Assembly (NCBI GenBank): GCA_017559505.1
Contig: JAFYSF010000036.1
Location: 1-64,000 of the forward strand
Source of the DNA: Paludibacteraceae bacterium
GTDB taxonomy: Bacteria > Bacteroidota > Bacteroidia > Bacteroidales > Paludibacteraceae
Reading direction: 5' to 3'
DNA length: 64,000 bases
Each line of letters begins with the position of its first letter. Within the stretch, counting starts at the first letter, position 1. The translations under genes and the position numbers were made by a program. Below are positions 1 to 64,000 of the stretch, one piece after another. The notes below the pieces were generated by a model that was not told the DNA's origin, made no database searches, and saw nothing but the letters and a program-made list of their open reading frames with translations.

Positions 1-1
1 A

Positions 2-865
2 GATCTCAATTCTCAAGTCTCAATTCTCAATTCTCAATTCGTTTATCCAGGCGAGGCAGTTGAGCATCCTGTTGTTTATATCCCTGTATTCCCAGGCACA
101 AACTGCGACTACGACATGGCTAAGGCGTTCCGCACAGCAGGTGCCGAAGTGCGCACATCGGTGTTCTGTAACCTTACTGCCGACGACATCGCACGCTCTA
201 TCGAAGTGATGGCTCGCGAAATCCGTGGTTGTCATATCTTGGCTCTTGCAGGTGGTTTCTCTTCTGGTGATGAACCTGATGGCTCTGCTAAATTCATTGC
301 TACAGTATTGAATAATAGTGATGTAGCCCGTGAAATTCATGCACTCATCGACCGCAAAGGTTTGATTATTGGTATTTGTAACGGTTTCCAAGCATTGGTT
401 AAATCAGGTCTTCTTCCTTATGGCCGTTTGGGTATGGTTACACCAGATAGCCCAACACTCTTCCGTAACAACATCAATCGCCATATCTCACAAATGGTTA
501 CAACTCGCATCAGCACAGTGAAATCTCCATGGTTGGCAGGATTCAACGTGGGCGATGAGCACACCATTGCAATGAGTCACGGCGAAGGTAAATTCGTAGT
601 GAGCGAAGAGTTGGCTCGCGAGTTGTTTGCCAAAGGTCAAGTGGCGTTCCAATATGTCGATGCTAATAGCAATATCACAATGCAATCGCCTGAAAACCCT
701 AATGGTTCAAGCTATGCAATCGAGGGTATTATTTCAGAAGATGGTTTGATTATTGGTAAGATGGGCCACACTGAGCGTTACGAAGAAAACATATTCAAAA
801 ACATTGCAGGTAACAAACGCCAACCTCTCTTCGAAAACGCAGTTCGCTACTTCCGCAAAAAATAA
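2..865 (+). CDS. purL: Phosphoribosylformylglycinamidine synthase, C-terminal part (partial)
   Basis: The frame is open from base 2 and is the 3' end of the large single-chain PurL, which converts FGAR to FGAM with glutamine in purine synthesis. What is visible is the class I glutaminase domain: it opens with VFPGTNCDYD, the nucleophile cysteine lies in GICNGFQ, and the His/Glu of the catalytic triad lies in MGHTERYE. The synthetase domains lie outside the window. Just before the glutaminase domain the frame runs through a CAATTCT heptamer array encoding NSQVSILNSQ, an extra segment in the interdomain linker. It heads a purine gene run (two purC types, purF). A start at 116 would lose the first glutaminase strand, so the upstream reading is preferred. 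Confidence 0.95.
   Translation, partial: DLNSQVSILNSQFVYPGEAVEHPVVYIPVFPGTNCDYDMAKAFRTAGAEVRTSVFCNLTADDIARSIEVMAREIRGCHILALAGGFSSGDEPDGSAKFIATVLNNSDVAREIHALIDRKGLIIGICNGFQALVKSGLLPYGRLGMVTPDSPTLFRNNINRHISQMVTTRISTVKSPWLAGFNVGDEHTIAMSHGEGKFVVSEELARELFAKGQVAFQYVDANSNITMQSPENPNGSSYAIEGIISEDGLIIGKMGHTERYEENIFKNIAGNKRQPLFENAVRYFRKK
5..40 (+). repeat. CAATTCT heptamer array inside purL
   Basis: About five tandem copies of a CAATTCT-type 7-mer (one unit reads CAAGTCT) read in frame as an Asn-Ser-Gln-rich linker. The same repeat class recurs in spacers and other genes of the window. Confidence 0.8.
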
Positions 866-879
866 GATGAAATTTTTTT

Positions 880-1092
880 GACAGAATGACAAAAAGACAA
901 ATTTTAGATTAGAGGTTATTATGTATAGTCCTTTAACAAATGCTTTGCTAAAAAACAAGTTTTTTATCTCGGCATAAAAATGACAGATTTTTAGTTACAC
1001 TTTTTTAATATGTCATTCTTTCGCCAAGATACGTCACAGACGTAGCGAGGCATATGTAAAGAGAGAAAATATGTTTTTATGTCATTTTGTCT
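880..1092. repeat. Inverted-end intergenic element, copy 1
   Basis: The purL-purC spacer is bounded by inverted 7-mer-like arms (GACAGAATGACAAAAAGACA on the left; the complement of GACAAAATGACATAAAAACA on the right). Its interior contains TGCTTTGCTAAAAAACAAG and CGCCAAGAT...GTAGCGAGGC. A second copy with the same layout lies at 2900-3084. No ORF is visible. It may be a small non-autonomous mobile element or a structured RNA; function unknown. Confidence 0.6.
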
Positions 1093-1115
1093 AAAAAAAC
1101 AAAAAAATAAATACA

Positions 1116-1832
1116 ATGGATTTCGAATTAAATAACCTTCTTTACGAAGGAAAAGCAAAACAGATATACGCAACCGAAGACCCTGATGTAGTGGTTGTTC
1201 ACTACAAAGACGATGCTTCGGCATACAATGGCATTAAGCGTGCGCAGATAGAGAATAAAGGTATTTGGAACAACAAAATATCATCTATCATCTATGCTCA
1301 ACTCGCTGATGCAGGCGTGAAAACACATTTCATTCAACGTCTTGACGACCGCAATCAGTTGTGTCATAAGGTAGATGTAATTCCTATCGAGTTTATCGTA
1401 CACAACTATGCAGCAGGCTCTATGGCGCGTCGTTTGGGTATCGAAGAGGGTACAAAACTCAATACAACAATCTTCGAGTGCTGTTATAAAAATGAAGAAC
1501 TCGACGACCCAATTATCAACGAGCACCATGCCGTAGCACTTGGGCTCTCTACTTACGAAGAGATGGCAGAAGTGCATAAAATAGTTGAGAAAATCAACAA
1601 TCTTTTGATTCCACTATTTGCTGACCTCGACGTTATTTTGGTTGATTTCAAAGCCGAATTTGGTCGCCTCGAAGATGGTACCCTTGTGCTTAGCGACGAA
1701 CTTAGTCCTGACACATGTCGCCTTTGGGACGTAGAAACTCAAGATAGTCTCGACAAAGACCGCTTCCGTCGCGACCTCGGCCGCGTAGGCGAAGCATACC
1801 AAGAAATCCTCAATCGTTTGATGAAGTTGTAA
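1116..1832 (+). CDS. purC: SAICAR synthase, short bacterial type
   Basis: This 238-residue protein should ligate aspartate to CAIR with ATP, giving SAICAR in purine synthesis. The N-terminus [11 protein letters not shown], followed by [21 protein letters not shown] and the C-terminal [14 protein letters not shown], are hallmarks of the compact PurC family of Firmicutes and proteobacteria. Length fits that family. It is followed directly by a second SAICAR synthase of a different, longer type (1939-2883), an unusual tandem of two non-identical enzymes for one step. No frameshift is seen and both look intact. Confidence 0.93.
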
Positions 1833-1858
1833 TAATAGGAAATTTATTCCACTACAAC

Positions 1859-1897
1859 AGCAACCTTCAAGCAACCTTCACCGAAGAAGACTGACAT
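1859..1897 (+). repeat. Dispersed CAAGCAACC element
   Basis: Contains CTTCAAGCAACCTTCACC followed by GAAGAAGACTGACA, nearly identical to 12851-12901 and to the complement of 59321-59360. It immediately precedes the heptamer array upstream of the second purC. Confidence 0.7.
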
Positions 1898-1898
1898 C

Positions 1899-1936
1899 TT
1901 TTCAACTTTCAACTTTCAACTTTCAACTCTCAACTT
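1899..1936 (+). repeat. TTTCAAC/TCTCAAC heptamer array upstream of the second purC
   Basis: Five tandem 7-mers (four TTTCAAC, one TCTCAAC) end only a few bases before the ATG at 1939, so they form the translation leader. Similar arrays precede the genes at 7728, 17547, 22777, 24815 and 34801. Confidence 0.85.
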
Positions 1937-1938
1937 AT

Positions 1939-2883
1939 ATGAAAGCATTAACAGCAACTGAATATAATTTCCCTGGTCAAACCAAGGTTTATCACGGCAA
2001 AGTGCGTGATGTTTACACCGTGTCGGGCAATCGTCTTGTGATGGTAGCATCTGACCGTATTTCAGCTTTCGACGTAATACTTCCAAAAGGTATTCCGTTC
2101 AAAGGTCAAATTCTCAATCAAATTGCAGCTCAATTCCTTGATGCAACTGCAGATATCTGTCCTAACTGGAAATTGGCTACGCCAGACCCTATGGTTACTG
2201 TAGGTGTGGCTTGCGAAGGCTATCCAGTAGAAATGATTGTGCGTGGCTACCTCTGTGGTAGTGCATGGCGTGCGTATAAAAATGGTGTGCGCGAAATCTG
2301 TGGTGTCAAACTCCCAGAAGGTATGCGCGAAAACGAACGCTTCCCAGAGCCAATCATCACTCCTACAACAAAAGCCGAAATTGGCGAACACGATGAAGAT
2401 ATCTCTCGCGAAGAGATTATCGCTCAAGGTCTTGTGTCTGAAGAAGAATATCGTGTGCTCGAGCAATACACTTTGGCTCTATTCAAACGTGGTACTGAAA
2501 TTGCAGCTAAACGTGGTCTTATTCTCGTAGATACTAAATACGAATTTGGTAAATGTGATGGCAAAATCTATCTTATGGACGAAATCCATACGCCAGATTC
2601 AAGCCGTTACTTCTATTCAGAAGGCTATGAAGAAAACTTTGCAGCAGGTCAACCACAACGTCAATTAAGTAAAGAATTCGTGCGCGAGTGGTTGATGGAA
2701 AATGGCTTCCAAGGCAAAGAAGGCCAACAAGTGCCTGAAATGACTGACGAAGTAGTAGCTGGTATTTCTGCTCGTTATCAAGAACTCTACGAAAACATCG
2801 TAGGCGAAAAATTCGTTCCTGCAGCCGAAGACGAAGACCTTCTCGCTCGCATCGAACGTAATGTTACTGAGTATCTAAAATAA
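1939..2883 (+). CDS. purC: SAICAR synthase, long (Ade1-like) type
   Basis: This 314-residue enzyme is the form I know from Bacteroides and yeast (Ade1-like). Motifs are [10 protein letters not shown] (nucleotide-binding N-terminus), [52 protein letters not shown] and DTKYEFG...[12 protein letters not shown]. It catalyses the same ATP-dependent aspartate ligation as the preceding gene but belongs to the other subfamily. The ATG sits just after a TTTCAAC heptamer array, which is therefore part of its 5' leader and could influence translation. The gene appears intact. Confidence 0.95.
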
Positions 2884-2899
2884 TATTTTTTTGTCATTA

Positions 2900-3084
2900 G
2901 ACATAATGACATAAAGACAAATTGTTATATTACAGATGCTTTGCTAAAAAACAAGTTTTTTTCGGCATAAGAATGACATATTTTTAGTTACATTCTTTTA
3001 TATGTCATTTGTTCGCCAAGATATGCCATAGGCATAGCGAGGCGTATGTAAAAAGAAAAAATATGTTGTTTTGTCATTCTGTCT
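2900..3084. repeat. Inverted-end intergenic element, copy 2
   Basis: Same architecture as 880-1092: inverted arms (GACATAATGACATAAAGACA and its complement-like partner near 3062-3084), the interior block TGCTTTGCTAAAAAACAAG, and CGCCAAGATATGCC...GGCATAGCGAGGCG. Located between the second purC and purF. Confidence 0.6.
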
Positions 3085-3162
3085 AAAAAACATAAATAAA
3101 AAAACAAGGCGAAGCCGAGTAAAGTCTTGTTACTCGTTATTCGCTGCTAATAGTCATAAAAG

Positions 3163-4548
3163 ATGAAAAACGAAATTCACGAAGAATGTGGTGTATTTGG
3201 TGTATGGGGTGTGAAAGATGCCGCTAATCTTGCCTATTACGGACTACATGCTTTGCAACATCGTGGTCAAGAGGCTTGTGGTATCGTCTGCGTCGATGCC
3301 GACAAGGAATTTAGCCGTGTGAAAGGCGAAGGTTTAGTTACCGAAGTTTTTAACGAGAAAAATCTTGTTAATCTCAAAGGCGATTGTGCTATTGCTCACG
3401 TGCGTTATGCCACTGCTGGTGGGGCTGGTATTGAGAATGTGCAACCATTCTTCTTCCGTCATCATACAGGTAATTTTGCTCTTGCCCACAATGGTAATCT
3501 TGTTAACTCTCGCGAGTTAGCGCGTTATCTCGAACATAAAGGTAGCCTCTTCCAATCTACATCAGATAGCGAATTGTTGGCTCACCTTATCAAAAAGGAA
3601 AATAATACCAAACATCGTATTCACAATATTATCGATGCCCTCAATATGATTGAAGGTGCATTTGCATTCCTCATTCTTAGCGACAAACGCCTCTATTGCG
3701 CTCGCGACAAATATGGTTTGCGCCCATTGTCTATCGGTAAACTTAACGATGGCTATGTGGTAAGTTCCGAGACATGTGCGTTGGATGTAGTAGGTGCCGA
3801 ATTTGTTCGCGATGTAGAGCCGGGCGAAATTGTAGTGATTGATGCCGAAGGTCTCCATTCATTCACGTATTCACAATTCAAACGTCACTATATGTGCGCA
3901 ATGGAGTATGTCTATTTTGCTCGTCCTGATAGTGATATTGACGGTGTGAACGTGCATGCTTATCGCAAAGAGTCAGGTAAAATTCTCTATCGCGAATGTC
4001 CGGTTGAGGCTGATATCGTAATTGGTGTGCCTGATTCGAGCCTTAGTGCAGCTATTGGTTATGCCGAAGAGAGTGGTATTCCTTACGAAATGGGATTGAT
4101 TAAAAATAAATATATTGGTCGTACATTCATCCAACCAAGCCAAGAGTTACGTGAAAAAGGTGTACGTATGAAACTTTCGGCTGTGCGTTCTATCGTGAAA
4201 GGCAAACGTGTGGTAATGATTGACGACTCAATCGTTCGTGGCACAACATCACGTCGCATTGTCAATCTCTTGAAAGAGGCAGGAGCCGTAGAAGTTCACG
4301 TTCGTATTGCATCTCCACCTTATTGCCATCCATGCTATTATGGTGTAGATACAGCAACTTACGAAGAGTTGATTTCTGCACGTATGTCAGTCGAAGAGTT
4401 GTGCGAAAAGATTGGTGCCGATTCTCTTCAATTCCTCTCTGTTGAAGGTCTTTACAAGAGTGGTCGTCGCACCGAACTCTGTGCCGCCTGCTTCTCTGGT
4501 AAATATCCAACTTCGCTCTATGGTGGAGAAAATAAACAATGCAAATAA
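3163..4548 (+). CDS. purF: Amidophosphoribosyltransferase
   Basis: PurF commits PRPP to purine synthesis by transferring glutamine nitrogen to give phosphoribosylamine. The N-terminal Ntn glutaminase starts MKNEIHEECGVFG; Cys9 would be the nucleophile exposed after removal of a short propeptide. HRGQEACG, the RYATAGG loop and HNGNLVN follow. The PRTase domain carries VVMIDDSIVRGTTSRR. Cysteines in MCAMEYVYFARPDS, PPYCHPCYYG and CAACFSGKYP match the [4Fe-4S] type of PurF (as in Bacillus). Length (461 residues) is normal. A strong terminator follows, closing the purine run. Confidence 0.96.
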   Translation: MKNEIHEECGVFGVWGVKDAANLAYYGLHALQHRGQEACGIVCVDADKEFSRVKGEGLVTEVFNEKNLVNLKGDCAIAHVRYATAGGAGIENVQPFFFRHHTGNFALAHNGNLVNSRELARYLEHKGSLFQSTSDSELLAHLIKKENNTKHRIHNIIDALNMIEGAFAFLILSDKRLYCARDKYGLRPLSIGKLNDGYVVSSETCALDVVGAEFVRDVEPGEIVVIDAEGLHSFTYSQFKRHYMCAMEYVYFARPDSDIDGVNVHAYRKESGKILYRECPVEADIVIGVPDSSLSAAIGYAEESGIPYEMGLIKNKYIGRTFIQPSQELREKGVRMKLSAVRSIVKGKRVVMIDDSIVRGTTSRRIVNLLKEAGAVEVHVRIASPPYCHPCYYGVDTATYEELISARMSVEELCEKIGADSLQFLSVEGLYKSGRRTELCAACFSGKYPTSLYGGENKQCK

Positions 4549-4551
4549 TAT

Positions 4552-4589
4552 AAAAAGTCCGTTTTCAAACAAAGAGAACGGACTTTTTT
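4552..4589 (+). terminator. Rho-independent terminator after purF
   Basis: Stem AAGTCCGTT / AACGGACTT followed by a T run, beginning three bases after the purF stop. Confidence 0.85.
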
Positions 4590-4616
4590 ATTGATGCCTG
4601 ATATAAATAAAAAGTA

Positions 4617-4685
4617 GGGACGCACGGCTCGTGCGTCCGCCAATATCGCCTTGTTAATATTGTAACGACGCACGGCTCGTGCGTC
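4617..4685. repeat. Two palindromes GACGCACG-GCT-CGTGCGTC
   Basis: Perfect 8-base stems with a GCT loop occur twice (4619-4637 and 4667-4685), separated by about 30 bases. They are GC-rich against an AT-rich spacer, in the manner of REP-like dispersed palindromes. Confidence 0.7.
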
Positions 4686-4752
4686 CGCTCAATCGCAAGG
4701 TAAAAATACATATAAACCACAATAAATAGCACTCTTTTTTCATTCCAAAACT

Positions 4753-4784
4753 TTTGGTTGTTTAGAAAATAATTCTTACCTTTG
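4753..4784 (+). promoter_or_regulatory. Bacteroides-type promoter (distal)
   Basis: TTTG at 4753-4756, a 20-base spacer, then TACCTTTG at 4777-4784, matching the Bacteroidota -33/-7 consensus. Would give a leader of about 100 bases to the lipoprotein gene at 4896. Confidence 0.6.
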
Positions 4785-4826
4785 CAATTGCAACTCATGC
4801 CGATTGGGTCATATTGGGAGGGGCTG

Positions 4827-4857
4827 TTGTTATATTGGAAAAAATGTTTTAACTTTG
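4827..4857 (+). promoter_or_regulatory. Bacteroides-type promoter (proximal)
   Basis: TAACTTTG at 4850-4857 with a TTG-type -33 about 19-20 bases upstream. It is a second candidate promoter for the gene at 4896. Confidence 0.45.
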
Positions 4858-4895
4858 TAACATTGTTTTATTGACTTATTAAAATGGAGGTTTTT

Positions 4896-5540
4896 ATGCG
4901 AAAAATGTTTTTATTATCGTTTGCGCTTATTGTAGCGACTTTTGTTTCGTGCGAAAGACCAGATTTGTATGTTGATGAGCCGTACGAGCCAACTGCTAGT
5001 ATTCATGAGTATATTACTACTCCAGAGGGAGTGGAAGTTACTGATAAGGCGCAAGCAAGAAAAGTTGTAGAAAGTTTCTTGGACGAAATTAATGTTAATT
5101 TTTCGACTGGAGAGCCAGATGTTGATGAGAATTTAATTTTTGATGCTCATTATCATTTTCAGGTGTATTATAAGGGTGTTTTGTATAAAAGTCATAAAAT
5201 ATCACTGCATCAAAGGCGAGACTCAGAAAATAATTGTATGTCGACAACAAACCTGTTGATATCAGGAAACGAATTGTTTTATAATGATATTTCGGTTGAA
5301 CCAAAACTGTCTAAAGAAGAAGCTTTGAAATATTTAAAGCGAAGTGATAGAGCAATAAAAGATGAGGTGATAAAATCGGAACCAGAAATGTTGATTTTTA
5401 AAGGATCGGGAGAGGGTGATGTTCCGCAGTTGGCTTATAGAATAAGGGTTGATATTTCGATATTTGACCGTTGGGACTATTATGTGTCGGCTCTCACAGG
5501 GAAGGTGTTGGAAAGATGGTATCAAGGGGCTATTAGTTGA
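4896..5540 (+). CDS. Lipoprotein with PepSY/protease-propeptide-like C-terminus
   Basis: The start at 4896 (MRKMFLL) is preferred over 4884 because GGAGG lies just upstream and the signal peptide then begins normally. The hydrophobic stretch ends in a lipobox, FVSC, so the product should be lipid-anchored. The mature part (about 195 residues) has no catalytic motif I recognise. Its C-terminus, RIRVDISIFDRWDYYVSALT followed by GKVLERW, resembles the end of PepSY or fungalysin-type propeptides. Two promoters precede it. The remnant downstream (5563-5703) suggests degraded neighbours of similar kind. Function unknown. Confidence 0.75.
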   Translation: MRKMFLLSFALIVATFVSCERPDLYVDEPYEPTASIHEYITTPEGVEVTDKAQARKVVESFLDEINVNFSTGEPDVDENLIFDAHYHFQVYYKGVLYKSHKISLHQRRDSENNCMSTTNLLISGNELFYNDISVEPKLSKEEALKYLKRSDRAIKDEVIKSEPEMLIFKGSGEGDVPQLAYRIRVDISIFDRWDYYVSALTGKVLERWYQGAIS

Positions 5541-5562
5541 GGTTAGAGATAATAATGTTTAA

Positions 5563-5703
5563 TATAGTTTAATTCGTTCTGAAATGTTTGAAGATGTTCC
5601 TGAATTTATGTTATCAACGGATGGTCTTATTCATGGTGTATATATCATGCAAATATATCGAATGGCGAATTTAGTGATATTCAAAAATTAATTGTAAAAT
5701 AGT
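5563..5703 (+). pseudogene. Fragment of a degraded coding sequence
   Basis: After an in-frame stop the frame reads as plausible protein (SEMFEDVPEFMLSTDGLIHG), then loses frame. A +1-shifted frame continues as ISNGEFSDIQKLIVK and ends in TAG at 5701. The two pieces fit one reading broken by a single indel, with no start codon. It looks like the tail of a lost lipoprotein gene. Confidence 0.35.
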
Positions 5704-5720
5704 CTAACTACTTAAAAATT

Positions 5721-6236
5721 ATGAAAAAGTTAATTTTTATTATTTCTCTATCCGCACTAATATTAGTAGGATGCGAAGAAAAATATAAATCTAAAATTTG
5801 GATAAATCCTAATATCGAATATTGTGGAGTAACTGCTACTATAGATAGTTTAGAATGGTTTAAAAATGATTTCCAACCCGCATTTGATGAATTAAATAAC
5901 AATTACGAATATTGTTATAATTATTATTCTGAATATATATATTTATACAGAAATAATAAAACACAAGAAGATTTTGTTGTTACATGTCGCTATTTAGAAA
6001 ACCCAAATTGGTATGGAATTGTACTTTATCGTTGCGATGGAACAATAATTAATCAAGGGTATTTTTCTTTTACCAATGACAATTGGGATAAACCACAAAA
6101 AATTCCTAACAAAAATTCATCATCACGCTTAATTTGTGATTCTTGTGAAACATTCTTTAAAACTCATACGTTAATTGATACCATAGCATATTGGAAAATT
6201 AACCCTAATTTAGAAGCTATAAAAGAATTAAAATGA
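5721..6236 (+). CDS. Small lipoprotein of unknown function
   Basis: 171 residues. MKKLIFIISLSALILVGC is a clear lipoprotein signal with Cys18 as the lipidated residue. The mature part is rich in Tyr, Asn and Trp and contains a possible cysteine pair in CDSCETFF. I do not recognise a family. The gene is notably AT-rich compared with the purine genes upstream, as is common for acquired surface lipoproteins. It is monocistronic: a degraded fragment lies upstream and a strong terminator follows 15 bases after its stop. Confidence 0.7.
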   Translation: MKKLIFIISLSALILVGCEEKYKSKIWINPNIEYCGVTATIDSLEWFKNDFQPAFDELNNNYEYCYNYYSEYIYLYRNNKTQEDFVVTCRYLENPNWYGIVLYRCDGTIINQGYFSFTNDNWDKPQKIPNKNSSSRLICDSCETFFKTHTLIDTIAYWKINPNLEAIKELK

Positions 6237-6251
6237 ATAAATAAAAGAAAT

Positions 6252-6287
6252 AGCAGACACTTATTTGTTGGGTGTCTGCTTTTTTTC
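6252..6287 (+). terminator. Rho-independent terminator
   Basis: Stem AGCAGACAC / GTGTCTGCT with an 11-base loop followed by seven T residues. Confidence 0.85.
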
Positions 6288-6340
6288 TAACGGTTGATGG
6301 TTGTTTTAAGCTCATTTAGGCTTTGCTTTCGTCTTACCCT

Positions 6341-6720
6341 TTAGCAACCCTCAAGCAAACTGCTCCTTAGAAAACAGACATCTTCACACCCATCATTTAC
6401 AAAGTTTGCAAAGTTAAATGACTATATTTTTAGAAACGTGATAATAAATTTAGGAATATGTCTATATTTTCAGAAAATATGTCTATTTATTTAGGAAAAT
6501 AATTAAAAAAATGTCTACTTATTTTAGGAAAAGACACACCCTCATAATACCAACTTTGCAACTGCAAAGTTGCAAAGTTTAACTAAATATCTGATTATCA
6601 AAAATAACGCCATGTTTCATGCCCAAACCCAAATAAAGCCATCTTCCGTATAACTGCAACACAATCAATCTCTTATCCCAACTTTGTATACTTTGCAAAC
6701 TTTGCAACCCCTTATTCCCT
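6341..6720. repeat. TTTGCAA-rich intergenic repeat, copy 1
   Basis: This gene-free spacer begins with a CAAGCAA element (CTCAAGCAAACTGCTCC, then GAAAACAGACATCTTCACAC). It continues with several self-complementary TTTGCAA / AGTTGCAAAGTT blocks and phrases such as TTTTAGGAAAAGACA. The spacer at 53601-53910 has the same elements in the same order, so the two are copies of one long intergenic repeat. No coding potential seen. Confidence 0.55.
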
Positions 6721-6777
6721 TTAAACACCAATAAAAACATCTATTTAACACGTTTTCTTATTATATTTGTTTTATAC

Positions 6778-6808
6778 TTTGTAATACCAAAAAAAAATAC
6801 TATCTTTG
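6778..6808 (+). promoter_or_regulatory. Promoter of the DUF4199 operon, separated from it by a MITE
   Basis: TTTG at 6778-6781, exactly 19 bases, then TATCTTTG at 6801-6808. The only gene downstream is at 7138, with the 292-base element at 6821-7112 in between. Confidence 0.65.
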
Positions 6809-6820
6809 TATGATTTATTA

Positions 6821-7112
6821 GGGGACTTCTGTAAATTGCCTTGCGAATAAAATTTGAATTTTTAACGAGCAGATTATTAGTTTTTTATTTAGACTAATAG
6901 CGAGCTATTCGGCTGAATAAAAAGCTAATAAGGTGCCGTTAAAAAACACTTTTTTCGATTAACGAGAGCAATAAAGTTTACTTTAATTGCCGAGTGTAGA
7001 AAAAAGCTTGATAAAAAATTTTATGCAAGAGTTTTTGAAGTTTAAAATAAGAATTAATAAAACGGGGAACTATAAGTCTTGAAACGGAGGTGAAAAATTT
7101 ATAGAAGTCCCC
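6821..7112. mobile_element. 292-base MITE-like element
   Basis: The ends are near-perfect terminal inverted repeats: GGGGACTTCTGTAAATT on the left, AATTTATAGAAGTCCCC on the right. TA lies on both outer sides (6819-6820 and 7113-7114), consistent with a TA target duplication. There is no transposase ORF, so it must be non-autonomous. A 48-base piece of the same left end occurs at 10443-10490. It sits in the leader of the DUF4199 gene. Confidence 0.75.
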
Positions 7113-7137
7113 TAACTTCGAAAAAATGGGAGCAAAT

Positions 7138-7632
7138 ATGAATAAACATGCCATGAATTTTGGCGCAATAATAGGAGTAATCTTTTCGATTAACTTCTTG
7201 ATAACTACGATTAAAAGTCTTGCCTTTGCACAATATATATTCGTTGTTATTATCGTGTATGCAGTATATAAATTTGCGATACATTGTCGTGAGAATGTGA
7301 TGGAAGGCTCTATCTCTTATGGCTCGGCATTGTGGTATGTGATGCAACTTTTTATGTATGGGTCGATGATTTCGGCTTTGGTGCGTTATATATTCTACAT
7401 GTATATTAAGCCCGATTTCTTGCAAAATCAGTTGAACGAAACAATGCAAGCCTTGCAAGGAACGCCTATGGCTGAGATTGTTACGGGCGATGTTTATCAA
7501 CAAACAATGGAATTGATGACACCACTAAATATGGCTCTTCAGTCAATATGGTTAAATCTCATTTTAGGTTTATTGTTGGGCTTAGTTATAGCCGGAATAG
7601 TGAAAAAACAAAATATTTTTAAAGCAGAATAA
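7138..7632 (+). CDS. DUF4199 family membrane protein
   Basis: Integral inner-membrane protein of about 164 residues, with hydrophobic segments near residues 8-28, 33-50, 65-85 and 137-155 and a short Lys-rich C-terminus. The pattern and the neighbouring glycosyltransferase match the DUF4199 family of Bacteroidota; its molecular role is not known. The start at 7138 (MNKHAMNF) is chosen over 7126 because a GGGAG lies just upstream. The promoter at 6778 is separated from the gene by the inserted MITE. It is followed by a TTTCAAC heptamer array and the glycosyltransferase gene. Confidence 0.8.
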   Translation: MNKHAMNFGAIIGVIFSINFLITTIKSLAFAQYIFVVIIVYAVYKFAIHCRENVMEGSISYGSALWYVMQLFMYGSMISALVRYIFYMYIKPDFLQNQLNETMQALQGTPMAEIVTGDVYQQTMELMTPLNMALQSIWLNLILGLLLGLVIAGIVKKQNIFKAE

Positions 7633-7689
7633 ATTAATAATTAAGTTGTTAATTTTTCTGAAGCAAAAATCTTGAGCGAAGCGAAAAAT

Positions 7690-7719
7690 TTTCAACTTTC
7701 AACTTTCAACTCTCAACTT
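7690..7719 (+). repeat. TTTCAAC/TCTCAAC heptamer array
   Basis: Four tandem 7-mers end eight bases before the ATG of the glycosyltransferase gene, so they form part of its leader. Confidence 0.85.
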
Positions 7720-7727
7720 GAAAAATT

Positions 7728-8678
7728 ATGGATATATCAGTAATAGTGCCTCTTTTCAATGAGGCTGAGTCGTTGCCAGAGCTTTATGCTTGGATTCAAC
7801 GAGTGATGAATGAGAATAAATTCACTTATGAAGTTATATTTATAAATGATGGTAGTACTGATGATTCTTGGAAAGTTATCCAAGATTTGAAGGCTAAATC
7901 GGATAATGTGCGTGCTATTCGTTTCCGTCGTAATTATGGCAAATCTCCTGCACTGTTTTGTGGTTTTGAACGTGCCGAGGGCGATGTGGTTATCACAATG
8001 GATGCCGATTTGCAAGATTCGCCAGATGAAATACCTGAACTCTATCGTATGGTGATGAAAGATGGATATGATCTTGTATCTGGTTGGAAACAAAAACGTT
8101 ATGATAATACTTTTACAAAGAATATTCCTTCAAAAATCTATAACGCCACCGCACGTAAGGTTACTGGCTTGAAACTTCACGACATGAACTGCGGTTTGAA
8201 GGCATATCGCAAAGAGGTGATTAAAAACATTGAGGTCTATGGCGAAATGCACCGTTATATTCCTTATTTGGCTAAAAATGCGGGCTATACAAATATTGGT
8301 GAGAAGGTTGTTATTCACCGCAAACGTCAATATGGCGTTTCTAAATTTGGTTTAGAACGTTTTGTCAATGGCTATCTCGACCTATTTTCTCTATATTTCC
8401 TTGATAAATTTGGCAAACAACCAATGCACTTCTTCGGATTGTGGGGTAGTGTGATGTTTTTGCTTGGTTTTGTGGCGGTTGTGGCGGTTGGTGCAATGAA
8501 GTTGATTGCTTTGGCTAAGGGCATTCCTGCTCCACTTGTAACTGATACTCCATATTTTTATATTGCACTCACAATGATGTTGTTGGGTACGCAGATGTTC
8601 CTCTCTGGCTTTGTTGGCGAATTGATAAGTCGCTCAAATGCCGAACGTAATAAATATCATATTGCAGAAGAATTATGA
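7728..8678 (+). CDS. Membrane glycosyltransferase family 2 (DPM1/ArnC-like)
   Basis: The 316-residue protein has an N-terminal GT-A domain: ISVIVPLFNEAESL, INDGSTDDSW and the metal-binding MDADLQDSPDEIP. Two C-terminal hydrophobic segments follow (about residues 232-255 and 270-292). This layout is that of polyprenyl-phosphate sugar transferases, which load a sugar onto a lipid carrier at the cytoplasmic membrane face. The sugar and acceptor cannot be told from sequence. Its stop overlaps the next start by four bases (ATGA), so the two are translationally coupled. Confidence 0.9.
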   Translation: MDISVIVPLFNEAESLPELYAWIQRVMNENKFTYEVIFINDGSTDDSWKVIQDLKAKSDNVRAIRFRRNYGKSPALFCGFERAEGDVVITMDADLQDSPDEIPELYRMVMKDGYDLVSGWKQKRYDNTFTKNIPSKIYNATARKVTGLKLHDMNCGLKAYRKEVIKNIEVYGEMHRYIPYLAKNAGYTNIGEKVVIHRKRQYGVSKFGLERFVNGYLDLFSLYFLDKFGKQPMHFFGLWGSVMFLLGFVAVVAVGAMKLIALAKGIPAPLVTDTPYFYIALTMMLLGTQMFLSGFVGELISRSNAERNKYHIAEEL

Positions 8679-9190
8679 ATTTCGAAATTTTAATAGCTTT
8701 TCTCCTCGCTGGGATTATTGTGTTTGGTGGTGTTTATATGCTTATGAATAGATTTTTCAAGCAAGAATCTGAACGTAGAGCGTATGAATGGCGCAAACAA
8801 AATAATGATATTGTGTTGCCTATACGTTTGAGAGCTTACGAACGTATAGTGTTGTTTTTGTCGCGCATTGAGCCAAAATCGCTATTGTTGCGTTTCGATT
8901 TTGCAGGTATGGATGTTTTGCAATTACAACAGATGTTGTTGCAAGCGGTGCGCGATGAATATGACCATAATGTATCTCAACAAATATATATCAGCCGTGA
9001 AGCTTGGGCTTTGGTCGTAAATGCACGTGAAAGTCTGACTCAGTTGATAAACACTTGTGCTTCACAGTTGAATCCTCAAGCTGATGCAATGGAGTTAGCT
9101 AATTTAGTATTAGCCGCTTATTCGTCAAATGCTAAATCTCCAATAGATTTTGCTATTGACTATATTAAAAACGAAATGAAGCAGTATTGA
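8675..9190 (+). CDS. Conserved Bacteroidota membrane-anchored protein
   Basis: 171 residues with one N-terminal membrane helix (about residues 5-25) and a soluble alpha/beta-looking domain (LPIRLRAYERIVLFLSRIEP). The sequence resembles the conserved hypothetical family found beside this glycosyltransferase in many Bacteroidales (possibly the one named DUF7935, from memory and not checked). It overlaps the glycosyltransferase by four bases, and its TGA overlaps the next ATG by one base. It is therefore part of a tight operon. Function unknown. Confidence 0.8.
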   Translation: MNFEILIAFLLAGIIVFGGVYMLMNRFFKQESERRAYEWRKQNNDIVLPIRLRAYERIVLFLSRIEPKSLLLRFDFAGMDVLQLQQMLLQAVRDEYDHNVSQQIYISREAWALVVNARESLTQLINTCASQLNPQADAMELANLVLAAYSSNAKSPIDFAIDYIKNEMKQY

Positions 9191-9690
9191 TGCGAAGAGC
9201 GTTGATTTACATATTGTTGGTGGTTGGTTTGATGTCGTGTACATCAGAAGAAAATTGTATGCAGGATTTGAAGTTTTCAATGAAAGCAGAGATTTATCGT
9301 ATGGTGTTTGACCAATCAATTGAACAATTTGTTCCTGAAAAATATTCCCTTCCAATCTCATTGAATGGACTTGGACGTGATTCTTTGTTGTATGATTCTA
9401 CCTTTACATCAACATTGAATATTCCACTTCAAAAGCTTGATTCAATTTCTTCTTTTGTGTTGACTACTACCATTCAGGTGGATACAAGTTATGTTACAAC
9501 AAAAGATACTATTGATTTTCATCATGCTAATTCTGAGGAGTTTATTTCTATCGAATGTGGTTGTATTGTCACTAATGTCATTACAGGTGTAGCTCAAACA
9601 ACGCATCACATAGATTCAATCATAGTAGTTTCGCCAGAGGTGGATTTGCAGTCAAAAAACAATATTAAAATCTATTTGAGTCAGCGATGA
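9190..9690 (+). CDS. DUF6452 family lipoprotein
   Basis: The ATG at 9190 shares its A with the previous stop. The signal MRRALIYILLVVGLMSC is a lipoprotein signal peptide. The mature domain has the family pattern with FHHANSEEFISIECGC and HHIDSIIVVSPEVD. DUF6452 proteins are small Bacteroidota lipoproteins of unknown function. The partner gene for a DUF6048 outer membrane protein follows directly, its ATG overlapping this stop, which supports 9687 as that gene's true start. Confidence 0.8.
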   Translation: MRRALIYILLVVGLMSCTSEENCMQDLKFSMKAEIYRMVFDQSIEQFVPEKYSLPISLNGLGRDSLLYDSTFTSTLNIPLQKLDSISSFVLTTTIQVDTSYVTTKDTIDFHHANSEEFISIECGCIVTNVITGVAQTTHHIDSIIVVSPEVDLQSKNNIKIYLSQR

Positions 9691-10441
9691 AGAGGGTTGT
9701 GATATTTTTATTGTGCTTTGTGCTTTGTGCTCTGATTTACAAGCTCAATTTTCTAATATGGGTGGTAGTTCATCGTCGCATAATAGTACCGAAGAATATA
9801 ATCAAGCACCTAAAGTAAAACAGTTTCAAGGTGATGTCTTTCGTGGTCTCTCTGTTCATGCTGATATTGGCTCTCCAATCATTTCTCTTTTAGGTGGTTA
9901 TGCTCGTAGTTATGAAGTTCAATTAGACGTTAATCTCTATCGTCGTTTGTACCCAATATTCGAACTTGGATATGCCACAGCTCGAAAAGAGGCTCTATCG
10001 AAGATTGTATATGACACTAAGGCTCCATTTTTTCGTGTAGGGTTGAATTATGGATTGTTGAAGCCATTTCGTGATGATGGCACCGAGCGTTCTGTAATAT
10101 GTTATCCATTTGTGGGTTTGCGATATGCTTTTTCTCCAGTCACTTATAATCTTTCCAACGTAGAGATAAAAGATGAATATTGGGGTACTGTCGCGGTCGA
10201 AGATTTTATGAATAATGTGAAATATGCAGGTTGGATGGAAGTTCTTGGTGGTGTACGAGTTGATTTATTCAAAGGGCTTACGCTTGGCTGGTCAATACGT
10301 TTGAAAACATTTTTGCATACTTCAGCACCTGATAAATCTTATGTTTGGTATGTCCCTGGATATGGCAAATCTTCTGGAATGGGTGTTATGTTCAATTATA
10401 CTATTGGTTATACTTTCTACTCTGGTAACGATACAAAATAA
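9687..10441 (+). CDS. DUF6048 family outer membrane protein, frame broken in a heptamer tract
   Basis: The ATG at 9687 overlaps the previous stop (ATGA) and opens a normal signal peptide, MKRVVIFLLCFVLCAL. That frame then runs into unrelated residues and stops at about 9816. The mature protein (SDLQAQFSNMGG onward, beta-strand-rich, ending TIGYTFYSG) is in another frame, open from about 9713. The switch falls in three exact TTGTGCT copies at 9711-9731. One extra heptamer, or two fewer, would join MKRVVIFLLCFVLCALCS to DLQAQ, a proper signal peptidase site. As sequenced the exported protein cannot be made from this ATG. This looks like slippage-based ON/OFF switching rather than random decay, since the remaining 720 bases are intact. 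Confidence 0.8.
9711..9731 (+). repeat. Three TTGTGCT heptamers in a signal-peptide coding region
   Basis: Three exact 7-base units, followed by a partial one. Because 7 is not divisible by 3, each gain or loss of a unit changes the reading frame of the DUF6048 gene. Confidence 0.9.
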
Positions 10442-10442
10442 A

Positions 10443-10490
10443 GGGGACTTCTATAAATTACCTTGTAAATAAAATTTGAATTTTTAACGA
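10443..10490. mobile_element. Solo left end of the 6821 MITE family
   Basis: 48 bases match the left end of the element at 6821 (GGGGACTTCTATAAATT through TTGAATTTTTAACGA) with about four differences. The rest of the element is absent. It lies exactly between the DUF6048 stop and the ATG of the next gene, so it forms that gene's leader. Confidence 0.7.
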
Positions 10491-10492
10491 AT

Positions 10493-12076
10493 ATGAAAAG
10501 ATTAATACTATTTCTATTGTGCATCTTGCATTGTGCATTGTGCATTAAAGTAAATGCACAGCATAAACACGAAATGCGTGCTGCTTGGGTGGCAACTGTG
10601 GCTAATATCGACTGGCCTCAACGTGGTTGTTTTGATGTTGATTCTCAAAAAATGCAAATGATTGAGATTCTTGATAGTCTTGAATCGTTGAAGTTCAATG
10701 CCATTGTATTTCAAATCCGTCCAACATCTGATGCGCTCTATCAATCTGATTTAGAGCCTTGGTCGTTGTTCCTTACTGGCAAACAAGGTGTTGCTCCTAA
10801 TCCTTTTTATGATCCATTAGAGTTTACCATTGCCGAAGCCCACAAGCGTCAAATCGAAGTGCATGTATGGCTCAATCCTTACCGCGTTTTGAATGTCGAT
10901 GATTTGAAACTTCTCTCTCCTAATCATTTATATCATCGTAAGCCTGAATTGTTTGTGAAATACGGCAAACAGTACTATTTTAATCCGGGACTTGACGAAA
11001 CGCGTAAGTTTCTAAATACCGTTGTAGCCGACATCGTAACTCGCTATGATGTTGATGCTGTGCATTTTGATGATTATTTTTATCCATACAGAATTGCGGG
11101 CAAAGAATTTCCTAATGATGCAACATTCAAATCGCACTCTCGTGGATTTAATAACAAAGATGATTGGCGTCGCAACAACGTGAATCTTATTATTCAAGAA
11201 CTTAATGCAACTATTAAATCCATAAAACCTTGGGTCGAATTTGGTATTAGTCCATTTGGTGTTTGGCGTAATGCCGATCAAGATCCTAATGGTAGTGCAA
11301 CTCAAGCTGGTTGTACCAATTATGACGACCTTTATGCCGATGTTCGATTGTGGCTCAAAGAGGGTTGGATCGATTATATCGTTCCACAACTCTATTGGGA
11401 GATAGGCAAGAAAGTGGCTGATTATGAAGTGTTAGTCGATTGGTGGAGTAAAAACAGCTTTGGCCGTAATCTCTATATAGGCCTTTCTGCTTCAACGTTA
11501 GGAACAGGTAAAGCTGACGCATGGAAGCAACCAAACGAGCTTTGTCGCCAATTGGCAATGAATAATCTCCATCCTGCTACAAGCGGTGCGGTCTATTTTT
11601 CATGTAAAGGATTGTTGCGCAATGCACAAGGCTTGTGCGATAGCCTTCAACAAACCTATTACAAATATCCTGCCCTCAATCCTGAAAATCACAATCTTAA
11701 AGGTAATGCATCTGCTGCACCTCGCAATGTCCGTGTCGAAAACGGAAAATTAAAATGGGATCCTGTTGTTGACGAAGGTGGCTATCAAATCGCATATTAT
11801 GTAGTCTATATGTTCGATGCTTCTCAACCTATCGACATCAACAACCCCGAATCAATCTTATTAAAAACTTCAGAAACAGAAGTTGACCTATCTGCAATCA
11901 ATCATGATAAAGCAACCTTTGTCGTAACTTCAGTGAATAGATTTAGACTCGAAAGTGTCGCTGTTGAAAGCACAAAACACAATATTTCTCAGCCCGAAAC
12001 ACCGCAAATTATTCAAGAAAATCCGATAAAAGTGCATCATACTAAAACTAAAAAACGCACAAAAAGAAACAGATAA
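10493..12076 (+). CDS. GHL10-family glycoside hydrolase (exported)
   Basis: 527 residues. The signal peptide is MKRLILFLLCILHCALCIKV, with its core built by a GCATTGT heptamer array in the correct frame (cleavage near NAQ). The mature N-terminus MRAAWVATVANIDWP and the TIM-barrel motifs VFQIRPTSDALY, EVHVWLNPYRV, VDAVHFDDYFYP and WIDYIVPQLYWE match the GHL10 / DUF187 family (YngK-like putative glycosidases). The C-terminal 110 residues look like a fibronectin-III-type module and end in a Lys/Arg tail. Substrate unknown. The kdsB gene follows two bases after the stop. Confidence 0.9.
   Translation: MKRLILFLLCILHCALCIKVNAQHKHEMRAAWVATVANIDWPQRGCFDVDSQKMQMIEILDSLESLKFNAIVFQIRPTSDALYQSDLEPWSLFLTGKQGVAPNPFYDPLEFTIAEAHKRQIEVHVWLNPYRVLNVDDLKLLSPNHLYHRKPELFVKYGKQYYFNPGLDETRKFLNTVVADIVTRYDVDAVHFDDYFYPYRIAGKEFPNDATFKSHSRGFNNKDDWRRNNVNLIIQELNATIKSIKPWVEFGISPFGVWRNADQDPNGSATQAGCTNYDDLYADVRLWLKEGWIDYIVPQLYWEIGKKVADYEVLVDWWSKNSFGRNLYIGLSASTLGTGKADAWKQPNELCRQLAMNNLHPATSGAVYFSCKGLLRNAQGLCDSLQQTYYKYPALNPENHNLKGNASAAPRNVRVENGKLKWDPVVDEGGYQIAYYVVYMFDASQPIDINNPESILLKTSETEVDLSAINHDKATFVVTSVNRFRLESVAVESTKHNISQPETPQIIQENPIKVHHTKTKKRTKRNR
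10516..10546 (+). repeat. GCATTGT heptamers encoding a signal-peptide core
   Basis: Four 7-mers (ATTGTGC, ATCTTGC, ATTGTGC, ATTGTGC) code for LCILHCALCI. The frame here is intact. Confidence 0.85.
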
Positions 12077-12078
12077 AT

Positions 12079-12843
12079 ATGAAATTCCTCGCAATTATAC
12101 CTGCTCGCTATGCCTCTACTCGTTTTCCGGCAAAGCCTTTAGCAATATTGGCTGGAAAGCCTATGATTCAGCATGTTTATGAGCGAGTGTCCCGCTTGTT
12201 AGATGCGGTCGTAGCCACTGATGACCAACGTATTTTTGATGTAGTCGTAGGCTTTGGCGGTCGAGTAGTGATGACTTCATCCGAGCATCGCACAGGCACC
12301 GACCGTTGTTTCGAAGCATACAATAATTTTGGCGTAGAGGCAGATGTAGTTATCAATGTTCAAGGCGACGAACCTTTTATTGCCGAAGAGCAAATAAAAC
12401 TGCTAATGCAGTGTTTCGACAATCCTCAAACCGATATCGCAACACTCATAAAACCATTCCCTTCTGGCACTCCATTCAGCGTAATAGCCAATCCTAACAC
12501 CCCAAAAGTAATTATCAATCCACAAGGGCAAGCCGTATATTTCTCTCGTAGCGTAATCCCATATTTTCGAGGAAAAGAAAACGAAGATTGGACATCATTC
12601 CACACATATTATAAGCACATCGGCATTTACGCCTACCGTGTTCATGTCCTAAAACAAATAACACAATTATCACAAACACCGCTCGAACTTGCCGAATCTC
12701 TCGAACAACTTCGCTGGCTCGAAAATCGATTAACAATCCAAACAGCCATCACAAATATCGAAACAATCGGCATCGATACCCCTGAAGATTTACTCAAGGC
12801 AGAGCAATATTTACAGCAAAAAAAACATGTTGTAAAACATTAA
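12079..12843 (+). CDS. kdsB: CMP-KDO synthetase (3-deoxy-manno-octulosonate cytidylyltransferase)
   Basis: Activates KDO with CTP to CMP-KDO for lipid A-core assembly in the cytoplasm. The 254-residue protein starts MKFLAIIPARYASTRFPAKP, the nucleotide-binding loop, and has VVATDDQRI, MTSSEHRTGTDRC and NVQGDEPFI, all diagnostic for KdsB. It is two bases downstream of the GHL10 gene and probably co-transcribed with it. A dispersed CAAGCAACC repeat follows the stop. Confidence 0.96.
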   Translation: MKFLAIIPARYASTRFPAKPLAILAGKPMIQHVYERVSRLLDAVVATDDQRIFDVVVGFGGRVVMTSSEHRTGTDRCFEAYNNFGVEADVVINVQGDEPFIAEEQIKLLMQCFDNPQTDIATLIKPFPSGTPFSVIANPNTPKVIINPQGQAVYFSRSVIPYFRGKENEDWTSFHTYYKHIGIYAYRVHVLKQITQLSQTPLELAESLEQLRWLENRLTIQTAITNIETIGIDTPEDLLKAEQYLQQKKHVVKH

Positions 12844-12850
12844 ATCCCGC

Positions 12851-12901
12851 TCCTTACCCTGTAGCTACCTTCAAGCAACCTTCACCGAAGAAGACTGACA
12901 C
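12851..12901 (+). repeat. Dispersed CAAGCAACC element
   Basis: CTTCAAGCAACCTTCACC followed by GAAGAAGACTGACA, near-identical to 1859-1897. It lies in the short spacer between kdsB and pyrH. Confidence 0.7.
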
Positions 12902-12950
12902 ATTCTCGGTCTGTGTAATATAAAAATAACCCTCAAAAAATATATCAGTT

Positions 12951-13658
12951 ATGAAATTTAAAAGAATACTTCTCAAACTTAGCGGCGAATCGCTAATGGG
13001 AAACAAACAACATGGCATCGACGACCAACGTCTATCTGAATATGCCGAACAAATCGCCGAAATCACACGTATGGGCATCCAAGTCGGAATCGTTATCGGT
13101 GGAGGCAACATCTTTCGTGGACTAAGTGGTGCAGGTCGTGGTTTCGACCGTATCAAAGGCGACCAAATGGGTATGCTTGCAACGGTTATCAACTCTCTTG
13201 CCCTCAGCTCAGCTCTTGAAGCCAAAGGTGTTAAAGCTCGCGTTCTCACAGCTGTGCGCATGGAGCCTATTGGCGAATTCTACACTCGCGACAAAGCCGT
13301 TGAAACTCTCGAACGTGGCGAAGTAGCTATCTTCTCTGCTGGCACAGGCAATCCTTATTTCACAACCGACACAGGCTCATCTCTTCGTGGCATCGAAATC
13401 AAAGCCGACGTAATGCTCAAAGGCACTCGCGTTGATGGCATTTATACTGCCGACCCAGAAAAAGACCCAACAGCAACTAAGTTCGATGAAATCACTTACG
13501 ACGAAATCTACAATCGCGGACTTAAAGTTATGGACCTCACAGCCACTACAATGTGCAAAGAAAACAATCTCCCAATCATCGTTTTCGATATGGACACCGT
13601 AGGCAATCTCGTAAAAGTAGTATCAGGCGAAAAAATCGGTACATACGTACATAATTAA
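12951..13658 (+). CDS. pyrH: Uridylate kinase
   Basis: Phosphorylates UMP to UDP; bacterial PyrH is a hexamer of the amino-acid-kinase fold. The 235-residue protein has KRILLKLSGESLMG, GIVIGGGNIFRG, AVRMEPIGE and IFSAGTGNPYFTTDTG, all canonical. Normal length. It is followed by a strong terminator and lies about 100 bases after kdsB. Confidence 0.97.
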   Translation: MKFKRILLKLSGESLMGNKQHGIDDQRLSEYAEQIAEITRMGIQVGIVIGGGNIFRGLSGAGRGFDRIKGDQMGMLATVINSLALSSALEAKGVKARVLTAVRMEPIGEFYTRDKAVETLERGEVAIFSAGTGNPYFTTDTGSSLRGIEIKADVMLKGTRVDGIYTADPEKDPTATKFDEITYDEIYNRGLKVMDLTATTMCKENNLPIIVFDMDTVGNLVKVVSGEKIGTYVHN

Positions 13659-13677
13659 TAATTAAAATTGTTATAAA

Positions 13678-13714
13678 ATAGAGCATTAAAACACCATTAA
13701 TGCTCTATTTTTTT
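13678..13714 (+). terminator. Rho-independent terminator after pyrH
   Basis: Twelve-base stem ATAGAGCATTAA / TTAATGCTCTAT with a seven-base loop and a T run. Confidence 0.9.
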
Positions 13715-13742
13715 ATTAATAATCATAAAAATATAAAAAAAG

Positions 13743-13773
13743 TTTGTAGTATCGAAAAAAAGTTGTAACTTTA
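13743..13773 (+). promoter_or_regulatory. Promoter of the glycogen cluster
   Basis: TTTG at 13743-13746, 19 bases, then TAACTTTA (consensus TAnnTTTG with one change) at 13766-13773. Confidence 0.55.
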
Positions 13774-13854
13774 TGGCGCATTTTAGGAGTGGTGTATGAT
13801 AATGTAAGTGGAGATTGAATTTTCTTTTTGTGAATTAATTATAAATTTAATATA

Positions 13855-15804
13855 ATGGATTATTTGAGATTTGACAGGCTGCTGATGACTAACTTAGAGA
13901 AGTCGTTGGACAAAGAAATGTTACGCACTAATCGTGCTGGAGCCTATTCAAGTGGTACTATCGTCGATTGTAATACACGAAAGTATCACGGATTGTTGGT
14001 TGTTCCGGTAGAAAACCTTGGTGGCAACCATGTTTTATTGTCTTCCTGTGATGAAACAATAATTCAACACGGAGCAGAGTTCAATATAGGCTTGCACAAA
14101 TATGCGGGCGATTATTATAGCCCTCGTGGACATAAATATATTCGCGAGTTCCGTATGGGCACAGTTGCAACTACTATCTATCGCATTGGTGGTGTGATTT
14201 TGCAAAAAGAGCGCATTTTGGTTTCTAACGAAAGTCGTGTGTTAGTGGCATATACATTGCTCGAAGCGCATTCTGCCACTACATTGCGTTTACGCCCATT
14301 CCTTGCATTCCGCAGTGTGAACAAGTTGACTGAACAAAACTCAGTAGCTTGCACTGATTATACTGAAGCTGAAAATGGCATATCATTCTGCATGTATGAA
14401 GGCTATCCTAATCTTGTGATGCAAACCAACAAGCAAATGCAATGGATATCAGAGCCTAATTGGTATAATGGTATAGAGTATTCAAAAGAGGCTGAGCGAG
14501 GTTATGCATTCAAGGAAGATTTGTTCGTGCCGGGATATTTCGAGCTTTCTATCAAAAAAGGCGAAACAGTAGTATTCTCTGCTGGTACTGACGCCATTTC
14601 TCCTCGCAAGATGAAGCGATTGTTCGAGGACGAAAAGGCAACAAGAATGGAGCGTACTGATTTTATGGCATGCTTGAAAGCTTCGGCTGACCAATTCCAT
14701 AATAAATTATCCGATGGTTCTTATCTCTTGGCTGGTTGCCCATGGTTCGACTATCGTGCTCGCGACCAATTCATCTCTCTCCCAGGTGTTACGCTTTATG
14801 CCGATAAAGAGGATGCTTTTGATGAAATAATGGAGCGTGCAACAGTGGCTTTGCGTGAATTTATGAATGGCGAGCCTGCTACTACACGATTGAAAGAGGT
14901 CGATGCCCCTGATGTTTTGTTATGGGCTATTTGGGCTATTCAGCAATATGCATCTAAGAAAGGTGTTGAAGTGGCAGCTGAAAAATATGGCCAATTGGTG
15001 TTTGATATTGTCAACTATATTCGTCGTCAGCAACATCCTAATTTGAAAGTGCATGACAATGGTTTGTTGTATGTCAATGGAACTGAAAAGCCTGCTACAT
15101 GGATGAATGCCGTAGAAAACGGATGGCCTATCACGCCTCGTACGGGCTATGTGGTAGAAATCAATGCGTTGTGGTATAATGCGTTGAAATTTGCAGCAGA
15201 ATTGGCAACAGCACAAAAGAACGAAAACCAAGCCGATTTGTTTGATTATCAAGCAGGGCTTTCGGGCAATTCGTTAGTGGCTAAATTCTGGAATGGCACA
15301 TATCTATATGACTATGTCGATGGCGATTATTGCAATAAAGAGGTGCGTCCAAATATGTTGTTTGCTGTGTCGTTGCCATATTCGGCATTAGATAGAAAAC
15401 AACAAAAATCAGTGGTAGATATAGTTACTCGCGAGTTGTTGACTATTAAAGGTTTGCGCAGTCTTAGTCCGAAGAGTGGTATGTATCGCCCTGAGTATAT
15501 TGGTGGTGAATTAGAGCGTGATCGTAATTATCACAATGGACCTATTTGGCCATGGACTACAGCATCTTTCGTAGAGGCTTACCTCAAAGTATATAAGATG
15601 AGCGGAGTCTCTTTCGTGATGCGTATTATGGCTGGTTTTGAGCCTGAAATGAAAGAATTGACTCTTTGTACATTGTCTGAACTATACGACGGAAACCCAC
15701 CTTTCCGTGGTCATGGAGCCATGAGTTTTGCTATGTCGGTAGCCGAAGTTATTCGTGCTTATACGCTAATGCAAAATGCTCTAAGTACAATGCACAATGC
15801 ATAA
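13855..15804 (+). CDS. Glycogen debranching enzyme (amylo-alpha-1,6-glucosidase type)
   Basis: 649 residues. The N-terminal domain begins with LRTNRAGAYSSGTIVDCNTRKYHGLLV, the archaeal/bacterial GDE signature. The C-terminal (alpha/alpha)6 barrel contains WMNAVENGWPITPRTGYVVEINALWYNAL and RNYHNGPIWPW. The enzyme removes alpha-1,6 branches of glycogen in the cytoplasm. It heads a cluster with a glycosyltransferase (16242) and a GH57 amylase (17547), a familiar Bacteroidota glycogen-handling set. The last codons (STMHNA) and the stop are inside a GCACAAT heptamer array, so its C-terminus has been rewritten by the array. Confidence 0.92.
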   Translation: MDYLRFDRLLMTNLEKSLDKEMLRTNRAGAYSSGTIVDCNTRKYHGLLVVPVENLGGNHVLLSSCDETIIQHGAEFNIGLHKYAGDYYSPRGHKYIREFRMGTVATTIYRIGGVILQKERILVSNESRVLVAYTLLEAHSATTLRLRPFLAFRSVNKLTEQNSVACTDYTEAENGISFCMYEGYPNLVMQTNKQMQWISEPNWYNGIEYSKEAERGYAFKEDLFVPGYFELSIKKGETVVFSAGTDAISPRKMKRLFEDEKATRMERTDFMACLKASADQFHNKLSDGSYLLAGCPWFDYRARDQFISLPGVTLYADKEDAFDEIMERATVALREFMNGEPATTRLKEVDAPDVLLWAIWAIQQYASKKGVEVAAEKYGQLVFDIVNYIRRQQHPNLKVHDNGLLYVNGTEKPATWMNAVENGWPITPRTGYVVEINALWYNALKFAAELATAQKNENQADLFDYQAGLSGNSLVAKFWNGTYLYDYVDGDYCNKEVRPNMLFAVSLPYSALDRKQQKSVVDIVTRELLTIKGLRSLSPKSGMYRPEYIGGELERDRNYHNGPIWPWTTASFVEAYLKVYKMSGVSFVMRIMAGFEPEMKELTLCTLSELYDGNPPFRGHGAMSFAMSVAEVIRAYTLMQNALSTMHNA

Positions 15805-15838
15805 TGCACAATGCATAATGCACAATGCACAATGCAAA
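15786..15838 (-). repeat. GCACAAT/GCATAAT heptamer array
   Basis: Seven tandem 7-mers alternate GCACAAT and GCATAAT. They start inside the last codons of the debranching enzyme gene and run into the spacer. Confidence 0.9.
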
Positions 15839-15852
15839 ATTATTAACCTTTT

Positions 15853-16203
15853 ATGGAGTCTAATATAATTGTAGATAAAAGTAAGAAATTTGCCATTAGA
15901 ATTGTTAATCTCTATAAGTTTCTTGTTGATAATAAAAAAGAGTATGTTTTATCGAAGCAATTGTTGCGTTCTGGAACAAGTATAGGTGCTAATGTTTGTG
16001 AAGCAATACGAGGTCAATCAAAAGCTGACTTTGGTACAAAAATGAATATAGCATTAAAAGAAGCAAGTGAAACAGAATATTGGTTAGAGTTACTTTTTCA
16101 GACCGACTATCTCACAGAAACTCAGTATGAGAGTATAATGGCAGATTGTAAAGAGATAAATAAAATATTAACCACAATAGTAAAAACAACATTCACATCG
16201 TAA
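15853..16203 (+). CDS. Four-helix-bundle protein (S23 / 23S rRNA intervening-sequence family)
   Basis: 116 residues. It has the family pattern KKFAIRIVNLYKFL, LSKQLLRSGTSIGANVCEA and SETEYWLELLFQT. Members fold as a four-helix bundle that oligomerises; relatives are encoded in 23S rRNA intervening sequences or are DGR Avd proteins. The function of free-standing members is unknown. Here it is unrelated to the surrounding glycogen genes and is sandwiched between inverted heptamer arrays. It has its own ATG 15 bases after the left array. Confidence 0.85.
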   Translation: MESNIIVDKSKKFAIRIVNLYKFLVDNKKEYVLSKQLLRSGTSIGANVCEAIRGQSKADFGTKMNIALKEASETEYWLELLFQTDYLTETQYESIMADCKEINKILTTIVKTTFTS

Positions 16204-16204
16204 A

Positions 16205-16235
16205 ATTGTGCATTTTGCATTGTGAATTGTGAATT
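16205..16235 (+). repeat. ATTGTGC/ATTGTGA heptamer array
   Basis: Four 7-mers begin right after the stop of the four-helix-bundle gene and end six bases before the ATG of the glycosyltransferase. They are complementary in orientation to the array at 15786-15838. Confidence 0.85.
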
Positions 16236-16241
16236 AATACA

Positions 16242-17498
16242 ATGAAAGCATTAATGTTTGGGTGGGAATTTCCACCGCATATTTTAGGGGGCTTGGGTAC
16301 TGCTAGTTATGGTCTGACTCGCGGTATGAGTATGCAACCAGATATGGATATCACTTTTGTTATCCCAAAACCATGGGGCGACGAGGACCAATCGTTTCTT
16401 CGTATAATTGGTGCTAACACGGTGCCTGTGGTATGGCGCGATGTAGATTGGGATTTTGTTAATAATCGCATAGGCTCATTTTTACATCCTGATACTTATT
16501 ATCATTTCCGTAATGGTATAAAATATAATTTCAATCGTATTGGAACTAACGATTTAGGTTGTATTCAATTCTCAGGTCGTTATCCTGACAACCTTCTCGA
16601 AGAGATTGGCAACTACGAAGCCGTAGCAAGTGTGTTGGCACATTCGCTCGATTTCGATATCATCCACTCGCACGACTGGTTGACATATCCAGCAGGTATA
16701 TTTGCTAAACGCATCAGTGGCAAACCTATGGTTATTCACGTGCATGCTACCGACTACGACCGTAGCCGTGGCAATGTCAACCCTGATGTTTATCGCATCG
16801 AGAAAGAGGGTATGGATGCAGCCGACCATATCATTACGGTTTCTAACTTGACTCGTCAAACAGTTATTGAAAAATATCATCAAGACCCTGCTAAAGTTAC
16901 AACAGTGCATAATGCTGTTGAACCTCTCGATTTTGTAGATGAATTGCATAAGTCAGAGCGTAAGGACAAGGTGATTACATTCTTGGGCCGTATTACAATG
17001 CAAAAAGGTCCTGAATACTTTGTCGAAGTGGCGGCTCGCGTGTTGGCATCTACTGATGGCGTACGTTTCGTAATGGCTGGTAGTGGCGATATGATGGACA
17101 AAATGGTGCGCCTTGCAGCTAAAAAAGGTATTGCTGACAAATTCCATTTCACAGGCTTCTTGAAAGGACGCAACGTGTATGAAATGTTGGCAGAGAGCGA
17201 TGTTTATATGATGCCATCGGTGTCTGAGCCATTCGGTATTTCGCCTCTCGAAGCAATGCAATGTGGCACACCAAGTATTATTTCAAAACAATCGGGTTGT
17301 GCCGAAATTCTCGACCACGCAATCAAAACTGATTATTGGGATATCGATGCAATGGCAGATTATATCCATGCTATTGTAAAATATCCAGCAATGTATAAGT
17401 CATTGCGCGAAAATGGATTAGCAGAAATTGACAAAATACGTTGGGAGTATGCAGGTCAAAAAGTTCGTGCTATCTACGACAAAGTGTTAGGTCGATGA
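16242..17498 (+). CDS. Glycosyltransferase, glycogen-synthase-like (GT-B)
   Basis: 418 residues. It starts MKALMFGWEFPPHILGGLGTA, the glycogen/starch-synthase-type glycine loop. HSHDWLTYPAG and the C-terminal donor site SVSEPFGISPLEAMQCGTP follow, with E in the EX7E position. It probably elongates alpha-1,4-glucan from a nucleotide sugar, in keeping with the debranching and GH57 neighbours. It is shorter than E. coli GlgA and closer to the GT4-like form in Bacteroidota. The ATG follows a heptamer array directly. Confidence 0.85.
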   Translation: MKALMFGWEFPPHILGGLGTASYGLTRGMSMQPDMDITFVIPKPWGDEDQSFLRIIGANTVPVVWRDVDWDFVNNRIGSFLHPDTYYHFRNGIKYNFNRIGTNDLGCIQFSGRYPDNLLEEIGNYEAVASVLAHSLDFDIIHSHDWLTYPAGIFAKRISGKPMVIHVHATDYDRSRGNVNPDVYRIEKEGMDAADHIITVSNLTRQTVIEKYHQDPAKVTTVHNAVEPLDFVDELHKSERKDKVITFLGRITMQKGPEYFVEVAARVLASTDGVRFVMAGSGDMMDKMVRLAAKKGIADKFHFTGFLKGRNVYEMLAESDVYMMPSVSEPFGISPLEAMQCGTPSIISKQSGCAEILDHAIKTDYWDIDAMADYIHAIVKYPAMYKSLRENGLAEIDKIRWEYAGQKVRAIYDKVLGR

Positions 17499-17507
17499 TA
17501 GTAAAAA

Positions 17508-17538
17508 TTTCAACTTTCAAATTTCAACTTTCAAATTT
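17508..17538 (+). repeat. TTTCAAC/TTTCAAA heptamer array
   Basis: Four 7-mers in the leader of the GH57 gene, ending nine bases before the ATG at 17547. Confidence 0.8.
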
Positions 17539-17546
17539 AATATATT

Positions 17547-18836
17547 ATGAAAACAATAAATCTCTGTTTCCGTGTTCATCAAAGATATAATCTTAAACGT
17601 TATCGTTTCTTTGAAATAGGCAATGACCATTACTATTACGACGACTATGCAAATGAGTCGGCTATGGCAGCTGCAGTAGAACAATCGTATCTCGAAGCAA
17701 ACCGTATGTTGCTCGATATGATTAAGAGTTCTAATGGTCGTTTCCGTGTATCGTTCTCTATTTCTGGTCTTGCACTTGAACAATTCCAACAATATGCCCC
17801 AGAGGTGATTGAAAGCTTCCAAGAATTGGCAAAAACAGGTAGCGTAGAGTTCTTGGCTACTCCTTATGGTCACTCATTGGCAGCTCTTTATAACGACGAC
17901 GAATTCGAATTGCAAGTGAAAATGCAAGCCGACAAAATCCAAGAGTTGTTTGGCAAACGTCCAACCGTGTTTGCTAACTCAGGATTGTTGTTTAGCGACG
18001 AAATTGCCGACAAAGTCTATCGTATGGGCTATAAAACCATCATGATTGAAGATGCAAAACACGTGATGGGCTGGAAGAGTGCACACTATGTATATTCAAG
18101 CATTGCTAATCCTAAAGCAAAATTGCTCGTGCGCGATAGCAAATTGAGCGATGATATCAACTATCGTTTCTCGCAATGGGGTTGGTGCGAATATCCGCTT
18201 ACAGCCGAAAAATTCATCAATTGGGTGAACGCATCGCCAGCCGAAGAAGAGGTGTTTAATATCTTCTTGGGTTATGAAGCTATTGGACAATTGAATAGTC
18301 GCGAATCTGGTATCTTCGAATTCTTCAAAGCATTGCCTTATCACGCAATCGAAAAAGGTATCACATTCTCAACTCCAAGCAAGACAGTCGAAACATTCAA
18401 GCCTGTAGATTCACTTTCTGCTCTCTATCCAATGTCGTGGACCGACGAAGAAAAAGATATCAGCGCATGGTGTGGTAACGACCTTCAAAACGAGGCCTTG
18501 ACTAAATTGTATAACTTGGCAGAACGTGTGCATCTTTGCTCTGACCCATTGTTGAAACTCGATTGGCAACGTTTGCAAGACACAGCACACTTCTTCTTTA
18601 TGACTACAAAACACTACTCAAATGGTGTAGTTTTGGCGCAAAATATCCCTTACGAATCGCCATACGAAGCCTTCATGAACTATATGAATGTGCTTAGCGA
18701 CTTCATTGAACGTGTCAATGCTCAATATCCAACAAGCATCGAAAATGAGGAATTAAATGCTCTTTTGAAGACAATTTATAACCAAGGACAAGAGATCGAA
18801 GAGCTAAAATCTAAGCTTAAGAAAACTAAAAAATAA
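17547..18836 (+). CDS. Glycoside hydrolase family 57 (alpha-amylase-like)
   Basis: 429 residues. It begins INLCFRVHQRYNLKRYRFFE and has the GH57 hallmarks FSISGLALEQ, EFLATPYGHSL and NIFLGYEAIGQ, followed by GIFEFFKALP and TPSKTVE. GH57 enzymes are retaining alpha-amylases or branching enzymes. Together with the two genes before it, this gives a cytoplasmic glycogen turnover set. The C-terminus ends in a Lys-rich coiled-coil-like helix. A terminator follows. Confidence 0.9.
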   Translation: MKTINLCFRVHQRYNLKRYRFFEIGNDHYYYDDYANESAMAAAVEQSYLEANRMLLDMIKSSNGRFRVSFSISGLALEQFQQYAPEVIESFQELAKTGSVEFLATPYGHSLAALYNDDEFELQVKMQADKIQELFGKRPTVFANSGLLFSDEIADKVYRMGYKTIMIEDAKHVMGWKSAHYVYSSIANPKAKLLVRDSKLSDDINYRFSQWGWCEYPLTAEKFINWVNASPAEEEVFNIFLGYEAIGQLNSRESGIFEFFKALPYHAIEKGITFSTPSKTVETFKPVDSLSALYPMSWTDEEKDISAWCGNDLQNEALTKLYNLAERVHLCSDPLLKLDWQRLQDTAHFFFMTTKHYSNGVVLAQNIPYESPYEAFMNYMNVLSDFIERVNAQYPTSIENEELNALLKTIYNQGQEIEELKSKLKKTKK

Positions 18837-18870
18837 GTCAATTTTGCATTGAAAAATGTTGAAATCGCGA

Positions 18871-18901
18871 AAAATCGCCTCTAAATTAGGGGCGATTTTT
18901 G
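18871..18901 (+). terminator. Rho-independent terminator after the glycogen cluster
   Basis: Stem AAAATCGCC / GGCGATTTT with an internal CTCTAAATTAGG loop and trailing T residues. Confidence 0.8.
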
Positions 18902-19036
18902 TGTAATATATGGTGGGTTTGGTGCTTGTTTTTGTGAAATATTGATTGGGCTCATAATGATATTAAAATTTAAGTAGTTGATAATTAGATTTAAAATAAC
19001 GAAATAGAAAATATTTTGAAAAAATGCAGTTTTTTG

Positions 19037-19067
19037 TTTGTTAATTTGCAAAAAAGTTGTACCTTTG
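19037..19067 (+). promoter_or_regulatory. Promoter of the SRP RNA/tRNA unit
   Basis: TTTG at 19037-19040, 19 bases, then TACCTTTG at 19060-19067: a full match to the Bacteroidota consensus, about seven bases before the RNA start. Confidence 0.75.
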
Positions 19068-19071
19068 CATT

Positions 19072-19168
19072 CGGTAAGTCCTACACGACCAGCTCCCTTT
19101 GAACTCCCCCAGGACTTGACCGTAGCAAGGGTAGGAGGTTGTAGCGGTGCGATGTAGGTAGCTTACCT
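19072..19168 (+). ncRNA. ffs: Signal recognition particle RNA (small bacterial 4.5S type)
   Basis: About 97 bases closed by a terminal stem (GGTAAG at 19073 with CTTACC at 19162). The helix-8 region reads GAACTCCCCCAGGA...GTAGCAAGGGTA, aligning with the E. coli CAGG...AGCA asymmetric loop that binds Ffh. The 3' side GGTGCGATGTAGGTAGC matches the GTGCCGGGATGTAGCTGGC part of 4.5S RNA. The apical loop reads ACTTGACCGT and does not spell GGAA. No RNase P or tmRNA features fit. Confidence 0.8.
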
Positions 19169-19183
19169 TTTTAATATAAATTT

Positions 19184-19257
19184 GCCTCTTTAGCTCAGTT
19201 GGCCAGAGCACGTGATTTGTAATCTCGGGGTCGTTGGTTCGAATCCGACAAGAGGCT
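19184..19257 (+). tRNA. tRNA-Thr(TGT)
   Basis: Acceptor GCCTCTT / AAGAGGC, D arm GCTCAGTTGGCCAGAGC, anticodon loop TTTGTAA (anticodon TGT, reading ACA), T arm GTTGG-TTCGAAT-CCGAC. The CCA is not encoded. One T-T mismatch lies in the anticodon stem. Confidence 0.95.
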
Positions 19258-19319
19258 CAAAAAGGAAGAGTGATAAACTGCGTAGGTTTATCATTATTTT
19301 TGAAAATAAAATATACTTT

Positions 19320-19393
19320 GCCTCTTTAGCTCAGTTGGCCAGAGCACGTGATTTGTAATCTCGGGGTCGTTGGTTCGAATCCGACAAGAGGCT
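19320..19393 (+). tRNA. tRNA-Thr(TGT), second copy
   Basis: Identical in sequence to the copy at 19184-19257. The 3' flanks are also related: each copy is followed by a GAGTGATA...TATCA hairpin, so the tRNA and its trailer were duplicated as one unit. Confidence 0.95.
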
Positions 19394-19395
19394 CG

Positions 19396-19436
19396 AAAAA
19401 GAGTGATAGACTGAAAAGTTTATCACTCTTTTTTTT
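19396..19436 (+). terminator. Terminator of the SRP RNA/tRNA unit
   Basis: Stem AAGAGTGATA-ACT / AGT-TATCACTCTT with a short GAAA-type loop and eight or more T residues. Confidence 0.85.
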
Positions 19437-19971
19437 GTTGTGTTAAATTGCATAATGGGACTTTTGTTTATTGACTATTGACATGTGGGCGGTAGTGAAT
19501 TTTTTTGCAAAGTTACAACATCTGTGAGTGGTGCTGACTGTTTCTGATTGTTTAAGTCAGAAATGACTGTTTAATTTTCAGAGGGGTTAGGAGGATTGGA
19601 TTTTTTTATGTCTGAATACACACTCTCATTGTGTACTACCCTCAAGCAACCCTCAAGCAACCTGCAAGCAAGAAAACCTACATTTTGAATACCCTCTCAC
19701 AGTGGGTATTTTTGCCCAAAAATTTGGAGTTTTTGTCTGAAGATTGACAAGATTGTCAACTTTGACAAGATTGACACGGGCTATTTTTGTGTCAAAGTGA
19801 GCAGAAATCGACAATAGTATTATTATAAAAAAACGCGTACATTATTAATAATATTTATATATAATGTGTATATATATTTTCTTATATATATTTCTTCCTT
19901 TGAATCTCAAAGATTGACACTTTCTAAGGCGTGTCAAAGTTGTCAATCTTGTCAAAGTTGTCAAAGTTCGC
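19437..19971. other. Gene-free spacer rich in repeats
   Basis: Contains a dispersed CAAGCAACC element (19637-19680) and then inverted GTCAA-type repeats. The block near 19741-19780 (AGATTGACAAGATTGTCAAC and on) is complementary to the block near 19925-19970 (GTGTCAAAGTTGTCAATCTT and on). The segment between them is very AT-rich and contains ACGCGT. I see no ORF with coding character. The long inverted repeat could form a large hairpin. Confidence 0.6.
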
Positions 19972-20157
19972 CTATTCATCGATTCTAAATAGTCCTATGA
20001 CTAATGCAAGATGACGGATTTCGTTTTTTGCGATTCGGATAGGTGTGTGGTTGGCAAACATATAGGGTATGATATGGATTAGATAGTTGGTGTAACCGAC
20101 TCGACGAGGGTATTCCTCTTTTGCTAAAAATGAGTCAATCGGGCGAGATTTCTGCAA
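19972..20157 (-). CDS. Possible small protein, 61 residues
   Basis: The frame has plausible codon use and reads as a credible protein (EEYPRRVGYTNYLIHIIPYM, then FANHTPIRIAKNEIRHLALV). It lies apart from other genes, so it is not a shadow of a longer ORF. I do not recognise the family. Its stop coincides with the right edge of the inverted GTCAA repeat, which could be its downstream structure. It may be a real small gene or the remnant of a larger one. Confidence 0.35.
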   Translation of the reverse strand: MQKSRPIDSFLAKEEYPRRVGYTNYLIHIIPYMFANHTPIRIAKNEIRHLALVIGLFRIDE

Positions 20158-20180
20158 GATATTGATAGTTAAATTTCACT

Positions 20181-20212
20181 ATTGCAGATGTGAGATTTTT
20201 TTTGTATCTTTG
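20181..20212 (+). promoter_or_regulatory. Promoter of the GH13 lipoprotein gene
   Basis: TATCTTTG at 20205-20212 with ATTG 20 bases upstream (20181-20184). Confidence 0.55.
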
Positions 20213-20302
20213 CATTGTATTATGGACAATAGCGAATGGTTTTGTTGTTCTGCTGTTTAGGTATCTAAAAAGGTAAATAAATAATAATAAAATTCTATAA
20301 AA

Positions 20303-22669
20303 ATGAAAAAATTTATTCTTTCGGTTGTGGCAGCTGTGATGTTGTTTGGCTGTTGCAAAGCTCCTGAGGTTGGTTATCAACCTGATAAATCGGTGTGTGT
20401 GGGTCCTAACTCGCTCACGTTGGTGAATGTTGGTCCTACTAAAGTGTTGACTCGTGATTTTGTTGTTGATCCTTCGCGTGTTGATTCTGTTACGTCGGAA
20501 GACCCTGCGCTTGCTGTGGCATTGAGTGAAGATAAACTTGCGCTTGATTTTTATTGTGGCGAAGAGATGCATCCGATGACTACTATCAAGCTTTGGGTGG
20601 ATGGTGTGGCTTATGCGGTGCCTGTGCGCAAAAGCGATAAATTCAACTATACTTTTACTTACAACCCTAATGGTCGCAAGATTGGTCGTATCCAAATTGC
20701 TGGTCAAATGAACAACTGGGTGCCTGCGTTGACTCCTGATTTGACTTTGAACGAAGAGGGATTGTATGAGGTTACGATGTTGCTCAGTCCGGGTACTTAT
20801 CTCTATCAATTGCTTATCGATGGCGATCAAAATCATGATGATACTAACCCTAATAAAGTGGATAATGGTTTTGGTAAGTTCAACTCTATCATGCAAGTGA
20901 ATGGTAATGAGGATAAATTCCCTAAATTGTTGACTGACGAATTGGGTTGTGGTCGTTTCATGGTGAAAGCTGAAGCTACTGAACGCGTATGGGCTTATTG
21001 GAACAATGTGGCTCTTGATGAGCGTTTTGTTACTTTTGCTGATGGTAAAATCACAGTGAAAGTGCCTGCCGAAGCTGCTGCATGTGCTAAATCGGTGATT
21101 CGTGTGTGGGCTTCTAACGAATTTGGTATTTCTAACGAAATCCTTGTGCCTCTCTACAATGGTAAAATCGTTACAGATGCGGCTGAGCTTGACCGTAGCG
21201 ACAAATATGCACAAATCATTTATTTCATGCTTGTTGACCGTTTCCGCGATGGCAACCCTGACAACAACCGTCCGATGAATCGTCCTGACGTGCATCCACG
21301 TGCTGACTATCATGGTGGCGACTTGGCTGGTATCAAACAAGTGATTGACGATGAGTATTTCAATAAATTGGGGGCTAACACATTGTGGCTCTCTCCGCTC
21401 AACCAAAACCCATTTGAGCCTTATGGCTACAATGCTTTGGCTGATACTAAATTTGCTGGTTATCACGGCTATTGGCCAATCTCTTCATCGCAAGTAGATT
21501 GCCGTTTCGGTACTAACGACGAATTGAAAGAACTCGTGGCTGACGCTCACGAACACGAAATCAATATTTTGCTTGACTATGTGGCTAACCACGTGCATCA
21601 AGACCATCCATTGTTCAAACGCAATCCTGAGTATGCAACTCCGCTCTATTTGCCTGATGGCCGTATGAATACAGAGTTGTGGGACGAACACCGTTTGACA
21701 ACTTGGTTTGATGTATTCATGCCTACACTCGACATGGGTAACCCTGAGGTTGTTGACATTATGGTTGACTCGGCTGTGTATTGGTTGAAAGAGTTTGGCG
21801 TAGATGGTTTCCGTCACGATGCTTGTAAACACGTGAACGAAGAATACTGGCGTGAATTGACACACCGTATGAAACTTACTCGTCCAGAGGGCAACTTCTA
21901 TCAAATTGGTGAATCGTATGGCTCGCCTGAACTTATTGCAAGTTATGTGAATAGCGGTATGCTTGATGGTCAATTTGACTTCAACGTGTTCGACGAAGCT
22001 ACATCGGCATTCAATGGTGTGAGTGGTGGTACTATGACACGCCTCAGCAACGTGCTTAATTCAAGTCTCAAAGTGTATGGCGCGCACAACTTGATGGGTT
22101 ATGTGTCGGGTAATCACGACAAACCACGTTTCATGGCATTGGCATCGGGCGACATCAAAGTGGGCGAAGATGCTAAAGCTGCAGGTTGGACTCGTACTGT
22201 GGGTATCACTGACTCGGTAGCTTACGACAAATTGGCTCTTCTTCACGCATTTAACCTTACAATTCCGGGTGTGCCTGTTATCTACTATGGCGACGAAATT
22301 GGTATGACAGGCGGTAATGACCCTGACTGCCGTCGTATGATGCGTTTCGGCGATTGGAACAATCGCGAAGAGGCTTTGTTCGAGAAAGTGGCTGCATTGA
22401 ATCACCTTCGTCGTGGCAATATGGCTCTTGTATATGGCGACTATATCCAACTCCATGTGGCAGAGCAAACATTGGCATACGCACGTAAATATTTCGATAA
22501 GAGTGTAGTGGTGTGCATCAACAACAGCACAGAGCCTCAAACATTCGAACTTGACATCACTGCTCTTGGAGCTACTAATTATAAAGCATTGTTTGGCAAC
22601 AATTGCACAATAAAAGGCAATACTCTTGCAGTAGAATTGCCAGCCCTCACAGCAGAGGTACTTTATTAA
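20303..22669 (+). CDS. GH13 alpha-amylase lipoprotein (SusG/neopullulanase-like)
   Basis: 788 residues. MKKFILSVVAAVMLFGCC is a lipoprotein signal. An N-terminal beta domain is followed by a CBM48-like module (IGRIQIAGQMNNWVPALTPD, about residues 125-200) and then the GH13 barrel. Barrel motifs are IIYFMLVDRFRDG, LDYVANH, the nucleophile Asp in VDGFRHDACKH, the acid/base Glu in QIGESYGS, and MGYVSGNHDKPR with the stabilising Asp. The product should hydrolyse starch-like glucans in the envelope. It stands alone rather than in a susCD locus in this window. Confidence 0.93.
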   Translation: MKKFILSVVAAVMLFGCCKAPEVGYQPDKSVCVGPNSLTLVNVGPTKVLTRDFVVDPSRVDSVTSEDPALAVALSEDKLALDFYCGEEMHPMTTIKLWVDGVAYAVPVRKSDKFNYTFTYNPNGRKIGRIQIAGQMNNWVPALTPDLTLNEEGLYEVTMLLSPGTYLYQLLIDGDQNHDDTNPNKVDNGFGKFNSIMQVNGNEDKFPKLLTDELGCGRFMVKAEATERVWAYWNNVALDERFVTFADGKITVKVPAEAAACAKSVIRVWASNEFGISNEILVPLYNGKIVTDAAELDRSDKYAQIIYFMLVDRFRDGNPDNNRPMNRPDVHPRADYHGGDLAGIKQVIDDEYFNKLGANTLWLSPLNQNPFEPYGYNALADTKFAGYHGYWPISSSQVDCRFGTNDELKELVADAHEHEINILLDYVANHVHQDHPLFKRNPEYATPLYLPDGRMNTELWDEHRLTTWFDVFMPTLDMGNPEVVDIMVDSAVYWLKEFGVDGFRHDACKHVNEEYWRELTHRMKLTRPEGNFYQIGESYGSPELIASYVNSGMLDGQFDFNVFDEATSAFNGVSGGTMTRLSNVLNSSLKVYGAHNLMGYVSGNHDKPRFMALASGDIKVGEDAKAAGWTRTVGITDSVAYDKLALLHAFNLTIPGVPVIYYGDEIGMTGGNDPDCRRMMRFGDWNNREEALFEKVAALNHLRRGNMALVYGDYIQLHVAEQTLAYARKYFDKSVVVCINNSTEPQTFELDITALGATNYKALFGNNCTIKGNTLAVELPALTAEVLY

Positions 22670-22671
22670 TT

Positions 22672-22768
22672 TAAAAGTTGAAAGTTGAGAGTTGAAAGTT
22701 GCCATGCGGGATTAACTTTCAACGTTCAATTTAATAACTTTCACATTTCAACTTTCACATTTCAACTT
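22672..22768. repeat. Heptamer-armed hairpin element, copy A
   Basis: Left arm GTTGAAA/GTTGAGA units, a short core GTTGCCATGCGGGATTAACT, and a right arm of TTTCACA/TTTCAAC units complementary to the left. A second element with the core GTTGCCATTCGGTATT is at 34642-34714. Between the GH13 and ABC-F genes; the right arm is the ABC-F leader. Confidence 0.7.
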
Positions 22769-22776
22769 CAAATATA

Positions 22777-24411
22777 ATGATTTCAGCAGATGCATTGACC
22801 GTCGAATTTGGCGGAACAACATTATTTAAAGATATATCGTTTATTATCAACGAAAACGACCGTATTGCCTTGATGGGTAAGAACGGGGCGGGTAAGTCTA
22901 CTTTGTTGAAGATACTTGCTGGTGTGCGCGAGGCTACACGAGGCAAGGTGTCGGCTCCAGAGGGTACGATTATTGCGTATCTTCCTCAGCACTTGATGGT
23001 GAAGGACGATAAAACCGTATTCGAAGAGGCAGCGACTGCATTCTCTGAAATCAACAGTATGGAGGCTCGTATCAACGAGATAAACAAAGAATTGGAAACA
23101 CGCACCGACTATGAGAGCGATGAATATATGGCTCTGATAGAGGAGGTGAGTGCACTCAGCGAGCGATTCTATAGCATTGAAGAGGTGAACTACGATGCTG
23201 ATATTGAGAAGACTTTGCTCGGTCTTGGATTTGAGCGTGAGGACTTCACTCGTAAGACTTCTGACTTCAGTGGCGGTTGGCGTATGCGTATAGAGTTAGC
23301 TAAAATGCTGTTGCGCAAACCTGATTTGATTCTCCTCGACGAGCCTACTAACCACCTCGATATCGAGTCTATCCAATGGTTAGAACAATGGCTTGTAAAT
23401 CAAGGTAAGGCAGTGGTGGTGATTTCGCACGATAAGGCTTTTGTGGATAATATCACTAATCGTACTATCGAGGTAACGATGGGTCGTATCTATGATTATA
23501 AGGCAACATATTCGCACTATTTGCAGTTGAGAGAGGAGCGTCGTCAGCAACAACAACGTCAGTATGAAGACCAACAGAAGATGATTGCTGAAACTAAGGA
23601 GTTTATCGAACGCTTCAAAGGTACATACTCAAAAACACTTCAGGTGCAGAGCCGTGTGAAGATGCTTGAAAAACTTGAGATTATTGAGGTTGATGAGATT
23701 GATACATCGTCGTTGAGATTGAAATTCCCACCAGCACCACGCAGTGGTAACTATCCTGTGGCTGCGCACAATGTGGGTAAGGCGTATGGCGAACATCGTG
23801 TTTTCGCAGGGGCTAATTTTACTATCGAACGTGGCGAGAAGGTGGCTTTTGTGGGTAAGAATGGCGAGGGTAAATCGACAATGGTGAAGTGTATCATGCA
23901 AGAGATTGAGCATGAAGGCGAACTGTTGTTAGGCCATAATGTCAGAGTTGGTTATTTTGCTCAAGACGAAGCGGCAGGATTGGATGAGGAATTGACCGTA
24001 TTCCAAACTATTGACGAGATTGCAGAAGGCGATATTCGCACGCAAATACGTAATATCCTCGGTGCGTTTATGTTCAATAAAGAGGACTCGGAGAAGAAGG
24101 TGAAAGTACTTTCGGGTGGTGAACGTCAACGACTTGCGATGATTAAGCTTTTGTTGCAACCACTCAATTTCTTGATTCTCGACGAGCCTACTAACCACCT
24201 TGATATTAAGACTAAGGATGTGTTGAAACAAGCCCTACAGAATTTTGATGGTACGCTTATTGTGGTGTCGCACGATAGAGATTTCCTCGATGGTTTGGTG
24301 ACAAAAGTATATGAATTTGGAGGTGGTAAAGTGACAGAACACCTCGAAGATATTTATGGTTTCTTGCGTAAAAAGAATATGGAAAACCTCCGTGAGATAG
24401 AACGTAAATAG
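22777..24411 (+). CDS. ABC-F family ATPase
   Basis: 544 residues with two ABC domains and no membrane segments. Walker A motifs are GKNGAGKST and GKNGEGKST, the signatures FSGGWRMR and LSGGERQR, and both Walker B regions end LLDEPTNHLD / ILDEPTNHLD. The inter-domain linker (about residues 240-310) is Gln/Arg-rich and helical. ABC-F proteins act on the ribosome E site; which subtype (EttA-, Uup- or YdiF-like) this is cannot be decided by eye. It starts directly after a heptamer arm. Confidence 0.93.
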   Translation: MISADALTVEFGGTTLFKDISFIINENDRIALMGKNGAGKSTLLKILAGVREATRGKVSAPEGTIIAYLPQHLMVKDDKTVFEEAATAFSEINSMEARINEINKELETRTDYESDEYMALIEEVSALSERFYSIEEVNYDADIEKTLLGLGFEREDFTRKTSDFSGGWRMRIELAKMLLRKPDLILLDEPTNHLDIESIQWLEQWLVNQGKAVVVISHDKAFVDNITNRTIEVTMGRIYDYKATYSHYLQLREERRQQQQRQYEDQQKMIAETKEFIERFKGTYSKTLQVQSRVKMLEKLEIIEVDEIDTSSLRLKFPPAPRSGNYPVAAHNVGKAYGEHRVFAGANFTIERGEKVAFVGKNGEGKSTMVKCIMQEIEHEGELLLGHNVRVGYFAQDEAAGLDEELTVFQTIDEIAEGDIRTQIRNILGAFMFNKEDSEKKVKVLSGGERQRLAMIKLLLQPLNFLILDEPTNHLDIKTKDVLKQALQNFDGTLIVVSHDRDFLDGLVTKVYEFGGGKVTEHLEDIYGFLRKKNMENLREIERK

Positions 24412-24466
24412 GGAGTAGGGAGCAAGGAGTAGGGAATAGGGAGTAGTGAGTAAAAGGAGTAAGGGT
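24412..24466 (+). repeat. GGGAGTA heptamer array
   Basis: About seven units of GGGAGTA, GGGAGCA, AGGAGTA, GGGAATA, GGGAGTA, GTGAGTA type start at the ABC-F stop codon. This G-rich family differs in sequence from the CAAC families but has the same unit length. Confidence 0.85.
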
Positions 24467-24499
24467 TTAATTGTGAATTAAGCATTGTGAATTGATAAA

Positions 24500-24763
24500 A
24501 TGGGAATGTTTGGTTGTTTGTTTATGATGTTTTTGATACCAGCGTTGTTTGTTTTGGCGTTGGTGTTGAATGTTGTGTTTCGTGTGTTGGGTATTTTTGT
24601 GCCTAAATCGCGAAAGGCACAACCGCAATATGATTACGATGAATCGGAAAATCCGATAGAAGAGGAGATTAAAGAGGAGATAAATGAACGCCGTCAGCGT
24701 GGTGATAAAATTATATCAGATGACGAAGGTGAGTATGTCGATTTTGAAGAAATCAAGGATTAG
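24500..24763 (+). CDS. DUF4834 family small membrane protein
   Basis: 87 residues: one N-terminal hydrophobic segment (residues 3-33) followed by an acidic cytoplasmic tail ending in EGEYVDFEEIKD. The layout and tail match the small DUF4834 family of Bacteroidota. Function unknown. It lies between heptamer arrays on both sides; the downstream ACAGATT array starts at its stop codon. Confidence 0.75.
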   Translation: MGMFGCLFMMFLIPALFVLALVLNVVFRVLGIFVPKSRKAQPQYDYDESENPIEEEIKEEINERRQRGDKIISDDEGEYVDFEEIKD

Positions 24764-24764
24764 A

Positions 24765-24813
24765 GTACAGATTACAGATTACAGATAACAGATAATAGAT
24801 TAAAGATAACAGA
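24765..24813 (+). repeat. ACAGATT/ACAGATA heptamer array
   Basis: Six or seven 7-mers (ACAGATT, ACAGATT, ACAGATA, ACAGATA, ATAGATT, AAAGATA) fill the whole spacer between the DUF4834 stop and the thioredoxin ATG. Confidence 0.9.
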
Positions 24814-24814
24814 T

Positions 24815-25267
24815 ATGAAACAAAGAATTTTAACTTTATTTTTTGCAGTGTTAATGGCATTTGCAGTGTCGGCTCAAACTACAGGTGCAGAGCAAACTAC
24901 TACTGCGAAAGTTACTCACCTTACAAAAGCTGAATTCTTGGCAAAGGTGATGAACTATGAGAAAAACCCTCAAGAGTGGATTTATCTCGGCGATAAGCCT
25001 TGTTTGATAGACTTCTATGCTTCGTGGTGTGGTCCATGTAGGCGTTTGGCTCCTGTGTTGGATGAATTGGCGCAAGAGTATGCTGGCGAAATTTATATTT
25101 ATAAGATAGACACAGAAAAAGAGCGTGAATTGGCTGCTGTGTTTGGTGTTCGCTCGATACCTACATTGTTGTTTTGTCCAATGGTCGGAAAACCGCAAAT
25201 AGCACAAGGTGCATTGCCAAAAGAGCAACTAAAAGAAGCAATTGATAAAGTATTATTGAATAAATAA
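24815..25267 (+). CDS. Exported thioredoxin-fold protein
   Basis: 150 residues. Signal peptide MKQRILTLFFAVLMAFAVSA, then a thioredoxin domain with the redox motif WCGPC (in DFYASWCGPCRRLAPVL) and the cis-proline region SIPTLLF. Probably a periplasmic thiol-disulfide oxidoreductase. The spacer before it consists of heptamers only, so the array is its entire leader. The SGNH gene follows six bases later. Confidence 0.9.
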   Translation: MKQRILTLFFAVLMAFAVSAQTTGAEQTTTAKVTHLTKAEFLAKVMNYEKNPQEWIYLGDKPCLIDFYASWCGPCRRLAPVLDELAQEYAGEIYIYKIDTEKERELAAVFGVRSIPTLLFCPMVGKPQIAQGALPKEQLKEAIDKVLLNK

Positions 25268-25273
25268 GATGTT

Positions 25274-26389
25274 ATGAAAAAAACATTTCTTTTAATATTG
25301 AGCATTGTATATTGCGCATTGTGCATTGATATGAAAGCTCAAGAGAAAAAAGAGCCATCTTTGCGTTATGTAGATGCATTGGAGTTTAGAATGATAAACA
25401 AAGGTTTCTTTGATACAGAAACTCCTTATTCTCGTTTGCCTAAGTATTTGCAAGACTCGATTCGACCAGACCTTTGGGATCGTGGGCTATGTAGTGCTGG
25501 TGTGGCAATTCGTTTTGCTACAGATTCTAAACATGTAGGTGTGCGCTATCGTTTGCTTAAGAATTTCCACATGTATCACATGGCTGATACTGGAACTAAG
25601 GGTGCTGACCTTTATATACGTAATGAGAAAGGTAAATGGGAGTATGTAAATACTTGTCGCCCAATGGTGAAAGATAAAGAAACAAAAGAGTGTGAAAAGG
25701 TGTTTGTTGATAATTTTGACGGCACGATGCACGAATTTATAATCTATTTACCATTGTATGATGGTGTGACAGAGATGTTTGTTGCAGTGGATAGTGCGGC
25801 AACATTGATTCAACCACAAGTGGATAGCCCTCGTAAAGACAAACGTATCGTGATGTACGGAACAAGTGTGCTTCAAGGTGGTTGCGCTACTCGCACAGGT
25901 ATGGCAGGTACAAATATCATTCAACGTGATTTAGATTGCGAAGTTATTAATCTCGGTTTCAGCGGTGAGGGCAAGATGGATATGTGCATTGCTCGTGCTA
26001 TGGCTCAAATCCCTAACGTAGCATGCTATGTGCTTGATCCTGTGCCTAATTGCACAGAGGGTATGTGTGATACTTTGACATACGCTTTTGTTAGCGAATT
26101 GCGTCGTTTGCGTCCAGAAGTGCCAATTGTGATGGTAGAAGGGCACACTTATACATACGCAAAATATGATACTTTCTTCAAAGATTATCTTCCTAAAAAG
26201 AATGAGGCGTGGTTGCGTAACTATAAGAAACTCAAGAAGGATGGTATGAAACAACTTTACTACGTGACTACCGAAGGGTTGTTTGGTTATGACAACGAAG
26301 GCACTGTAGATGGTATTCATTACACCGACTTAGGTTATCGCTACTATGCACAGAAATTAGAAAAGGTGTTGAAACGTTTTGTTAAGTAA
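25274..26389 (+). CDS. Exported SGNH/GDSL hydrolase with GxDLY N-terminal domain
   Basis: 371 residues. The signal peptide MKKTFLLILSIVYCALCIDM contains GCATTGT-derived CALCI; cleavage is probably after KAQ. The N-terminal domain (residues 25-180) contains KGADLYIRNE, the GxDLY family feature. The C-terminal SGNH domain has YGTSVLQGG (Ser block), GFSGEG, DPVPNCT and DGIHYTDLGY (catalytic Asp-His). It is likely a carbohydrate or lipid esterase of the envelope. Co-transcribed with the thioredoxin gene. Confidence 0.88.
   Translation: MKKTFLLILSIVYCALCIDMKAQEKKEPSLRYVDALEFRMINKGFFDTETPYSRLPKYLQDSIRPDLWDRGLCSAGVAIRFATDSKHVGVRYRLLKNFHMYHMADTGTKGADLYIRNEKGKWEYVNTCRPMVKDKETKECEKVFVDNFDGTMHEFIIYLPLYDGVTEMFVAVDSAATLIQPQVDSPRKDKRIVMYGTSVLQGGCATRTGMAGTNIIQRDLDCEVINLGFSGEGKMDMCIARAMAQIPNVACYVLDPVPNCTEGMCDTLTYAFVSELRRLRPEVPIVMVEGHTYTYAKYDTFFKDYLPKKNEAWLRNYKKLKKDGMKQLYYVTTEGLFGYDNEGTVDGIHYTDLGYRYYAQKLEKVLKRFVK
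25307..25328 (+). repeat. GCATTGT-type heptamers in a signal peptide
   Basis: Units ATTGAGC, ATTGTAT, ATTGCGC, ATTGTGC: a degenerate array encoding LSIVYCALCI, in frame. Confidence 0.75.
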
Positions 26390-26394
26390 TATAA

Positions 26395-26436
26395 AAATAG
26401 ATGTTCAGCTGTTGGTTGAGCATCTATTTTTTTTAT
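26395..26436 (+). terminator. Rho-independent terminator after the SGNH gene
   Basis: Stem AAATAGATG-TTCA / TTGA-GCATCTATTT with eight following T residues. Confidence 0.85.
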
Positions 26437-26514
26437 AGGAATTAAACTTTGGTATATAGTTTGTGTCTAAAAAAGAACAAACAAATCTATTATTAATTCT
26501 AAAATTTATTTACT

Positions 26515-26952
26515 ATGAAAAAGTTATTTTTATTTTTAATGTTGTTGCCAGCTATGACTATGTTGGCATCGTGTGATTACCATGACAAGATGGTAGATGT
26601 GGGTGATTTGCCTACAAAAACAACAATGTTTATTGCTGACTATTTTCCTGATTGCAATATAGTTGCAATTGATAAAGATCGTGAATTTGGTGCGGTGAGT
26701 TATGATGTGGTGTTGAGTTGTGGTGTGAAATTAGAGTTTGACTCTAAGGGAGAGTGGATTGAAGTGGATTGTTCGCCAAAAGAAGTGCCTAATGCTATTG
26801 TGCCAAATAAGATTTTGGAATATGTATCGACTAAATATGGCGATAATTTTATTGTGAAAATCGAGAGAAAATGGTCGAGTTACAAGGTTGAATTGAATAA
26901 TGACATCGAGTTGGTATTCGATAAAGATGGGAATTTTAAGTATTTTGACTAA
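26515..26952 (+). CDS. PepSY-like (DUF2874) lipoprotein
   Basis: 145 residues with lipoprotein signal MKKLFLFLMLLPAMTMLASC. Two repeats of a small alpha/beta unit follow: LPTKTTMFIADYFPDCNIVA ... YDVVLSCGVKLEFDSKGEW and VPNKILEYVSTKYGDNFIVK ... YKVELNNDIELVFDKDGNF. This tandem layout is that of PepSY-like DUF2874 proteins of gut Bacteroidota. Function unknown. Terminators on both sides make it monocistronic. Confidence 0.82.
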   Translation: MKKLFLFLMLLPAMTMLASCDYHDKMVDVGDLPTKTTMFIADYFPDCNIVAIDKDREFGAVSYDVVLSCGVKLEFDSKGEWIEVDCSPKEVPNAIVPNKILEYVSTKYGDNFIVKIERKWSSYKVELNNDIELVFDKDGNFKYFD

Positions 26953-26974
26953 TTTTTTTGATTTAAGGTTAAAG

Positions 26975-27013
26975 AAGCAGTGTTAAAACAATAAATTTGA
27001 CACTGCTTTTTTA
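26975..27013 (+). terminator. Rho-independent terminator
   Basis: Stem AAGCAGTGT / ACACTGCTT around an AT-rich loop, followed by T residues. Confidence 0.8.
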
Positions 27014-27280
27014 TGTGTTTTAGTTTTTAATTGTGTGTTTTTTTGTGTAGTTCGAGTAATTCGGAGATTGCTGTATAGTATATTTATCATATATTTATGG
27101 TATATTAAAGGTAAGTAGAGGTATAGATATAGGTTTTTATATGTAAAAGTATGTTTAAAAAGATGCTAAATAGGGTATTTATATCAATATTTTTTCGTAA
27201 TTTTGTAACTTGAAAGTAAAGTTAATATATGCCGTAGGCATAGTGAGTGTATTTTACAACGGTTGTTCTGTAAAAATAAG

Positions 27281-28167
27281 ATGAGAAAGATATTGTTATT
27301 TGGTTTTTTAATGTTGTTTTCGTGTTTGCTTTTTGCGAATCCGATAAGCAATGTGCGTGCGATGCAAGAGGGGCAGAAGATAGTGTTGTTGTATGATTTA
27401 GAAAGTACGGCTTATGTGACAGATGTAGAGATTAGGGTAGATGGAAAGAGTCGTGTGGTGCCACTTGCGACTTTGAGCGGCGATGTGAATCGCGAGGTGA
27501 TGGCAGGCAAAAATAGACGGATAGAGTATGACGTGTTGGTGGATTATGTAGATGGGTTGAGGTCGGATAATATTTCGTTTGTAATTATATCGGGCGCACA
27601 AGCCGTTGATTTAGGATTGTCAGTGAAATGGGCGTCGTGTAATGTAGGGGCAACAAAACCTGAAGAGTATGGCGATTATTTTGCGTGGGGAGAAGAAAAC
27701 CTAAAAAGCTTTATAGTTGGGATACATATAAATATTGCAATGGGTCATATAATTCTCTTACAAAATATAATAATGGGAGTTATTATGGTAGAGTTGATGA
27801 TAAAACAAAACTTGATGCACAGGATGATGCGGCTACTGTCAATTGGGGTGGAGCATGGCGCATGCCAACAAAAACAGAGCAAGATGAGTTGCGCACAAAA
27901 TGCAAATGGGTGTGGACTACATTGAATGGAGTAAACGGTTACAAAGTAATAGGACCAAATGGGAATTCAATATTTTTGCCCGCTGCAGGTTATATGTACG
28001 AAGGCAATCTTCGCGATGACGGCTCTTGGGGAAACTATTGGTCTAGTTCGCTCTACACCGACTGTCCGTACTACGCCTACTACGTGTACTTCTATTCGGA
28101 CGGCGTGGACTGGGGCAGCTACGGCATTCGCTACTACGGGCAATCTGTCCGCCCAGTCTGCAAGTAG
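27281..28167 (+). CDS. Exported Fib_succ_major-type lectin-fold protein, frameshifted; possible DGR target
   Basis: Signal peptide MRKILLFGFLMLFSCLLFAN, a beta-sandwich domain (about residues 22-105) also found in the next gene, then the paralogous domain AVDLGLSVKWASCNVGATKP...DYFAWGE. The frame breaks at about 27690 in GGAGAAGAAAACC: one missing base would restore WGETKPKKLYSW. The second frame runs from about 27685 to 28167 (WRMPTKTEQDEL, LPAAGYMYEG, NYWSSS, SVRPVCK). In the last 115 bases almost all aromatic/acidic/Gly codons end in C, and GC content is far above that of the neighbours. This fits a DGR variable region derived from AAC codons. No reverse transcriptase is in the window. The break could also be decay or a sequencing error. 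Confidence 0.6.
28043..28160 (+). other. Candidate DGR variable region
   Basis: Codons after NYWSSS are dominated by TAC, GAC, GGC, AGC and GCC, ending in GGGCAATCTGTCCGCCCAGT (GQSVRPV), a tail common in variable lectin-fold proteins. The nucleotides are GC-rich in an AT-rich region. The template repeat was not found in this window. Confidence 0.45.
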
Positions 28168-28193
28168 AATTTATCCTTTTTACGTGTAACTTG

Positions 28194-28259
28194 TTTTGCC
28201 TTGTCGGGCGGGTTGCACACGGTAGCGGGCTACCCAAACCCGTCGGGCAAGGCGAAATG
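28194..28259. other. GC-rich nested hairpin downstream of the variable region
   Basis: An outer imperfect stem (GCCTTGTCGGGCGGGTT with AACCCGTCGGGCAAGGC) encloses an inner perfect stem GGTAGC-GG-GCTACC at 28221-28234. A GC-rich tract plus hairpin after a variable region is the layout reported to promote DGR retrohoming (IMH/cruciform). It could instead be a terminator, but there is no T run. Confidence 0.45.
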
Positions 28260-28295
28260 CGATTTTAATGAAACGAAATAGTATTAAAACAATAT

Positions 28296-29126
28296 ATGAA
28301 ACAATTTTTTGTACTTCTACTTATACTCCTGGGTTTTAGTGCTTTTGCTAGTGCAAGTAGCACTAATCTAGTGCGTGATGTGTCGTGTCGTCAAGATGGG
28401 GATAAAATTGTGATATCGTACAACTTGAAGAAGAAAGCCGATGTGGACGTGTTTTGCTCAACCGATGGTGGTCGGACTTTCAAAAGAATATTCCGTGTGA
28501 GTGGCGATGTGGGCTATGGCATAGCACCAGGAAAGAAGGAGGTGGTGTGGAATGTGCTCGAAGAGCGCGACAATTTGGTGGGCGATGTCTGCTTCAAGGT
28601 GGAGGCTACTGAGATTGGTCAAACCGCAAAATCGCATAATAGTTCGTCCTATTCGGGTCTTTTGTGGAATTTCTACGAAATGAATGGCAATTTTGATTTA
28701 GAATTGGTGAAAGCGTCGGCAGAGATAGGTGGATACTGGGGGGTAGAGGCGAGTGTGTTGGCATTCAGATATAAGTTGTTTGAATTGGATTGGGCAAATT
28801 TTTCTATGTATGGCGAGGATTATTCGAGTGAGGTGTATAGTTTTGCGTATGACCCAACGGTGCGACTTCATATTCCTGTGAAATCTAAGTGGACAATATA
28901 TGCAAGTGCTGCTCCTTCTATTATGTTTGGCACAGGTAGTAGCTATAACGATATAAATATGGTGGCTAATAAGATGCTCTCGTTTAAGGCCGAAATAGGA
29001 GCAAGAAGTTTCTCTTCGGGGGTTATTTCGTATGACATATTTTTGAGATATAAATATCAGTTTGGTATTACGGTGGGTATGGCGATGCGTTTACCTGGTT
29101 TCGAATCATTGTTTGAGAAAAATTAA
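28296..29126 (+). CDS. Exported protein with N-terminal domain paralogous to the 27281 gene
   Basis: 276 residues. Signal peptide MKQFFVLLLILLGFSAFAS. The first domain (about residues 22-110: VRDVSCRQDGDKIVISYNL ... VSGDVGYGIAPGKKEVVW) matches the same-position domain of the preceding gene (VRAMQEGQKIVLLYDL ... LSGDVNREVMAGKNRRIEY). The C-terminal half is beta-rich with alternating aromatic residues and may be an outer-membrane-like or surface domain. It lies 15 bases upstream of the caspase-like gene and is probably co-transcribed. Confidence 0.7.
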   Translation: MKQFFVLLLILLGFSAFASASSTNLVRDVSCRQDGDKIVISYNLKKKADVDVFCSTDGGRTFKRIFRVSGDVGYGIAPGKKEVVWNVLEERDNLVGDVCFKVEATEIGQTAKSHNSSSYSGLLWNFYEMNGNFDLELVKASAEIGGYWGVEASVLAFRYKLFELDWANFSMYGEDYSSEVYSFAYDPTVRLHIPVKSKWTIYASAAPSIMFGTGSSYNDINMVANKMLSFKAEIGARSFSSGVISYDIFLRYKYQFGITVGMAMRLPGFESLFEKN

Positions 29127-29141
29127 AGAATTTAAAGAAAT

Positions 29142-30800
29142 ATGAAAAGAGTATTTAATTTATTTGTTTTTTGTTTTGTTGGTGCGTTGCTCTTTGCGCA
29201 ATCAAATGTAAGTAACACGATATCGGTGAATATACAAAAAGAGGTGAAACCTGCTATTTTGGAAATTGTTGAGGGTTCGGTTCGTTTTGTAGATCCGAGT
29301 GGCAATAATGCTATTGATGCAAATGAAACGTGTAGGATTCTCTTTTCGGTGAAGAATACAGGTGTGGGTGATGGTTACAATTGTGTAGCTAAGATTAAAG
29401 GTGTTGGTTCTACTACGGGCGTAAGTTTTGCTGACAAAAAATTGTCGATAATACGAAAAGGTTCTGTAATGGATGTCGAATTGCCTATTGTAGCCTCAAT
29501 GAACACAGTAGATGGCAATGTGAATTTTATGATTTCGGTGGATGAACCTATGGGATTTGGCACTGGCGATTTTGAGTTGGCTGTAAATACGCGTCAGTTT
29601 GTGTCGCCTCTTTTGCAAGTGGTCGATTATACAATTACGGGTGTTGGGGGTAGTGTGTTGGAGAAAAAGAAACCATTCGATTTGCAATTGTTGTTGCAAA
29701 ACGTAAAACCAGGCTTGGCTGAAAATGTAGATGTGCGTATTACTTATCCGCAAGGGGTGTTTTTGCTTGGTGGCAACGAACAAGAAAAATTTAGTACTAT
29801 AGCCGCAGGCGAAACCAAATCATTGGAATATTCTTTCATTGTTAATCAAAATTACACTCAAAATGAGATACCAATTGATGTAGAGATAAAAGAGAAATAT
29901 GGCAAATATGCCGAAAATAAACGCGTTGTGTTGAAACTGAATCAAACATTGGCAAGTAGCAAGATAGTGATTGATTCGAAGGAAGAGAGAATCGGGAATA
30001 TAGAAATAGCATCTTTGACAAGTGATGTGGATAAGAATATACCCGTGTCGGGTGCGAAGAACGATAAGACATTTGCCGTAATTATTGCTAATGAAAATTA
30101 TCAGAATGAAGCAAATGTACCGTTTGCATTGAATGATGGTAATGTTTTTAACGAATATTGCGCAAAAACATTGGGAATCCCATCTGAAAATATACATTTC
30201 GTGAGAGACGCTTCATTGAACAACCTAAAGCGAGAAATAAATTGGTTAAATAGTGTGTTGAAATCATATCGTGGTGAGGCTAAAGCGATATTTTATTATG
30301 CTGGTCATGGTGTACCAAACGAGTCGAATAAGTCGGCATATTTATTGCCAATTGATGGATTTGGTTCTGATTTGACAACAGGGTATAAACTTGATGATTT
30401 ATATGCTACTTTAGGTGATGTGGAGAGTCAAGGCGTTACTGTATTTCTTGATGCATGCTTTAGTGGGGCTAAGCGCGAGGGTGATATGATGTCGGCTGGT
30501 CGTGCTATTGCTATTAAAGTGAAAAAGAATGCTCCTGTAGGCAATATGGTTGTATTCTCGGCTGCTCAATCAGATGAAACTGCATATCAAAATAATAAGG
30601 AGAAACATGGTATGTTTACCTATTATTTGTTGAAAAAACTTCAAGATACTGATGGTAATGTGTCGTATGGCGAATTGAGTGATTATATCATAAAAGAGGT
30701 CAGTCAACGCAGTATCGTGTTGAATGGCAAATCGCAAACACCTTCGGTAACCCCTTCTCCTGCTTTGGTTGAGGATTGGAAGTCTTGGACTTTGAAATAA
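29142..30800 (+). CDS. Exported caspase-like (peptidase C14) protein
   Basis: 552 residues. Signal peptide MKRVFNLFVFCFVGALLFAQ, then two Ig/CARDB-like domains (about residues 28-150 and 150-260), then the caspase p20-like domain (about 308-500): FAVIIANENYQ, YYAGHG with catalytic His389, and FLDACFSGA with catalytic Cys439. Cleavage after Lys/Arg is typical of bacterial metacaspase relatives, but specificity cannot be read here. An exported caspase is unusual. Neighbours with LPP20 and DUF4384 domains and the paralogous beta-sandwich genes suggest an envelope sensing or processing module. Confidence 0.88.
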   Translation: MKRVFNLFVFCFVGALLFAQSNVSNTISVNIQKEVKPAILEIVEGSVRFVDPSGNNAIDANETCRILFSVKNTGVGDGYNCVAKIKGVGSTTGVSFADKKLSIIRKGSVMDVELPIVASMNTVDGNVNFMISVDEPMGFGTGDFELAVNTRQFVSPLLQVVDYTITGVGGSVLEKKKPFDLQLLLQNVKPGLAENVDVRITYPQGVFLLGGNEQEKFSTIAAGETKSLEYSFIVNQNYTQNEIPIDVEIKEKYGKYAENKRVVLKLNQTLASSKIVIDSKEERIGNIEIASLTSDVDKNIPVSGAKNDKTFAVIIANENYQNEANVPFALNDGNVFNEYCAKTLGIPSENIHFVRDASLNNLKREINWLNSVLKSYRGEAKAIFYYAGHGVPNESNKSAYLLPIDGFGSDLTTGYKLDDLYATLGDVESQGVTVFLDACFSGAKREGDMMSAGRAIAIKVKKNAPVGNMVVFSAAQSDETAYQNNKEKHGMFTYYLLKKLQDTDGNVSYGELSDYIIKEVSQRSIVLNGKSQTPSVTPSPALVEDWKSWTLK

Positions 30801-30831
30801 TATTTGTTTAACTATAAAAATTTATACTACT

Positions 30832-31506
30832 ATGAAAAAAATTGCTATTTTAGTTATGGCTATGGTCGTAACAATGGTAGGTGCAGTAGGCGCACAAACA
30901 CAAAAAGAGATTAGAAAAGAGCGTCGTCAAGTGGAAAAAATGACAACAAAAGAGTTGAATTCTAAAGCCACAAAATCGGCACGCAAAGAGGCTAAACGCT
31001 TGAAAAAACAAGGTTGGTTGGTTGCTCCTGGTGCTTTGCCAATGGACAAACAATTGGATAGAGTGTATCTTATGCAATATGAATATGATGAAAATTTGTA
31101 TCCTAAATACATCATGGCTGAGGCTATGAGCATTGGCGAAAACTATGATGGCGCAAAAACTCAAGCTTTGGAATTGGCAAAACAAAATTTGGCTGGTCAA
31201 GTGCAAACAGAGATTACTGCCATAATTGAAAACACAGTAGCCAACAAACAATTAGCAGCTAACGAAGCTGCTACTATCACCGAAACAGTTTTGGCAAGTA
31301 AAAACTTGATTTCGCAAGCATTAGGTCGCGTTATGCCTGTGATGGAATGTTATCGCGTAGTGAAAAATGGTAACAAAGAGGTGTTGGTGCGTCTTGCTTA
31401 TAATAGCGATATGGCACGCGAAGCAGCTAAAAATGTAGTGCGCGCAGAATTGGAAAAGAAAGGCGAAAAATTGCACGAACAATTGGATGAAGTATTAGGA
31501 TTCTGA
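30832..31506 (+). CDS. LPP20-like exported protein
   Basis: 224 residues. Signal peptide MKKIAILVMAMVVTMVGAVG with no lipobox cysteine. A highly basic, Lys/Arg-rich helical segment (residues 22-60) precedes an LPP20-like domain: ALELAKQNLAGQVQTEITAI ... ALGRVMPVMECYRVVKNGNK ... VRLAYN. Such domains occur in envelope-associated proteins. The TGA shares its last base with the next ATG (TGATG), so it is coupled to the DUF4384 gene and belongs to the caspase operon. Confidence 0.8.
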   Translation: MKKIAILVMAMVVTMVGAVGAQTQKEIRKERRQVEKMTTKELNSKATKSARKEAKRLKKQGWLVAPGALPMDKQLDRVYLMQYEYDENLYPKYIMAEAMSIGENYDGAKTQALELAKQNLAGQVQTEITAIIENTVANKQLAANEAATITETVLASKNLISQALGRVMPVMECYRVVKNGNKEVLVRLAYNSDMAREAAKNVVRAELEKKGEKLHEQLDEVLGF

Positions 31507-32378
31507 TGAAGAAGATATTCTTGATATTAATGCTTGCATTGACTTGTTCTATATCTTATGGTAAAGGTATAGAACGAGTTAGTGCCACCTATGAGTATAT
31601 ATCCGACAATCCCAACGAAACTCCAGAAGAGGCTGAACGCATGGCTTTCGAAAAAGCTAGAGAAAAAGCCCTTGAGGATCAGTTTGGAATAGATGTTAAT
31701 CGTATAAATACTACCTACATCAATAATAAGGCAGGCGAGGGCAATGATGTGTTAGAAATGTTTTCTCTTGGAGGCTCGTCGGTGCGAGGCGAGTGGATTG
31801 AAACAATTGAGGAGAAAGTAATTGAGAAAAGATTCGAAGACGGATTTTGGATTGTGAAGGTTAGGGTAGAGGGCAAAGCGCGAAGTGTTGAGTCAGCACC
31901 AGTGGACATAGCCTACTATTTTGTGAATGATGTTGACGATAGATCCAATCGCGATGTGTTTTATGATGGCGATGATGTGTATTTGAAATTTTCGTCGCCA
32001 GTGAGTGGCAGTTTGTGTGTATATCTGATAGATACAGAGGAGAATGCCTATTGTTTGTTGCCATATAGCGCCGAGACAACAGGATGCCAGCAAGTAGAGG
32101 CAAATCGCGAATATGTTTTCTTCTCGCAAGAGCATGATCATGCGGCTGATGAGTATGTTTTGAGCACAGAAACGAGCGTAGAGCATAATGCATTTTATAT
32201 CGTATTTTCGCCTAACAAATTCACCAAAGCGCGTGATTTTGGAGGTAAGAAAAATTGGAAAAATCAACCACTACCGCGGGTATTGCCATATGCCGATTTC
32301 CTTAAATGGCTTAGTCGCAATCAAATAAAAGACAAGAAAATGGTGGTAAAAACAAGCGTGATAGCGATACGCAAATGA
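31506..32378 (+). CDS. Exported DUF4384-domain protein
   Basis: 290 residues. Signal peptide MKKIFLILMLALTCSISYG. The N-terminal region resembles LPP20/FlgT-type fragments (ERMAFEKAREKALEDQFGID ... GFWIVKVRVEGKARS). The C-terminal domain (about residues 135-245) has the DUF4384 pattern VYLKFSSPVSGSLCVYLIDT ... LLPYSAETTGCQQVEANREY. DUF4384 is often encoded next to caspase-like proteases, as here. Last gene of the operon; a terminator follows at once. Confidence 0.78.
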   Translation: MKKIFLILMLALTCSISYGKGIERVSATYEYISDNPNETPEEAERMAFEKAREKALEDQFGIDVNRINTTYINNKAGEGNDVLEMFSLGGSSVRGEWIETIEEKVIEKRFEDGFWIVKVRVEGKARSVESAPVDIAYYFVNDVDDRSNRDVFYDGDDVYLKFSSPVSGSLCVYLIDTEENAYCLLPYSAETTGCQQVEANREYVFFSQEHDHAADEYVLSTETSVEHNAFYIVFSPNKFTKARDFGGKKNWKNQPLPRVLPYADFLKWLSRNQIKDKKMVVKTSVIAIRK

Positions 32379-32380
32379 TA

Positions 32381-32417
32381 CAAAGGTAGAGATGCAATTT
32401 GCGTCTCTACCTTTTTT
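32381..32417 (+). terminator. Rho-independent terminator of the caspase operon
   Basis: Stem AAAGGTAGAGATGC / GCGTCTCTACCTTT with a five-base loop and T run. Confidence 0.9.
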
Positions 32418-32424
32418 TGTTCCA

Positions 32425-32472
32425 ATCCTTAAGCAAGGTGCAAGCAAGGAGTGCCGAAGTAGAGTGACATTT
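32425..32472 (+). repeat. Divergent dispersed CAAGCAACC-type element
   Basis: CTTAAGCAAGGTGCAAGCAA, then GGAGTGCCGAAGTAGAGTGACA, a diverged relative of the element at 1859. Confidence 0.45.
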
Positions 32473-32537
32473 CTTGTAGAAAAAGACTTTAACAAATATT
32501 ATGTAGTAAAACATTAGGATATTTCAATAAAATGTTG

Positions 32538-32545
32538 TATCTTTG
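32538..32545 (+). promoter_or_regulatory. -7 box of the DPP III promoter
   Basis: TATCTTTG, a full -7 consensus, about 45 bases upstream of the ATG. The -33 element is weak. Confidence 0.45.
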
Positions 32546-32590
32546 CAAAGTTAATGTGGATAATAATAATTAATTATAAATCAACAGAAA

Positions 32591-34630
32591 ATGAAAAAAT
32601 TATTCCTTATTGCTATGACTGCTGCTGTATTTGCAAGTTGTGGTAAAAAACAAGAAACCACAAATCTCTACACTCCAGATCCTGAGACATTTGATTATGT
32701 GGTTGACGCTTTTGCTGATATGCAAGTTATGCGTTATCGCGTTACTGGTATTGAAACTCTTACGCTTCAACAACAAGAGTTGCTTTATTATCTATCAGAG
32801 GCTGCTCTCTGTGGTCGCGACATTATGTGGGATCAAAATGGTAAAGATCACCTCCAAATCCGTCGTGTTTTAGAGGCTGTTTATACTTCGGATATCGACA
32901 AAACGACTGATGATTTCAAAGCTTTTGAAATTTATTTGAAACGTGCATGGGTTTCTAATGGTATTCACCACCACTATTCTGGTGCTAAATTCGTTGCTGA
33001 ATTCTCACAACCTTGGTTTGAAGAAGCTTTTGGTGCTTTGGCTCCTGAAGTTCTCCCACTCAAAGAAGGTCAATCGGCTGCTGAACTTCTCGCTATGATG
33101 AATGGCTACCTCTTTGACCCAACAGTGGCTCCACTTCACAAAAATCAAGCTGCAGGTGTAGATCTTCTTGCTACTTCATCGTCTAACTACTACGATGGCG
33201 TATCTCAAAAAGAGGCTGAAGACTTCTACAACGCAATGAAAGACCCTAACGATGCTGAGCCTATCATGTTTGGTATGAACTCTAAACTTGTGAAAGGTGA
33301 AGATGGTGTTATCTATGAAGATGTTTACAAAATCGGTGGTCTTTATAGCCCAGCTTTGGAAAAAATCGTTTACTGGTTGGAAAAAGCTCTTACTGTTACA
33401 GAAACTGAAGCACAACGTGTTGCTTTGGAAAAAATGATTGAATTCTATCGTTCAGGCGACCTCAAAGATTTCGACGAATATGCTAAACTTTGGGTGAAAG
33501 ATACAGAGTCTTTGATTGACTACGTTTGCTGTTTCACAGAAAGCTATGGCGACCCTCTTGGTTTCAAATCTTCTTGGGAAGCGTTGATTAACTTTAAATC
33601 AGTTGAAGCTACTGAACGTACAACTAAAATCTCTGACAACGCTCAATGGTTTGAAGATAACTCACCAATCGACAACGAATTCAAAAAAGAAGAAGTGAAA
33701 GGTGTGTCTGCAAAAGTTATCATCGCAGCAATGTGTGGTGGCGACTGCTATCCAACTCCTCCTCTCGGTATCAACTTGCCTAACTCAAACTGGATTCGTG
33801 CCGTTCATGGTTCTAAATCTGTAACTATCGACAATATCTCTGAAGGTCGTGCTGCTTCTACTAAAGGTAGTGGTTTCACTGAAGAATTTGCTTGGAGTGC
33901 AACAGAAGTTGAATTGCTCAACAAATATAAACTCTTGACTGACAACCTCCACACTGACCTTCACGAATGTCTTGGTCACGGTTCTGGTAAATTGGCTCCT
34001 GGCGTTGACCCAGATGCTCTTGGTGCTTATGGTGCTGTAATCGAAGAAACACGTGCTGACTTGTTCGGTCTTTACTATGTGGCTGACCAAAAAATGGTTG
34101 ACCTCGGTATCCTTCCTAATATGGACGCTTACAAAGCTCAATACTATGCTTATATCCAAAACGGTTTGATGACTCAAACTACTCGTATCAAACTTGGTGA
34201 TAACATCGAACAAACACACATGCGTAACCGTCAATTGATCTCTAAATGGGTGATTGAAAAAGGTAATGGTGTAGTTGAAGTTAAAGAACGCGATGGTAAA
34301 TATTTCGTAGTAGTGAACGATTACGAAGCTCTCCGTGGCTTGTTTGGCGACCTCTTGCGCGAAATCCAACGTATCAAATCTACTGGCGACTTCGAAGCTG
34401 CTAAAGAAATGGTTGAAAAATATGCTATCACTATCGACCAAGAACTTCATGCACAAATTCTTGCTCGTTACGAAGCACTTAACCTCTATCCTTACAATGG
34501 TTTCGTAAACCCAGTTTTCACTGCTTCTTTCGATAAAGACGGCAAATTCACTGGTCTTTCAGTAGATTATACAGAAGGATATGCAGAACAACACCTCCGT
34601 TATTCACGCGATTACTCTTTCTTGAAATAA
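32591..34630 (+). CDS. Dipeptidyl peptidase III (M49) lipoprotein
   Basis: 679 residues with lipoprotein signal MKKLFLIAMTAAVFASC. The zinc site is HECLGH starting at His458, the HExxGH form that defines family M49, with the second-helix glutamate in EETRADLFGLYYV. It removes dipeptides from the N-terminus of short peptides; the lipoprotein form is typical of Bacteroidota and would face the periplasm. Codon use is strongly biased (frequent CTC, AAA, GAA), suggesting high expression. Intact and monocistronic. Confidence 0.95.
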   Translation: MKKLFLIAMTAAVFASCGKKQETTNLYTPDPETFDYVVDAFADMQVMRYRVTGIETLTLQQQELLYYLSEAALCGRDIMWDQNGKDHLQIRRVLEAVYTSDIDKTTDDFKAFEIYLKRAWVSNGIHHHYSGAKFVAEFSQPWFEEAFGALAPEVLPLKEGQSAAELLAMMNGYLFDPTVAPLHKNQAAGVDLLATSSSNYYDGVSQKEAEDFYNAMKDPNDAEPIMFGMNSKLVKGEDGVIYEDVYKIGGLYSPALEKIVYWLEKALTVTETEAQRVALEKMIEFYRSGDLKDFDEYAKLWVKDTESLIDYVCCFTESYGDPLGFKSSWEALINFKSVEATERTTKISDNAQWFEDNSPIDNEFKKEEVKGVSAKVIIAAMCGGDCYPTPPLGINLPNSNWIRAVHGSKSVTIDNISEGRAASTKGSGFTEEFAWSATEVELLNKYKLLTDNLHTDLHECLGHGSGKLAPGVDPDALGAYGAVIEETRADLFGLYYVADQKMVDLGILPNMDAYKAQYYAYIQNGLMTQTTRIKLGDNIEQTHMRNRQLISKWVIEKGNGVVEVKERDGKYFVVVNDYEALRGLFGDLLREIQRIKSTGDFEAAKEMVEKYAITIDQELHAQILARYEALNLYPYNGFVNPVFTASFDKDGKFTGLSVDYTEGYAEQHLRYSRDYSFLK

Positions 34631-34641
34631 TAAACTCATAA

Positions 34642-34714
34642 ATTGAAATGTGAAATGTGAAATGTGAAAGTTGCCATTCGGTATTTGACTTTTACATTTC
34701 AAGTTTCACATTTC
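34642..34714. repeat. Heptamer-armed hairpin element, copy B
   Basis: Left arm of four TGAAATG-type units, core GTTGCCATTCGGTATTTGAC, right arm of complementary TTACATT/TTTCACA units. The core matches that of the element at 22672-22768. Confidence 0.7.
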
Positions 34715-34761
34715 TTTGTTATTTGTAATTAGTTTTTTATATTGAAATAGTTGAGAGATGA

Positions 34762-34797
34762 TAACTTTCAGCTTTCAACTTTTAGCTTTCAACTTTC
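34762..34797 (+). repeat. TTTCAAC/TTTCAGC heptamer array
   Basis: Five 7-mer-like units end three bases before the ribE ATG, forming its leader. Confidence 0.75.
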
Positions 34798-34800
34798 TTT

Positions 34801-35397
34801 ATGTTTTCAGGTATAGTAGAAGAACCTGCAGTTGTGACAGGTCTTCGTAAAGAAGAAGAAAATCTTCATATCACAATGCGTTGTTCGTTCACTAACGAAC
34901 TCAAAATCGACCAATCTGTGGCTCACAACGGTGTGTGCCTCACTGTAGTAGATATTCAAGGCGAAGAGTACACAGTTACTGCGATTAAAGAAACATTAGA
35001 TCGTTCTAATTTAGGGCTTCTCGAAGTTGGTTCTATGGTCAATGTTGAACGCTCGATGTTGATGAATGGTCGTCTTGATGGTCATATCGTGCAAGGACAT
35101 GTTGACCAAACTGCTCGTTGCACCGAAGTGCGCGAAGCTGATGGTAGCCATTATTTCCATTTCGAATATGAGACTACTGAAGAGATGCGTCGTCGTGGCT
35201 ATCTCACTGTAGATAAGGGCTCAGTAACAGTTAATGGCGTATCGCTTACTGTTTGTACACCAACAGATAATAGCTTTGAAGTGGCTATCATACCTTATAC
35301 ATTGGAGCATACTAACTTCTGCCAAATCAAAGTTGGCACAGTGGTAAATCTCGAATTCGACATCATCGGCAAATACATTGCTCGTATGCAATTCTAA
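34801..35397 (+). CDS. ribE: Riboflavin synthase, alpha chain
   Basis: 198 residues. It dismutates two 6,7-dimethyl-8-ribityllumazine molecules into riboflavin. Begins MFSGIVEE and shows the internal duplication of the family: NGVCLTVVDI with GSMVNVERSM in the first half, NGVSLTVCTP with NLEFDIIGKY in the second, and GHIVQGHVD between them. Normal length. The start codon abuts a heptamer array. No FMN riboswitch is evident upstream. Confidence 0.95.
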   Translation: MFSGIVEEPAVVTGLRKEEENLHITMRCSFTNELKIDQSVAHNGVCLTVVDIQGEEYTVTAIKETLDRSNLGLLEVGSMVNVERSMLMNGRLDGHIVQGHVDQTARCTEVREADGSHYFHFEYETTEEMRRRGYLTVDKGSVTVNGVSLTVCTPTDNSFEVAIIPYTLEHTNFCQIKVGTVVNLEFDIIGKYIARMQF

Positions 35398-35403
35398 AAT
35401 AAA

Positions 35404-35458
35404 CGACAAGAAGACAGGAGAACAAGAAAAAAATCATGTTCTTATGTCTTCATGTCTG
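35404..35458. repeat. Inverted heptamer element upstream of the 35473 gene
   Basis: GACAAGAAGACAGGAGAACA on the left is complementary (with few mismatches) to GTTCTTATGTCTTCATGTC on the right, with an A-rich loop. A related hairpin lies on the other side of the next gene (36039-36080). Confidence 0.6.
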
Positions 35459-35472
35459 AAAAAATAAATAAG

Positions 35473-36027
35473 ATGGAAATAGATAAAGAATATTTACAAC
35501 GCTACGAAGATGAATTGACGCAAAAGCTTCTTCGTCAGGCGCACGACTTGCGTTGTGGTTCGGAACAACTCTATCAAACAGAAGATTTAGAGGAAATGTG
35601 GCATAAAATAGCTCCTCAATATATGGTTGATGCAGTGCCAGAGATTGCTCAATATCCAACTGTTGCTATTGCTTGGGCAGGTTATATTGGTATGGGTCTT
35701 GCACATCTTTGGGATAAGGATTGGGCAGAAGTGCTCGGCAGAGAAGATGTATATGCTTCGTTGCGCGACCCTCGTGGTTTCGATGAGATGGATGAGTATA
35801 TCATCGAAGGCGTGATGGGATATTTGCTTGATAGCAAGACAGCACAAGGTTTCGAAAACCTTATGCGTTCGCTCTCGCAAACTGCATTAGCACAAATTCG
35901 TCACGAAGAGATTGAGCCTCAAAGTGAAATGGCATTCCATATATTTGCACGTACCACTAAAGTTATGTTCCGTATAGGTGTAAGTTGCGAACTCTATCGC
36001 CTCGGGTACAAATACGAAAAAATGTAG
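35473..36027 (+). CDS. Conserved Bacteroidota hypothetical protein
   Basis: 184 residues, soluble and helical, with no signal peptide or membrane segment. Notable stretches are LLRQAHDLRCGSEQLYQ, MVDAVPEIAQYPTVAIAWAG and GMGLAHLWDKDWAE. I cannot name a family with confidence. The start at 35473 is preferred because the upstream ATG at 35452 lies inside the hairpin arm of the preceding repeat. The gene is framed by two inverted heptamer elements of the same type. Confidence 0.65.
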   Translation: MEIDKEYLQRYEDELTQKLLRQAHDLRCGSEQLYQTEDLEEMWHKIAPQYMVDAVPEIAQYPTVAIAWAGYIGMGLAHLWDKDWAEVLGREDVYASLRDPRGFDEMDEYIIEGVMGYLLDSKTAQGFENLMRSLSQTALAQIRHEEIEPQSEMAFHIFARTTKVMFRIGVSCELYRLGYKYEKM

Positions 36028-36038
36028 AGAATATATAT

Positions 36039-36080
36039 AAGACATGAAGACAGGAGTACATGTCATCTTGTCTTCATGTA
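36039..36080. repeat. Inverted heptamer element downstream of the 35473 gene
   Basis: GACATGAAGACAGGAGTACA is paired with the complement-like CATCTTGTCTTCATGTA. Same family as 35404-35458. Confidence 0.6.
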
Positions 36081-36119
36081 TTTATTAAAGTATCGAAGAT
36101 AACTTTCTAAATTTTAATT

Positions 36120-36593
36120 ATGGAAATCTTTTTATTCATTCTTTCGGCGTTGTTGATTATTGTGGGGATTATTGGCGCAGTAGTGCCTGCATTGCCTGGT
36201 CCGCCATTGGGCTATGTGGGTCTATTGTTGTTGCAATTAACTGATAAGGTGCAGTTCTCTGTCTCGTTTCTTGTGGGGTGGGGCATTGCCACTTTGGCGG
36301 TGACGATACTTGATTTTTATTTGCCTATATGGACTACTAAGAAAATAGGAGGTTCAAAAGCGGGTATCAATGGTAGTATAATAGGCATGATTGTTGGTAT
36401 TATATTCACTCCCATTGGTATGATACTTGGTACACTTCTTGGAGCAATCGTAGGTGAATTAGTTGGTGGAGCATCTAGAGATAAGGCAATTCGTAGTGGT
36501 TTTGCTACGTTTATTGGTACTATGCTCAGTATCGGCATTAAATTGATTATATGTATATCATTTGCAATATATTTTATTTTTCAACTCTTTTAA
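36120..36593 (+). CDS. DUF456 family membrane protein
   Basis: 157 residues with four hydrophobic segments and many glycines: IIGAVVPALPGPPLGYVGLL near the N-terminus and GGSKAGINGSIIGMIVGII in the middle. These are characteristic of DUF456, an inner-membrane family of unknown function. Intact. Confidence 0.88.
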   Translation: MEIFLFILSALLIIVGIIGAVVPALPGPPLGYVGLLLLQLTDKVQFSVSFLVGWGIATLAVTILDFYLPIWTTKKIGGSKAGINGSIIGMIVGIIFTPIGMILGTLLGAIVGELVGGASRDKAIRSGFATFIGTMLSIGIKLIICISFAIYFIFQLF

Positions 36594-36638
36594 ACTATAA
36601 ATATATATCTAAGTCATAGATAATAAAGGAGGTATATT

Positions 36639-37838
36639 ATGAAACGATTAATGTTATATGTTTGTGCATTGTGCATTGTGCATTGTACATTTTCTCAACG
36701 CTACGATTATGACGATATCTATTTTAATCCTAAAAAAGACATCAAAAAGAGTACAGATGACAGAGTACAGATGACAGATGACAGAGTACAGATGACAGAT
36801 GACAGAGTACAGAGTGTAGAAGATTCTCAACTCTCAACTTTCAACTCTCAACTCTCTTATACCGATCGTATCAACATGTTCCATCGCGTTGAGGATTCGA
36901 CACAACAACGCTTGGCGCATATAGCCGACCCTAATTATACTACTAATGTATTTGTACTCACTGATGGGCAATATGTTGTAGATGTTAATGGTAATAATAT
37001 TGAAATAACTGAAAATTACAACTATCCGTATATGGATTGGAGTAATGCCTATTGGAACAATCCTTATTACTATGGACCATATTATACTTCAAGCTATTAT
37101 TGGAATCGTAACATGTATGGCTGGTATGGCAATTATGGTTGGTCTGTAGGTTTTTATGACCCATATTTCTATGGATTCTATAATCCATGGTACGATCCTT
37201 TCTACACTCCGTATTGGGGATATGCAGGATGTTATGACCCTTATTGGGGACATCATCACCATCACCACCACCATCATCATGGTTATTATCCTAATTACAA
37301 TGGAGGAGCGCATCATCCAAAACCAGATTGGGGTGATTATGTAGCTCGTGGTAATGAAAATGAGCGTCGCAATGTCAATAGTTCTTCTCGTTTAGCAACA
37401 AATGTAGCAGCATCTAATAGAGTGGCGACATCATCACCTTTTGCAGTTCGTCGTGTTAGTGATAAGAGTGTGTCTACATCGGCAATTCGTGGTACGTCTA
37501 CCTCTCGTGGAGCATCTACTTCCACAAATACACAAAGTCGTAAAACGACGACTACTACATTGCCAGCTCGTCCGACAACATCTCGTGAGGTAGCACCTAC
37601 GGTAACAGCACCACGTGCTACAACATCTAACGTGCGTACCACATCAACCTCAACCACAACTCGTAGTTCATCTAATGTGAGAAGTTCATCTTCAACTACT
37701 ACACGTTCAACTTCAACTGCTCGACCATCATCTTCATCAACACGTTCTTCTGGCGGTTTTAGTGGTGGAAGTAGTAGTGGCGGTCGTTCGGGTGGTTCAT
37801 CTGGAAGTTCGAGTTCATCAACAACACGTCGCAGATAA
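36639..37838 (+). CDS. Exported low-complexity protein built partly from heptamer arrays
   Basis: 399 residues. The signal peptide MKRLMLYVCALCIVHCTFSQ comes from GCATTGT repeats, in frame. Residues 38-58 (DDRVQMT repeats) come from ACAGATG/AGTACAG units, and residues 63-73 ([11 protein letters not shown]) from CAACTCT units. A Tyr/Trp/Asn-rich stretch (130-210) includes a run of ten histidines after WG. The C-terminal 150 residues are Ser/Thr/Arg-rich with SSGGRSGGSSGSSS. Resembles low-complexity surface or adhesive proteins; no catalytic domain. Metal binding by the His run is only a guess. Confidence 0.7.
   Translation: MKRLMLYVCALCIVHCTFSQRYDYDDIYFNPKKDIKKSTDDRVQMTDDRVQMTDDRVQSVEDSQLSTFNSQLSYTDRINMFHRVEDSTQQRLAHIADPNYTTNVFVLTDGQYVVDVNGNNIEITENYNYPYMDWSNAYWNNPYYYGPYYTSSYYWNRNMYGWYGNYGWSVGFYDPYFYGFYNPWYDPFYTPYWGYAGCYDPYWGHHHHHHHHHHGYYPNYNGGAHHPKPDWGDYVARGNENERRNVNSSSRLATNVAASNRVATSSPFAVRRVSDKSVSTSAIRGTSTSRGASTSTNTQSRKTTTTTLPARPTTSREVAPTVTAPRATTSNVRTTSTSTTTRSSSNVRSSSSTTTRSTSTARPSSSSTRSSGGFSGGSSSGGRSGGSSGSSSSSTTRRR
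36661..36691 (+). repeat. GCATTGT heptamers in a signal peptide
   Basis: Four units (TTGTGCA three times, then TTGTACA) encode VCALCIVHCT. In frame. Confidence 0.85.
36752..36817 (+). repeat. ACAGATG/AGTACAG heptamer array inside a coding region
   Basis: Eight 7-mers ordered as a 21-base higher-order repeat (AGTACAG, ATGACAG, ATGACAG), in frame. Confidence 0.9.
36823..36856 (+). repeat. CAACTCT heptamers inside a coding region
   Basis: Four to five units encode [11 protein letters not shown] in the same gene as the preceding array. Confidence 0.85.
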
Positions 37839-37858
37839 CAAACAATAAATTTATGGAT

Positions 37859-39415
37859 ATGAAACGAATAATATTATCAATTTGTACATTGTGCATTGTG
37901 CATTATGCATTGTCTCAAGGTTTGATGGATGTTTCTCGTATGGCGAACACCGATATTATGGGTACAGCTCGCTATATGTCAATGGCTGGTTCTATGGGTG
38001 CTCTTGGAGGTGATCCGTCGGCAGTGCTTGACAATCCTGCAGCCCTTGGTATTTATCGTTCATCAGAGTTGAGTTTTACGCTCAATGCCACACCTTCTGT
38101 TACCCGCTCGGTGTCGTCAACCAATGCGTCTAAAGCCAACGATTTCTTTTTTAATTTCAACCAGTTGAGTTATGTAGTCTCTTCGCAAACAGGTAAAGAT
38201 GAGGGTTATGTTTCAAGTAATTTTAGTTTTACATACAATCGTTTGAAGGATTTTCATCGTCAAACTTCAGTTTCAGCAACTGGCACCCCGTCAATGACAA
38301 ATATGATAGCAGATTTTAGTAGTGGATTTTATCCGTCTGAAATTCATGAAGATAATCTTTATGCTCCATATATGTCAATTCTTGGTTATCAAGGTTATTT
38401 GATGGATCCAATGACTCCTGATTCATTGTACTATACACCTTATGCTTATGAGGTAAATCGCATGGCTTATAAAGGCGAAGAGAGTGGTCGTATTGAGGAA
38501 TATAACTTTTCGTATGCAGCCAATATAGGTCATTATCTTTATATTGGTGCCGGTCTTGGTATGCAAACGCTTAATTATCAATTAATCTCTTATTCAGGCG
38601 AGATGTACGATAATGGAGCAAGTGCAACACTGAAAAATGTTTTTAATTCGTCGGGTATAGGTTGGAATCTCCGTATTGGTTTCATTGCGCGTCCAGTGTC
38701 GTGGATGCGCATAGGAGCATCGTTCCAATCACCAACATGGTATTCGCTTTCAGATAGTTATTATGCAAAAATTACAGGCGAAGGCACATCTGCCGATTAT
38801 TCACTTGTAGAATATTCAACGCCAACTTCGCGTAGTAGCTATGGATTCAATTCTCCACTTAAGGCACAAGCATCGGTTGGTTTTGTGTTGGGTAAAGTGG
38901 CTCTTGTCAATGTTGATTATCTTTATACTCATAATGCAGGTATGAAACTTAAAGGCGAATCGTCGGATTATCTTTTTGCCGAGCCTGAATTTGTGTATGA
39001 AAATAATGAGATAAAGAACTATTCACTTTCAACTCATACGATTAAGGCTGGAGCTGAGTTCCGTATAGCATCGCAATTCTCGTTCCGTGCAGGTGCAGCA
39101 TATCGCACTCCTAATTTGGCTACTAATGCAACACGTACATTGCTTGATAATACTACGCGCACCGATATGGAGGTGTTTGTTGATCGCGGAATGCTTTATG
39201 TTTCAGGTGGTTTTGGCTATCGTTATAATGGTTTTGGCATAGATATTACTTATGCTTATAGTCAACAAAATCAAGCTTTTTCGCCATTCCAACAAGGAGC
39301 AGAACTGCTTGGTAATGGATATTATGGCGTTGCAAATCCACAGCCACAATCGCATTTGGCTAATATTAAAACAGTGCGCCATAATGCAGTGTTAACAATA
39401 TTGTATAAATTTTAA
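37859..39415 (+). CDS. FadL/OmpP1-like outer membrane beta-barrel
   Basis: About 518 residues. The signal peptide MKRIILSICTLCIVHYALSQ contains in-frame GCATTGT units. The mature N-terminus has MSMAGSMGALGGDPSAVLDN (followed by PAALG), the signature of OmpP1/FadL/TodX transporters. The rest is a run of amphipathic strands ending VLTILYKF with a C-terminal Phe, as expected of a barrel. Substrate unknown, probably hydrophobic. The start at 37859 gives a normal signal peptide; an ATG two codons earlier is also possible. Confidence 0.88.
   Translation: MKRIILSICTLCIVHYALSQGLMDVSRMANTDIMGTARYMSMAGSMGALGGDPSAVLDNPAALGIYRSSELSFTLNATPSVTRSVSSTNASKANDFFFNFNQLSYVVSSQTGKDEGYVSSNFSFTYNRLKDFHRQTSVSATGTPSMTNMIADFSSGFYPSEIHEDNLYAPYMSILGYQGYLMDPMTPDSLYYTPYAYEVNRMAYKGEESGRIEEYNFSYAANIGHYLYIGAGLGMQTLNYQLISYSGEMYDNGASATLKNVFNSSGIGWNLRIGFIARPVSWMRIGASFQSPTWYSLSDSYYAKITGEGTSADYSLVEYSTPTSRSSYGFNSPLKAQASVGFVLGKVALVNVDYLYTHNAGMKLKGESSDYLFAEPEFVYENNEIKNYSLSTHTIKAGAEFRIASQFSFRAGAAYRTPNLATNATRTLLDNTTRTDMEVFVDRGMLYVSGGFGYRYNGFGIDITYAYSQQNQAFSPFQQGAELLGNGYYGVANPQPQSHLANIKTVRHNAVLTILYKF
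37883..37911 (+). repeat. GCATTGT heptamers in a signal peptide
   Basis: Four units (TTGTACA, TTGTGCA, TTGTGCA, TTATGCA), in frame, encode CTLCIVHYA. Confidence 0.85.
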
Positions 39416-39433
39416 TTAGGTATGAATAAAACG

Positions 39434-39457
39434 TAGGCGCATTTGCGCCTATTTTTT
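39434..39457 (+). terminator. Terminator directly before an ATG
   Basis: Stem TAGGCGC / GCGCCTA and a six-T tail. The ATG of the next gene begins five bases after the last T. Confidence 0.85.
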
Positions 39458-39462
39458 AATAT

Positions 39463-40830
39463 ATGGAAAATAAAGAAAAAATAATATTGCCTCAAGGGTT
39501 TGAGGAGATGGTGCGAGGGGTGATAGGTGATAGCGAATGGAATGCATTTGTTGAGGCGTTGTCGGCAGAGCCATCGGTGAGCGTGCGAATTAATAGTCAA
39601 CGGTCAATAGTCAACGGTCAACAGTCGATTTTTAATTCTCAGTTATCAACAGTAAAGTGGTGTGAGCATGGGTGTTATTTGTCAGAAAGACCGAAATTTA
39701 CGTATGACCCTATGTTTCATGCAGGAGGCTATTATGTGCAAGAAGCATCATCGATGTTTGTGTGGCAAGCATTGAAGCAATATGTTGAGAAAGACGCTGT
39801 TGTGTTAGATATGTGTGCTGCTCCGGGTGGAAAATCTACGGCTATAGCGCAATATTTATCGAAAGATGGATTCTTGGTGTCGAATGAGTATGTGCCACAA
39901 AGAGCGCATGTGTTGGTGGAGAATATTACTAAATGGGGTGCACCTAATTGTGTGGTTACGAATAATGCTCCGCGACATTTTGAGAAATTAAAGATGAAGT
40001 TTGACGCAATATTGGTGGATGCACCATGTTCGGGCGAGGGAATGTTCCGCAAGGATGAGCGAGCAAGAGAGGAGTGGAGTCCTGCGAATGTAGAGATGTG
40101 TGTGGAGCGTCAGCGCGAAATATTGGAGTCGGCATGGGAGGTGTTGAAACCCGATGGTGTGTTGATTTATAGTACTTGTACGTTCAATAGTCACGAAAAT
40201 GAGGAGCAAGTGCAGTGGTTGATTGATGAGATGGGAGCGGAGTATTTGCCGATTAAGATTGAGACAGATTGGATGATTACGGAAACAGAGCGAGGATATA
40301 GATTTTTGCCACATAAAACACGAGGAGAAGGGCTTTTTCTTGCAGCGGTGAGAAAACAATGCACAATTCATAATGAGAAGAAAGCTAATGATAGAAAAGA
40401 GAAAAAGCATAAAAAAGAAAATAATTCTCAACTCTCAACTCTCAACTTGTTGGATGGTGATTTTGTAGTGATGGAGTGTGAGGGGCGATATCATGCAGTG
40501 CAGAGTTTGCGAGCCGATTTGGTGGCAGAATGTCGAAAGACGTTGAATGTGCTTGCTTTTGGAGTGCAGATATTCGAGCAAAAGGGTAAGGATTTGATAC
40601 CGCAAACAGCATTGGCAATGTCGCAAGCATATAAGCGAGGAGCTTACCCAGAGGTAGCGTTATCCTATGAAGAAGCTATCTCATTCTTAAGGAAAGAAGC
40701 CATTGTTTTGGCAGATGCGCCACGAGGCTTTGTGCTTGTAACATATAGCGGATTGCCACTTGGTTGGGTGAAAAATATAGGTAATCGTTGCAATAACTTG
40801 TATCCTGAGTTTTGGCGTATAAGAAATTGA
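39463..40830 (+). CDS. rRNA cytosine-C5 methyltransferase (RsmF/NOL1-Nop2-Sun type)
   Basis: 455 residues. SAM site VLDMCAAPGGKST, motif IV LVDAPCSGEGMFRKD with the release cysteine, motif VI IYSTCTFNSHENEEQV with the catalytic cysteine, and a C-terminal PUA-like domain. It methylates C5 of a cytosine in rRNA. Two extra in-frame inserts come from heptamers: residues near 45-65 (INSQRSIVNGQQSIFNSQLS) and near 321-330 (NNSQLSTLN). Both fall between conserved blocks and the core motifs are intact. The ATG abuts a terminator, so transcription may depend on readthrough or an internal promoter. Confidence 0.92.
   Translation: MENKEKIILPQGFEEMVRGVIGDSEWNAFVEALSAEPSVSVRINSQRSIVNGQQSIFNSQLSTVKWCEHGCYLSERPKFTYDPMFHAGGYYVQEASSMFVWQALKQYVEKDAVVLDMCAAPGGKSTAIAQYLSKDGFLVSNEYVPQRAHVLVENITKWGAPNCVVTNNAPRHFEKLKMKFDAILVDAPCSGEGMFRKDERAREEWSPANVEMCVERQREILESAWEVLKPDGVLIYSTCTFNSHENEEQVQWLIDEMGAEYLPIKIETDWMITETERGYRFLPHKTRGEGLFLAAVRKQCTIHNEKKANDRKEKKHKKENNSQLSTLNLLDGDFVVMECEGRYHAVQSLRADLVAECRKTLNVLAFGVQIFEQKGKDLIPQTALAMSQAYKRGAYPEVALSYEEAISFLRKEAIVLADAPRGFVLVTYSGLPLGWVKNIGNRCNNLYPEFWRIRN
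39592..39655 (+). repeat. GTCAACG/GTCAACA and CAACAGT heptamers inside the methyltransferase gene
   Basis: Units of GGTCAAT, AGTCAAC, GGTCAAC, AGTCG and then TTCTCAG-type repeats, read in frame. Confidence 0.8.
40424..40449 (+). repeat. CAACTCT heptamers inside the methyltransferase gene
   Basis: Three units encode NSQLSTLN, inserted in the linker between catalytic and C-terminal domains. Confidence 0.8.
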
Positions 40831-40843
40831 ATAGATGTGCTAT

Positions 40844-40885
40844 AAAAAAACTTCATTCGCATATTTGCAGAATGAAGTTTTTTTT
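40844..40885 (+). terminator. Terminator overlapping the next promoter
   Basis: Stem AACTTCATTC / GAATGAAGTT with an 11-base loop and eight T residues. Confidence 0.88.
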
Positions 40886-40894
40886 GTACCTTTG
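40864..40894 (+). promoter_or_regulatory. Promoter embedded in a terminator
   Basis: TTTG at 40864-40867 (in the terminator loop), 19 bases, then TACCTTTG at 40887-40894. Drives the truncated fic gene. Confidence 0.65.
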
Positions 40895-40915
40895 CACTGA
40901 GTAAAATGTAGAGTT

Positions 40916-41770
40916 ATGTATAAACGTTCAGAATATCAATTAATTAAGAAATGACTTACTAATAGAGTAGTGCTGGTGATGATGGATGCAGTGCAACATG
41001 CCGATAAAGCACTTACAGCGGAGCGATTGTTCAGTTGGTATGCCGCATTATCTCCTATGGGGTGTAGTGGAATTATGCCAATTACAGTGGCAGCATGGCG
41101 CACAAGCACTCAACCAATGCAGGTGGTAAGTGGAGCTATGGGGAAAGAAAAAGTGCATTATGAAGTACCAGCGTCTGAAGTTGTTCCTGATGAGATGGAT
41201 AAGTTTTTGCGTTGGTTCAATCAAGAAGAGGGTATAGACCCAGTATTGAAAGCTGCAATTGCACATCTTTGGTTTGTTAATATACATCCATTCGATGATG
41301 GCAATGGTCGTCTTACTCGTATTATTACCGATATGTTGTTGGCTCGTGCTGATGGACTGCCTCAACGATTTTATAGTATGTCATCGGCTATTCTACGCAA
41401 TAAAAAGTCATATTATGAGATACTTGAATATACTGGTATGCATGGATTAGATGTTACGCAGTGGTTGATATGGTTTTTGCAAACGATGCAGGAGGCTATT
41501 GACGTAGCACACGAAAAAGTTCAGCGAGTTGTTAGAAAGAGCTTTTTCTGGCAGCGTAATATATCGCGTCAGCTTAATGAACGACAGATAAAGGTGTTAA
41601 ATCTTTTGTGGGATGGTTTTGAAGGAAAACTCAATACAAGTAAATGGGCAAAAATCACTCACATATCCCAAGCCACAGCTTTACGTGATATTCAAGATTT
41701 AGTCTCAAAAGGTCTATTGCGTGATTCGGGCGAAGGTGGTAGAAGTACGAATTATATTTTGGTAGAGTGA
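40916..41770 (+). pseudogene. Fic-family protein lacking its N-terminal domain
   Basis: The original start seems to be 40916 (MYKRSEYQLIKK), followed in the same frame by TGA at 40952. The frame resumes at VVLVMMDAVQHADK and continues to the end, so about 100 residues of the DUF4172-like N-terminal region appear deleted. The core is complete: AHLWFVNIHPFDDGNGRLTR is the Fic AMPylation motif, and a winged-helix-like C-terminus follows. The lost segment normally holds the inhibitory S/T-x-x-x-E-G helix. A shortened protein could start at GTG 40970 or ATG 40979 and would lack autoinhibition, or the locus may be dead. Confidence 0.7.
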
Positions 41771-41772
41771 TT

Positions 41773-42468
41773 TTAAATCATAAATCGTTCTAATTTATTT
41801 TTCCAGCGTTCCCAATCTGGCATTTCTTTTTGTAGTAGTTCCCAAAATGCTTTGGTGTGATTAGGATGTAGCAGGTGGCACAACTCGTGTGTAATAACAT
41901 ATTCAATACATGGACGAGGAGCCATAATTAGTCGAGTATTTAGTATTATTTTACCTTTAGGTGTACAACTGCCCCAACGATTTTCCATTTCTTGAATGTA
42001 TAATGATGATGGTTCGACTCCATACTTTAAAAATCGAGCTATTATAGGTTCGGCATATTCAGCAAATTTAATTTTTGCATGTGACTTATACCAATCTTTC
42101 ATCAACTCTTTAGCCTTAGTTTTTGGACTGCAAACTATTTCAAAATATCTACCTTTATATCTTACACTATTTGGTTTACCTTCTTCTATTTGTAATATAA
42201 ATTGTCGCCCAAGATAGTAATGTGATTCTCCGCTAATATATTGTTTTTGGGGTGTCTGTTCTCCTAATTGCTTGAAATAATTTTGTTGGCGTAATATCCA
42301 AGGTGCTTTTTTCAAAATGCGTTGTTCGATAATTTCTTTTGAAATATCTATAGGTGATAATATTTCAACATTGCCCGATGGATATACTTTAATGCCAAGC
42401 GTTTTGCGATTTGATGCTTTTATGTTATATATTATTTCGTGTGAACCAAATATTATTTTATTTTCCAT
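41773..42468 (-). CDS. YgjP-like metallopeptidase (DUF45) of the restriction operon
   Basis: 231 residues. The zinc motif is YVITHELCHLLHPNHTKAFW (HExxH plus downstream His), with ENRWGSC upstream, typical of the M48-related DUF45/YgjP group. These genes are commonly found in type I restriction operons; their role there is unknown. The last gene of the minus-strand operon, its start overlaps the hsdR stop by one base. It converges with the truncated fic gene, two bases apart. Confidence 0.88.
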   Translation of the reverse strand: MENKIIFGSHEIIYNIKASNRKTLGIKVYPSGNVEILSPIDISKEIIEQRILKKAPWILRQQNYFKQLGEQTPQKQYISGESHYYLGRQFILQIEEGKPNSVRYKGRYFEIVCSPKTKAKELMKDWYKSHAKIKFAEYAEPIIARFLKYGVEPSSLYIQEMENRWGSCTPKGKIILNTRLIMAPRPCIEYVITHELCHLLHPNHTKAFWELLQKEMPDWERWKNKLERFMI

Positions 42469-45400
42469 TATTTAAACCATTTTTCTGCTACATCCACTGA
42501 ACGATCAATGATAGAGTCCATATCATCAAAACTTAAAGGAACATTATAATTTCGTTTAATATCATCAATCAAAAAATCTTCTATTTCTAATTTCATTGAA
42601 CTTTTAAGATTGCTTTTAGTTGTCCAATCTACTACTAATGTTCCGTCTGTGAAAATATTTTTTTTGATGATTTCATCTATCTTAGTTGCTGTTATCAGAG
42701 CTAATTTGTTTATATTAAATTTATTATCATCTTTGCATACTGCTTTATATACTTCAAGACTTAATCCAAAATAAGCTCTGCCAGCATTGTTGTTTTGCAA
42801 TGATTCTGGTATTTCGCTATCTGTGTGGCTTAACACTTGATGCATAATATTTTCAGCACGTTGTAGGTATTCCGCTTCACTTATTCGCCCTAGTTTATAT
42901 TCTTCTATTGCTTCTTCTAGCATTTTAGAGAATTTTTTGAAGAATGCAGGGTCTGTTTCTATGTTTTCATTTATATATTTTGCCGTACGAGAAGCTATAG
43001 TATCAGCTTTTGCTACTTTTCCAACAATTTTCTCAACTTCTTCTGCAAATTTTTCTTTATCAAAAATATTTATCAATTCAGTTATTATTTCAACATCGCC
43101 ACTTTCAATATGAGTGTCAATTAGTTTTTGTATTTGTCCTTCATATTGCGAATAGTCAATGGTATCAGAAAAACGTTCTTGTACTGTCTTTCTCAGTTTT
43201 AAGAACATAGCTAAGTCGTTTTTGTAGCGATCTATCTGTTCTTGTGGCGTTGTTTTATGGAATTCTATTGATGAAAGAGCAATTTTCAATGTTCGAGCAT
43301 ACGTTGTTAGCCTTTCATAGAAAGTTGCACGTTTGTCTTCTAATCGCAATATTTCCCCATAAGCTTCTAAATCGTTACTATTTTTCACTGGTTTTAGAAT
43401 TTCCCACACATCGCTGTGTCGTTGAGCCAATTTTGCTACTTCATCTGCAATGTTGGTATATGTGCCATTTAGGTCTTCTTCGTCAAAATCAGTGTATATC
43501 TCTAACGCATCATTTAAATTGCTGAACACACCATAATAATCTACGATATACCCAAATTCTTTGTCATCGCATACCCTATTAACTCGTGCAATCGCTTGCA
43601 ATAGTGTATGGTCTTTTAGTTTTCGGTCAAGATAGAGTACCGTATTTTTAGGCTCATCAAATCCTGTAAGCAATTTATCAACTACGATAATTATTTCTGG
43701 TTTTTCGCTGTTTTTGAAACGATTGATAATGTTTTGTTCATATTTTTTGGGTGTGCCATGCTCGTCCATCATGCGTTTCCAAAATGCTACTTCTGTATTT
43801 GAAGTGTCGCCAAATGCATCATCTTCTCCTTCTCGAGTATCAGGCGAAGTTATGAGTACTTCTGATGAAACAATGTTTATTTCATCGAGAAATTTTTTGT
43901 ACATAATGGCCACACGTTTGCGTGGCGCAACTAATTGAGCTTTAAATTTAGAGCCCTGCCAGTTTTTCTGAAAGTGTTGTGATATATCCCATGCAATGGC
44001 GTATATTCGTTGCTCTGTTTGATTGATTTGGTCGGCACGACTAAATTTCTTTTTCATGTCGGCTCGTTGTGCATCAGTCATCCATTCGCAAATTCGGTCG
44101 AAATATCGGTCTATTGATTCTGCATGTACCATTTGTGGCACCATACGTCCTTCATATAATAGAGGTACTACTGCACCATCTTTTACAGCCTGATCTACGG
44201 TGTATATTGGTTGAATTATGCCTCCAAATTTTGCTGCCGTACTTTTCTCTTTTTTCATTAATGGCGTTCCTGTCATGGCAATAAAGCAGGCATTTTGTAA
44301 TGCTTTTTCCATTTTTATTCCCATTTCGCCATATTGACTGCGATGCCCTTCGTCTATGAGTACAAAAATATTTGGGTCTGTGAGTGGTGATTTCAATCCT
44401 CTCACTGCAGTTTCAAATTTGTTGATAATTGTTGTTATTACCGTAGAACTTTTACTTTCCAACAATTTCACAAGATTGCTACCTGTTGTGGCATTTTCTA
44501 CGTGTACTTGACATTTGCGGAATGTTGTAGTTATTTGTCTGTCAAGGTCGGTTCTGTCGGTTACGAGTATGACGCGAGGATTCTTTATCGATTTGTCGAG
44601 TAGAATAGCTTGTGCCAATAATACCATTGTCAATGATTTTCCTGAACCTTGTGTATGCCAAATCACACCACCTTTTCTTCTTCCTCCCTCTATATTACGA
44701 ACACGCTCCATCACCTTTTCTACAGCAAAATATTGTTGATAACGGGCTATTTTCTTTATGCCATCATCATAGAGTGTGTATTTGTACATCAGATTCAGCA
44801 ATCTTTCAGGGCGGCAAAGGTCATATAAATAAGCATCTTGTACTGATGGAATTAGAGGAGCACCATATTCTTCACTAGGTTCAGCACTCATTCGGTTATA
44901 TCCATTCCACGATATATCTATTCTATTACTTTTTTCGTTTACCTTTTCTGCCAATTTATAGCGGTATAGTTCTTCAGCGGTTTTGTCCGCAAATTGTTCG
45001 GTCCATTTGTTCCAAAATTTTTTAGGTGTACCTGTTGTGGCATAACTCACTTCATTTACGTTAGTGGCTAATAATAGGGCAGAATAGACGTATAGAGAGC
45101 GTATTCCATCCTCTTTTTGATTGCGTAAGTGTTGTGAAATAGCCTGGTTAAGCGAATCTTTTATATCTGGGCGTTTACATTCAATCACACATAGTGGAAT
45201 CCCATTTATAAAGAGAACAATATCAGGACGATAGGTGTCGTTCATGCCTGTGCGGCTTACTGCAAACTCTTCAGTCACGTGGAATACATTATTTTCGATA
45301 TTATTCCAATCGATATATTGCATAACATAACTTTTTTTGTCGCCATCTACTATTTGTTCGAGAGTTTTGCCTGCTGTCAGAAGGTCATAAACTGCTTGTG

Positions 45401-45680
45401 ACGCACTAATATATCCTTCCGACATAGGAAGATTTTTCAGTGCATCTATACCAGCAATTATATTTTGTTCCGAAAACATGGTAGTTCGGTATGAACTTAC
45501 TTGTACGGTATTTATCTTCTTCAATTGGTCGCGCAGTATAGGTTCGAGTAGCACATTGCTCGTACTATTTCCTCGCAACCTCATAACCTCATCAGGCGAC
45601 AAATATTTGTAGCCTAATTTTCGTAGCATTTTTAATGCAGGTATCTGACTTATATTGTTTTCTTTAAATGAGAGAGTCAT
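42468..45680 (-). CDS. hsdR: Type I restriction enzyme, R subunit
   Basis: 1070 residues. The nuclease region is near the N-terminus (residues 155-175, ending GIPLCVIECKRP). The SF2 translocase has Walker A HTQGSGKS, motif II DEGHRSQ (a variant of DEAH) and motif III MTGTP, and later motifs include DKLLTGFDEP and QAIARVNR. HsdR pulls DNA through the HsdM/HsdS complex and cuts it at a distance. Full length and intact. It sits at the downstream end of an eight-gene operon whose first gene starts at 51431. Confidence 0.95.
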   Translation of the reverse strand: MTLSFKENNISQIPALKMLRKLGYKYLSPDEVMRLRGNSTSNVLLEPILRDQLKKINTVQVSSYRTTMFSEQNIIAGIDALKNLPMSEGYISASQAVYDLLTAGKTLEQIVDGDKKSYVMQYIDWNNIENNVFHVTEEFAVSRTGMNDTYRPDIVLFINGIPLCVIECKRPDIKDSLNQAISQHLRNQKEDGIRSLYVYSALLLATNVNEVSYATTGTPKKFWNKWTEQFADKTAEELYRYKLAEKVNEKSNRIDISWNGYNRMSAEPSEEYGAPLIPSVQDAYLYDLCRPERLLNLMYKYTLYDDGIKKIARYQQYFAVEKVMERVRNIEGGRRKGGVIWHTQGSGKSLTMVLLAQAILLDKSIKNPRVILVTDRTDLDRQITTTFRKCQVHVENATTGSNLVKLLESKSSTVITTIINKFETAVRGLKSPLTDPNIFVLIDEGHRSQYGEMGIKMEKALQNACFIAMTGTPLMKKEKSTAAKFGGIIQPIYTVDQAVKDGAVVPLLYEGRMVPQMVHAESIDRYFDRICEWMTDAQRADMKKKFSRADQINQTEQRIYAIAWDISQHFQKNWQGSKFKAQLVAPRKRVAIMYKKFLDEINIVSSEVLITSPDTREGEDDAFGDTSNTEVAFWKRMMDEHGTPKKYEQNIINRFKNSEKPEIIIVVDKLLTGFDEPKNTVLYLDRKLKDHTLLQAIARVNRVCDDKEFGYIVDYYGVFSNLNDALEIYTDFDEEDLNGTYTNIADEVAKLAQRHSDVWEILKPVKNSNDLEAYGEILRLEDKRATFYERLTTYARTLKIALSSIEFHKTTPQEQIDRYKNDLAMFLKLRKTVQERFSDTIDYSQYEGQIQKLIDTHIESGDVEIITELINIFDKEKFAEEVEKIVGKVAKADTIASRTAKYINENIETDPAFFKKFSKMLEEAIEEYKLGRISEAEYLQRAENIMHQVLSHTDSEIPESLQNNNAGRAYFGLSLEVYKAVCKDDNKFNINKLALITATKIDEIIKKNIFTDGTLVVDWTTKSNLKSSMKLEIEDFLIDDIKRNYNVPLSFDDMDSIIDRSVDVAEKWFK

Positions 45681-45684
45681 ATGT

Positions 45685-46608
45685 TTATTTATTGTTTACT
45701 ATTCCAAATGGTATATGGACAGCAGGGATTTTATCTAAATGATCTAAATGACCCATTTGATCATCAAAATAAATATGAGGTCGCATAACATTTAAAATTC
45801 TACTTTTGTCAATACCACCTAAAAAGAAAGCTTCATTGATATCAATACCCCAAGAATTTAAGGTATTAATCATTCTTTCATGTACTGGTGCGTTTCGTGC
45901 AGTAACAATTGCAGTTTTAAGCATTGGTTTATATTCTGGATCTTGTTCTGCTTTACGTGTTTCTAATTTTTGATAAAATGATATTTTTTTTAATAAATCA
46001 ATAACAGGTCCGGCATTTAGTGGTACACTAGATCTTTCAGATTCATATTGTTGATATATTGGAAGACCTTGGTCTTGATAAATTTTTTCAGCTTCATCAT
46101 CAGCAAGAACTCCATCAAAGTCAAAAGCAATTCTTAATTCATTATCGTTATCATCGTCTATGACAGTTGTGTTTAAAACTCTTCCAGCCGCTAATCTATG
46201 AGCAATTGCATTGTCTACATCGGTTTTGTTTGCAGAAAGAAATAATGATGTATTAAATGATGGTAGGTATTTAAAGTGAGGTAATCCAGAAGTAAAGCCA
46301 GCTCGTGTAATATCTAATCCATAGTGTGCAATAGAGTTAAATGCTCTTAATCCAGTTTCGGGGCTATTTTTAGACATTAATATAACTTCTATAGGTTTTT
46401 CTTCTGGGAAATGATTATTTAAAGATAATAGTCTTTTAATAAAAGGAAACGCAACTCCCTTTTCAAAAGGTTTATTTACATTTGTATTTTGATATTCTTT
46501 ATATGCTTTTAATCCTTGTGCTTTAAATATACTATCAGATTCGGTAAGATTGAATAATGCACTAGAAGCTACTGCAATAACAAGTTTTTTTTCAATAGGA
46601 TATGCCAT
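45685..46608 (-). CDS. Cytosolic 5'-nucleotidase-like protein inside the restriction operon
   Basis: 307 residues. The sequence fits the cN-I (NT5C1/PF06189) family: LVIAVASSALFNL, VILMSKNSPETGLRAFNSI, the catalytic block AFDFDGVLADDEAE, and FLGGIDKSRIL. It would dephosphorylate nucleoside monophosphates. Such an enzyme has no role in the standard restriction reaction. It lies between hsdS and hsdR with short spacers (12 and 4 bases), so it is co-expressed with the system. It may be an auxiliary immunity component that depletes nucleotides, or a passenger. Confidence 0.8.
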   Translation of the reverse strand: MAYPIEKKLVIAVASSALFNLTESDSIFKAQGLKAYKEYQNTNVNKPFEKGVAFPFIKRLLSLNNHFPEEKPIEVILMSKNSPETGLRAFNSIAHYGLDITRAGFTSGLPHFKYLPSFNTSLFLSANKTDVDNAIAHRLAAGRVLNTTVIDDDNDNELRIAFDFDGVLADDEAEKIYQDQGLPIYQQYESERSSVPLNAGPVIDLLKKISFYQKLETRKAEQDPEYKPMLKTAIVTARNAPVHERMINTLNSWGIDINEAFFLGGIDKSRILNVMRPHIYFDDQMGHLDHLDKIPAVHIPFGIVNNK

Positions 46609-46620
46609 AATATATGTTTT

Positions 46621-47820
46621 CTAAAATTTTACTCGTGTTTTTCCTGTTAATAATTGTTGTATGAGTCCGCGTTTTTGTGTGCGGAGGGTTTCTAATTTTT
46701 TAATTTGGATATTTATTTCTTTATCAATTGTATTTAGTAAGTTTACTATTGCTTTTTGTTCAATAAAAGATGGTATTTTCATATTCATTGACATAAAAGA
46801 ATTTAAATCAAATGTCATTTTTTCTATATGTACACCATAGCTTGATACATAAGTTTGATGATAAAAATGTGGAGTTTTAGAATACCAATTTATAAAATTT
46901 ATATCTGTTTTATTTTTGTCTTTTGCAACAAGAGCAATATATGACCCAGATATTTTCATACCATCGAATTCTTTCGTGACTAAACCAGAAGCTCCATGTA
47001 CAATTTGCATTTTAGAAATTAAGAAATCTCCAATATGTGCCGGACGAAGATTTTTGGTTTTTATATCTTTGCCTAATAATTTATCACGATGAAATAGACC
47101 TCCTGAACGACGTTTTACACTTATTAAATCATATTCTTCATTATCATTCCATATCATATTTCTTTTGATTTCTTTTAATATTTCAGAATAAGATACTTTT
47201 TGCCATGGTGTAGTGAAGCTAGGGAGGCGGGTACGACCTGTTAAGAGGCGTTGCATAATTCCTTGTTTACGAAGTTCAAGTTTTTCGATTAGTTTACTTT
47301 GCTTTTCAATCGCCTCATCCCAAGTAGATAAAATTTCCGCAATCTTTTTCTGTTCTTCAAGTGGTGGTATAGGAATTTGTATATTGGCAATTTGAGGGGC
47401 AGTTAACTGAGGTACACCTGTACATTCAAAATAAAAAGGTTTCTTAAAATTTATGTATTCTGTAATTAATTGTCCTGTGATATTAAGTTTTGGAAATAGC
47501 ACTAATAATCTTACTATTGCATCAAAATCTATTTTTCGATACTCTGCCACACCAAGCATACCGCGACCTGTGATGGTGATACTTCCTGCTTTATAGCGTG
47601 GATGAGATGTATAACCATATAGTCCTTTATTGTCTAAAGAATTTGAAAATATAGGATAACAATGTGTGTTTGTAGATGTTTTTGAGAAATATTCTTTTTG
47701 TAAATCTCTACCAGCTGATATATAAAAACATTCACTTAATGTTTTCACTCTCCATTATTTGGGTATTATTCCAACTGCAGAATCTTTAAATCCTTTTGGT
47801 ATGTTATTTTTTGTCGTCAT
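46621..47820 (-). pseudogene. hsdS: Type I restriction specificity subunit with an in-frame stop codon
   Basis: The natural start appears to be 47820: MTTKNNIPKGFKDSAVGIIP followed by K, the usual HsdS opening. The next codon is TAA (47757-47755), after which WRVKTLSECF continues in the same frame through two target-recognition domains and two conserved helices (PPLEEQKKIAEILSTWDEAI and, near the end, TLRTQKRGLIQQLLTGKTR). Homologues usually have E or another residue where the TAA lies. A GTG at 47748 could restart a protein of 375 residues. So the subunit may be truncated, restarted or inactive. Its 5' end overlaps the 55-residue ORF. Confidence 0.7.
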
Positions 47821-47971
47821 TATCAGAAATAGGTTTTAATACGTCACCAATAGTATGTGCAATATTTAATGCCTTGTCAATATCTTCTTGGTCATTAGGG
47901 TCGCTTGTTGCTTTAATTATGTTGCCAATAAGATCTACTAAATTATTGTAATTTTCGATATCGCTATTCAT
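47804..47971 (-). CDS. Small acidic ORF, 55 residues
   Basis: MNSDIENYNNLVDLIGNIIK followed by an acidic stretch (ATSDPNDQEDIDKALNIAH) and ending PISDNDDKK. It starts 10 bases after the fic stop and overlaps the hsdS start by 17 bases, so it is placed as a tightly linked operon member. I do not recognise it. Its size, charge and position next to fic suggest a possible antitoxin or regulator, which is inference. Confidence 0.5.
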   Translation of the reverse strand: MNSDIENYNNLVDLIGNIIKATSDPNDQEDIDKALNIAHTIGDVLKPISDNDDKK

Positions 47972-47981
47972 ATTTAGGGGT

Positions 47982-49334
47982 TTATTCGTTCATGATTTTA
48001 TTTTGAATGCTTGAAATGAATTTGTTCAAAATTTCATTAATAAATTTTTCTAATTCATTTTCTTGTGGGATAATACCATATCGGTAAGTGTTTTTTGTGT
48101 CATTAACTGTAATAGTGTATTCTTCATCATCAAATTGAAAATACACAAATTGTTCTTCCATTTCACCTGCTTTTATTAAAGTTGTTGGATTTTTCATGTA
48201 GATAGTGAAATAAAATTTTTCATATTTCGATGGATTATTGTGTAAATTTTCAGTAAATGAAGAAAATGGGATTCTTTCATAACCATTATTATTGGATTGT
48301 CTTGCTTCTATTAGACATGTATTATAAAAATTGGTAAATTCATGCATAGCTTTACCTATTCTTTGTGCAAATGGTATAATGAATTTATCTGAAATTTTTA
48401 TAATTTCTTCTGCTGATTTTCTTATTATGCCTTTTCGTTTTGCTTCTGCTTCTTTTTTTAATAGTTTGATTTTCTTTTTCCAATCATCTTTTTCTTCTAT
48501 ATCTTCTCCTTTTGCTGCTTTAATGCGAAGCGTTAATGCTCGTTCTAAACATTTTGTCATATAATCTACAAAAGGTTGAATGTCTTCCAAGTTAGCATGC
48601 GCTCCATCTGATGGAATTAATCCAACGGCTATATCACAAGTGTTTAATGTGTCAAGATATTTGTCTTTCTCATCACTGCGTACGATAATCATTGGATAAT
48701 TAGCTCGAAGTAAAATGAAGTTTACAAGTAAGCGTGAAATACGACCATTACCATCATCGAATGGGTGAATACGAATATAGCGATAGTGGAATAGAGAGGC
48801 TAATTCGATAGGTGTCATTATGCCTGCTGTTTCTTCTTGGTTGTACCATTCAATCAAATCTCTCATCAGAGCAGGAGTTTCTTCTGGAGATGCGTACTCA
48901 AATCGTTCGCCAGTTTGTGTTGTAACTGTATTTGGTTGTTCCTTATATTGTCCTGCATGAATTGTTGATGTTGTTATACTACCATCTTCTAATTTTCTGT
49001 ATTTGATATAATTTTCTCGTAAAAGTGTACGATGTAATTCTCGTATAAAATATTCAGTAAGAGGCCTATCTGTGTCTTTTGCTTCTTCTTGTATCATTCG
49101 TAAACCTACATTTGAGGCTTTCATCTCTTCTAAATCGTGCATTTTGGCGTTACCATCAACTTTATCAAATATTAAAAGCATTTCTGTTTGACCATAAGTC
49201 AGTGTATTACCTTCGATGTGGTTAGAATTGTAGTTAAATTCTAACATAAATTTTTGGTCAATCTTGTTTTGCACTTCTTGTGATATTGGTTGTAGTGATT
49301 GCCACTCTTGGTATAATGATTCTATTTTATTCAT
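47982..49334 (-). CDS. Fic-family protein in the restriction operon
   Basis: 450 residues. The Fic core motif is IHPFDDGNGRISR. An N-terminal SNHIEGN matches the S/T-x-x-x-E-G/N inhibitory helix, so the protein should be autoinhibited (class II). Residues 270-345 are Lys/Glu-rich and helical; a C-terminal extension of about 100 residues follows. It would AMPylate or otherwise modify a target protein; the target is unknown. Inserted between hsdM and hsdS. Confidence 0.88.
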   Translation of the reverse strand: MNKIESLYQEWQSLQPISQEVQNKIDQKFMLEFNYNSNHIEGNTLTYGQTEMLLIFDKVDGNAKMHDLEEMKASNVGLRMIQEEAKDTDRPLTEYFIRELHRTLLRENYIKYRKLEDGSITTSTIHAGQYKEQPNTVTTQTGERFEYASPEETPALMRDLIEWYNQEETAGIMTPIELASLFHYRYIRIHPFDDGNGRISRLLVNFILLRANYPMIIVRSDEKDKYLDTLNTCDIAVGLIPSDGAHANLEDIQPFVDYMTKCLERALTLRIKAAKGEDIEEKDDWKKKIKLLKKEAEAKRKGIIRKSAEEIIKISDKFIIPFAQRIGKAMHEFTNFYNTCLIEARQSNNNGYERIPFSSFTENLHNNPSKYEKFYFTIYMKNPTTLIKAGEMEEQFVYFQFDDEEYTITVNDTKNTYRYGIIPQENELEKFINEILNKFISSIQNKIMNE

Positions 49335-49347
49335 GTTATAGATGTTT

Positions 49348-50874
49348 TTAAATTCCTAATTCTTTTAGATATTCTTTCATTTTTGTTTGAACTTCGGTAA
49401 GTTCGGCTTCGAGAGCATCAATCTCTTTTTGTACGGCTACGATGTCGATTTCAGCTTCTTCTTCGTAGGTATCTACATAACGAGGAATATTGAGGTTGTA
49501 GTCGTTTTCTTTAATTTCTTCGGGTGTAGCTATGTACGCATATTTTTCTTCGATTACGCCTGCTTGTGATTTGCCTTCGGTGAAAGCGCGATAGGTAGAT
49601 ACGATGTGTTCTATGTCTTTGTCGCGAAGGCGGTTTTGGTTTTTACCATTTTCAAATTCGCGACTTGCATCAATAAATAGTACATTCTCGCTCTTTTTGG
49701 CTTTGTTAAATATTGCTATTGCGGCTGGAATACCAGTGCCGTAGAAGAGGTTGGCTGGCAGACCAATTACTGCTTCAAGTATATTTTCTTCCACTGTTTG
49801 TTGACGAATTTTACCTTCGCTTGAGCTACGGAACAATACGCCATGAGGAATAACTACACCGACTTTGCCATGTTCGTTGGCTACTTCTAACATGTGACTG
49901 ATAAAAGCCCAATCGCCTTTACTTTTTGGTGGAATACCTCGCCAAAAACGGTTGTATTGGTCGTTGGCTGCTTCGTCTGCTCCCCATTTGTCTAATGAGA
50001 AAGGTGGGTTAGCTACAACGGTGTCAAATTTCATAAGTGCATCTCCATCTTTGAGTTTTGGATTGCGAAGTGTGTCGCCCCAGCGAATAACGGCACTATC
50101 GAAACCATGTAGAAGCATATTCATCATGGCCAATGCCCAAGTGCTTCCATTTAGTTCTTGACCATATAGCGAGAAATTGTCTGAACCTACTTCGCGACCA
50201 GCTTTGATGAGCAATGAGCCTGAACCACAAGTAGGGTCGCAGATGCGAGAACCAGGTGCGCTTTTAGTCAATTTGGCAAGTAGGGTAGATACTTCTTTTG
50301 GTGTAAAGAATTCTCCCGCTTTTTTGCCTGCATCGCTAGCGAAGTGCTCTATAAGGAACATATAGGCATCGCCAATTACATCATTATTTTCGAGGTGCGA
50401 TTCATCGAATTGCAATTTGTCGTCGGCAAAATCTTCTAATAGTTGTTTTAGTCGCACGTTGCGATCTTTAACTTCGCCGAGATTGCTACTGTTGAAACTG
50501 ATGTTTCGGAATATGCCACTACCGTCTTCACTATTGAGTTTTTCGCGATTGGCATTTTCTAAATCAACAAGGGCAATATCAATTAATTCACCAATATTTA
50601 TTGCATTACGATTGTCGTATAGGTAGTAGAATGAACTTGTTTCTGGCACTTGGAAGCGTTCACGACGCATAGCTCGCTGTGCTCTTTCGGTATCTCCTTC
50701 GTAGCGGTTTAAATATTCAGCATATTTTGATTTATTTACATCACTTATGTATTTTAAGAAGAGCATAGTCAATATATAATCTTTGTATTGACTTGGGTCA
50801 ACAACTCCACGGAAGGTGTCGCAGGCATTCCATACTATTTTATTGATGTCGTCTTGTGTGATTTTTGTACTCAT
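49348..50874 (-). CDS. hsdM: Type I restriction-modification, M subunit
   Basis: 508 residues. SAM-binding motif I is DPTCGSGSLLIKAG; the N6-adenine methyltransferase motif IV is NPPF (VVANPPFSLDKWG). The N-terminal helical domain LWNACDTFRGVVDPSQYKDYIL-like region and the C-terminal coiled-coil (DALEAELTEVQTKMKEYLKE) are normal. It methylates the recognition site together with HsdS. It starts three bases after the half-size hsdS gene. Confidence 0.95.
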   Translation of the reverse strand: MSTKITQDDINKIVWNACDTFRGVVDPSQYKDYILTMLFLKYISDVNKSKYAEYLNRYEGDTERAQRAMRRERFQVPETSSFYYLYDNRNAINIGELIDIALVDLENANREKLNSEDGSGIFRNISFNSSNLGEVKDRNVRLKQLLEDFADDKLQFDESHLENNDVIGDAYMFLIEHFASDAGKKAGEFFTPKEVSTLLAKLTKSAPGSRICDPTCGSGSLLIKAGREVGSDNFSLYGQELNGSTWALAMMNMLLHGFDSAVIRWGDTLRNPKLKDGDALMKFDTVVANPPFSLDKWGADEAANDQYNRFWRGIPPKSKGDWAFISHMLEVANEHGKVGVVIPHGVLFRSSSEGKIRQQTVEENILEAVIGLPANLFYGTGIPAAIAIFNKAKKSENVLFIDASREFENGKNQNRLRDKDIEHIVSTYRAFTEGKSQAGVIEEKYAYIATPEEIKENDYNLNIPRYVDTYEEEAEIDIVAVQKEIDALEAELTEVQTKMKEYLKELGI

Positions 50875-50876
50875 AA

Positions 50877-51431
50877 TTATATGTTTTTTATCATTTTGTA
50901 ATCTAATATCTGTTTGTGTTTTTCTGCTATGGCTTTGTAGAGGTTTTGTTCTCGTTTTTGTAGTTGGTCAAGTTCTATATATGCTTTTTGGCGTTCGATT
51001 GATGGTATTGGAATTTCTAAATCTTCTAAAACATTTTTTGTTATAGATTTAATTGCAGATCCTAAAGCATGACTCGCAAATAAGTTTTGTATAATGGGTG
51101 AATTTAGATACCATGCTACATATTCGGGCAATATTTTTTCTTTATTTTTGATTCTTATAACTATGAAAGATGGTGATGCTACGCATGCTTTGTTTGTTTC
51201 TGGAGTTATAATGCATATATTTTTGTTTCCCTTTGCCGCAAATAGTAGGTCTTTTGACGAAAGTAAGTGTTTGTTGTTTTTTTCTGGGATTGATACGTAT
51301 GACACTATTCTGTCTATGAAGTTTCCGTCTTTGTCGAAATCGCTAAGTTGCAGATATAGAGTCTCTGAATTGGGTGATGGTTTAATATATACCCCAGTTT
51401 GTATTGTCGCTATATCTTTTAATTGTACCAT
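50877..51431 (-). CDS. Half-size specificity subunit
   Basis: 184 residues: MVQLKDIATIQTGVYIKPSP opens a single target-recognition domain, followed by one conserved helical region (PSIERQKAYIELDQLQKREQ). This is half of a normal HsdS. Such half-subunits can dimerise and direct HsdM. It is the first gene of the operon, so the window carries one half-size and one full-size (nonsense-carrying) specificity gene for the same HsdM. Confidence 0.85.
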   Translation of the reverse strand: MVQLKDIATIQTGVYIKPSPNSETLYLQLSDFDKDGNFIDRIVSYVSIPEKNNKHLLSSKDLLFAAKGNKNICIITPETNKACVASPSFIVIRIKNKEKILPEYVAWYLNSPIIQNLFASHALGSAIKSITKNVLEDLEIPIPSIERQKAYIELDQLQKREQNLYKAIAEKHKQILDYKMIKNI

Positions 51432-51469
51432 ATTATGTATATCTATCTTTTTTATTTGTTATTTCGATA

Positions 51470-51501
51470 CAAAGTTAAAAAATATATTTTATATATGCAA
51501 A
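51470..51501 (-). promoter_or_regulatory. Promoter of the restriction operon
   Basis: On the minus strand TTTG (complement of 51498-51501), 20 bases, then TAACTTTG (complement of 51470-51477). The start codon is 40 bases downstream. Confidence 0.65.
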
Positions 51502-51554
51502 TATTTTTCAATAATCTTTCTACAAATTTTGCTGTTAGGGGATTTATCTGTATT

Positions 51555-51600
51555 ATGTACTACTATATGTTGTTTGTACTACTATTTTTAGTAGTACAAA
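51555..51600. promoter_or_regulatory. Palindromic operator-like repeats upstream of the restriction operon
   Basis: A perfect inverted repeat TTTGTACTACT-ATTTTT-AGTAGTACAAA (51573-51600) plus a third half-site ATGTACTACTAT at 51555. Probably a regulator-binding site; the regulator is not in the window. Confidence 0.45.
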
Positions 51601-51626
51601 TGATGGGTGTTTTTATTTTATAATAT

Positions 51627-51664
51627 AAAAATGGCAGCTAAATGATTTTTTAGTTGCCATTTTG
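51627..51664. terminator. Terminator of the AAA/TOPRIM pair
   Basis: Stem AAAATGGCAGCTAA / TTAGTTGCCATTTT, seven bases downstream of the TOPRIM gene stop (minus strand); T-rich on both ends. Confidence 0.75.
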
Positions 51665-51670
51665 TACAAT

Positions 51671-52291
51671 TTATTTTAAGTTTTGTTTTAAAAAATTTTT
51701 CAAGGGTTCTAATGTTTCAGCATTTAAATTCCAATAATTTTCATTTTTAAAGAGCCAATTTCCACTGCCAAGTTTGTCTCGTTGGTTTTTACTTAATTGT
51801 TGAGAGCTAATGTATGTGTGTAATTTCCCTTTTAGGTTTGGGGTGTTGTATAGTGGATTTCCGTTTGCATCTTTTGCCCCTGAAATACATTTTTCATAGT
51901 CTTCAAAACAGTCGAAAAATGTAGGGTGTAAATTTCGGCGAGCTGTACTTTCCATCAAGTTTTCAATATCTCCATCATCTTGATTGTTTGGATAGATAAA
52001 GTAGGGGAATGATAATGAATGAGCATTCATGCCATTGTCTATTTCCACTTTTCGTTTGGCGAATCCAACACCTTTTTCTTTAGTATCAGCATCAGTAAGG
52101 AGAATAATTTGTTCTCCATTATCTTGCGCTAAACGCATTTGGTTAAGAATGGTTTCATTATATAAATTACCTATGCCATCCATAAATATGAAATCAACCT
52201 TTTTTTTAGGAAAAAAGACATCTAAAATAGTTTTGATAAAATGATATTCTGTTGTCTCTTTCTTTTTTGCTTCAATAAAAATCTTATTCAT
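51671..52291 (-). CDS. TOPRIM-fold (DUF3226/AriB-like) protein
   Basis: 206 residues. MNKIFIEAKKKETTEYHFIK provides the TOPRIM glutamate and ILLTDADTKEKG the D-x-D, so the nuclease-type metal site is present. The rest includes FPYFIYPNNQDDGDIENLME, another typical acidic block. The gene starts one base after its partner ATPase. ATPase + TOPRIM pairs make up several defence systems (OLD, Gabija-like, PARIS). This one most resembles the split arrangement of PARIS (AriA/AriB), but the TOPRIM family looks like DUF3226 rather than DUF4435. Confidence 0.75.
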   Translation of the reverse strand: MNKIFIEAKKKETTEYHFIKTILDVFFPKKKVDFIFMDGIGNLYNETILNQMRLAQDNGEQIILLTDADTKEKGVGFAKRKVEIDNGMNAHSLSFPYFIYPNNQDDGDIENLMESTARRNLHPTFFDCFEDYEKCISGAKDANGNPLYNTPNLKGKLHTYISSQQLSKNQRDKLGSGNWLFKNENYWNLNAETLEPLKNFLKQNLK

Positions 52292-52292
52292 A

Positions 52293-53327
52293 TTACCTTA
52301 CTTCAATTTCTTGGTTAATAGAGTAGTCTAAACTTTCTAAAGAATAATGATAAGCCTTTAATTCATCATCATTTGTTTTTAAGAGTTTGAATGTGGCAAT
52401 AAGGTCTTCTTTTTTATTGAGTGCACTGTCTCGTAGTCCTTTTATCGAGTCTATGTCATGGGTTGTTACGAATAGTTGTGTGTTGTTTTTTATTGCGGCA
52501 TCAATTAAGACTTTCCATAAATCACACATTACGGAATAGTGAAAACCATTGCTGATTTCATCTATAAGCAACATTCCGTCTTTGCAATCATACATTGTTG
52601 TTAAAAGAGATACTATTTTGCGAGCACCATCTCCCATCATATTTATAGGGATACGTTTTTCTAAGCCTATATCAACTAGCATTTCATTATCTGTGAAAAC
52701 AAAATCTTTGACGCGAGGTTCTATAAGTTTTAAACCTTCTATTATAAAATGTTCGTCTTTGTTTTCTTGTATTTTTTTTAATCCTTGAATAGATGTTTTG
52801 AAATCGAATTTAGGACTTAAATATACGCATTGTAATGATTCTGTATAGTTGTTAGCAATAACACGATTTACGTTTTTTGTATCTTTGGTGTCGAATTCTA
52901 ATTGAGCATAAAATGGAGTGTCGTTGATTTGAAAATCAAGTTTAAGTCCATATTTCCCTTCTTCGACGTTAGAAAGAATATTTGCATTGTCGGTATTAAG
53001 AGTTATATTTTCTTGATTTTCTTTGAATAGGGTGATGTTGAGATTGCGGATTTCGCCATCAATCAGCTGAATAGATATGGGTTGTTTTGAATCTAAATTG
53101 TAAAAATTTAAAATAAGGTCATTGAAATTTGATTTGCCATAATCACGTATAAAGTTCACATTTATTGGTAGCAAAGGATTTGACAATCCGCTGGCTAAAA
53201 ACAACGATTCTAATAAAGAAGACTTCCCACAATTATTTTTTCCAAAGAAAAGATTTATTTGTTTGAATCCTTCTATGGATGCATAGTGTATCCCTCTGAA
53301 TCGTTCTATTTTTATTTTGTTAAACAT
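52293..53327 (-). CDS. AAA ATPase of a two-gene defence pair
   Basis: 344 residues. An SMC/RecF-like ATPase: IKIERFRGIHYASIEGF, Walker A GKNNCGKSS, signature region INMMGDGARK, Walker B MLLIDEISNGFH, and H-loop TTHDID. No coiled-coil of SMC length, so it belongs to the AAA_15/AAA_21 group found with TOPRIM partners. It probably senses phage proteins and controls the TOPRIM effector. Its own promoter lies about 55 bases upstream. Confidence 0.85.
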   Translation of the reverse strand: MFNKIKIERFRGIHYASIEGFKQINLFFGKNNCGKSSLLESLFLASGLSNPLLPINVNFIRDYGKSNFNDLILNFYNLDSKQPISIQLIDGEIRNLNITLFKENQENITLNTDNANILSNVEEGKYGLKLDFQINDTPFYAQLEFDTKDTKNVNRVIANNYTESLQCVYLSPKFDFKTSIQGLKKIQENKDEHFIIEGLKLIEPRVKDFVFTDNEMLVDIGLEKRIPINMMGDGARKIVSLLTTMYDCKDGMLLIDEISNGFHYSVMCDLWKVLIDAAIKNNTQLFVTTHDIDSIKGLRDSALNKKEDLIATFKLLKTNDDELKAYHYSLESLDYSINQEIEVR

Positions 53328-53379
53328 TGTTTTTGCTGTATTTATTGTTTTTTTTATTTATATACCATGCCATAATTTG

Positions 53380-53410
53380 CAAAGATACAATAAAAAATTG
53401 AAATAACAAG
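53380..53410 (-). promoter_or_regulatory. Promoter of the AAA/TOPRIM pair
   Basis: TATCTTTG on the minus strand (complement of 53380-53387) with CTTG about 19 bases upstream (complement of 53407-53410). Confidence 0.5.
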
Positions 53411-53475
53411 TGTGTATTTTGATTTTTTTTGAGGAAATTATTTAAACAAATAGTTCTTTGAATTTTAATTTTCGA

Positions 53476-53580
53476 ACTTGCGAAGTCTTCGAAGTAGGTA
53501 TTACATAAAGTATGCCTAATAGGATGATATTTAAGTTTTAGAAACTTGTATCTTAATTGAACTTCGAAGAGTTCGCAAGT
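53476..53580. repeat. Widely spaced inverted repeat
   Basis: ACTTGCGAAGTCTTCGAAGT at 53476-53495 pairs with its complement at 53561-53580 with a single mismatch; both arms also contain the smaller palindrome CTTCGAAG. No gene lies inside. Confidence 0.7.
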
Positions 53581-53600
53581 GCCTATTTTTTTCATTACAT

Positions 53601-53910
53601 TTAGTAAGCTTCAAGCAAACTGCTCCGTAGAAAACAGACATCTTCACACTGATGATTTGCAAAGTCTGCAAAGCGAGTGAAAATTTATTTTCGATTGCCA
53701 ACTTAATGCGAGTAAAATTATTCCAAAAAAGACCTACTTTGCAATTGCAAACTTGCAAAGTTTATCTAAATTGTTGATTGTTAGTGTAATACTATTGTTT
53801 GTTGAAAATGCGCAGTTTTGGTAATAGCAAGATAATTAGGATGTTAGGTAACTTTGCAACTTTGCAGGTTGCAAAGTCCCTCTGTCTACTATTTTTAGGA
53901 AAAGACAAAT
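53601..53910. repeat. TTTGCAA-rich intergenic repeat, copy 2
   Basis: Begins with a CAAGCAA element nearly identical to 6341-6420 (CTTCAAGCAAACTGCTCC, GAAAACAGACATCTTCACAC). It contains TTTGCAA palindromic blocks and ends with TTTTTAGGAAAAGACA. Homologous to 6341-6720. Confidence 0.55.
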
Positions 53911-54008
53911 TTTATTTAAGCCTCCAATAGTTTTTTGTATTTTTTTTGGCACGGAATTTGATGGGTATAGTGTATGATTTATTTTATTAATCTTAAAAAT
54001 ATGTTACT

Positions 54009-54362
54009 ATGAAAATTGCTTTATTTGTGTTGTGTGACACTGATAGACTTGAGAATTTGGGTCGTATGTCGAATGCTTTTATGATTGCGAAAGAGGCATT
54101 GGAGAATGATGATGATTTGAAATTCATCTTTTCGGGTGCGGGTACGAAATGGATTGCGGAATTGGAAAAAGAGGAACATCCGCTGCATAAAATCTATATG
54201 GAGGTGAAACCTTATATCACAGGGGCGTGTGAGTATTGTACTGCGGGATTCAAGCAGGGATTGCATGTGAAAGAGGCTGGTATTCCGTTGATTTCGGAAT
54301 ATAAGAAACATCCGAGTATGCGTAGATTGATCGTAGAGGGATATTCGATTATTACGATTTGA
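54009..54362 (+). CDS. DsrE-family protein
   Basis: 117 residues, one-domain alpha/beta fold. MKIALFVLCDTDRLENLGR opens the first strand, and ITGACEYCTAGF holds the two cysteines typical of DsrE/DsrF-like proteins. Such proteins take part in sulfur transfer or are of unknown role. No partner sulfur genes are present nearby. Followed by an inverted repeat that may act as a terminator. Confidence 0.82.
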   Translation: MKIALFVLCDTDRLENLGRMSNAFMIAKEALENDDDLKFIFSGAGTKWIAELEKEEHPLHKIYMEVKPYITGACEYCTAGFKQGLHVKEAGIPLISEYKKHPSMRRLIVEGYSIITI

Positions 54363-54377
54363 TTTTTAGATAAATAT

Positions 54378-54437
54378 AAATTTCCCATAAATTATTCGTA
54401 AATTATTTTCAAATTTATGACTAATTTATGGGAATTT
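54378..54437. terminator. Inverted repeat between convergent genes
   Basis: AAATTTCCCATAAATTA pairs with TAATTTATGGGAATTT around an AT-rich loop. It ends eight bases before the stop of the minus-strand transporter, and could terminate either gene. Confidence 0.5.
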
Positions 54438-54444
54438 CTGTTTT

Positions 54445-55341
54445 TTATTGCTTTTTGCGAGCTAAATAGAGTTGGGTGGAGTTGAATATGTTTTGCCAAA
54501 TGACATAAAGCCCTGGTGCAAGTGCAGTTATGGGATTGAGGTAGGCGGAACAAATCCAGATGGCAAGAATTGTATTTTTTTGTCCGAGCGATTGTCCGCA
54601 AGCTATGGTGTCGTTGGTCGATTTGCCGAGGGCTTTGCCTGTGAAGAATTGGAATAGGCAAGCGATGAGTGAACCGATCGAGAGATAGATGAGGGTGGAG
54701 ATGTCGGTTGGCTCTTCGATGAGCGAACGTACGGTCATGCCCATAGCTATGGTGAGGGCGATTGACCACATATAGAAGGCTAAACCGCTGATAGTAGCGA
54801 GTTTTGTGTTTATTTTTGGGAGTAATAGGCGGATTAGTTGCGCAAGCAAGAATGGGCAGATGAGTAGGGGGAAGATGCGCCTGAGAATAGTTAAGAGTTG
54901 AGAGTTGAAAGTTGAGAGTTGAAAATTGGTTATGCCTTCGGTAATAAGGGGGAAGAGGATTGGGATGACGAAGGCTACAGCTATGTTGCATAGCAGGGTG
55001 TAGGTGGTGATGCTGGCCACGTTGCCTCCGAGTTTGCCTGTTACGACTGCTGCTGCGGTGGCGGTAGGGCAGATGATGCAGACCATAATGCCTTGTGCTA
55101 CAATAGGGTCGAATGGGGCGATGAGGAAGTAGATGGCAATGGCTCCGAGTATTTCGATGAGCAGAAGCCAAAGGTGTGTGAGGCGTGGACGTAGGTCGCG
55201 GAGAGATATTTTGCTGAATGTGAGTAGCAACATTGTGAAAATGAGGTATGGCGTGACGAACGAGATGTAGCCCATCACTTTATAGCCTAATGCTCCGATG
55301 AGCATAGCGAGAGGAAGTGTCCAGTTTTTTATGAAGTTCAT
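54445..55341 (-). CDS. Bile acid:sodium symporter (BASS)-family transporter
   Basis: 298 residues with about nine transmembrane segments. IICPTATAAAVVTGKLGGNV and ACGQSLGQKNTILAIW are the two cross-over-type motifs of the BASS fold. Substrate unknown. The loop between two membrane segments (around residues 137-150) contains the heptamer-derived insert [12 protein letters not shown], read in frame. The gene is monocistronic on the minus strand. Confidence 0.85.
   Translation of the reverse strand: MNFIKNWTLPLAMLIGALGYKVMGYISFVTPYLIFTMLLLTFSKISLRDLRPRLTHLWLLLIEILGAIAIYFLIAPFDPIVAQGIMVCIICPTATAAAVVTGKLGGNVASITTYTLLCNIAVAFVIPILFPLITEGITNFQLSTFNSQLLTILRRIFPLLICPFLLAQLIRLLLPKINTKLATISGLAFYMWSIALTIAMGMTVRSLIEEPTDISTLIYLSIGSLIACLFQFFTGKALGKSTNDTIACGQSLGQKNTILAIWICSAYLNPITALAPGLYVIWQNIFNSTQLYLARKKQ
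54887..54927 (-). repeat. CAACTCT/CAACTTT heptamers inside the transporter gene
   Basis: Five units on the coding (minus) strand give QLSTFNSQL. The array is oriented so that no stop codon occurs. Confidence 0.85.
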
Positions 55342-55344
55342 AGA

Positions 55345-55373
55345 AATGAGGAGTTAGGAGTTAGGAATGAGGA
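55345..55373 (+). repeat. GGAGTTA heptamer array
   Basis: Units GAGGAGT, TAGGAGT, TAGGAAT, GAGGATT directly upstream of the transporter ATG (minus strand). Confidence 0.7.
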
Positions 55374-55402
55374 TTGGCAGACCCCCACCGTTCTTCGAGT
55401 TC

Positions 55403-55423
55403 GTCCCCTTGACTTAGGGGGAC
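55403..55423. repeat. Palindrome GTCCCC...GGGGAC
   Basis: GTCCCCTTGACTTAGGGGGA with a following C: an imperfect palindrome between the transporter and MFS genes, in a locally GC-rich patch. Confidence 0.5.
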
Positions 55424-55470
55424 AGTTTTGGGGTATAGTTCGTTTTAATTTATTATCTGTACTTTGTATT

Positions 55471-56676
55471 CTATCTAAGTTTGTGGCGGTTGAAGTGCGG
55501 ACCTACATAGAAGGTGAAATATATTGCAGAGATTAGGCATAGGGTGCCTCCGATGAGATAGGCATAGGCGAATGAGGTGTGTTGAGAGACGATGCCCCCG
55601 ATGACGAGTCCGAAACCGATACCTATATCCCAAGACGTGAGGTAGGTGGAATTGGCTGTGCCACGCTGATTGTGTTCGGCAAGGTTGACAAATAGTGTGT
55701 TATAAGCAGGAAATATAGTGCCAAAACCAATGCCTACGAAGAGGGCGATGAGACAAAATATTGGACTTAGTAGAGATGGATAGTGTAGGCTGATATGGAG
55801 ACAAAGAGCTAATCCGAAATAGCAGATAAGCACGATGGTGATGCCTACAGAAATGACTTGAGAAACATAGCCTTTATCGACTAATTTGCCAGAGAATATA
55901 CGAGAAGCCATCATGCCTGCTGCCATGAAAGTGAAGAAAAGTCCGCTTGATATAGAAAGGTTTAGCTCTTGAGCATAGACGGCAATATAGCTCGATGTGA
56001 TGCCGTATGGGACGGATAGCATGAGTAGCGCAATGCCTGCAGGTATGCCTTTGATGAGCAAAAAGCGGTCGAGGGATATAGGTGGACGTTTGACTGGTGC
56101 TTTTTGTTTTGTGCTCACAAGCGAGGCGAGAATAAGTCCGATAGTGCCAGTGATTATGGCGATAAAGAAAATAGTGTTGAACGAGAAATAGTCGTGAAAA
56201 AATAGCCCAACCATAGGTCCGAATGCCATAGCGATATTGTTGGCAAGTCCGTAGTAGCCAAGTCCTTCACCACGACGCTCAGACGGCATGATGTCGATAA
56301 CTACGGTGTTGCCTGCGACGGTGACGATGCCAAACATTAATCCTTGTAGGGCGCGAACTATGATGACCATAAATAGCGAAACAGAGACAATGTAGCCACC
56401 AAAGAAGAGTACGAAAAAGAAGAATGTGGCTATATAGAGAGGTTTACGCGCCATTGCATCAAGAAGATATCCGGCAAAGGGGCGGATGGTGAGAGCTGCA
56501 ACTGTGTAGCAAGCCAAAATTACTCCAATGAGCGAATTAGGAGTATGGAATATCTCTTTGAGATAGAAAGGCAAGATGGGCATAATAAGGTAAAATGCAA
56601 AGAAAAGCATGAAATTAGCCCCTAATATTGCCCAATAACTACTTGTGAAAAGGCGAGGTTTTATTGTTTTATTCAT
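55471..56676 (-). CDS. Major facilitator superfamily transporter
   Basis: 401 residues with 12 hydrophobic segments. GYLLDAMARKPLY is the motif A loop between helices 2 and 3 in its D-x-x-x-R-K form, and RGEGLGYYGLANNIAMAFGP is typical of drug or sugar efflux members. Substrate unknown. A promoter with TATCTTTG (complement of 56736-56743) lies about 60 bases upstream. Not linked to the following ribosomal genes, which have their own terminator. Confidence 0.88.
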   Translation of the reverse strand: MNKTIKPRLFTSSYWAILGANFMLFFAFYLIMPILPFYLKEIFHTPNSLIGVILACYTVAALTIRPFAGYLLDAMARKPLYIATFFFFVLFFGGYIVSVSLFMVIIVRALQGLMFGIVTVAGNTVVIDIMPSERRGEGLGYYGLANNIAMAFGPMVGLFFHDYFSFNTIFFIAIITGTIGLILASLVSTKQKAPVKRPPISLDRFLLIKGIPAGIALLMLSVPYGITSSYIAVYAQELNLSISSGLFFTFMAAGMMASRIFSGKLVDKGYVSQVISVGITIVLICYFGLALCLHISLHYPSLLSPIFCLIALFVGIGFGTIFPAYNTLFVNLAEHNQRGTANSTYLTSWDIGIGFGLVIGGIVSQHTSFAYAYLIGGTLCLISAIYFTFYVGPHFNRHKLR

Positions 56677-56735
56677 TGATAAACAATTGGTTTGTGGTTT
56701 TGTAGTTAGATTTGAAAAAAAGAATTTTATTTCTG

Positions 56736-56743
56736 CAAAGATA
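56736..56743 (-). promoter_or_regulatory. -7 box of the MFS promoter
   Basis: TATCTTTG on the minus strand; no clear TTTG at the usual spacing. Confidence 0.4.
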
Positions 56744-56802
56744 CTAAAAAAGTTGCAAGATTGTAATGAAAATATTTTTATTTTTATGGGTAGGAGAAAA
56801 CA

Positions 56803-56842
56803 AAAAGAAACCGTTTAACTCGTAAGTTAAACGGTTTCTTTT
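56803..56842. terminator. Bidirectional terminator after rpmA
   Basis: Seventeen-base stem AAAGAAACCGTTTAACT / AGTTAAACGGTTTCTTT with a four-base loop, flanked by A and T runs. Confidence 0.92.
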
Positions 56843-56871
56843 GTTAGATTTTCTTGAACGAGAGTTGCTAA

Positions 56872-57135
56872 TTAGTTAGCAGCAACTGGTTCTACAGAAA
56901 CGTATGATTTGTTATCACGTTTTTTACGGAAAACAACTGTGCCATCAACGAGGGCGAACAAAGTATGGTCTTTACCGATACCTACGTTTTCACCAGGATT
57001 GTGCACTGTACCACGTTGGCGAACGATGATATTGCCAGCTTTAGCAAATTGTCCACCAAAAACTTTTACGCCAAGTCGCTTGCTTTCTGATTCACGACCG
57101 TTCTTTGAACTACCGACTCCTTTCTTGTGTGCCAT
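56872..57135 (-). CDS. rpmA: 50S ribosomal protein L27
   Basis: 87 residues. [20 protein letters not shown] is the classical N-terminus without the extra cleaved leader found in Firmicutes, followed by LGVKVFGGQ and [10 protein letters not shown]. The flexible N-terminal tail reaches the peptidyl-transferase centre. It is 22 bases downstream of rplU, the conserved gene pair. Confidence 0.97.
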
Positions 57136-57157
57136 TTTCTTCTGATTTTAATAGGTT

Positions 57158-57472
57158 TTACGCTTTAATTTCTTTAATCATTAACTCTGTAAAGTTTTGA
57201 CGGTGACCGTTAAGTTTACGGTAGCCTTTACGACGTTTTTTGTGGAAAACGAGAACTTTCTCGCCACGAACGTGTGAAAGAACTTCTGCTACTACTTTTG
57301 CACCTTCGATAACTGGAGCACCAACAGTGATGTTGCCTTCGTTGTCGATTAACAATACTTTGTCAAGTTCGATTTGTGAACCGCGTTCTGCAGTTTCCAT
57401 ACGATGAACGTATACTCTACGTCCTGCTTCTACCTTGAATTGTTGTCCAAGGACTTCTACGATTGCGTACAT
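57158..57472 (-). CDS. rplU: 50S ribosomal protein L21
   Basis: 104 residues. [20 protein letters not shown] and the C-terminal [20 protein letters not shown] are standard. It binds 23S rRNA near helix 46-like regions and is co-transcribed with rpmA. The 5' leader of about 80 bases holds a hairpin (57517-57531) that could serve autoregulation. Confidence 0.97.
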
Positions 57473-57516
57473 TTAATTTAATGTGTTTTAATTAGTTAGA
57501 CGGGGAGGTGAGGGTG

Positions 57517-57531
57517 CCGACAACCTGTCGG
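57517..57531 (-). promoter_or_regulatory. Hairpin in the rplU leader
   Basis: CCGACA-GGT-TGTCGG on the transcribed strand, between the promoter and the rplU start. Candidate ribosomal-protein leader structure. Confidence 0.35.
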
Positions 57532-57567
57532 TAGAACTACTTAATGACCTCTGTGCGAATTCGGGTG

Positions 57568-57599
57568 CAAAGTTACAAAATTTATTTGGATTAGCCAAA
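57568..57599 (-). promoter_or_regulatory. Promoter of rplU-rpmA
   Basis: TTTG (complement of 57596-57599), 20 bases, TAACTTTG (complement of 57568-57575): consensus promoter. Confidence 0.7.
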
Positions 57600-57639
57600 G
57601 GTTTTTGTAACTTTTTTATAATGAAGTTATAAGTGTTGT

Positions 57640-59280
57640 TTAGAATGTTATTTTGACACCAAATAGGCAGTTGAAACCTATGTTTTCGTAGCCGTAGAAG
57701 TATTGGTATTTGCTATTGATTATGTTGTTGAAACGAGCAAATACGGTGCATTGTTCGTGGAATGTGTAGGCTGCTCCGATGTTGAGATCGAAATGGTTAG
57801 GTAGGTCGATTACTCCAGTTGGGAGTATTGCTTTGTAGCCTAAGCCTGTGTAGAAGTCGGCATTGATGGCGAGACCTTTGATTGGTGTCATCTCTGTACC
57901 AACTTCGATTTCCCATGATGGACGATTGACCATTGTGAGAGTAGAGTCGGCTACAGTATAATAATTGTATTTGAAGCCTGCGTGAGCTACATATTTGTTT
58001 TGGTAGTTGTAGTTGACACGTGCTCCTGTTGAGAGGATTTGTGTATTTGAGAAGTCGGCTGTGAATATGTTCATGTAGTTGTTAGATACAGAGTCGATTA
58101 CGTTGCGAATGAAATAGTCGTTGTAAACGAATTTGTAGTTGACGTGGGCATCGACCATAAGTCCTTCGAGGAATGGTTTGAGGCGGAAACCTGCGAAGAA
58201 GTCGGCTGGAGTATAGGTGTTTAGGGCTATGCCTGTGCTGTATGGGTTGAAATAGCGACAGTGTTCGAGTGTAGATGAGAGAGTGTGGATTTGGTAGTCG
58301 CCAGTGATGCCTGCGTAGATTGAGAGGGTTTTGCCTTCGTTGTAGTTGATTGTTACGTCGGGCATTGCGTTGAATATTTGACCTTTATTTATAGAGAAAT
58401 AGGCTTTTGCTCCGAGGTGGAATTTGAGGTTGTCGAGTACGATGTCGTATGAAGGGAGGAGCCCAATGACAGCAGTTGTTGGAAGCTGAGAGTCGGGAGT
58501 TGATAGTTGAGAGTTGAGAATGTTGATGTCGGCAAAGAGACCGATGTTAAGAGGTTTTTTGCCTAATATTTTGCTGACTTCGCCATCGAGGATTATGCGG
58601 TGTTCGTTGATTGGTGCGTAGTGGAGGAACATGCCGTTGTAGCTTAGGTCGGCACGATAGCCCCAACCGTTGATGCGGTTTGTGGATTGCATACCTATTA
58701 GGGCATTGGCGCGGTGGATGATTTGTGGTAGGGAGTCGAATTTTATTCCGTCGCCGTAGTAGTTATAATAGTCGTTGTTGTAGCTTATTGCAGAGTTGAG
58801 CTGGTGGTTGTTGTTTATTTTTTGGTGTAGTATGATGTCGAGGTCAGTTTGAATGAGTTGTATTGTGTTGGTGTATAGACCTGTGTGGTCGAGGTGGAAG
58901 TCGAAATTGGTGTTCTTTTTGTTGTAGAGAGGGTAGAAGAGTTCGGCACTCCAATTGATTGGATAGCCAAATCCGAACTCAGCGTAGCCTTTTTTGAGGC
59001 TTGTGCGTTTTGGTTTAGCTTGCTCTTGAGGGTCGAGAGGGTAGAAATTGGAAGATGGTTGTACGTCTGAGGCGTATGTTGAGTAGTTGAATTTCGCTTC
59101 AGGTATGTTTGGTTCTTGTGTTTTGATGTTGAATTTTTGAGATTCGGCAGGTTCTATTTCGGGAATGTATTCTTTCTCGATGTTGACGTTGCGGTCGATG
59201 ATGGTTGTGTCATTGTTTTGGGCAATGATATTTGCGGTAAGGATTAGACCGATTATTGAGATTATGATTTTCTTGTTCAT
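57640..59280 (-). CDS. Outer membrane beta-barrel protein
   Basis: 546 residues from the ATG at 59280 (MNKKIIISIIGLILTANIIA is a signal peptide; the in-frame ATG at 59310 would add ten polar residues before it). Rich in Tyr/Asn and alternating strands, ending GFNCLFGVKITF with a terminal Phe. Partial resemblance to the barrel part of TonB-dependent receptors, but I see no plug domain or TonB box. The heptamer-derived insert NILNSQLSTPDSQLP occurs near residues 263-277. It lies downstream of the TPR gene, likely in the same operon. Confidence 0.78.
   Translation of the reverse strand: MNKKIIISIIGLILTANIIAQNNDTTIIDRNVNIEKEYIPEIEPAESQKFNIKTQEPNIPEAKFNYSTYASDVQPSSNFYPLDPQEQAKPKRTSLKKGYAEFGFGYPINWSAELFYPLYNKKNTNFDFHLDHTGLYTNTIQLIQTDLDIILHQKINNNHQLNSAISYNNDYYNYYGDGIKFDSLPQIIHRANALIGMQSTNRINGWGYRADLSYNGMFLHYAPINEHRIILDGEVSKILGKKPLNIGLFADINILNSQLSTPDSQLPTTAVIGLLPSYDIVLDNLKFHLGAKAYFSINKGQIFNAMPDVTINYNEGKTLSIYAGITGDYQIHTLSSTLEHCRYFNPYSTGIALNTYTPADFFAGFRLKPFLEGLMVDAHVNYKFVYNDYFIRNVIDSVSNNYMNIFTADFSNTQILSTGARVNYNYQNKYVAHAGFKYNYYTVADSTLTMVNRPSWEIEVGTEMTPIKGLAINADFYTGLGYKAILPTGVIDLPNHFDLNIGAAYTFHEQCTVFARFNNIINSKYQYFYGYENIGFNCLFGVKITF
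58484..58520 (-). repeat. CAACTCT-type heptamers inside the barrel gene
   Basis: Five degenerate units on the coding (minus) strand, giving LNSQLSTPDSQL. Confidence 0.75.
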
Positions 59281-59320
59281 ATTGTTGTTCTGTTTTTTAT
59301 GAATATACACTAATAGTAGG

Positions 59321-59360
59321 TGTCAGTCTTCTTCGGTGAGGGTTGCTTGAAGGTATCTGT
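59321..59360 (-). repeat. Dispersed CAAGCAACC element
   Basis: The complement reads CTTCAAGCAACCCTCACC followed by GAAGAAGACTGACA; same element as 1859 and 12851, in the spacer between the TPR and barrel genes. Confidence 0.7.
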
Positions 59361-59419
59361 TTCCTATATTCAAATTTAGGATTTTTTAAGGGCAAATACA
59401 CAATGAGAGTGTGTATTGA

Positions 59420-62400
59420 TTATTGTAGGATTTCTTCAGCTTCGCGGGTTGTTATGGCTTCGAGACGAGCGTTGATGAGTGTTGTTATGTCGTCGTTGGC
59501 CGAGTAGTTTTCTTGAAGGCTGAGTAGGTATTGTTTTGCCATGAAATCGTCGCCTTGAGCAATATAGATGTCGGCAAGGAGGACGAAGCAACGTGCAAGC
59601 CAATATTGGTGGGTTGTGCCTTCGTTGATGAACTCCATGATTGTATTTTCTGATTTTTTGTATTCGCCTTGGTGATAGAGGTATTCGGCATAGAGGTATT
59701 TAGCTTCGGCTCCCATTTCGGATGAGATGTCTTTAGAGATGGCGAGTAGGTCTTTAACGGCTGTAGTTTCTTGGCCTGTAGCAATATAGGCTTTGGCACG
59801 ACAATAGTGTGCTTCGAATTTGTTTTCGTCGTTAGAAGCTATGTCTTCGAGTATTTCGGTTGAAATTGTGATTGTTGGCTCGAATTTGTTAGTGAAATAG
59901 CTACAACGAAGGATGCCGAGGCGAGCAATTTCTTTGTTGCCTTTGTTGCTTGCAACGACATGGAGTTGGTCGAAGTAGCGTTTAGCAGTTTCGTAGTCTT
60001 GTTTGTCGTAAGTAATTGCAGATGCGCGAAGTAGCGAAGCTTCTACATATTCGTTGCCATCGAGGTTGGCAAGATGGTTGTAGTGGGTGAGTGCTTTGTC
60101 GAGGTCGCCTATTTTGTAGAGCGATTCGGCAAGATAGTATTGTGCTGTGATGCAGTTAAGAGTGTGGCTATCACAGTATTTTATTATGTAATTGTTGAGT
60201 GTAGGGACTGCTTCTTCATAATTGCCACGTGCATATACGCGTTCGGCAGCAATGAAAGAAATAGAGTCTTCGTGGCTTTTTGCAACAGTTGAGATTGTGG
60301 TGCCTACGATAGATTCGCGATAGGCAAGATATTCTTCTACTTTGTTAGCATCGATGTATAGAGATTGTAGTCCTTCGAGGGCTATGCGAGTTTCTTCGCT
60401 TGAAGGGTATTTTTCGATTACATATTTATACGCTTTGATGGCTTCGTCGTTTTGATTTAGGTTGGCATATTGCATACCGATTTCGAGAGAAGCTTTGCGT
60501 GTTAGTTTGCTTTGCGGATGTGTTTTTTGAAGTTTTTTGTATGTCGTAATGGCTTCGTTGTATTTGTCTTGAAGTACATAGGTGCGACCAATTTCGTACA
60601 TAGCATCGTCGTTGTAGTCGCTATGTGGATATTTGGTTATCAATGTGTTGAGTTGTGTGATTTTGGCATCGTATTGTTTTTGAAGACCAAGAATGAATGC
60701 GCTTTGATATTGAGCATAGTCGGCAAAGCGTGATTTAGGAGAAACGCTGTTATATGTTTTGCGAGCTTGAGTGAATTCGCGTTTATTGAAGTAGCTATCG
60801 CCGATACGATTGAGTACATCGTCGTAGACAGGAGATTTGTCGGCTCCATCGATAGTTGTGAATGTGTTGAAATAGATAGCAGCGTTGTTATAGTCTTTCG
60901 CTTCAAAATAGGTGTAGCCGAGTAGATAGTATGCTTTTTGAAGTTGTTCGGCTGTTTTACCTTGTTTTGAAGAGATGAATTTAATAATATTTTCGCGGGC
61001 AGCAGTTAGATTTTCTTTTGCATAATAAGTTTCGCCTAACCAAAGATATACTTGTCCTGAGAAAGATTGAGCATTGTAGAGTTCGGCTGATTTTGTGAAG
61101 TATTCGATGGCATTGTCGTAACGATGTTTTTTGAAGGCTTCGATGCCGAGATTGAAGAGAGCTTGTTCTTTGGCATGAAGCATTTTGCTGTTAGGATTTT
61201 TTATGTTGTTGATAGCTTCGACAGCACCGAGATAGTTTTTGTCAGTGAGGAATACGTTGACCATCAATTCGTAGATAGAGTTGAGATGAGTAGAATTAGG
61301 GTATTCGTTTATGAAGCGGTCGAAAGCTTTGATAGTTTCGCCAAAAGGAGCCTTGCTTTCATATGTGGCAAGAGCATAGTTATAGAGCGACTCTTCTTTT
61401 AGACGAGCGTCAGCTTCGATAAGCGAAGCATTTTGGAATGCCATTCGAGCTTTATCGGCTTGATGTTGTTGGAGATTGGCATGTCCGATGAAGATGTACG
61501 CGTTTTGAGCAAGAGAGTCTTGTTCGGTAGTAACCTTGCCAAGATAAGTTATGGCATCAGAGTGGTTGTTTACCATATAGTTAGCGATACCGAGCATATA
61601 CATATCGGCACGTTGTACTTGTTTTTGATTTTTTGCATAAAGCTTGAGAAATTCTATTGCATCATTCCAATTTTGTTGGAAATAAGAGTTTTCGCCAAGG
61701 ATGCGGTAAGCTTCGCTATTATATTGACTTTTAGGGAATTGTTTTACTAATTTTTTGCCAAGTTCTACAGCCTTAGAGCGATATTGCAAGCGGTCGTAGA
61801 TTTGAAGTGCGTGAAATTGAGATGCTTCGTAGAATTTGCTACTTTCTTCGGTATTGATGAAAGTTTCGAGGGCATCAGCATAGTTTTGTTGGCTGAATTC
61901 GCAATAAGCATAGTAATATTCAGCCTCGTCTTTGTATTTTTTGTTGAAACCTGTTAGAGAATAGAAACAACGACTTGCCTCTTTATATTTTTTTTGAGTT
62001 AGGAATGTATAACCCTTTGTAAATAGGTATTCTTCAGCATCTTCGTCAGAAAGATGAAGGTCGTTTACTAGGTTGTAATGTTTCATAGCATTATCAAATT
62101 TTGCTCGGTCGTAGTATGAATGACCAATCAAGAAATTGATGTAGCTGAACATAGGTGTATTAGGATATTTTTCGAGATATGCCTCGAGGATATCAGTAGC
62201 ATCTTTGTCGCGTAGTTTGTATGCACTGATAGCAACGTAGTACTCAGCCTCTTGGCAGAGTTCGCAGACTTCTTTGCCATTTTGTTGGTTGAGATAGTTC
62301 ATGAAATATTGCGAACTTACGGCATACTGCTTTTGATCGAAAAGTAATCGGCCTTGTTGGAAGTCGTAATCAGAATTGGCATTAGCACGTGATTCTTGTG

Positions 62401-62450
62401 CTGAGAGTGAATGCACAATGCACAATTAACAATAATAGTGTTTTCTTCAT
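59420..62450 (-). CDS. Large exported TPR protein, frame broken in a heptamer tract
   Basis: About 1000 residues of tandem tetratricopeptide repeats (many YYLGYTYFEAKDYNNAAIYF-like units), ending QEAEEILQ-like acidic tail. The ATG at 62450 overlaps the NUDIX stop (ATGA) and opens MKKTLLLLIVHCAF, a signal peptide start. The mature frame (IVHSLSAQESRANA onward) is offset: it has a TAA just upstream of a TTG at 62425 and no ATG. The offset lies in the GTGCATT heptamers at 62411-62427. Losing one unit or gaining two would give ...LLIVH...SLSAQ in one frame. So the protein is not made as an exported product in this sequence. TPR proteins of this type act as envelope scaffolds. Confidence 0.8.
62411..62427 (-). 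repeat. GTGCATT heptamers in a signal-peptide coding region
   Basis: Two full units plus a partial one on the coding strand (ATTGTGCATTGTGCATT). The reading frame of the TPR gene depends on their number. Confidence 0.85.
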
Positions 62451-62962
62451 ATTTTTAGTTTTGTTATTGCTTTTTTGATTGAGTTAAGTCCAATGTTTTC
62501 TATATTAACGTGTTTTAAGTCAAAAAATTGTGCAGAAGCAACATCATCGTTGGCAGTTATTGCTATGTCATCGTCTATTTTTACCAAGAAGAAGAGGTCG
62601 AGAGTGTGGACTGTTATTCCTGAGAACTCGTATTCGTTAGGTAAAGAAAATAGATATTGTGGATTTTTTATATCGATGTTTAGTTCCTCTTTAACTTCTC
62701 GTATTATGGCATCTTCGGCAGTTTCGTTCATATCGACAAATCCACCAGGAAGATCGAGCATGCCTTTTGCAGGATTGAAGGCTCGGGTAGTGAGAAGCAC
62801 TTCGCCTTTTGAGTTAATTATTATTGCCGCGGTTGAGGCAGAAGCATTGGCGTAGTATGTCAAATTACAATTGGAGCAATGCCGGCTACGTTCACCATTT
62901 ATTTCAAATTGTTTGGATCCGCATCTGGGGCAATAACATAATGTTTTCAGTGGGTGATTCAT
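62447..62962 (-). CDS. NUDIX hydrolase with N-terminal zinc ribbon
   Basis: 171 residues. CPRCGSKQ...HCSNCNL forms a four-cysteine zinc ribbon (residues 11-33) as in NudC-like and ADP-ribose pyrophosphatase relatives. The NUDIX box is GGFVDMNETAEDAIIREVKE followed by E and L. It hydrolyses a nucleoside diphosphate derivative; the exact substrate is unknown. Overlaps its neighbours by four bases on both sides, so it is translationally coupled to the phosphoesterase and to the TPR gene. Confidence 0.92.
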   Translation of the reverse strand: MNHPLKTLCYCPRCGSKQFEINGERSRHCSNCNLTYYANASASTAAIIINSKGEVLLTTRAFNPAKGMLDLPGGFVDMNETAEDAIIREVKEELNIDIKNPQYLFSLPNEYEFSGITVHTLDLFFLVKIDDDIAITANDDVASAQFFDLKHVNIENIGLNSIKKAITKLKI

Positions 62963-63822
62963 AGAGCCTCTTTTTTGTATGTTATCTCGTTGTTTGTTAC
63001 ATTTATTGTGAAATATGTAGGCTCAGGGTCTAAATCTTGTGCATCTTCGAGGGTTAGGTATCTTACCCCATTGAGTTCTGTGTAGTCGTAAGTATGGTCG
63101 TGGCCATTGATGACCATATTCACATCGTATTTAGAAAATATATTGGTTAAGAAAGCCGTTTCTTCGAGAGAGAAGTTGCCCGATGGGAATTGACTTAATT
63201 CAGTGTCGAAGAAATTGGTATGAGTCAACACTATGCAATAGCGGTGTTGATTACGTTTATCCATTAGAATGTCTTCTAACCATTTCTTTTGTAGTTTGCC
63301 TAACGAACCAGTTGTTGTTTCGAGTGCAATAAATAGGTCGCTGGTATTAGGGGTTTTCACTATAAAGAAATATGTGCTACTGCCGAATAGTTGGCAGTAT
63401 TCTTGCCATTGATCGAAATAAACATCATGATTGCCTGCTATTATGCGGACAATAGAATTAGCTTTGTTGTTATTTATAGAGTCGAAAGCAATGGATAGTC
63501 CTCCTTTTTGGTCGGTTATATCTCCTAATATAGAGGAGAATAAAATAGAAGGGTCGTTTGCTGTTGATTTTATGTATTTAGATAGATTGTTGGCAGTTGT
63601 TTTTATATGAAAATCTGCTGCTGTGGTAAATTGATATTCGTCGGAGTTAGTTGTGATTAGAGTATCTTCTTGATGTTCTAGGTTGTAAGCTACAGATTGT
63701 TCAAATCGTTCGTTTACTCGTTCTTTGCTTGGCGACATAAAAAAGCCTTGAAGGTCATATTTGTCGCAACTCACAACGAGAAGGGTGATTGTGGTGAAAA
63801 TAAAATATTTTAAATATTGCAT
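62959..63822 (-). CDS. Metallophosphoesterase lipoprotein
   Basis: 287 residues. MQYLKYFIFTTITLLVVSC is a lipoprotein signal. Calcineurin-like motifs appear in order: AADFHI (D-x-H), GDITD, GNHD, THTN and GHDHTYD. The dinuclear metal site is therefore complete. Probably a periplasmic phosphodiesterase. Its start lies inside the end of the preceding (partial) gene, and its stop overlaps the NUDIX start. Confidence 0.9.
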   Translation of the reverse strand: MQYLKYFIFTTITLLVVSCDKYDLQGFFMSPSKERVNERFEQSVAYNLEHQEDTLITTNSDEYQFTTAADFHIKTTANNLSKYIKSTANDPSILFSSILGDITDQKGGLSIAFDSINNNKANSIVRIIAGNHDVYFDQWQEYCQLFGSSTYFFIVKTPNTSDLFIALETTTGSLGKLQKKWLEDILMDKRNQHRYCIVLTHTNFFDTELSQFPSGNFSLEETAFLTNIFSKYDVNMVINGHDHTYDYTELNGVRYLTLEDAQDLDPEPTYFTINVTNNEITYKKEAL

Positions 63823-63998
63823 GTGATACCTACGTTGAAAAAGAATGAATAATAATTAGCCACTATGTGAAAGATGCCACTTGGTTGGAAACCTGCTTCG
63901 ATTAGTAGATTTAGGTGGTCGTCGTTTTCGCTACAAAGGCGATAGTTGCCATTTAAGATGAAGTTAGGCGAATAAGAACGCTCAACAAGAAAGTGGCG
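63810..63998 (-). CDS. C-terminal end of a probable beta-barrel protein (partial)
   Basis: About 62 residues are open from the window edge (HFLVERSYSPNFILNGNYRL onward), ending IFHIVANYYSFFFNVGITCN then I and stop. The alternating aromatic pattern suggests the last strands of an outer membrane protein. The stop overlaps the phosphoesterase start by 13 bases. The N-terminus lies outside the window. Confidence 0.55.
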   Translation of the reverse strand, partial: RHFLVERSYSPNFILNGNYRLCSENDDHLNLLIEAGFQPSGIFHIVANYYSFFFNVGITCNI

Positions 63999-64000
63999 GA

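Follow-up and report, generated by a model that had tools for sequence, protein, structure and literature searches.

A PF06189 5'-nucleotidase gene flanked by hsdS and hsdR in a type I restriction-modification operon from the Bacteroidota

The hsd operon and its nucleotidase gene

The window, which is the whole 64,000-nucleotide stretch of DNA analysed here (positions 1 to 64,000 of contig JAFYSF010000036.1, assembly GCA_017559505.1), comes from a Paludibacteraceae bacterium and includes a type I restriction-modification (R-M) operon. All genes of this hsd operon lie on the minus strand, in the order half-hsdS, hsdM, Fic, hsdS, nucleotidase, hsdR and YgjP-like metallopeptidase. The half-length HsdS (50877-51431, upstream of hsdM) is 184 aa long with one Methylase_S domain, and was identified using Pfam and by comparison with the related (sister) operons described below. 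It is 35-60% identical to the half-S proteins of six sister operons and, as its own family is kept in these operons, it is not a random fragment. hsdM (49348-50874; Pfam and NCBIfam) encodes an N6-adenine methyltransferase, and the position between hsdM and hsdS, slot 1, is occupied by a gene for a Fic-domain protein (47982-49334; Pfam and sister operons). At the other end of the operon are hsdR (42468-45680; Pfam and NCBIfam), encoding the type I restriction subunit, and the gene for the YgjP-like metallopeptidase (41773-42468; Pfam), a conserved partner downstream of hsdR in the sister operons.

The hsdS gene is listed as an open reading frame with a GTG start (46621-47748; ORF list and Pfam). 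When examined by hand, its conserved N-terminal part was found to extend upstream to an ATG at 47820, with an in-frame TAA (47757-47755) as codon 22; the listed GTG is three codons past this stop. As the TAA interrupts an N-terminal stretch that is conserved in the sister HsdS proteins, the window hsdS may be truncated or defective. It is possible that an N-terminally shorter HsdS is made from the GTG after the stop, and an assembly error is also possible. A 55-aa open frame (47804-47971, minus strand, coordinates assigned by hand) lies between the Fic gene and hsdS, and its end overlaps the upstream hsdS ATG.

The nucleotidase gene (45685-46608, minus strand) is the cargo of slot 2, the position between hsdS and hsdR. 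It starts with ATG and encodes 307 aa with no internal stops. The protein was classified using Pfam, PADLOC, alignments and a structural model. It matches Pfam PF06189, which we take to be the cN-I family, with E 8.1e-122 (406 bits against a cut-off of 28.2), covering profile positions 1-301 of 302, i.e. full length. It also matches the PADLOC profile PDC-S08 over its full length (430 bits, E 8e-130), and has no NCBIfam match. hsdS ends at 46621, leaving a gap of 12 nt (46609-46620) before the nucleotidase gene, and hsdR starts at 45680, leaving 4 nt (45681-45684) after it. With gaps of this size on the same strand, the gene lies inside the hsd operon with no room for a promoter of its own. 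A scan for consensus promoters gave a count at the level of shuffled sequence and was uninformative. The sequence-only reading, which had described an intact cN-I-type nucleotidase 12 and 4 bases from hsdS and hsdR, is thus borne out by the ORF, the Pfam match and the coordinates.

Upstream of the half-S gene there is a long inverted repeat of 17 pairs (TTTGTACTACTA...TAGTAGTACAAA, 51568-51605), with an extra TAGTAGTACA half-site. This repeat is a candidate operator of the whole hsd operon. The region directly upstream of the operon (51671-53327) encodes an AbiLi-like ATPase, matched in PADLOC at 4e-56, together with a DUF3226 protein; the two probably form a separate two-gene defence system. 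A gene for a SoFic-like Fic protein (40970-41770) on the opposite strand converges on the YgjP gene, and the two ends are 2 nt apart.

Fold and active site of the nucleotidase

Motifs I to IV of HAD phosphatases are DxD, T/S, K and DD, respectively. The nucleotidase has these motifs, and the residues concerned (D163, D165, T236, K268, D282 and D283) are invariant in alignments of 19 and 60 sequences (A1 and A2) that include the window protein. An AlphaFold model of the nucleotidase has a mean pLDDT of 93.3 and a pTM of 0.90. The Foldseek ranking of this model against the PDB was weak, with weak E-values, no clean match, and unrelated-looking top rows with low TM-scores; a second look using VIA-align was used in its place. 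A HAD fold was recovered in this way. Residues 146-304 align with Pnkp1 (4xrp; Z 11.9, rmsd 2.8, 130 aligned) and residues 157-307 with human cytosolic 5'(3')-deoxyribonucleotidase (4yih; Z 8.8, rmsd 3.3, 127 aligned), and the C-terminal half also matches acid phosphatases. Residues 6-146 align with the phosphatase domain of T4 Pnkp (5uj0; Z 11.7, rmsd 2.6, 119 aligned). A sequence search for solved relatives found none below E 0.7.

The N- and C-terminal halves of the nucleotidase also align with one another in a profile alignment (E 4.2e-15, 138 columns, 17% identity). In this alignment, read by hand, D163, D165, K268, D282 and D283 face A14, S16, H111, S125 and A126, and the only matching catalytic position is T236, which faces S79. 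As the halves align and the N-terminal copy is without the catalytic residues, the nucleotidase is predicted to be a tandem HAD protein with a duplicated fold, in which the N-terminal copy (approximately residues 6-146) is dead and the C-terminal copy (approximately residues 151-307) is catalytic.

The hsdS-hsdR slot and the occurrence of PF06189 genes

HsdR relatives were found in 62 of the 358 genomes of the taxonomic family (E <= 1e-60). Besides the window, 18 genomes encode an HsdR segment with an identity of 50% or more. The operons of 13 of these, L197-L209, were fetched and make up the sister set (HsdR 56-84% identical to the window HsdR, n=13); G286, G269, G009, G257 and G343 were left out. 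Within contig reach, the backbone of half-S, hsdM, slot 1, hsdS, slot 2, hsdR and YgjP is kept in all 13. Slot 2 is empty in three (L198, L199 and L200) and contains varied cargo in the remaining ten. In eight of these ten there is a PADLOC match at 1e-39 or better, to various systems, and slot 2 is therefore not randomly filled. It is a variable slot in which defence genes are found.

The strong PADLOC matches are to HAD proteins of family PDC-S34 in L197 (5695-6546, with a GIY-YIG protein) and L206 (6439-7320, with an AlbA protein), an AriAB-like system in L201 (with an AlbA protein), a UG5-nitrilase reverse transcriptase (RT_UG5-nitrilase) in L202 (with a 247-aa ORF and an AlbA protein), an AriA/GajA/OLD-like ATPase in L203, a SMODS/AGS_C CBASS cyclase in L204 (with a 185-aa ORF and an AlbA protein), a mad6-like protein kinase in L207, where hsdS is beyond the contig end, and an HNH-SAVED CBASS effector in L209 (with a SMODS protein, a 157-aa ORF and DUF3800). 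Slot 2 of L205 encodes a 287-aa protein with weak matches to nucleoside deoxyribosyltransferase and a TIR effector, and that of L208 contains three ORFs, one of them DUF3800. Five further hsd loci with a less similar HsdR were also examined. The slot contains Mrr-like and YhcG genes in L210, DUF4917 (PDC-S21) in L211, a 189-aa ORF in L212, and genes for DarT and Macro proteins in L213; it is empty in L214.

The closest sister, G317 (L197, HsdR 84% identical), has the other type of HAD protein, PDC-S34, in slot 2. BLASTP of the window nucleotidase against this protein aligned only a 10-residue motif, and PDC-S34 was rejected as a BLASTP homologue of the nucleotidase. The window and G317 share 76% DNA identity from 45684, the first base past the nucleotidase stop, to 41772, and again over half-S and hsdM (51245-49345). 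In hsdS only short blocks align, and the cargo does not align. This homology edge at the cargo end fits an exchange of cargo in a fixed slot. That slot 2 also houses HAD phosphatases from another family is suggestive, although this applies to two sister operons only (L197 and L206).

The slot between hsdS and hsdR is already in print (PMC12255303); in the accessible text of that paper it is described as a place where defence systems may be exchanged by recombination, a potential hotspot. In both cases a metallopeptidase gene lies downstream of the operon (M48 in PMC12255303, YgjP-like in the window). The cargo differs, being a toxin-antitoxin pair in the system described there and a nucleotidase in the window; in L213, a DarT/Macro pair occupies the slot. 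Hence, the slot itself is known, and the PF06189 nucleotidase is a new occupant.

The window nucleotidase is the only PF06189 gene in its genome. The family was found in 1 of 9 genomes in the genus, 14 of 358 in the taxonomic family and 14 of 395 in a sample of the phylum, and in none of the 14 control genomes included in these searches. With so few carriers at each level, the window gene was probably acquired laterally. An origin from phage was considered and rejected, as the family was represented in 3 of 50,697 phage records and 5 viral contigs, with no PHROG match.

The sequence-only reading had proposed that an association of this family with hsdS and hsdR should recur in other genomes, and a recurrence was found. 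Among 27 Bacteroidota carrier genomes, an hsdM-type methylase (at least 150 bits) is within 10 kb of the nucleotidase in three, G000, G518 and G578. The operon in G518 has the order hsdM, hsdS, a gene for a 358-aa unknown protein, nucleotidase, AlbA protein, DUF2442, hsdR and YgjP, making this a second, distant Bacteroidota lineage with the nucleotidase between hsdS and hsdR. The near-identical sister G578 shares the operon, split over two contigs by a break inside the nucleotidase gene. However, 58 methylases in approximately 87 Mb would place about 1.4% of random genes within 10 kb of one, and about 0.4 cases would be expected in the other 26 genomes (both calculated by hand). By this estimate, with the window set aside and G518 and G578 counted as one lineage, proximity to hsdM in Bacteroidota is not above chance. 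In G380, genes upstream of the nucleotidase encode an HSDR_N protein of 374 aa and a protein of the PD-Lambda-1 type. The 358-aa protein of the G518 operon (L045:8146-9222), whose gene is 1 nt upstream of the nucleotidase gene, has no Pfam or PADLOC match. In G607 (L048/L215), a PF06189 gene lies 12 nt after a gene whose 1281-aa product weakly matches an N6-methylase, possibly another restriction-type context.

Among relatives on genome contigs, clear hsdM and hsdR genes are present in 2 (L092 and L108) of the best 80 of 536 confirmed loci, a ranking that favours likeness to the window sequence and in which 50 loci extend for 5 kb or more to either side. This is about chance level, and an association with hsd as a general property of PF06189 was rejected. 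A different picture was seen in Escherichia coli, where 96 of 5,426 genomes matched one query; a second query found 31 genomes, mostly with short matches. In 11 of 12 E. coli loci, which are not independent and were picked among the matches listed to span the identity range, hsd genes are within 10 kb of the nucleotidase; one of the 11 (L166) has hsd remnants only, its hsdR and hsdM being annotated as partial pseudogenes. In the twelfth locus, the ES4 plasmid copy, no hsd gene is seen in a stretch that ends 1.8 kb upstream. The cargo between hsd and the nucleotidase varies in E. coli (Dsr1, SIR2, AAA plus HNH, and unknowns), and the islands are found at tRNA-Leu, tRNA-Thr and tRNA-Sec genes, i.e. 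at different insertion sites.

In a plasmid collection, 46 records matched, and 14 of these were read, one (H7) without annotation. Three of the 13 annotated records include hsd genes (Arcobacter, E. coli and Klebsiella). The Klebsiella match falls into two pieces, on a 5.4-Mb record that has the size of a chromosome. Other plasmid copies lie near DUF262, SIR2 or Hhe/AbiH genes, and the majority of the plasmid copies are without hsd. In a 125-row tree of full-length nucleotidases only (111 of 118 matched loci and 14 others from annotated regions), the hsd-neighbour state changes at least seven times, with support from SH-aLRT only. L117, L122, L042, L140, L055, L056 and L131, which are not full length, were left out of this tree. 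L043 and L057 had no ORF match, and L155, L162 and L164, as well as partial copies, are also absent. The survey of hsdS-hsdR neighbourhoods proposed by the sequence-only reading thus gave a divided answer: the sister slots contain mostly defence cargo, but hsd genes are near only 2 of the best 80 of 536 relatives. The association with hsd thus belongs to the slot and to certain lineages rather than to the PF06189 family.

Possible role of the nucleotidase

The idea that the gene is an added effector of a composite defence operon holds in part. The slot contains defence systems in most sister operons, but the family is not generally linked to hsd. Overall, we lean towards the nucleotidase being an exchangeable, nucleotide-depleting cargo that a Bacteroidota type I R-M operon carries between hsdS and hsdR, a reading we hold only somewhat more firmly than its negation. 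The behaviour of the slot in the sister operons is the strongest support for a defence role: because related operons fill it with known anti-virus systems, the nucleotidase is probably an interchangeable defence part. The enzyme itself is probably a widespread metabolic one that is now and then recruited as cargo, with depletion of (d)NMPs suggested by its fold and family. It would be expressed together with the restriction enzyme and would dephosphorylate nucleoside monophosphates when a phage infects the cell. The likeliest substrates would be dNMPs and AMP from the breakdown of phage or host DNA and of energy pools. These monophosphates would then not be rephosphorylated for phage DNA synthesis, and restriction would thereby be backed up. 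The degenerate N-terminal HAD copy would be the likely site of allosteric control. The in-frame stop in the window hsdS speaks against this reading, and the restriction system may be inactive in this strain.

The most serious competitor, to which we give a smaller but substantial chance, is that the gene is a passenger, an ordinary nucleotide-salvage enzyme in a recombination hotspot that takes any gene, with no function in defence. The neighbours of its close relatives are in keeping with this. Genes adjacent to the nucleotidase in the best 80 of 536 loci matched 23 PADLOC families at 1e-15 and distant genes of these loci matched 74, a rough comparison in that families rather than proteins were counted. 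After removal of proteins >1200 aa, 143 adjacent and 114 distant ones were available, and 90 of each were drawn at random for it. There is thus no excess of PADLOC families next to the nucleotidase in these loci, and close relatives are as a rule outside defence islands. By Pfam, the adjacent genes in the same 80 loci are mostly non-defence (LysR and AraC regulators, gyrase, transporters and others), and no listed Pfam family occurs in more than 3 of the 90 adjacent proteins. No conserved partner gene was found in 119 fetched loci and the window stretch, except that a chromosomal context is common to the Oxalobacteraceae. Besides the housekeeping genes next to close relatives, this shared Oxalobacteraceae context and the sporadic distribution of PF06189 also favour a passenger, as does a Pseudomonas aeruginosa panel in which PDC-S08 was equally split between resistant and susceptible strains, according to the accessible part of PMC10855318. 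However, strong PADLOC matches in eight of the ten occupied sister slots, the recurrence of the embedded gene in G518 and the hsd linkage in the E. coli islands all argue against a slot that takes any gene.

A more specific form of the defence reading is a restriction-coupled effector, in which the dead N-terminal HAD lobe would sense either the Hsd complex or a phage-altered nucleotide. The live C-terminal lobe would in turn clear the dNMP/AMP pool, so that products of DNA breakdown could not be reused for phage genomes. We regard this model as tentative and rather improbable in its full form.

Still more doubtful is a guard arrangement like that of PrrC, where the Hsd complex would keep the effector inactive until a phage block of restriction frees it, leading to nucleotide depletion and a growth stop. 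As described in the accessible parts of PMC3874165 and PMC2610378, prrC in EcoprrI lies within a type I operon as one effector-like gene, as does the nucleotidase gene, and the conserved non-catalytic HAD copy could bind a regulator. However, PrrC is an anticodon nuclease with ABC ATPase motifs that the R-M enzyme keeps silent, whereas the nucleotidase belongs to the HAD phosphatases and has no Pfam ATPase or nuclease match. Many relatives among the best 80 of 536 loci stand alone with no hsd genes nearby, so the enzyme needs no Hsd silencing in cis, and the hsdS-hsdR slot also takes self-controlled cargo (CBASS, DarTG). Least likely is pool protection, the removal of damaged, modified or signalling nucleotides produced by infection or by neighbouring defence enzymes without starving the phage: E. 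coli copies are beside sirtuin-type cargo (Dsr1, SIR2) and cN-I-type enzymes use monophosphates (accessible text of PMC10383617), but a conserved partner is absent from all contexts and the window has no sirtuin-type neighbour.

For the preferred reading, an exchangeable nucleotide-depleting cargo, there are partial precedents, each cited from the accessible text. The TgvAB genes of the Vibrio cholerae VPI-2 type I operon (PMC11411939) are also separate embedded defence genes, though they encode a two-protein type IV restriction system. The dNTPase defences Clover CloA and SpdGTPase (PMC12265719) have in common with the nucleotidase the proposed principle of nucleotide pool depletion, but they are dGTPases whose active site is of the HD type and whose substrates are triphosphates, whereas the nucleotidase has a HAD fold and, by family, acts on monophosphates. 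Human cytosolic 5'-nucleotidase I (cN-IA/cN-IB), a pair of eukaryotic metabolic enzymes, resembles the nucleotidase by family only; for cN-IA, a preference for AMP, a low Km for pyrimidine dNMPs and activation by ADP are given in the accessible text of PMC10383617. PDC-S08, a PADLOC single-gene phage defence candidate, is the same family as the nucleotidase over its full length, with candidate status only. PDC families reportedly stem from work like the preprint of Payne and colleagues on embedded defences. Among the papers searched, one (PMC10855318) names PDC-S08 and gives no function, one on trypanosomes names PF06189, and the accessible text of a review of microbial 5'-nucleotidases (PMC8475336) makes no mention of phage. 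Our literature search, with most subscription papers and preprints outside its scope, found no phage test of the PF06189 nucleotidase family.

As the usual neighbours of close relatives are non-defence genes, a PDC-S08 match by itself should not be taken to mark a defence system. If the restriction-coupled model were true, the nucleotidase would be a second line of defence behind restriction. If the enzyme is protective, hydrolysis of monophosphates by a HAD enzyme would join the nucleotide-depleting defences, and PDC-S08 would have a concrete test case; the E. coli W chromosome carries a relative, ECW_RS23705 (L149:10001-10966), with an hsd operon as its neighbour. Beyond the nucleotidase, a single place in one Bacteroidota hsd backbone is filled by CBASS genes, a reverse transcriptase, ATPases, a kinase or HAD proteins, and a slot with such varied cargo could be mined for new defence genes.
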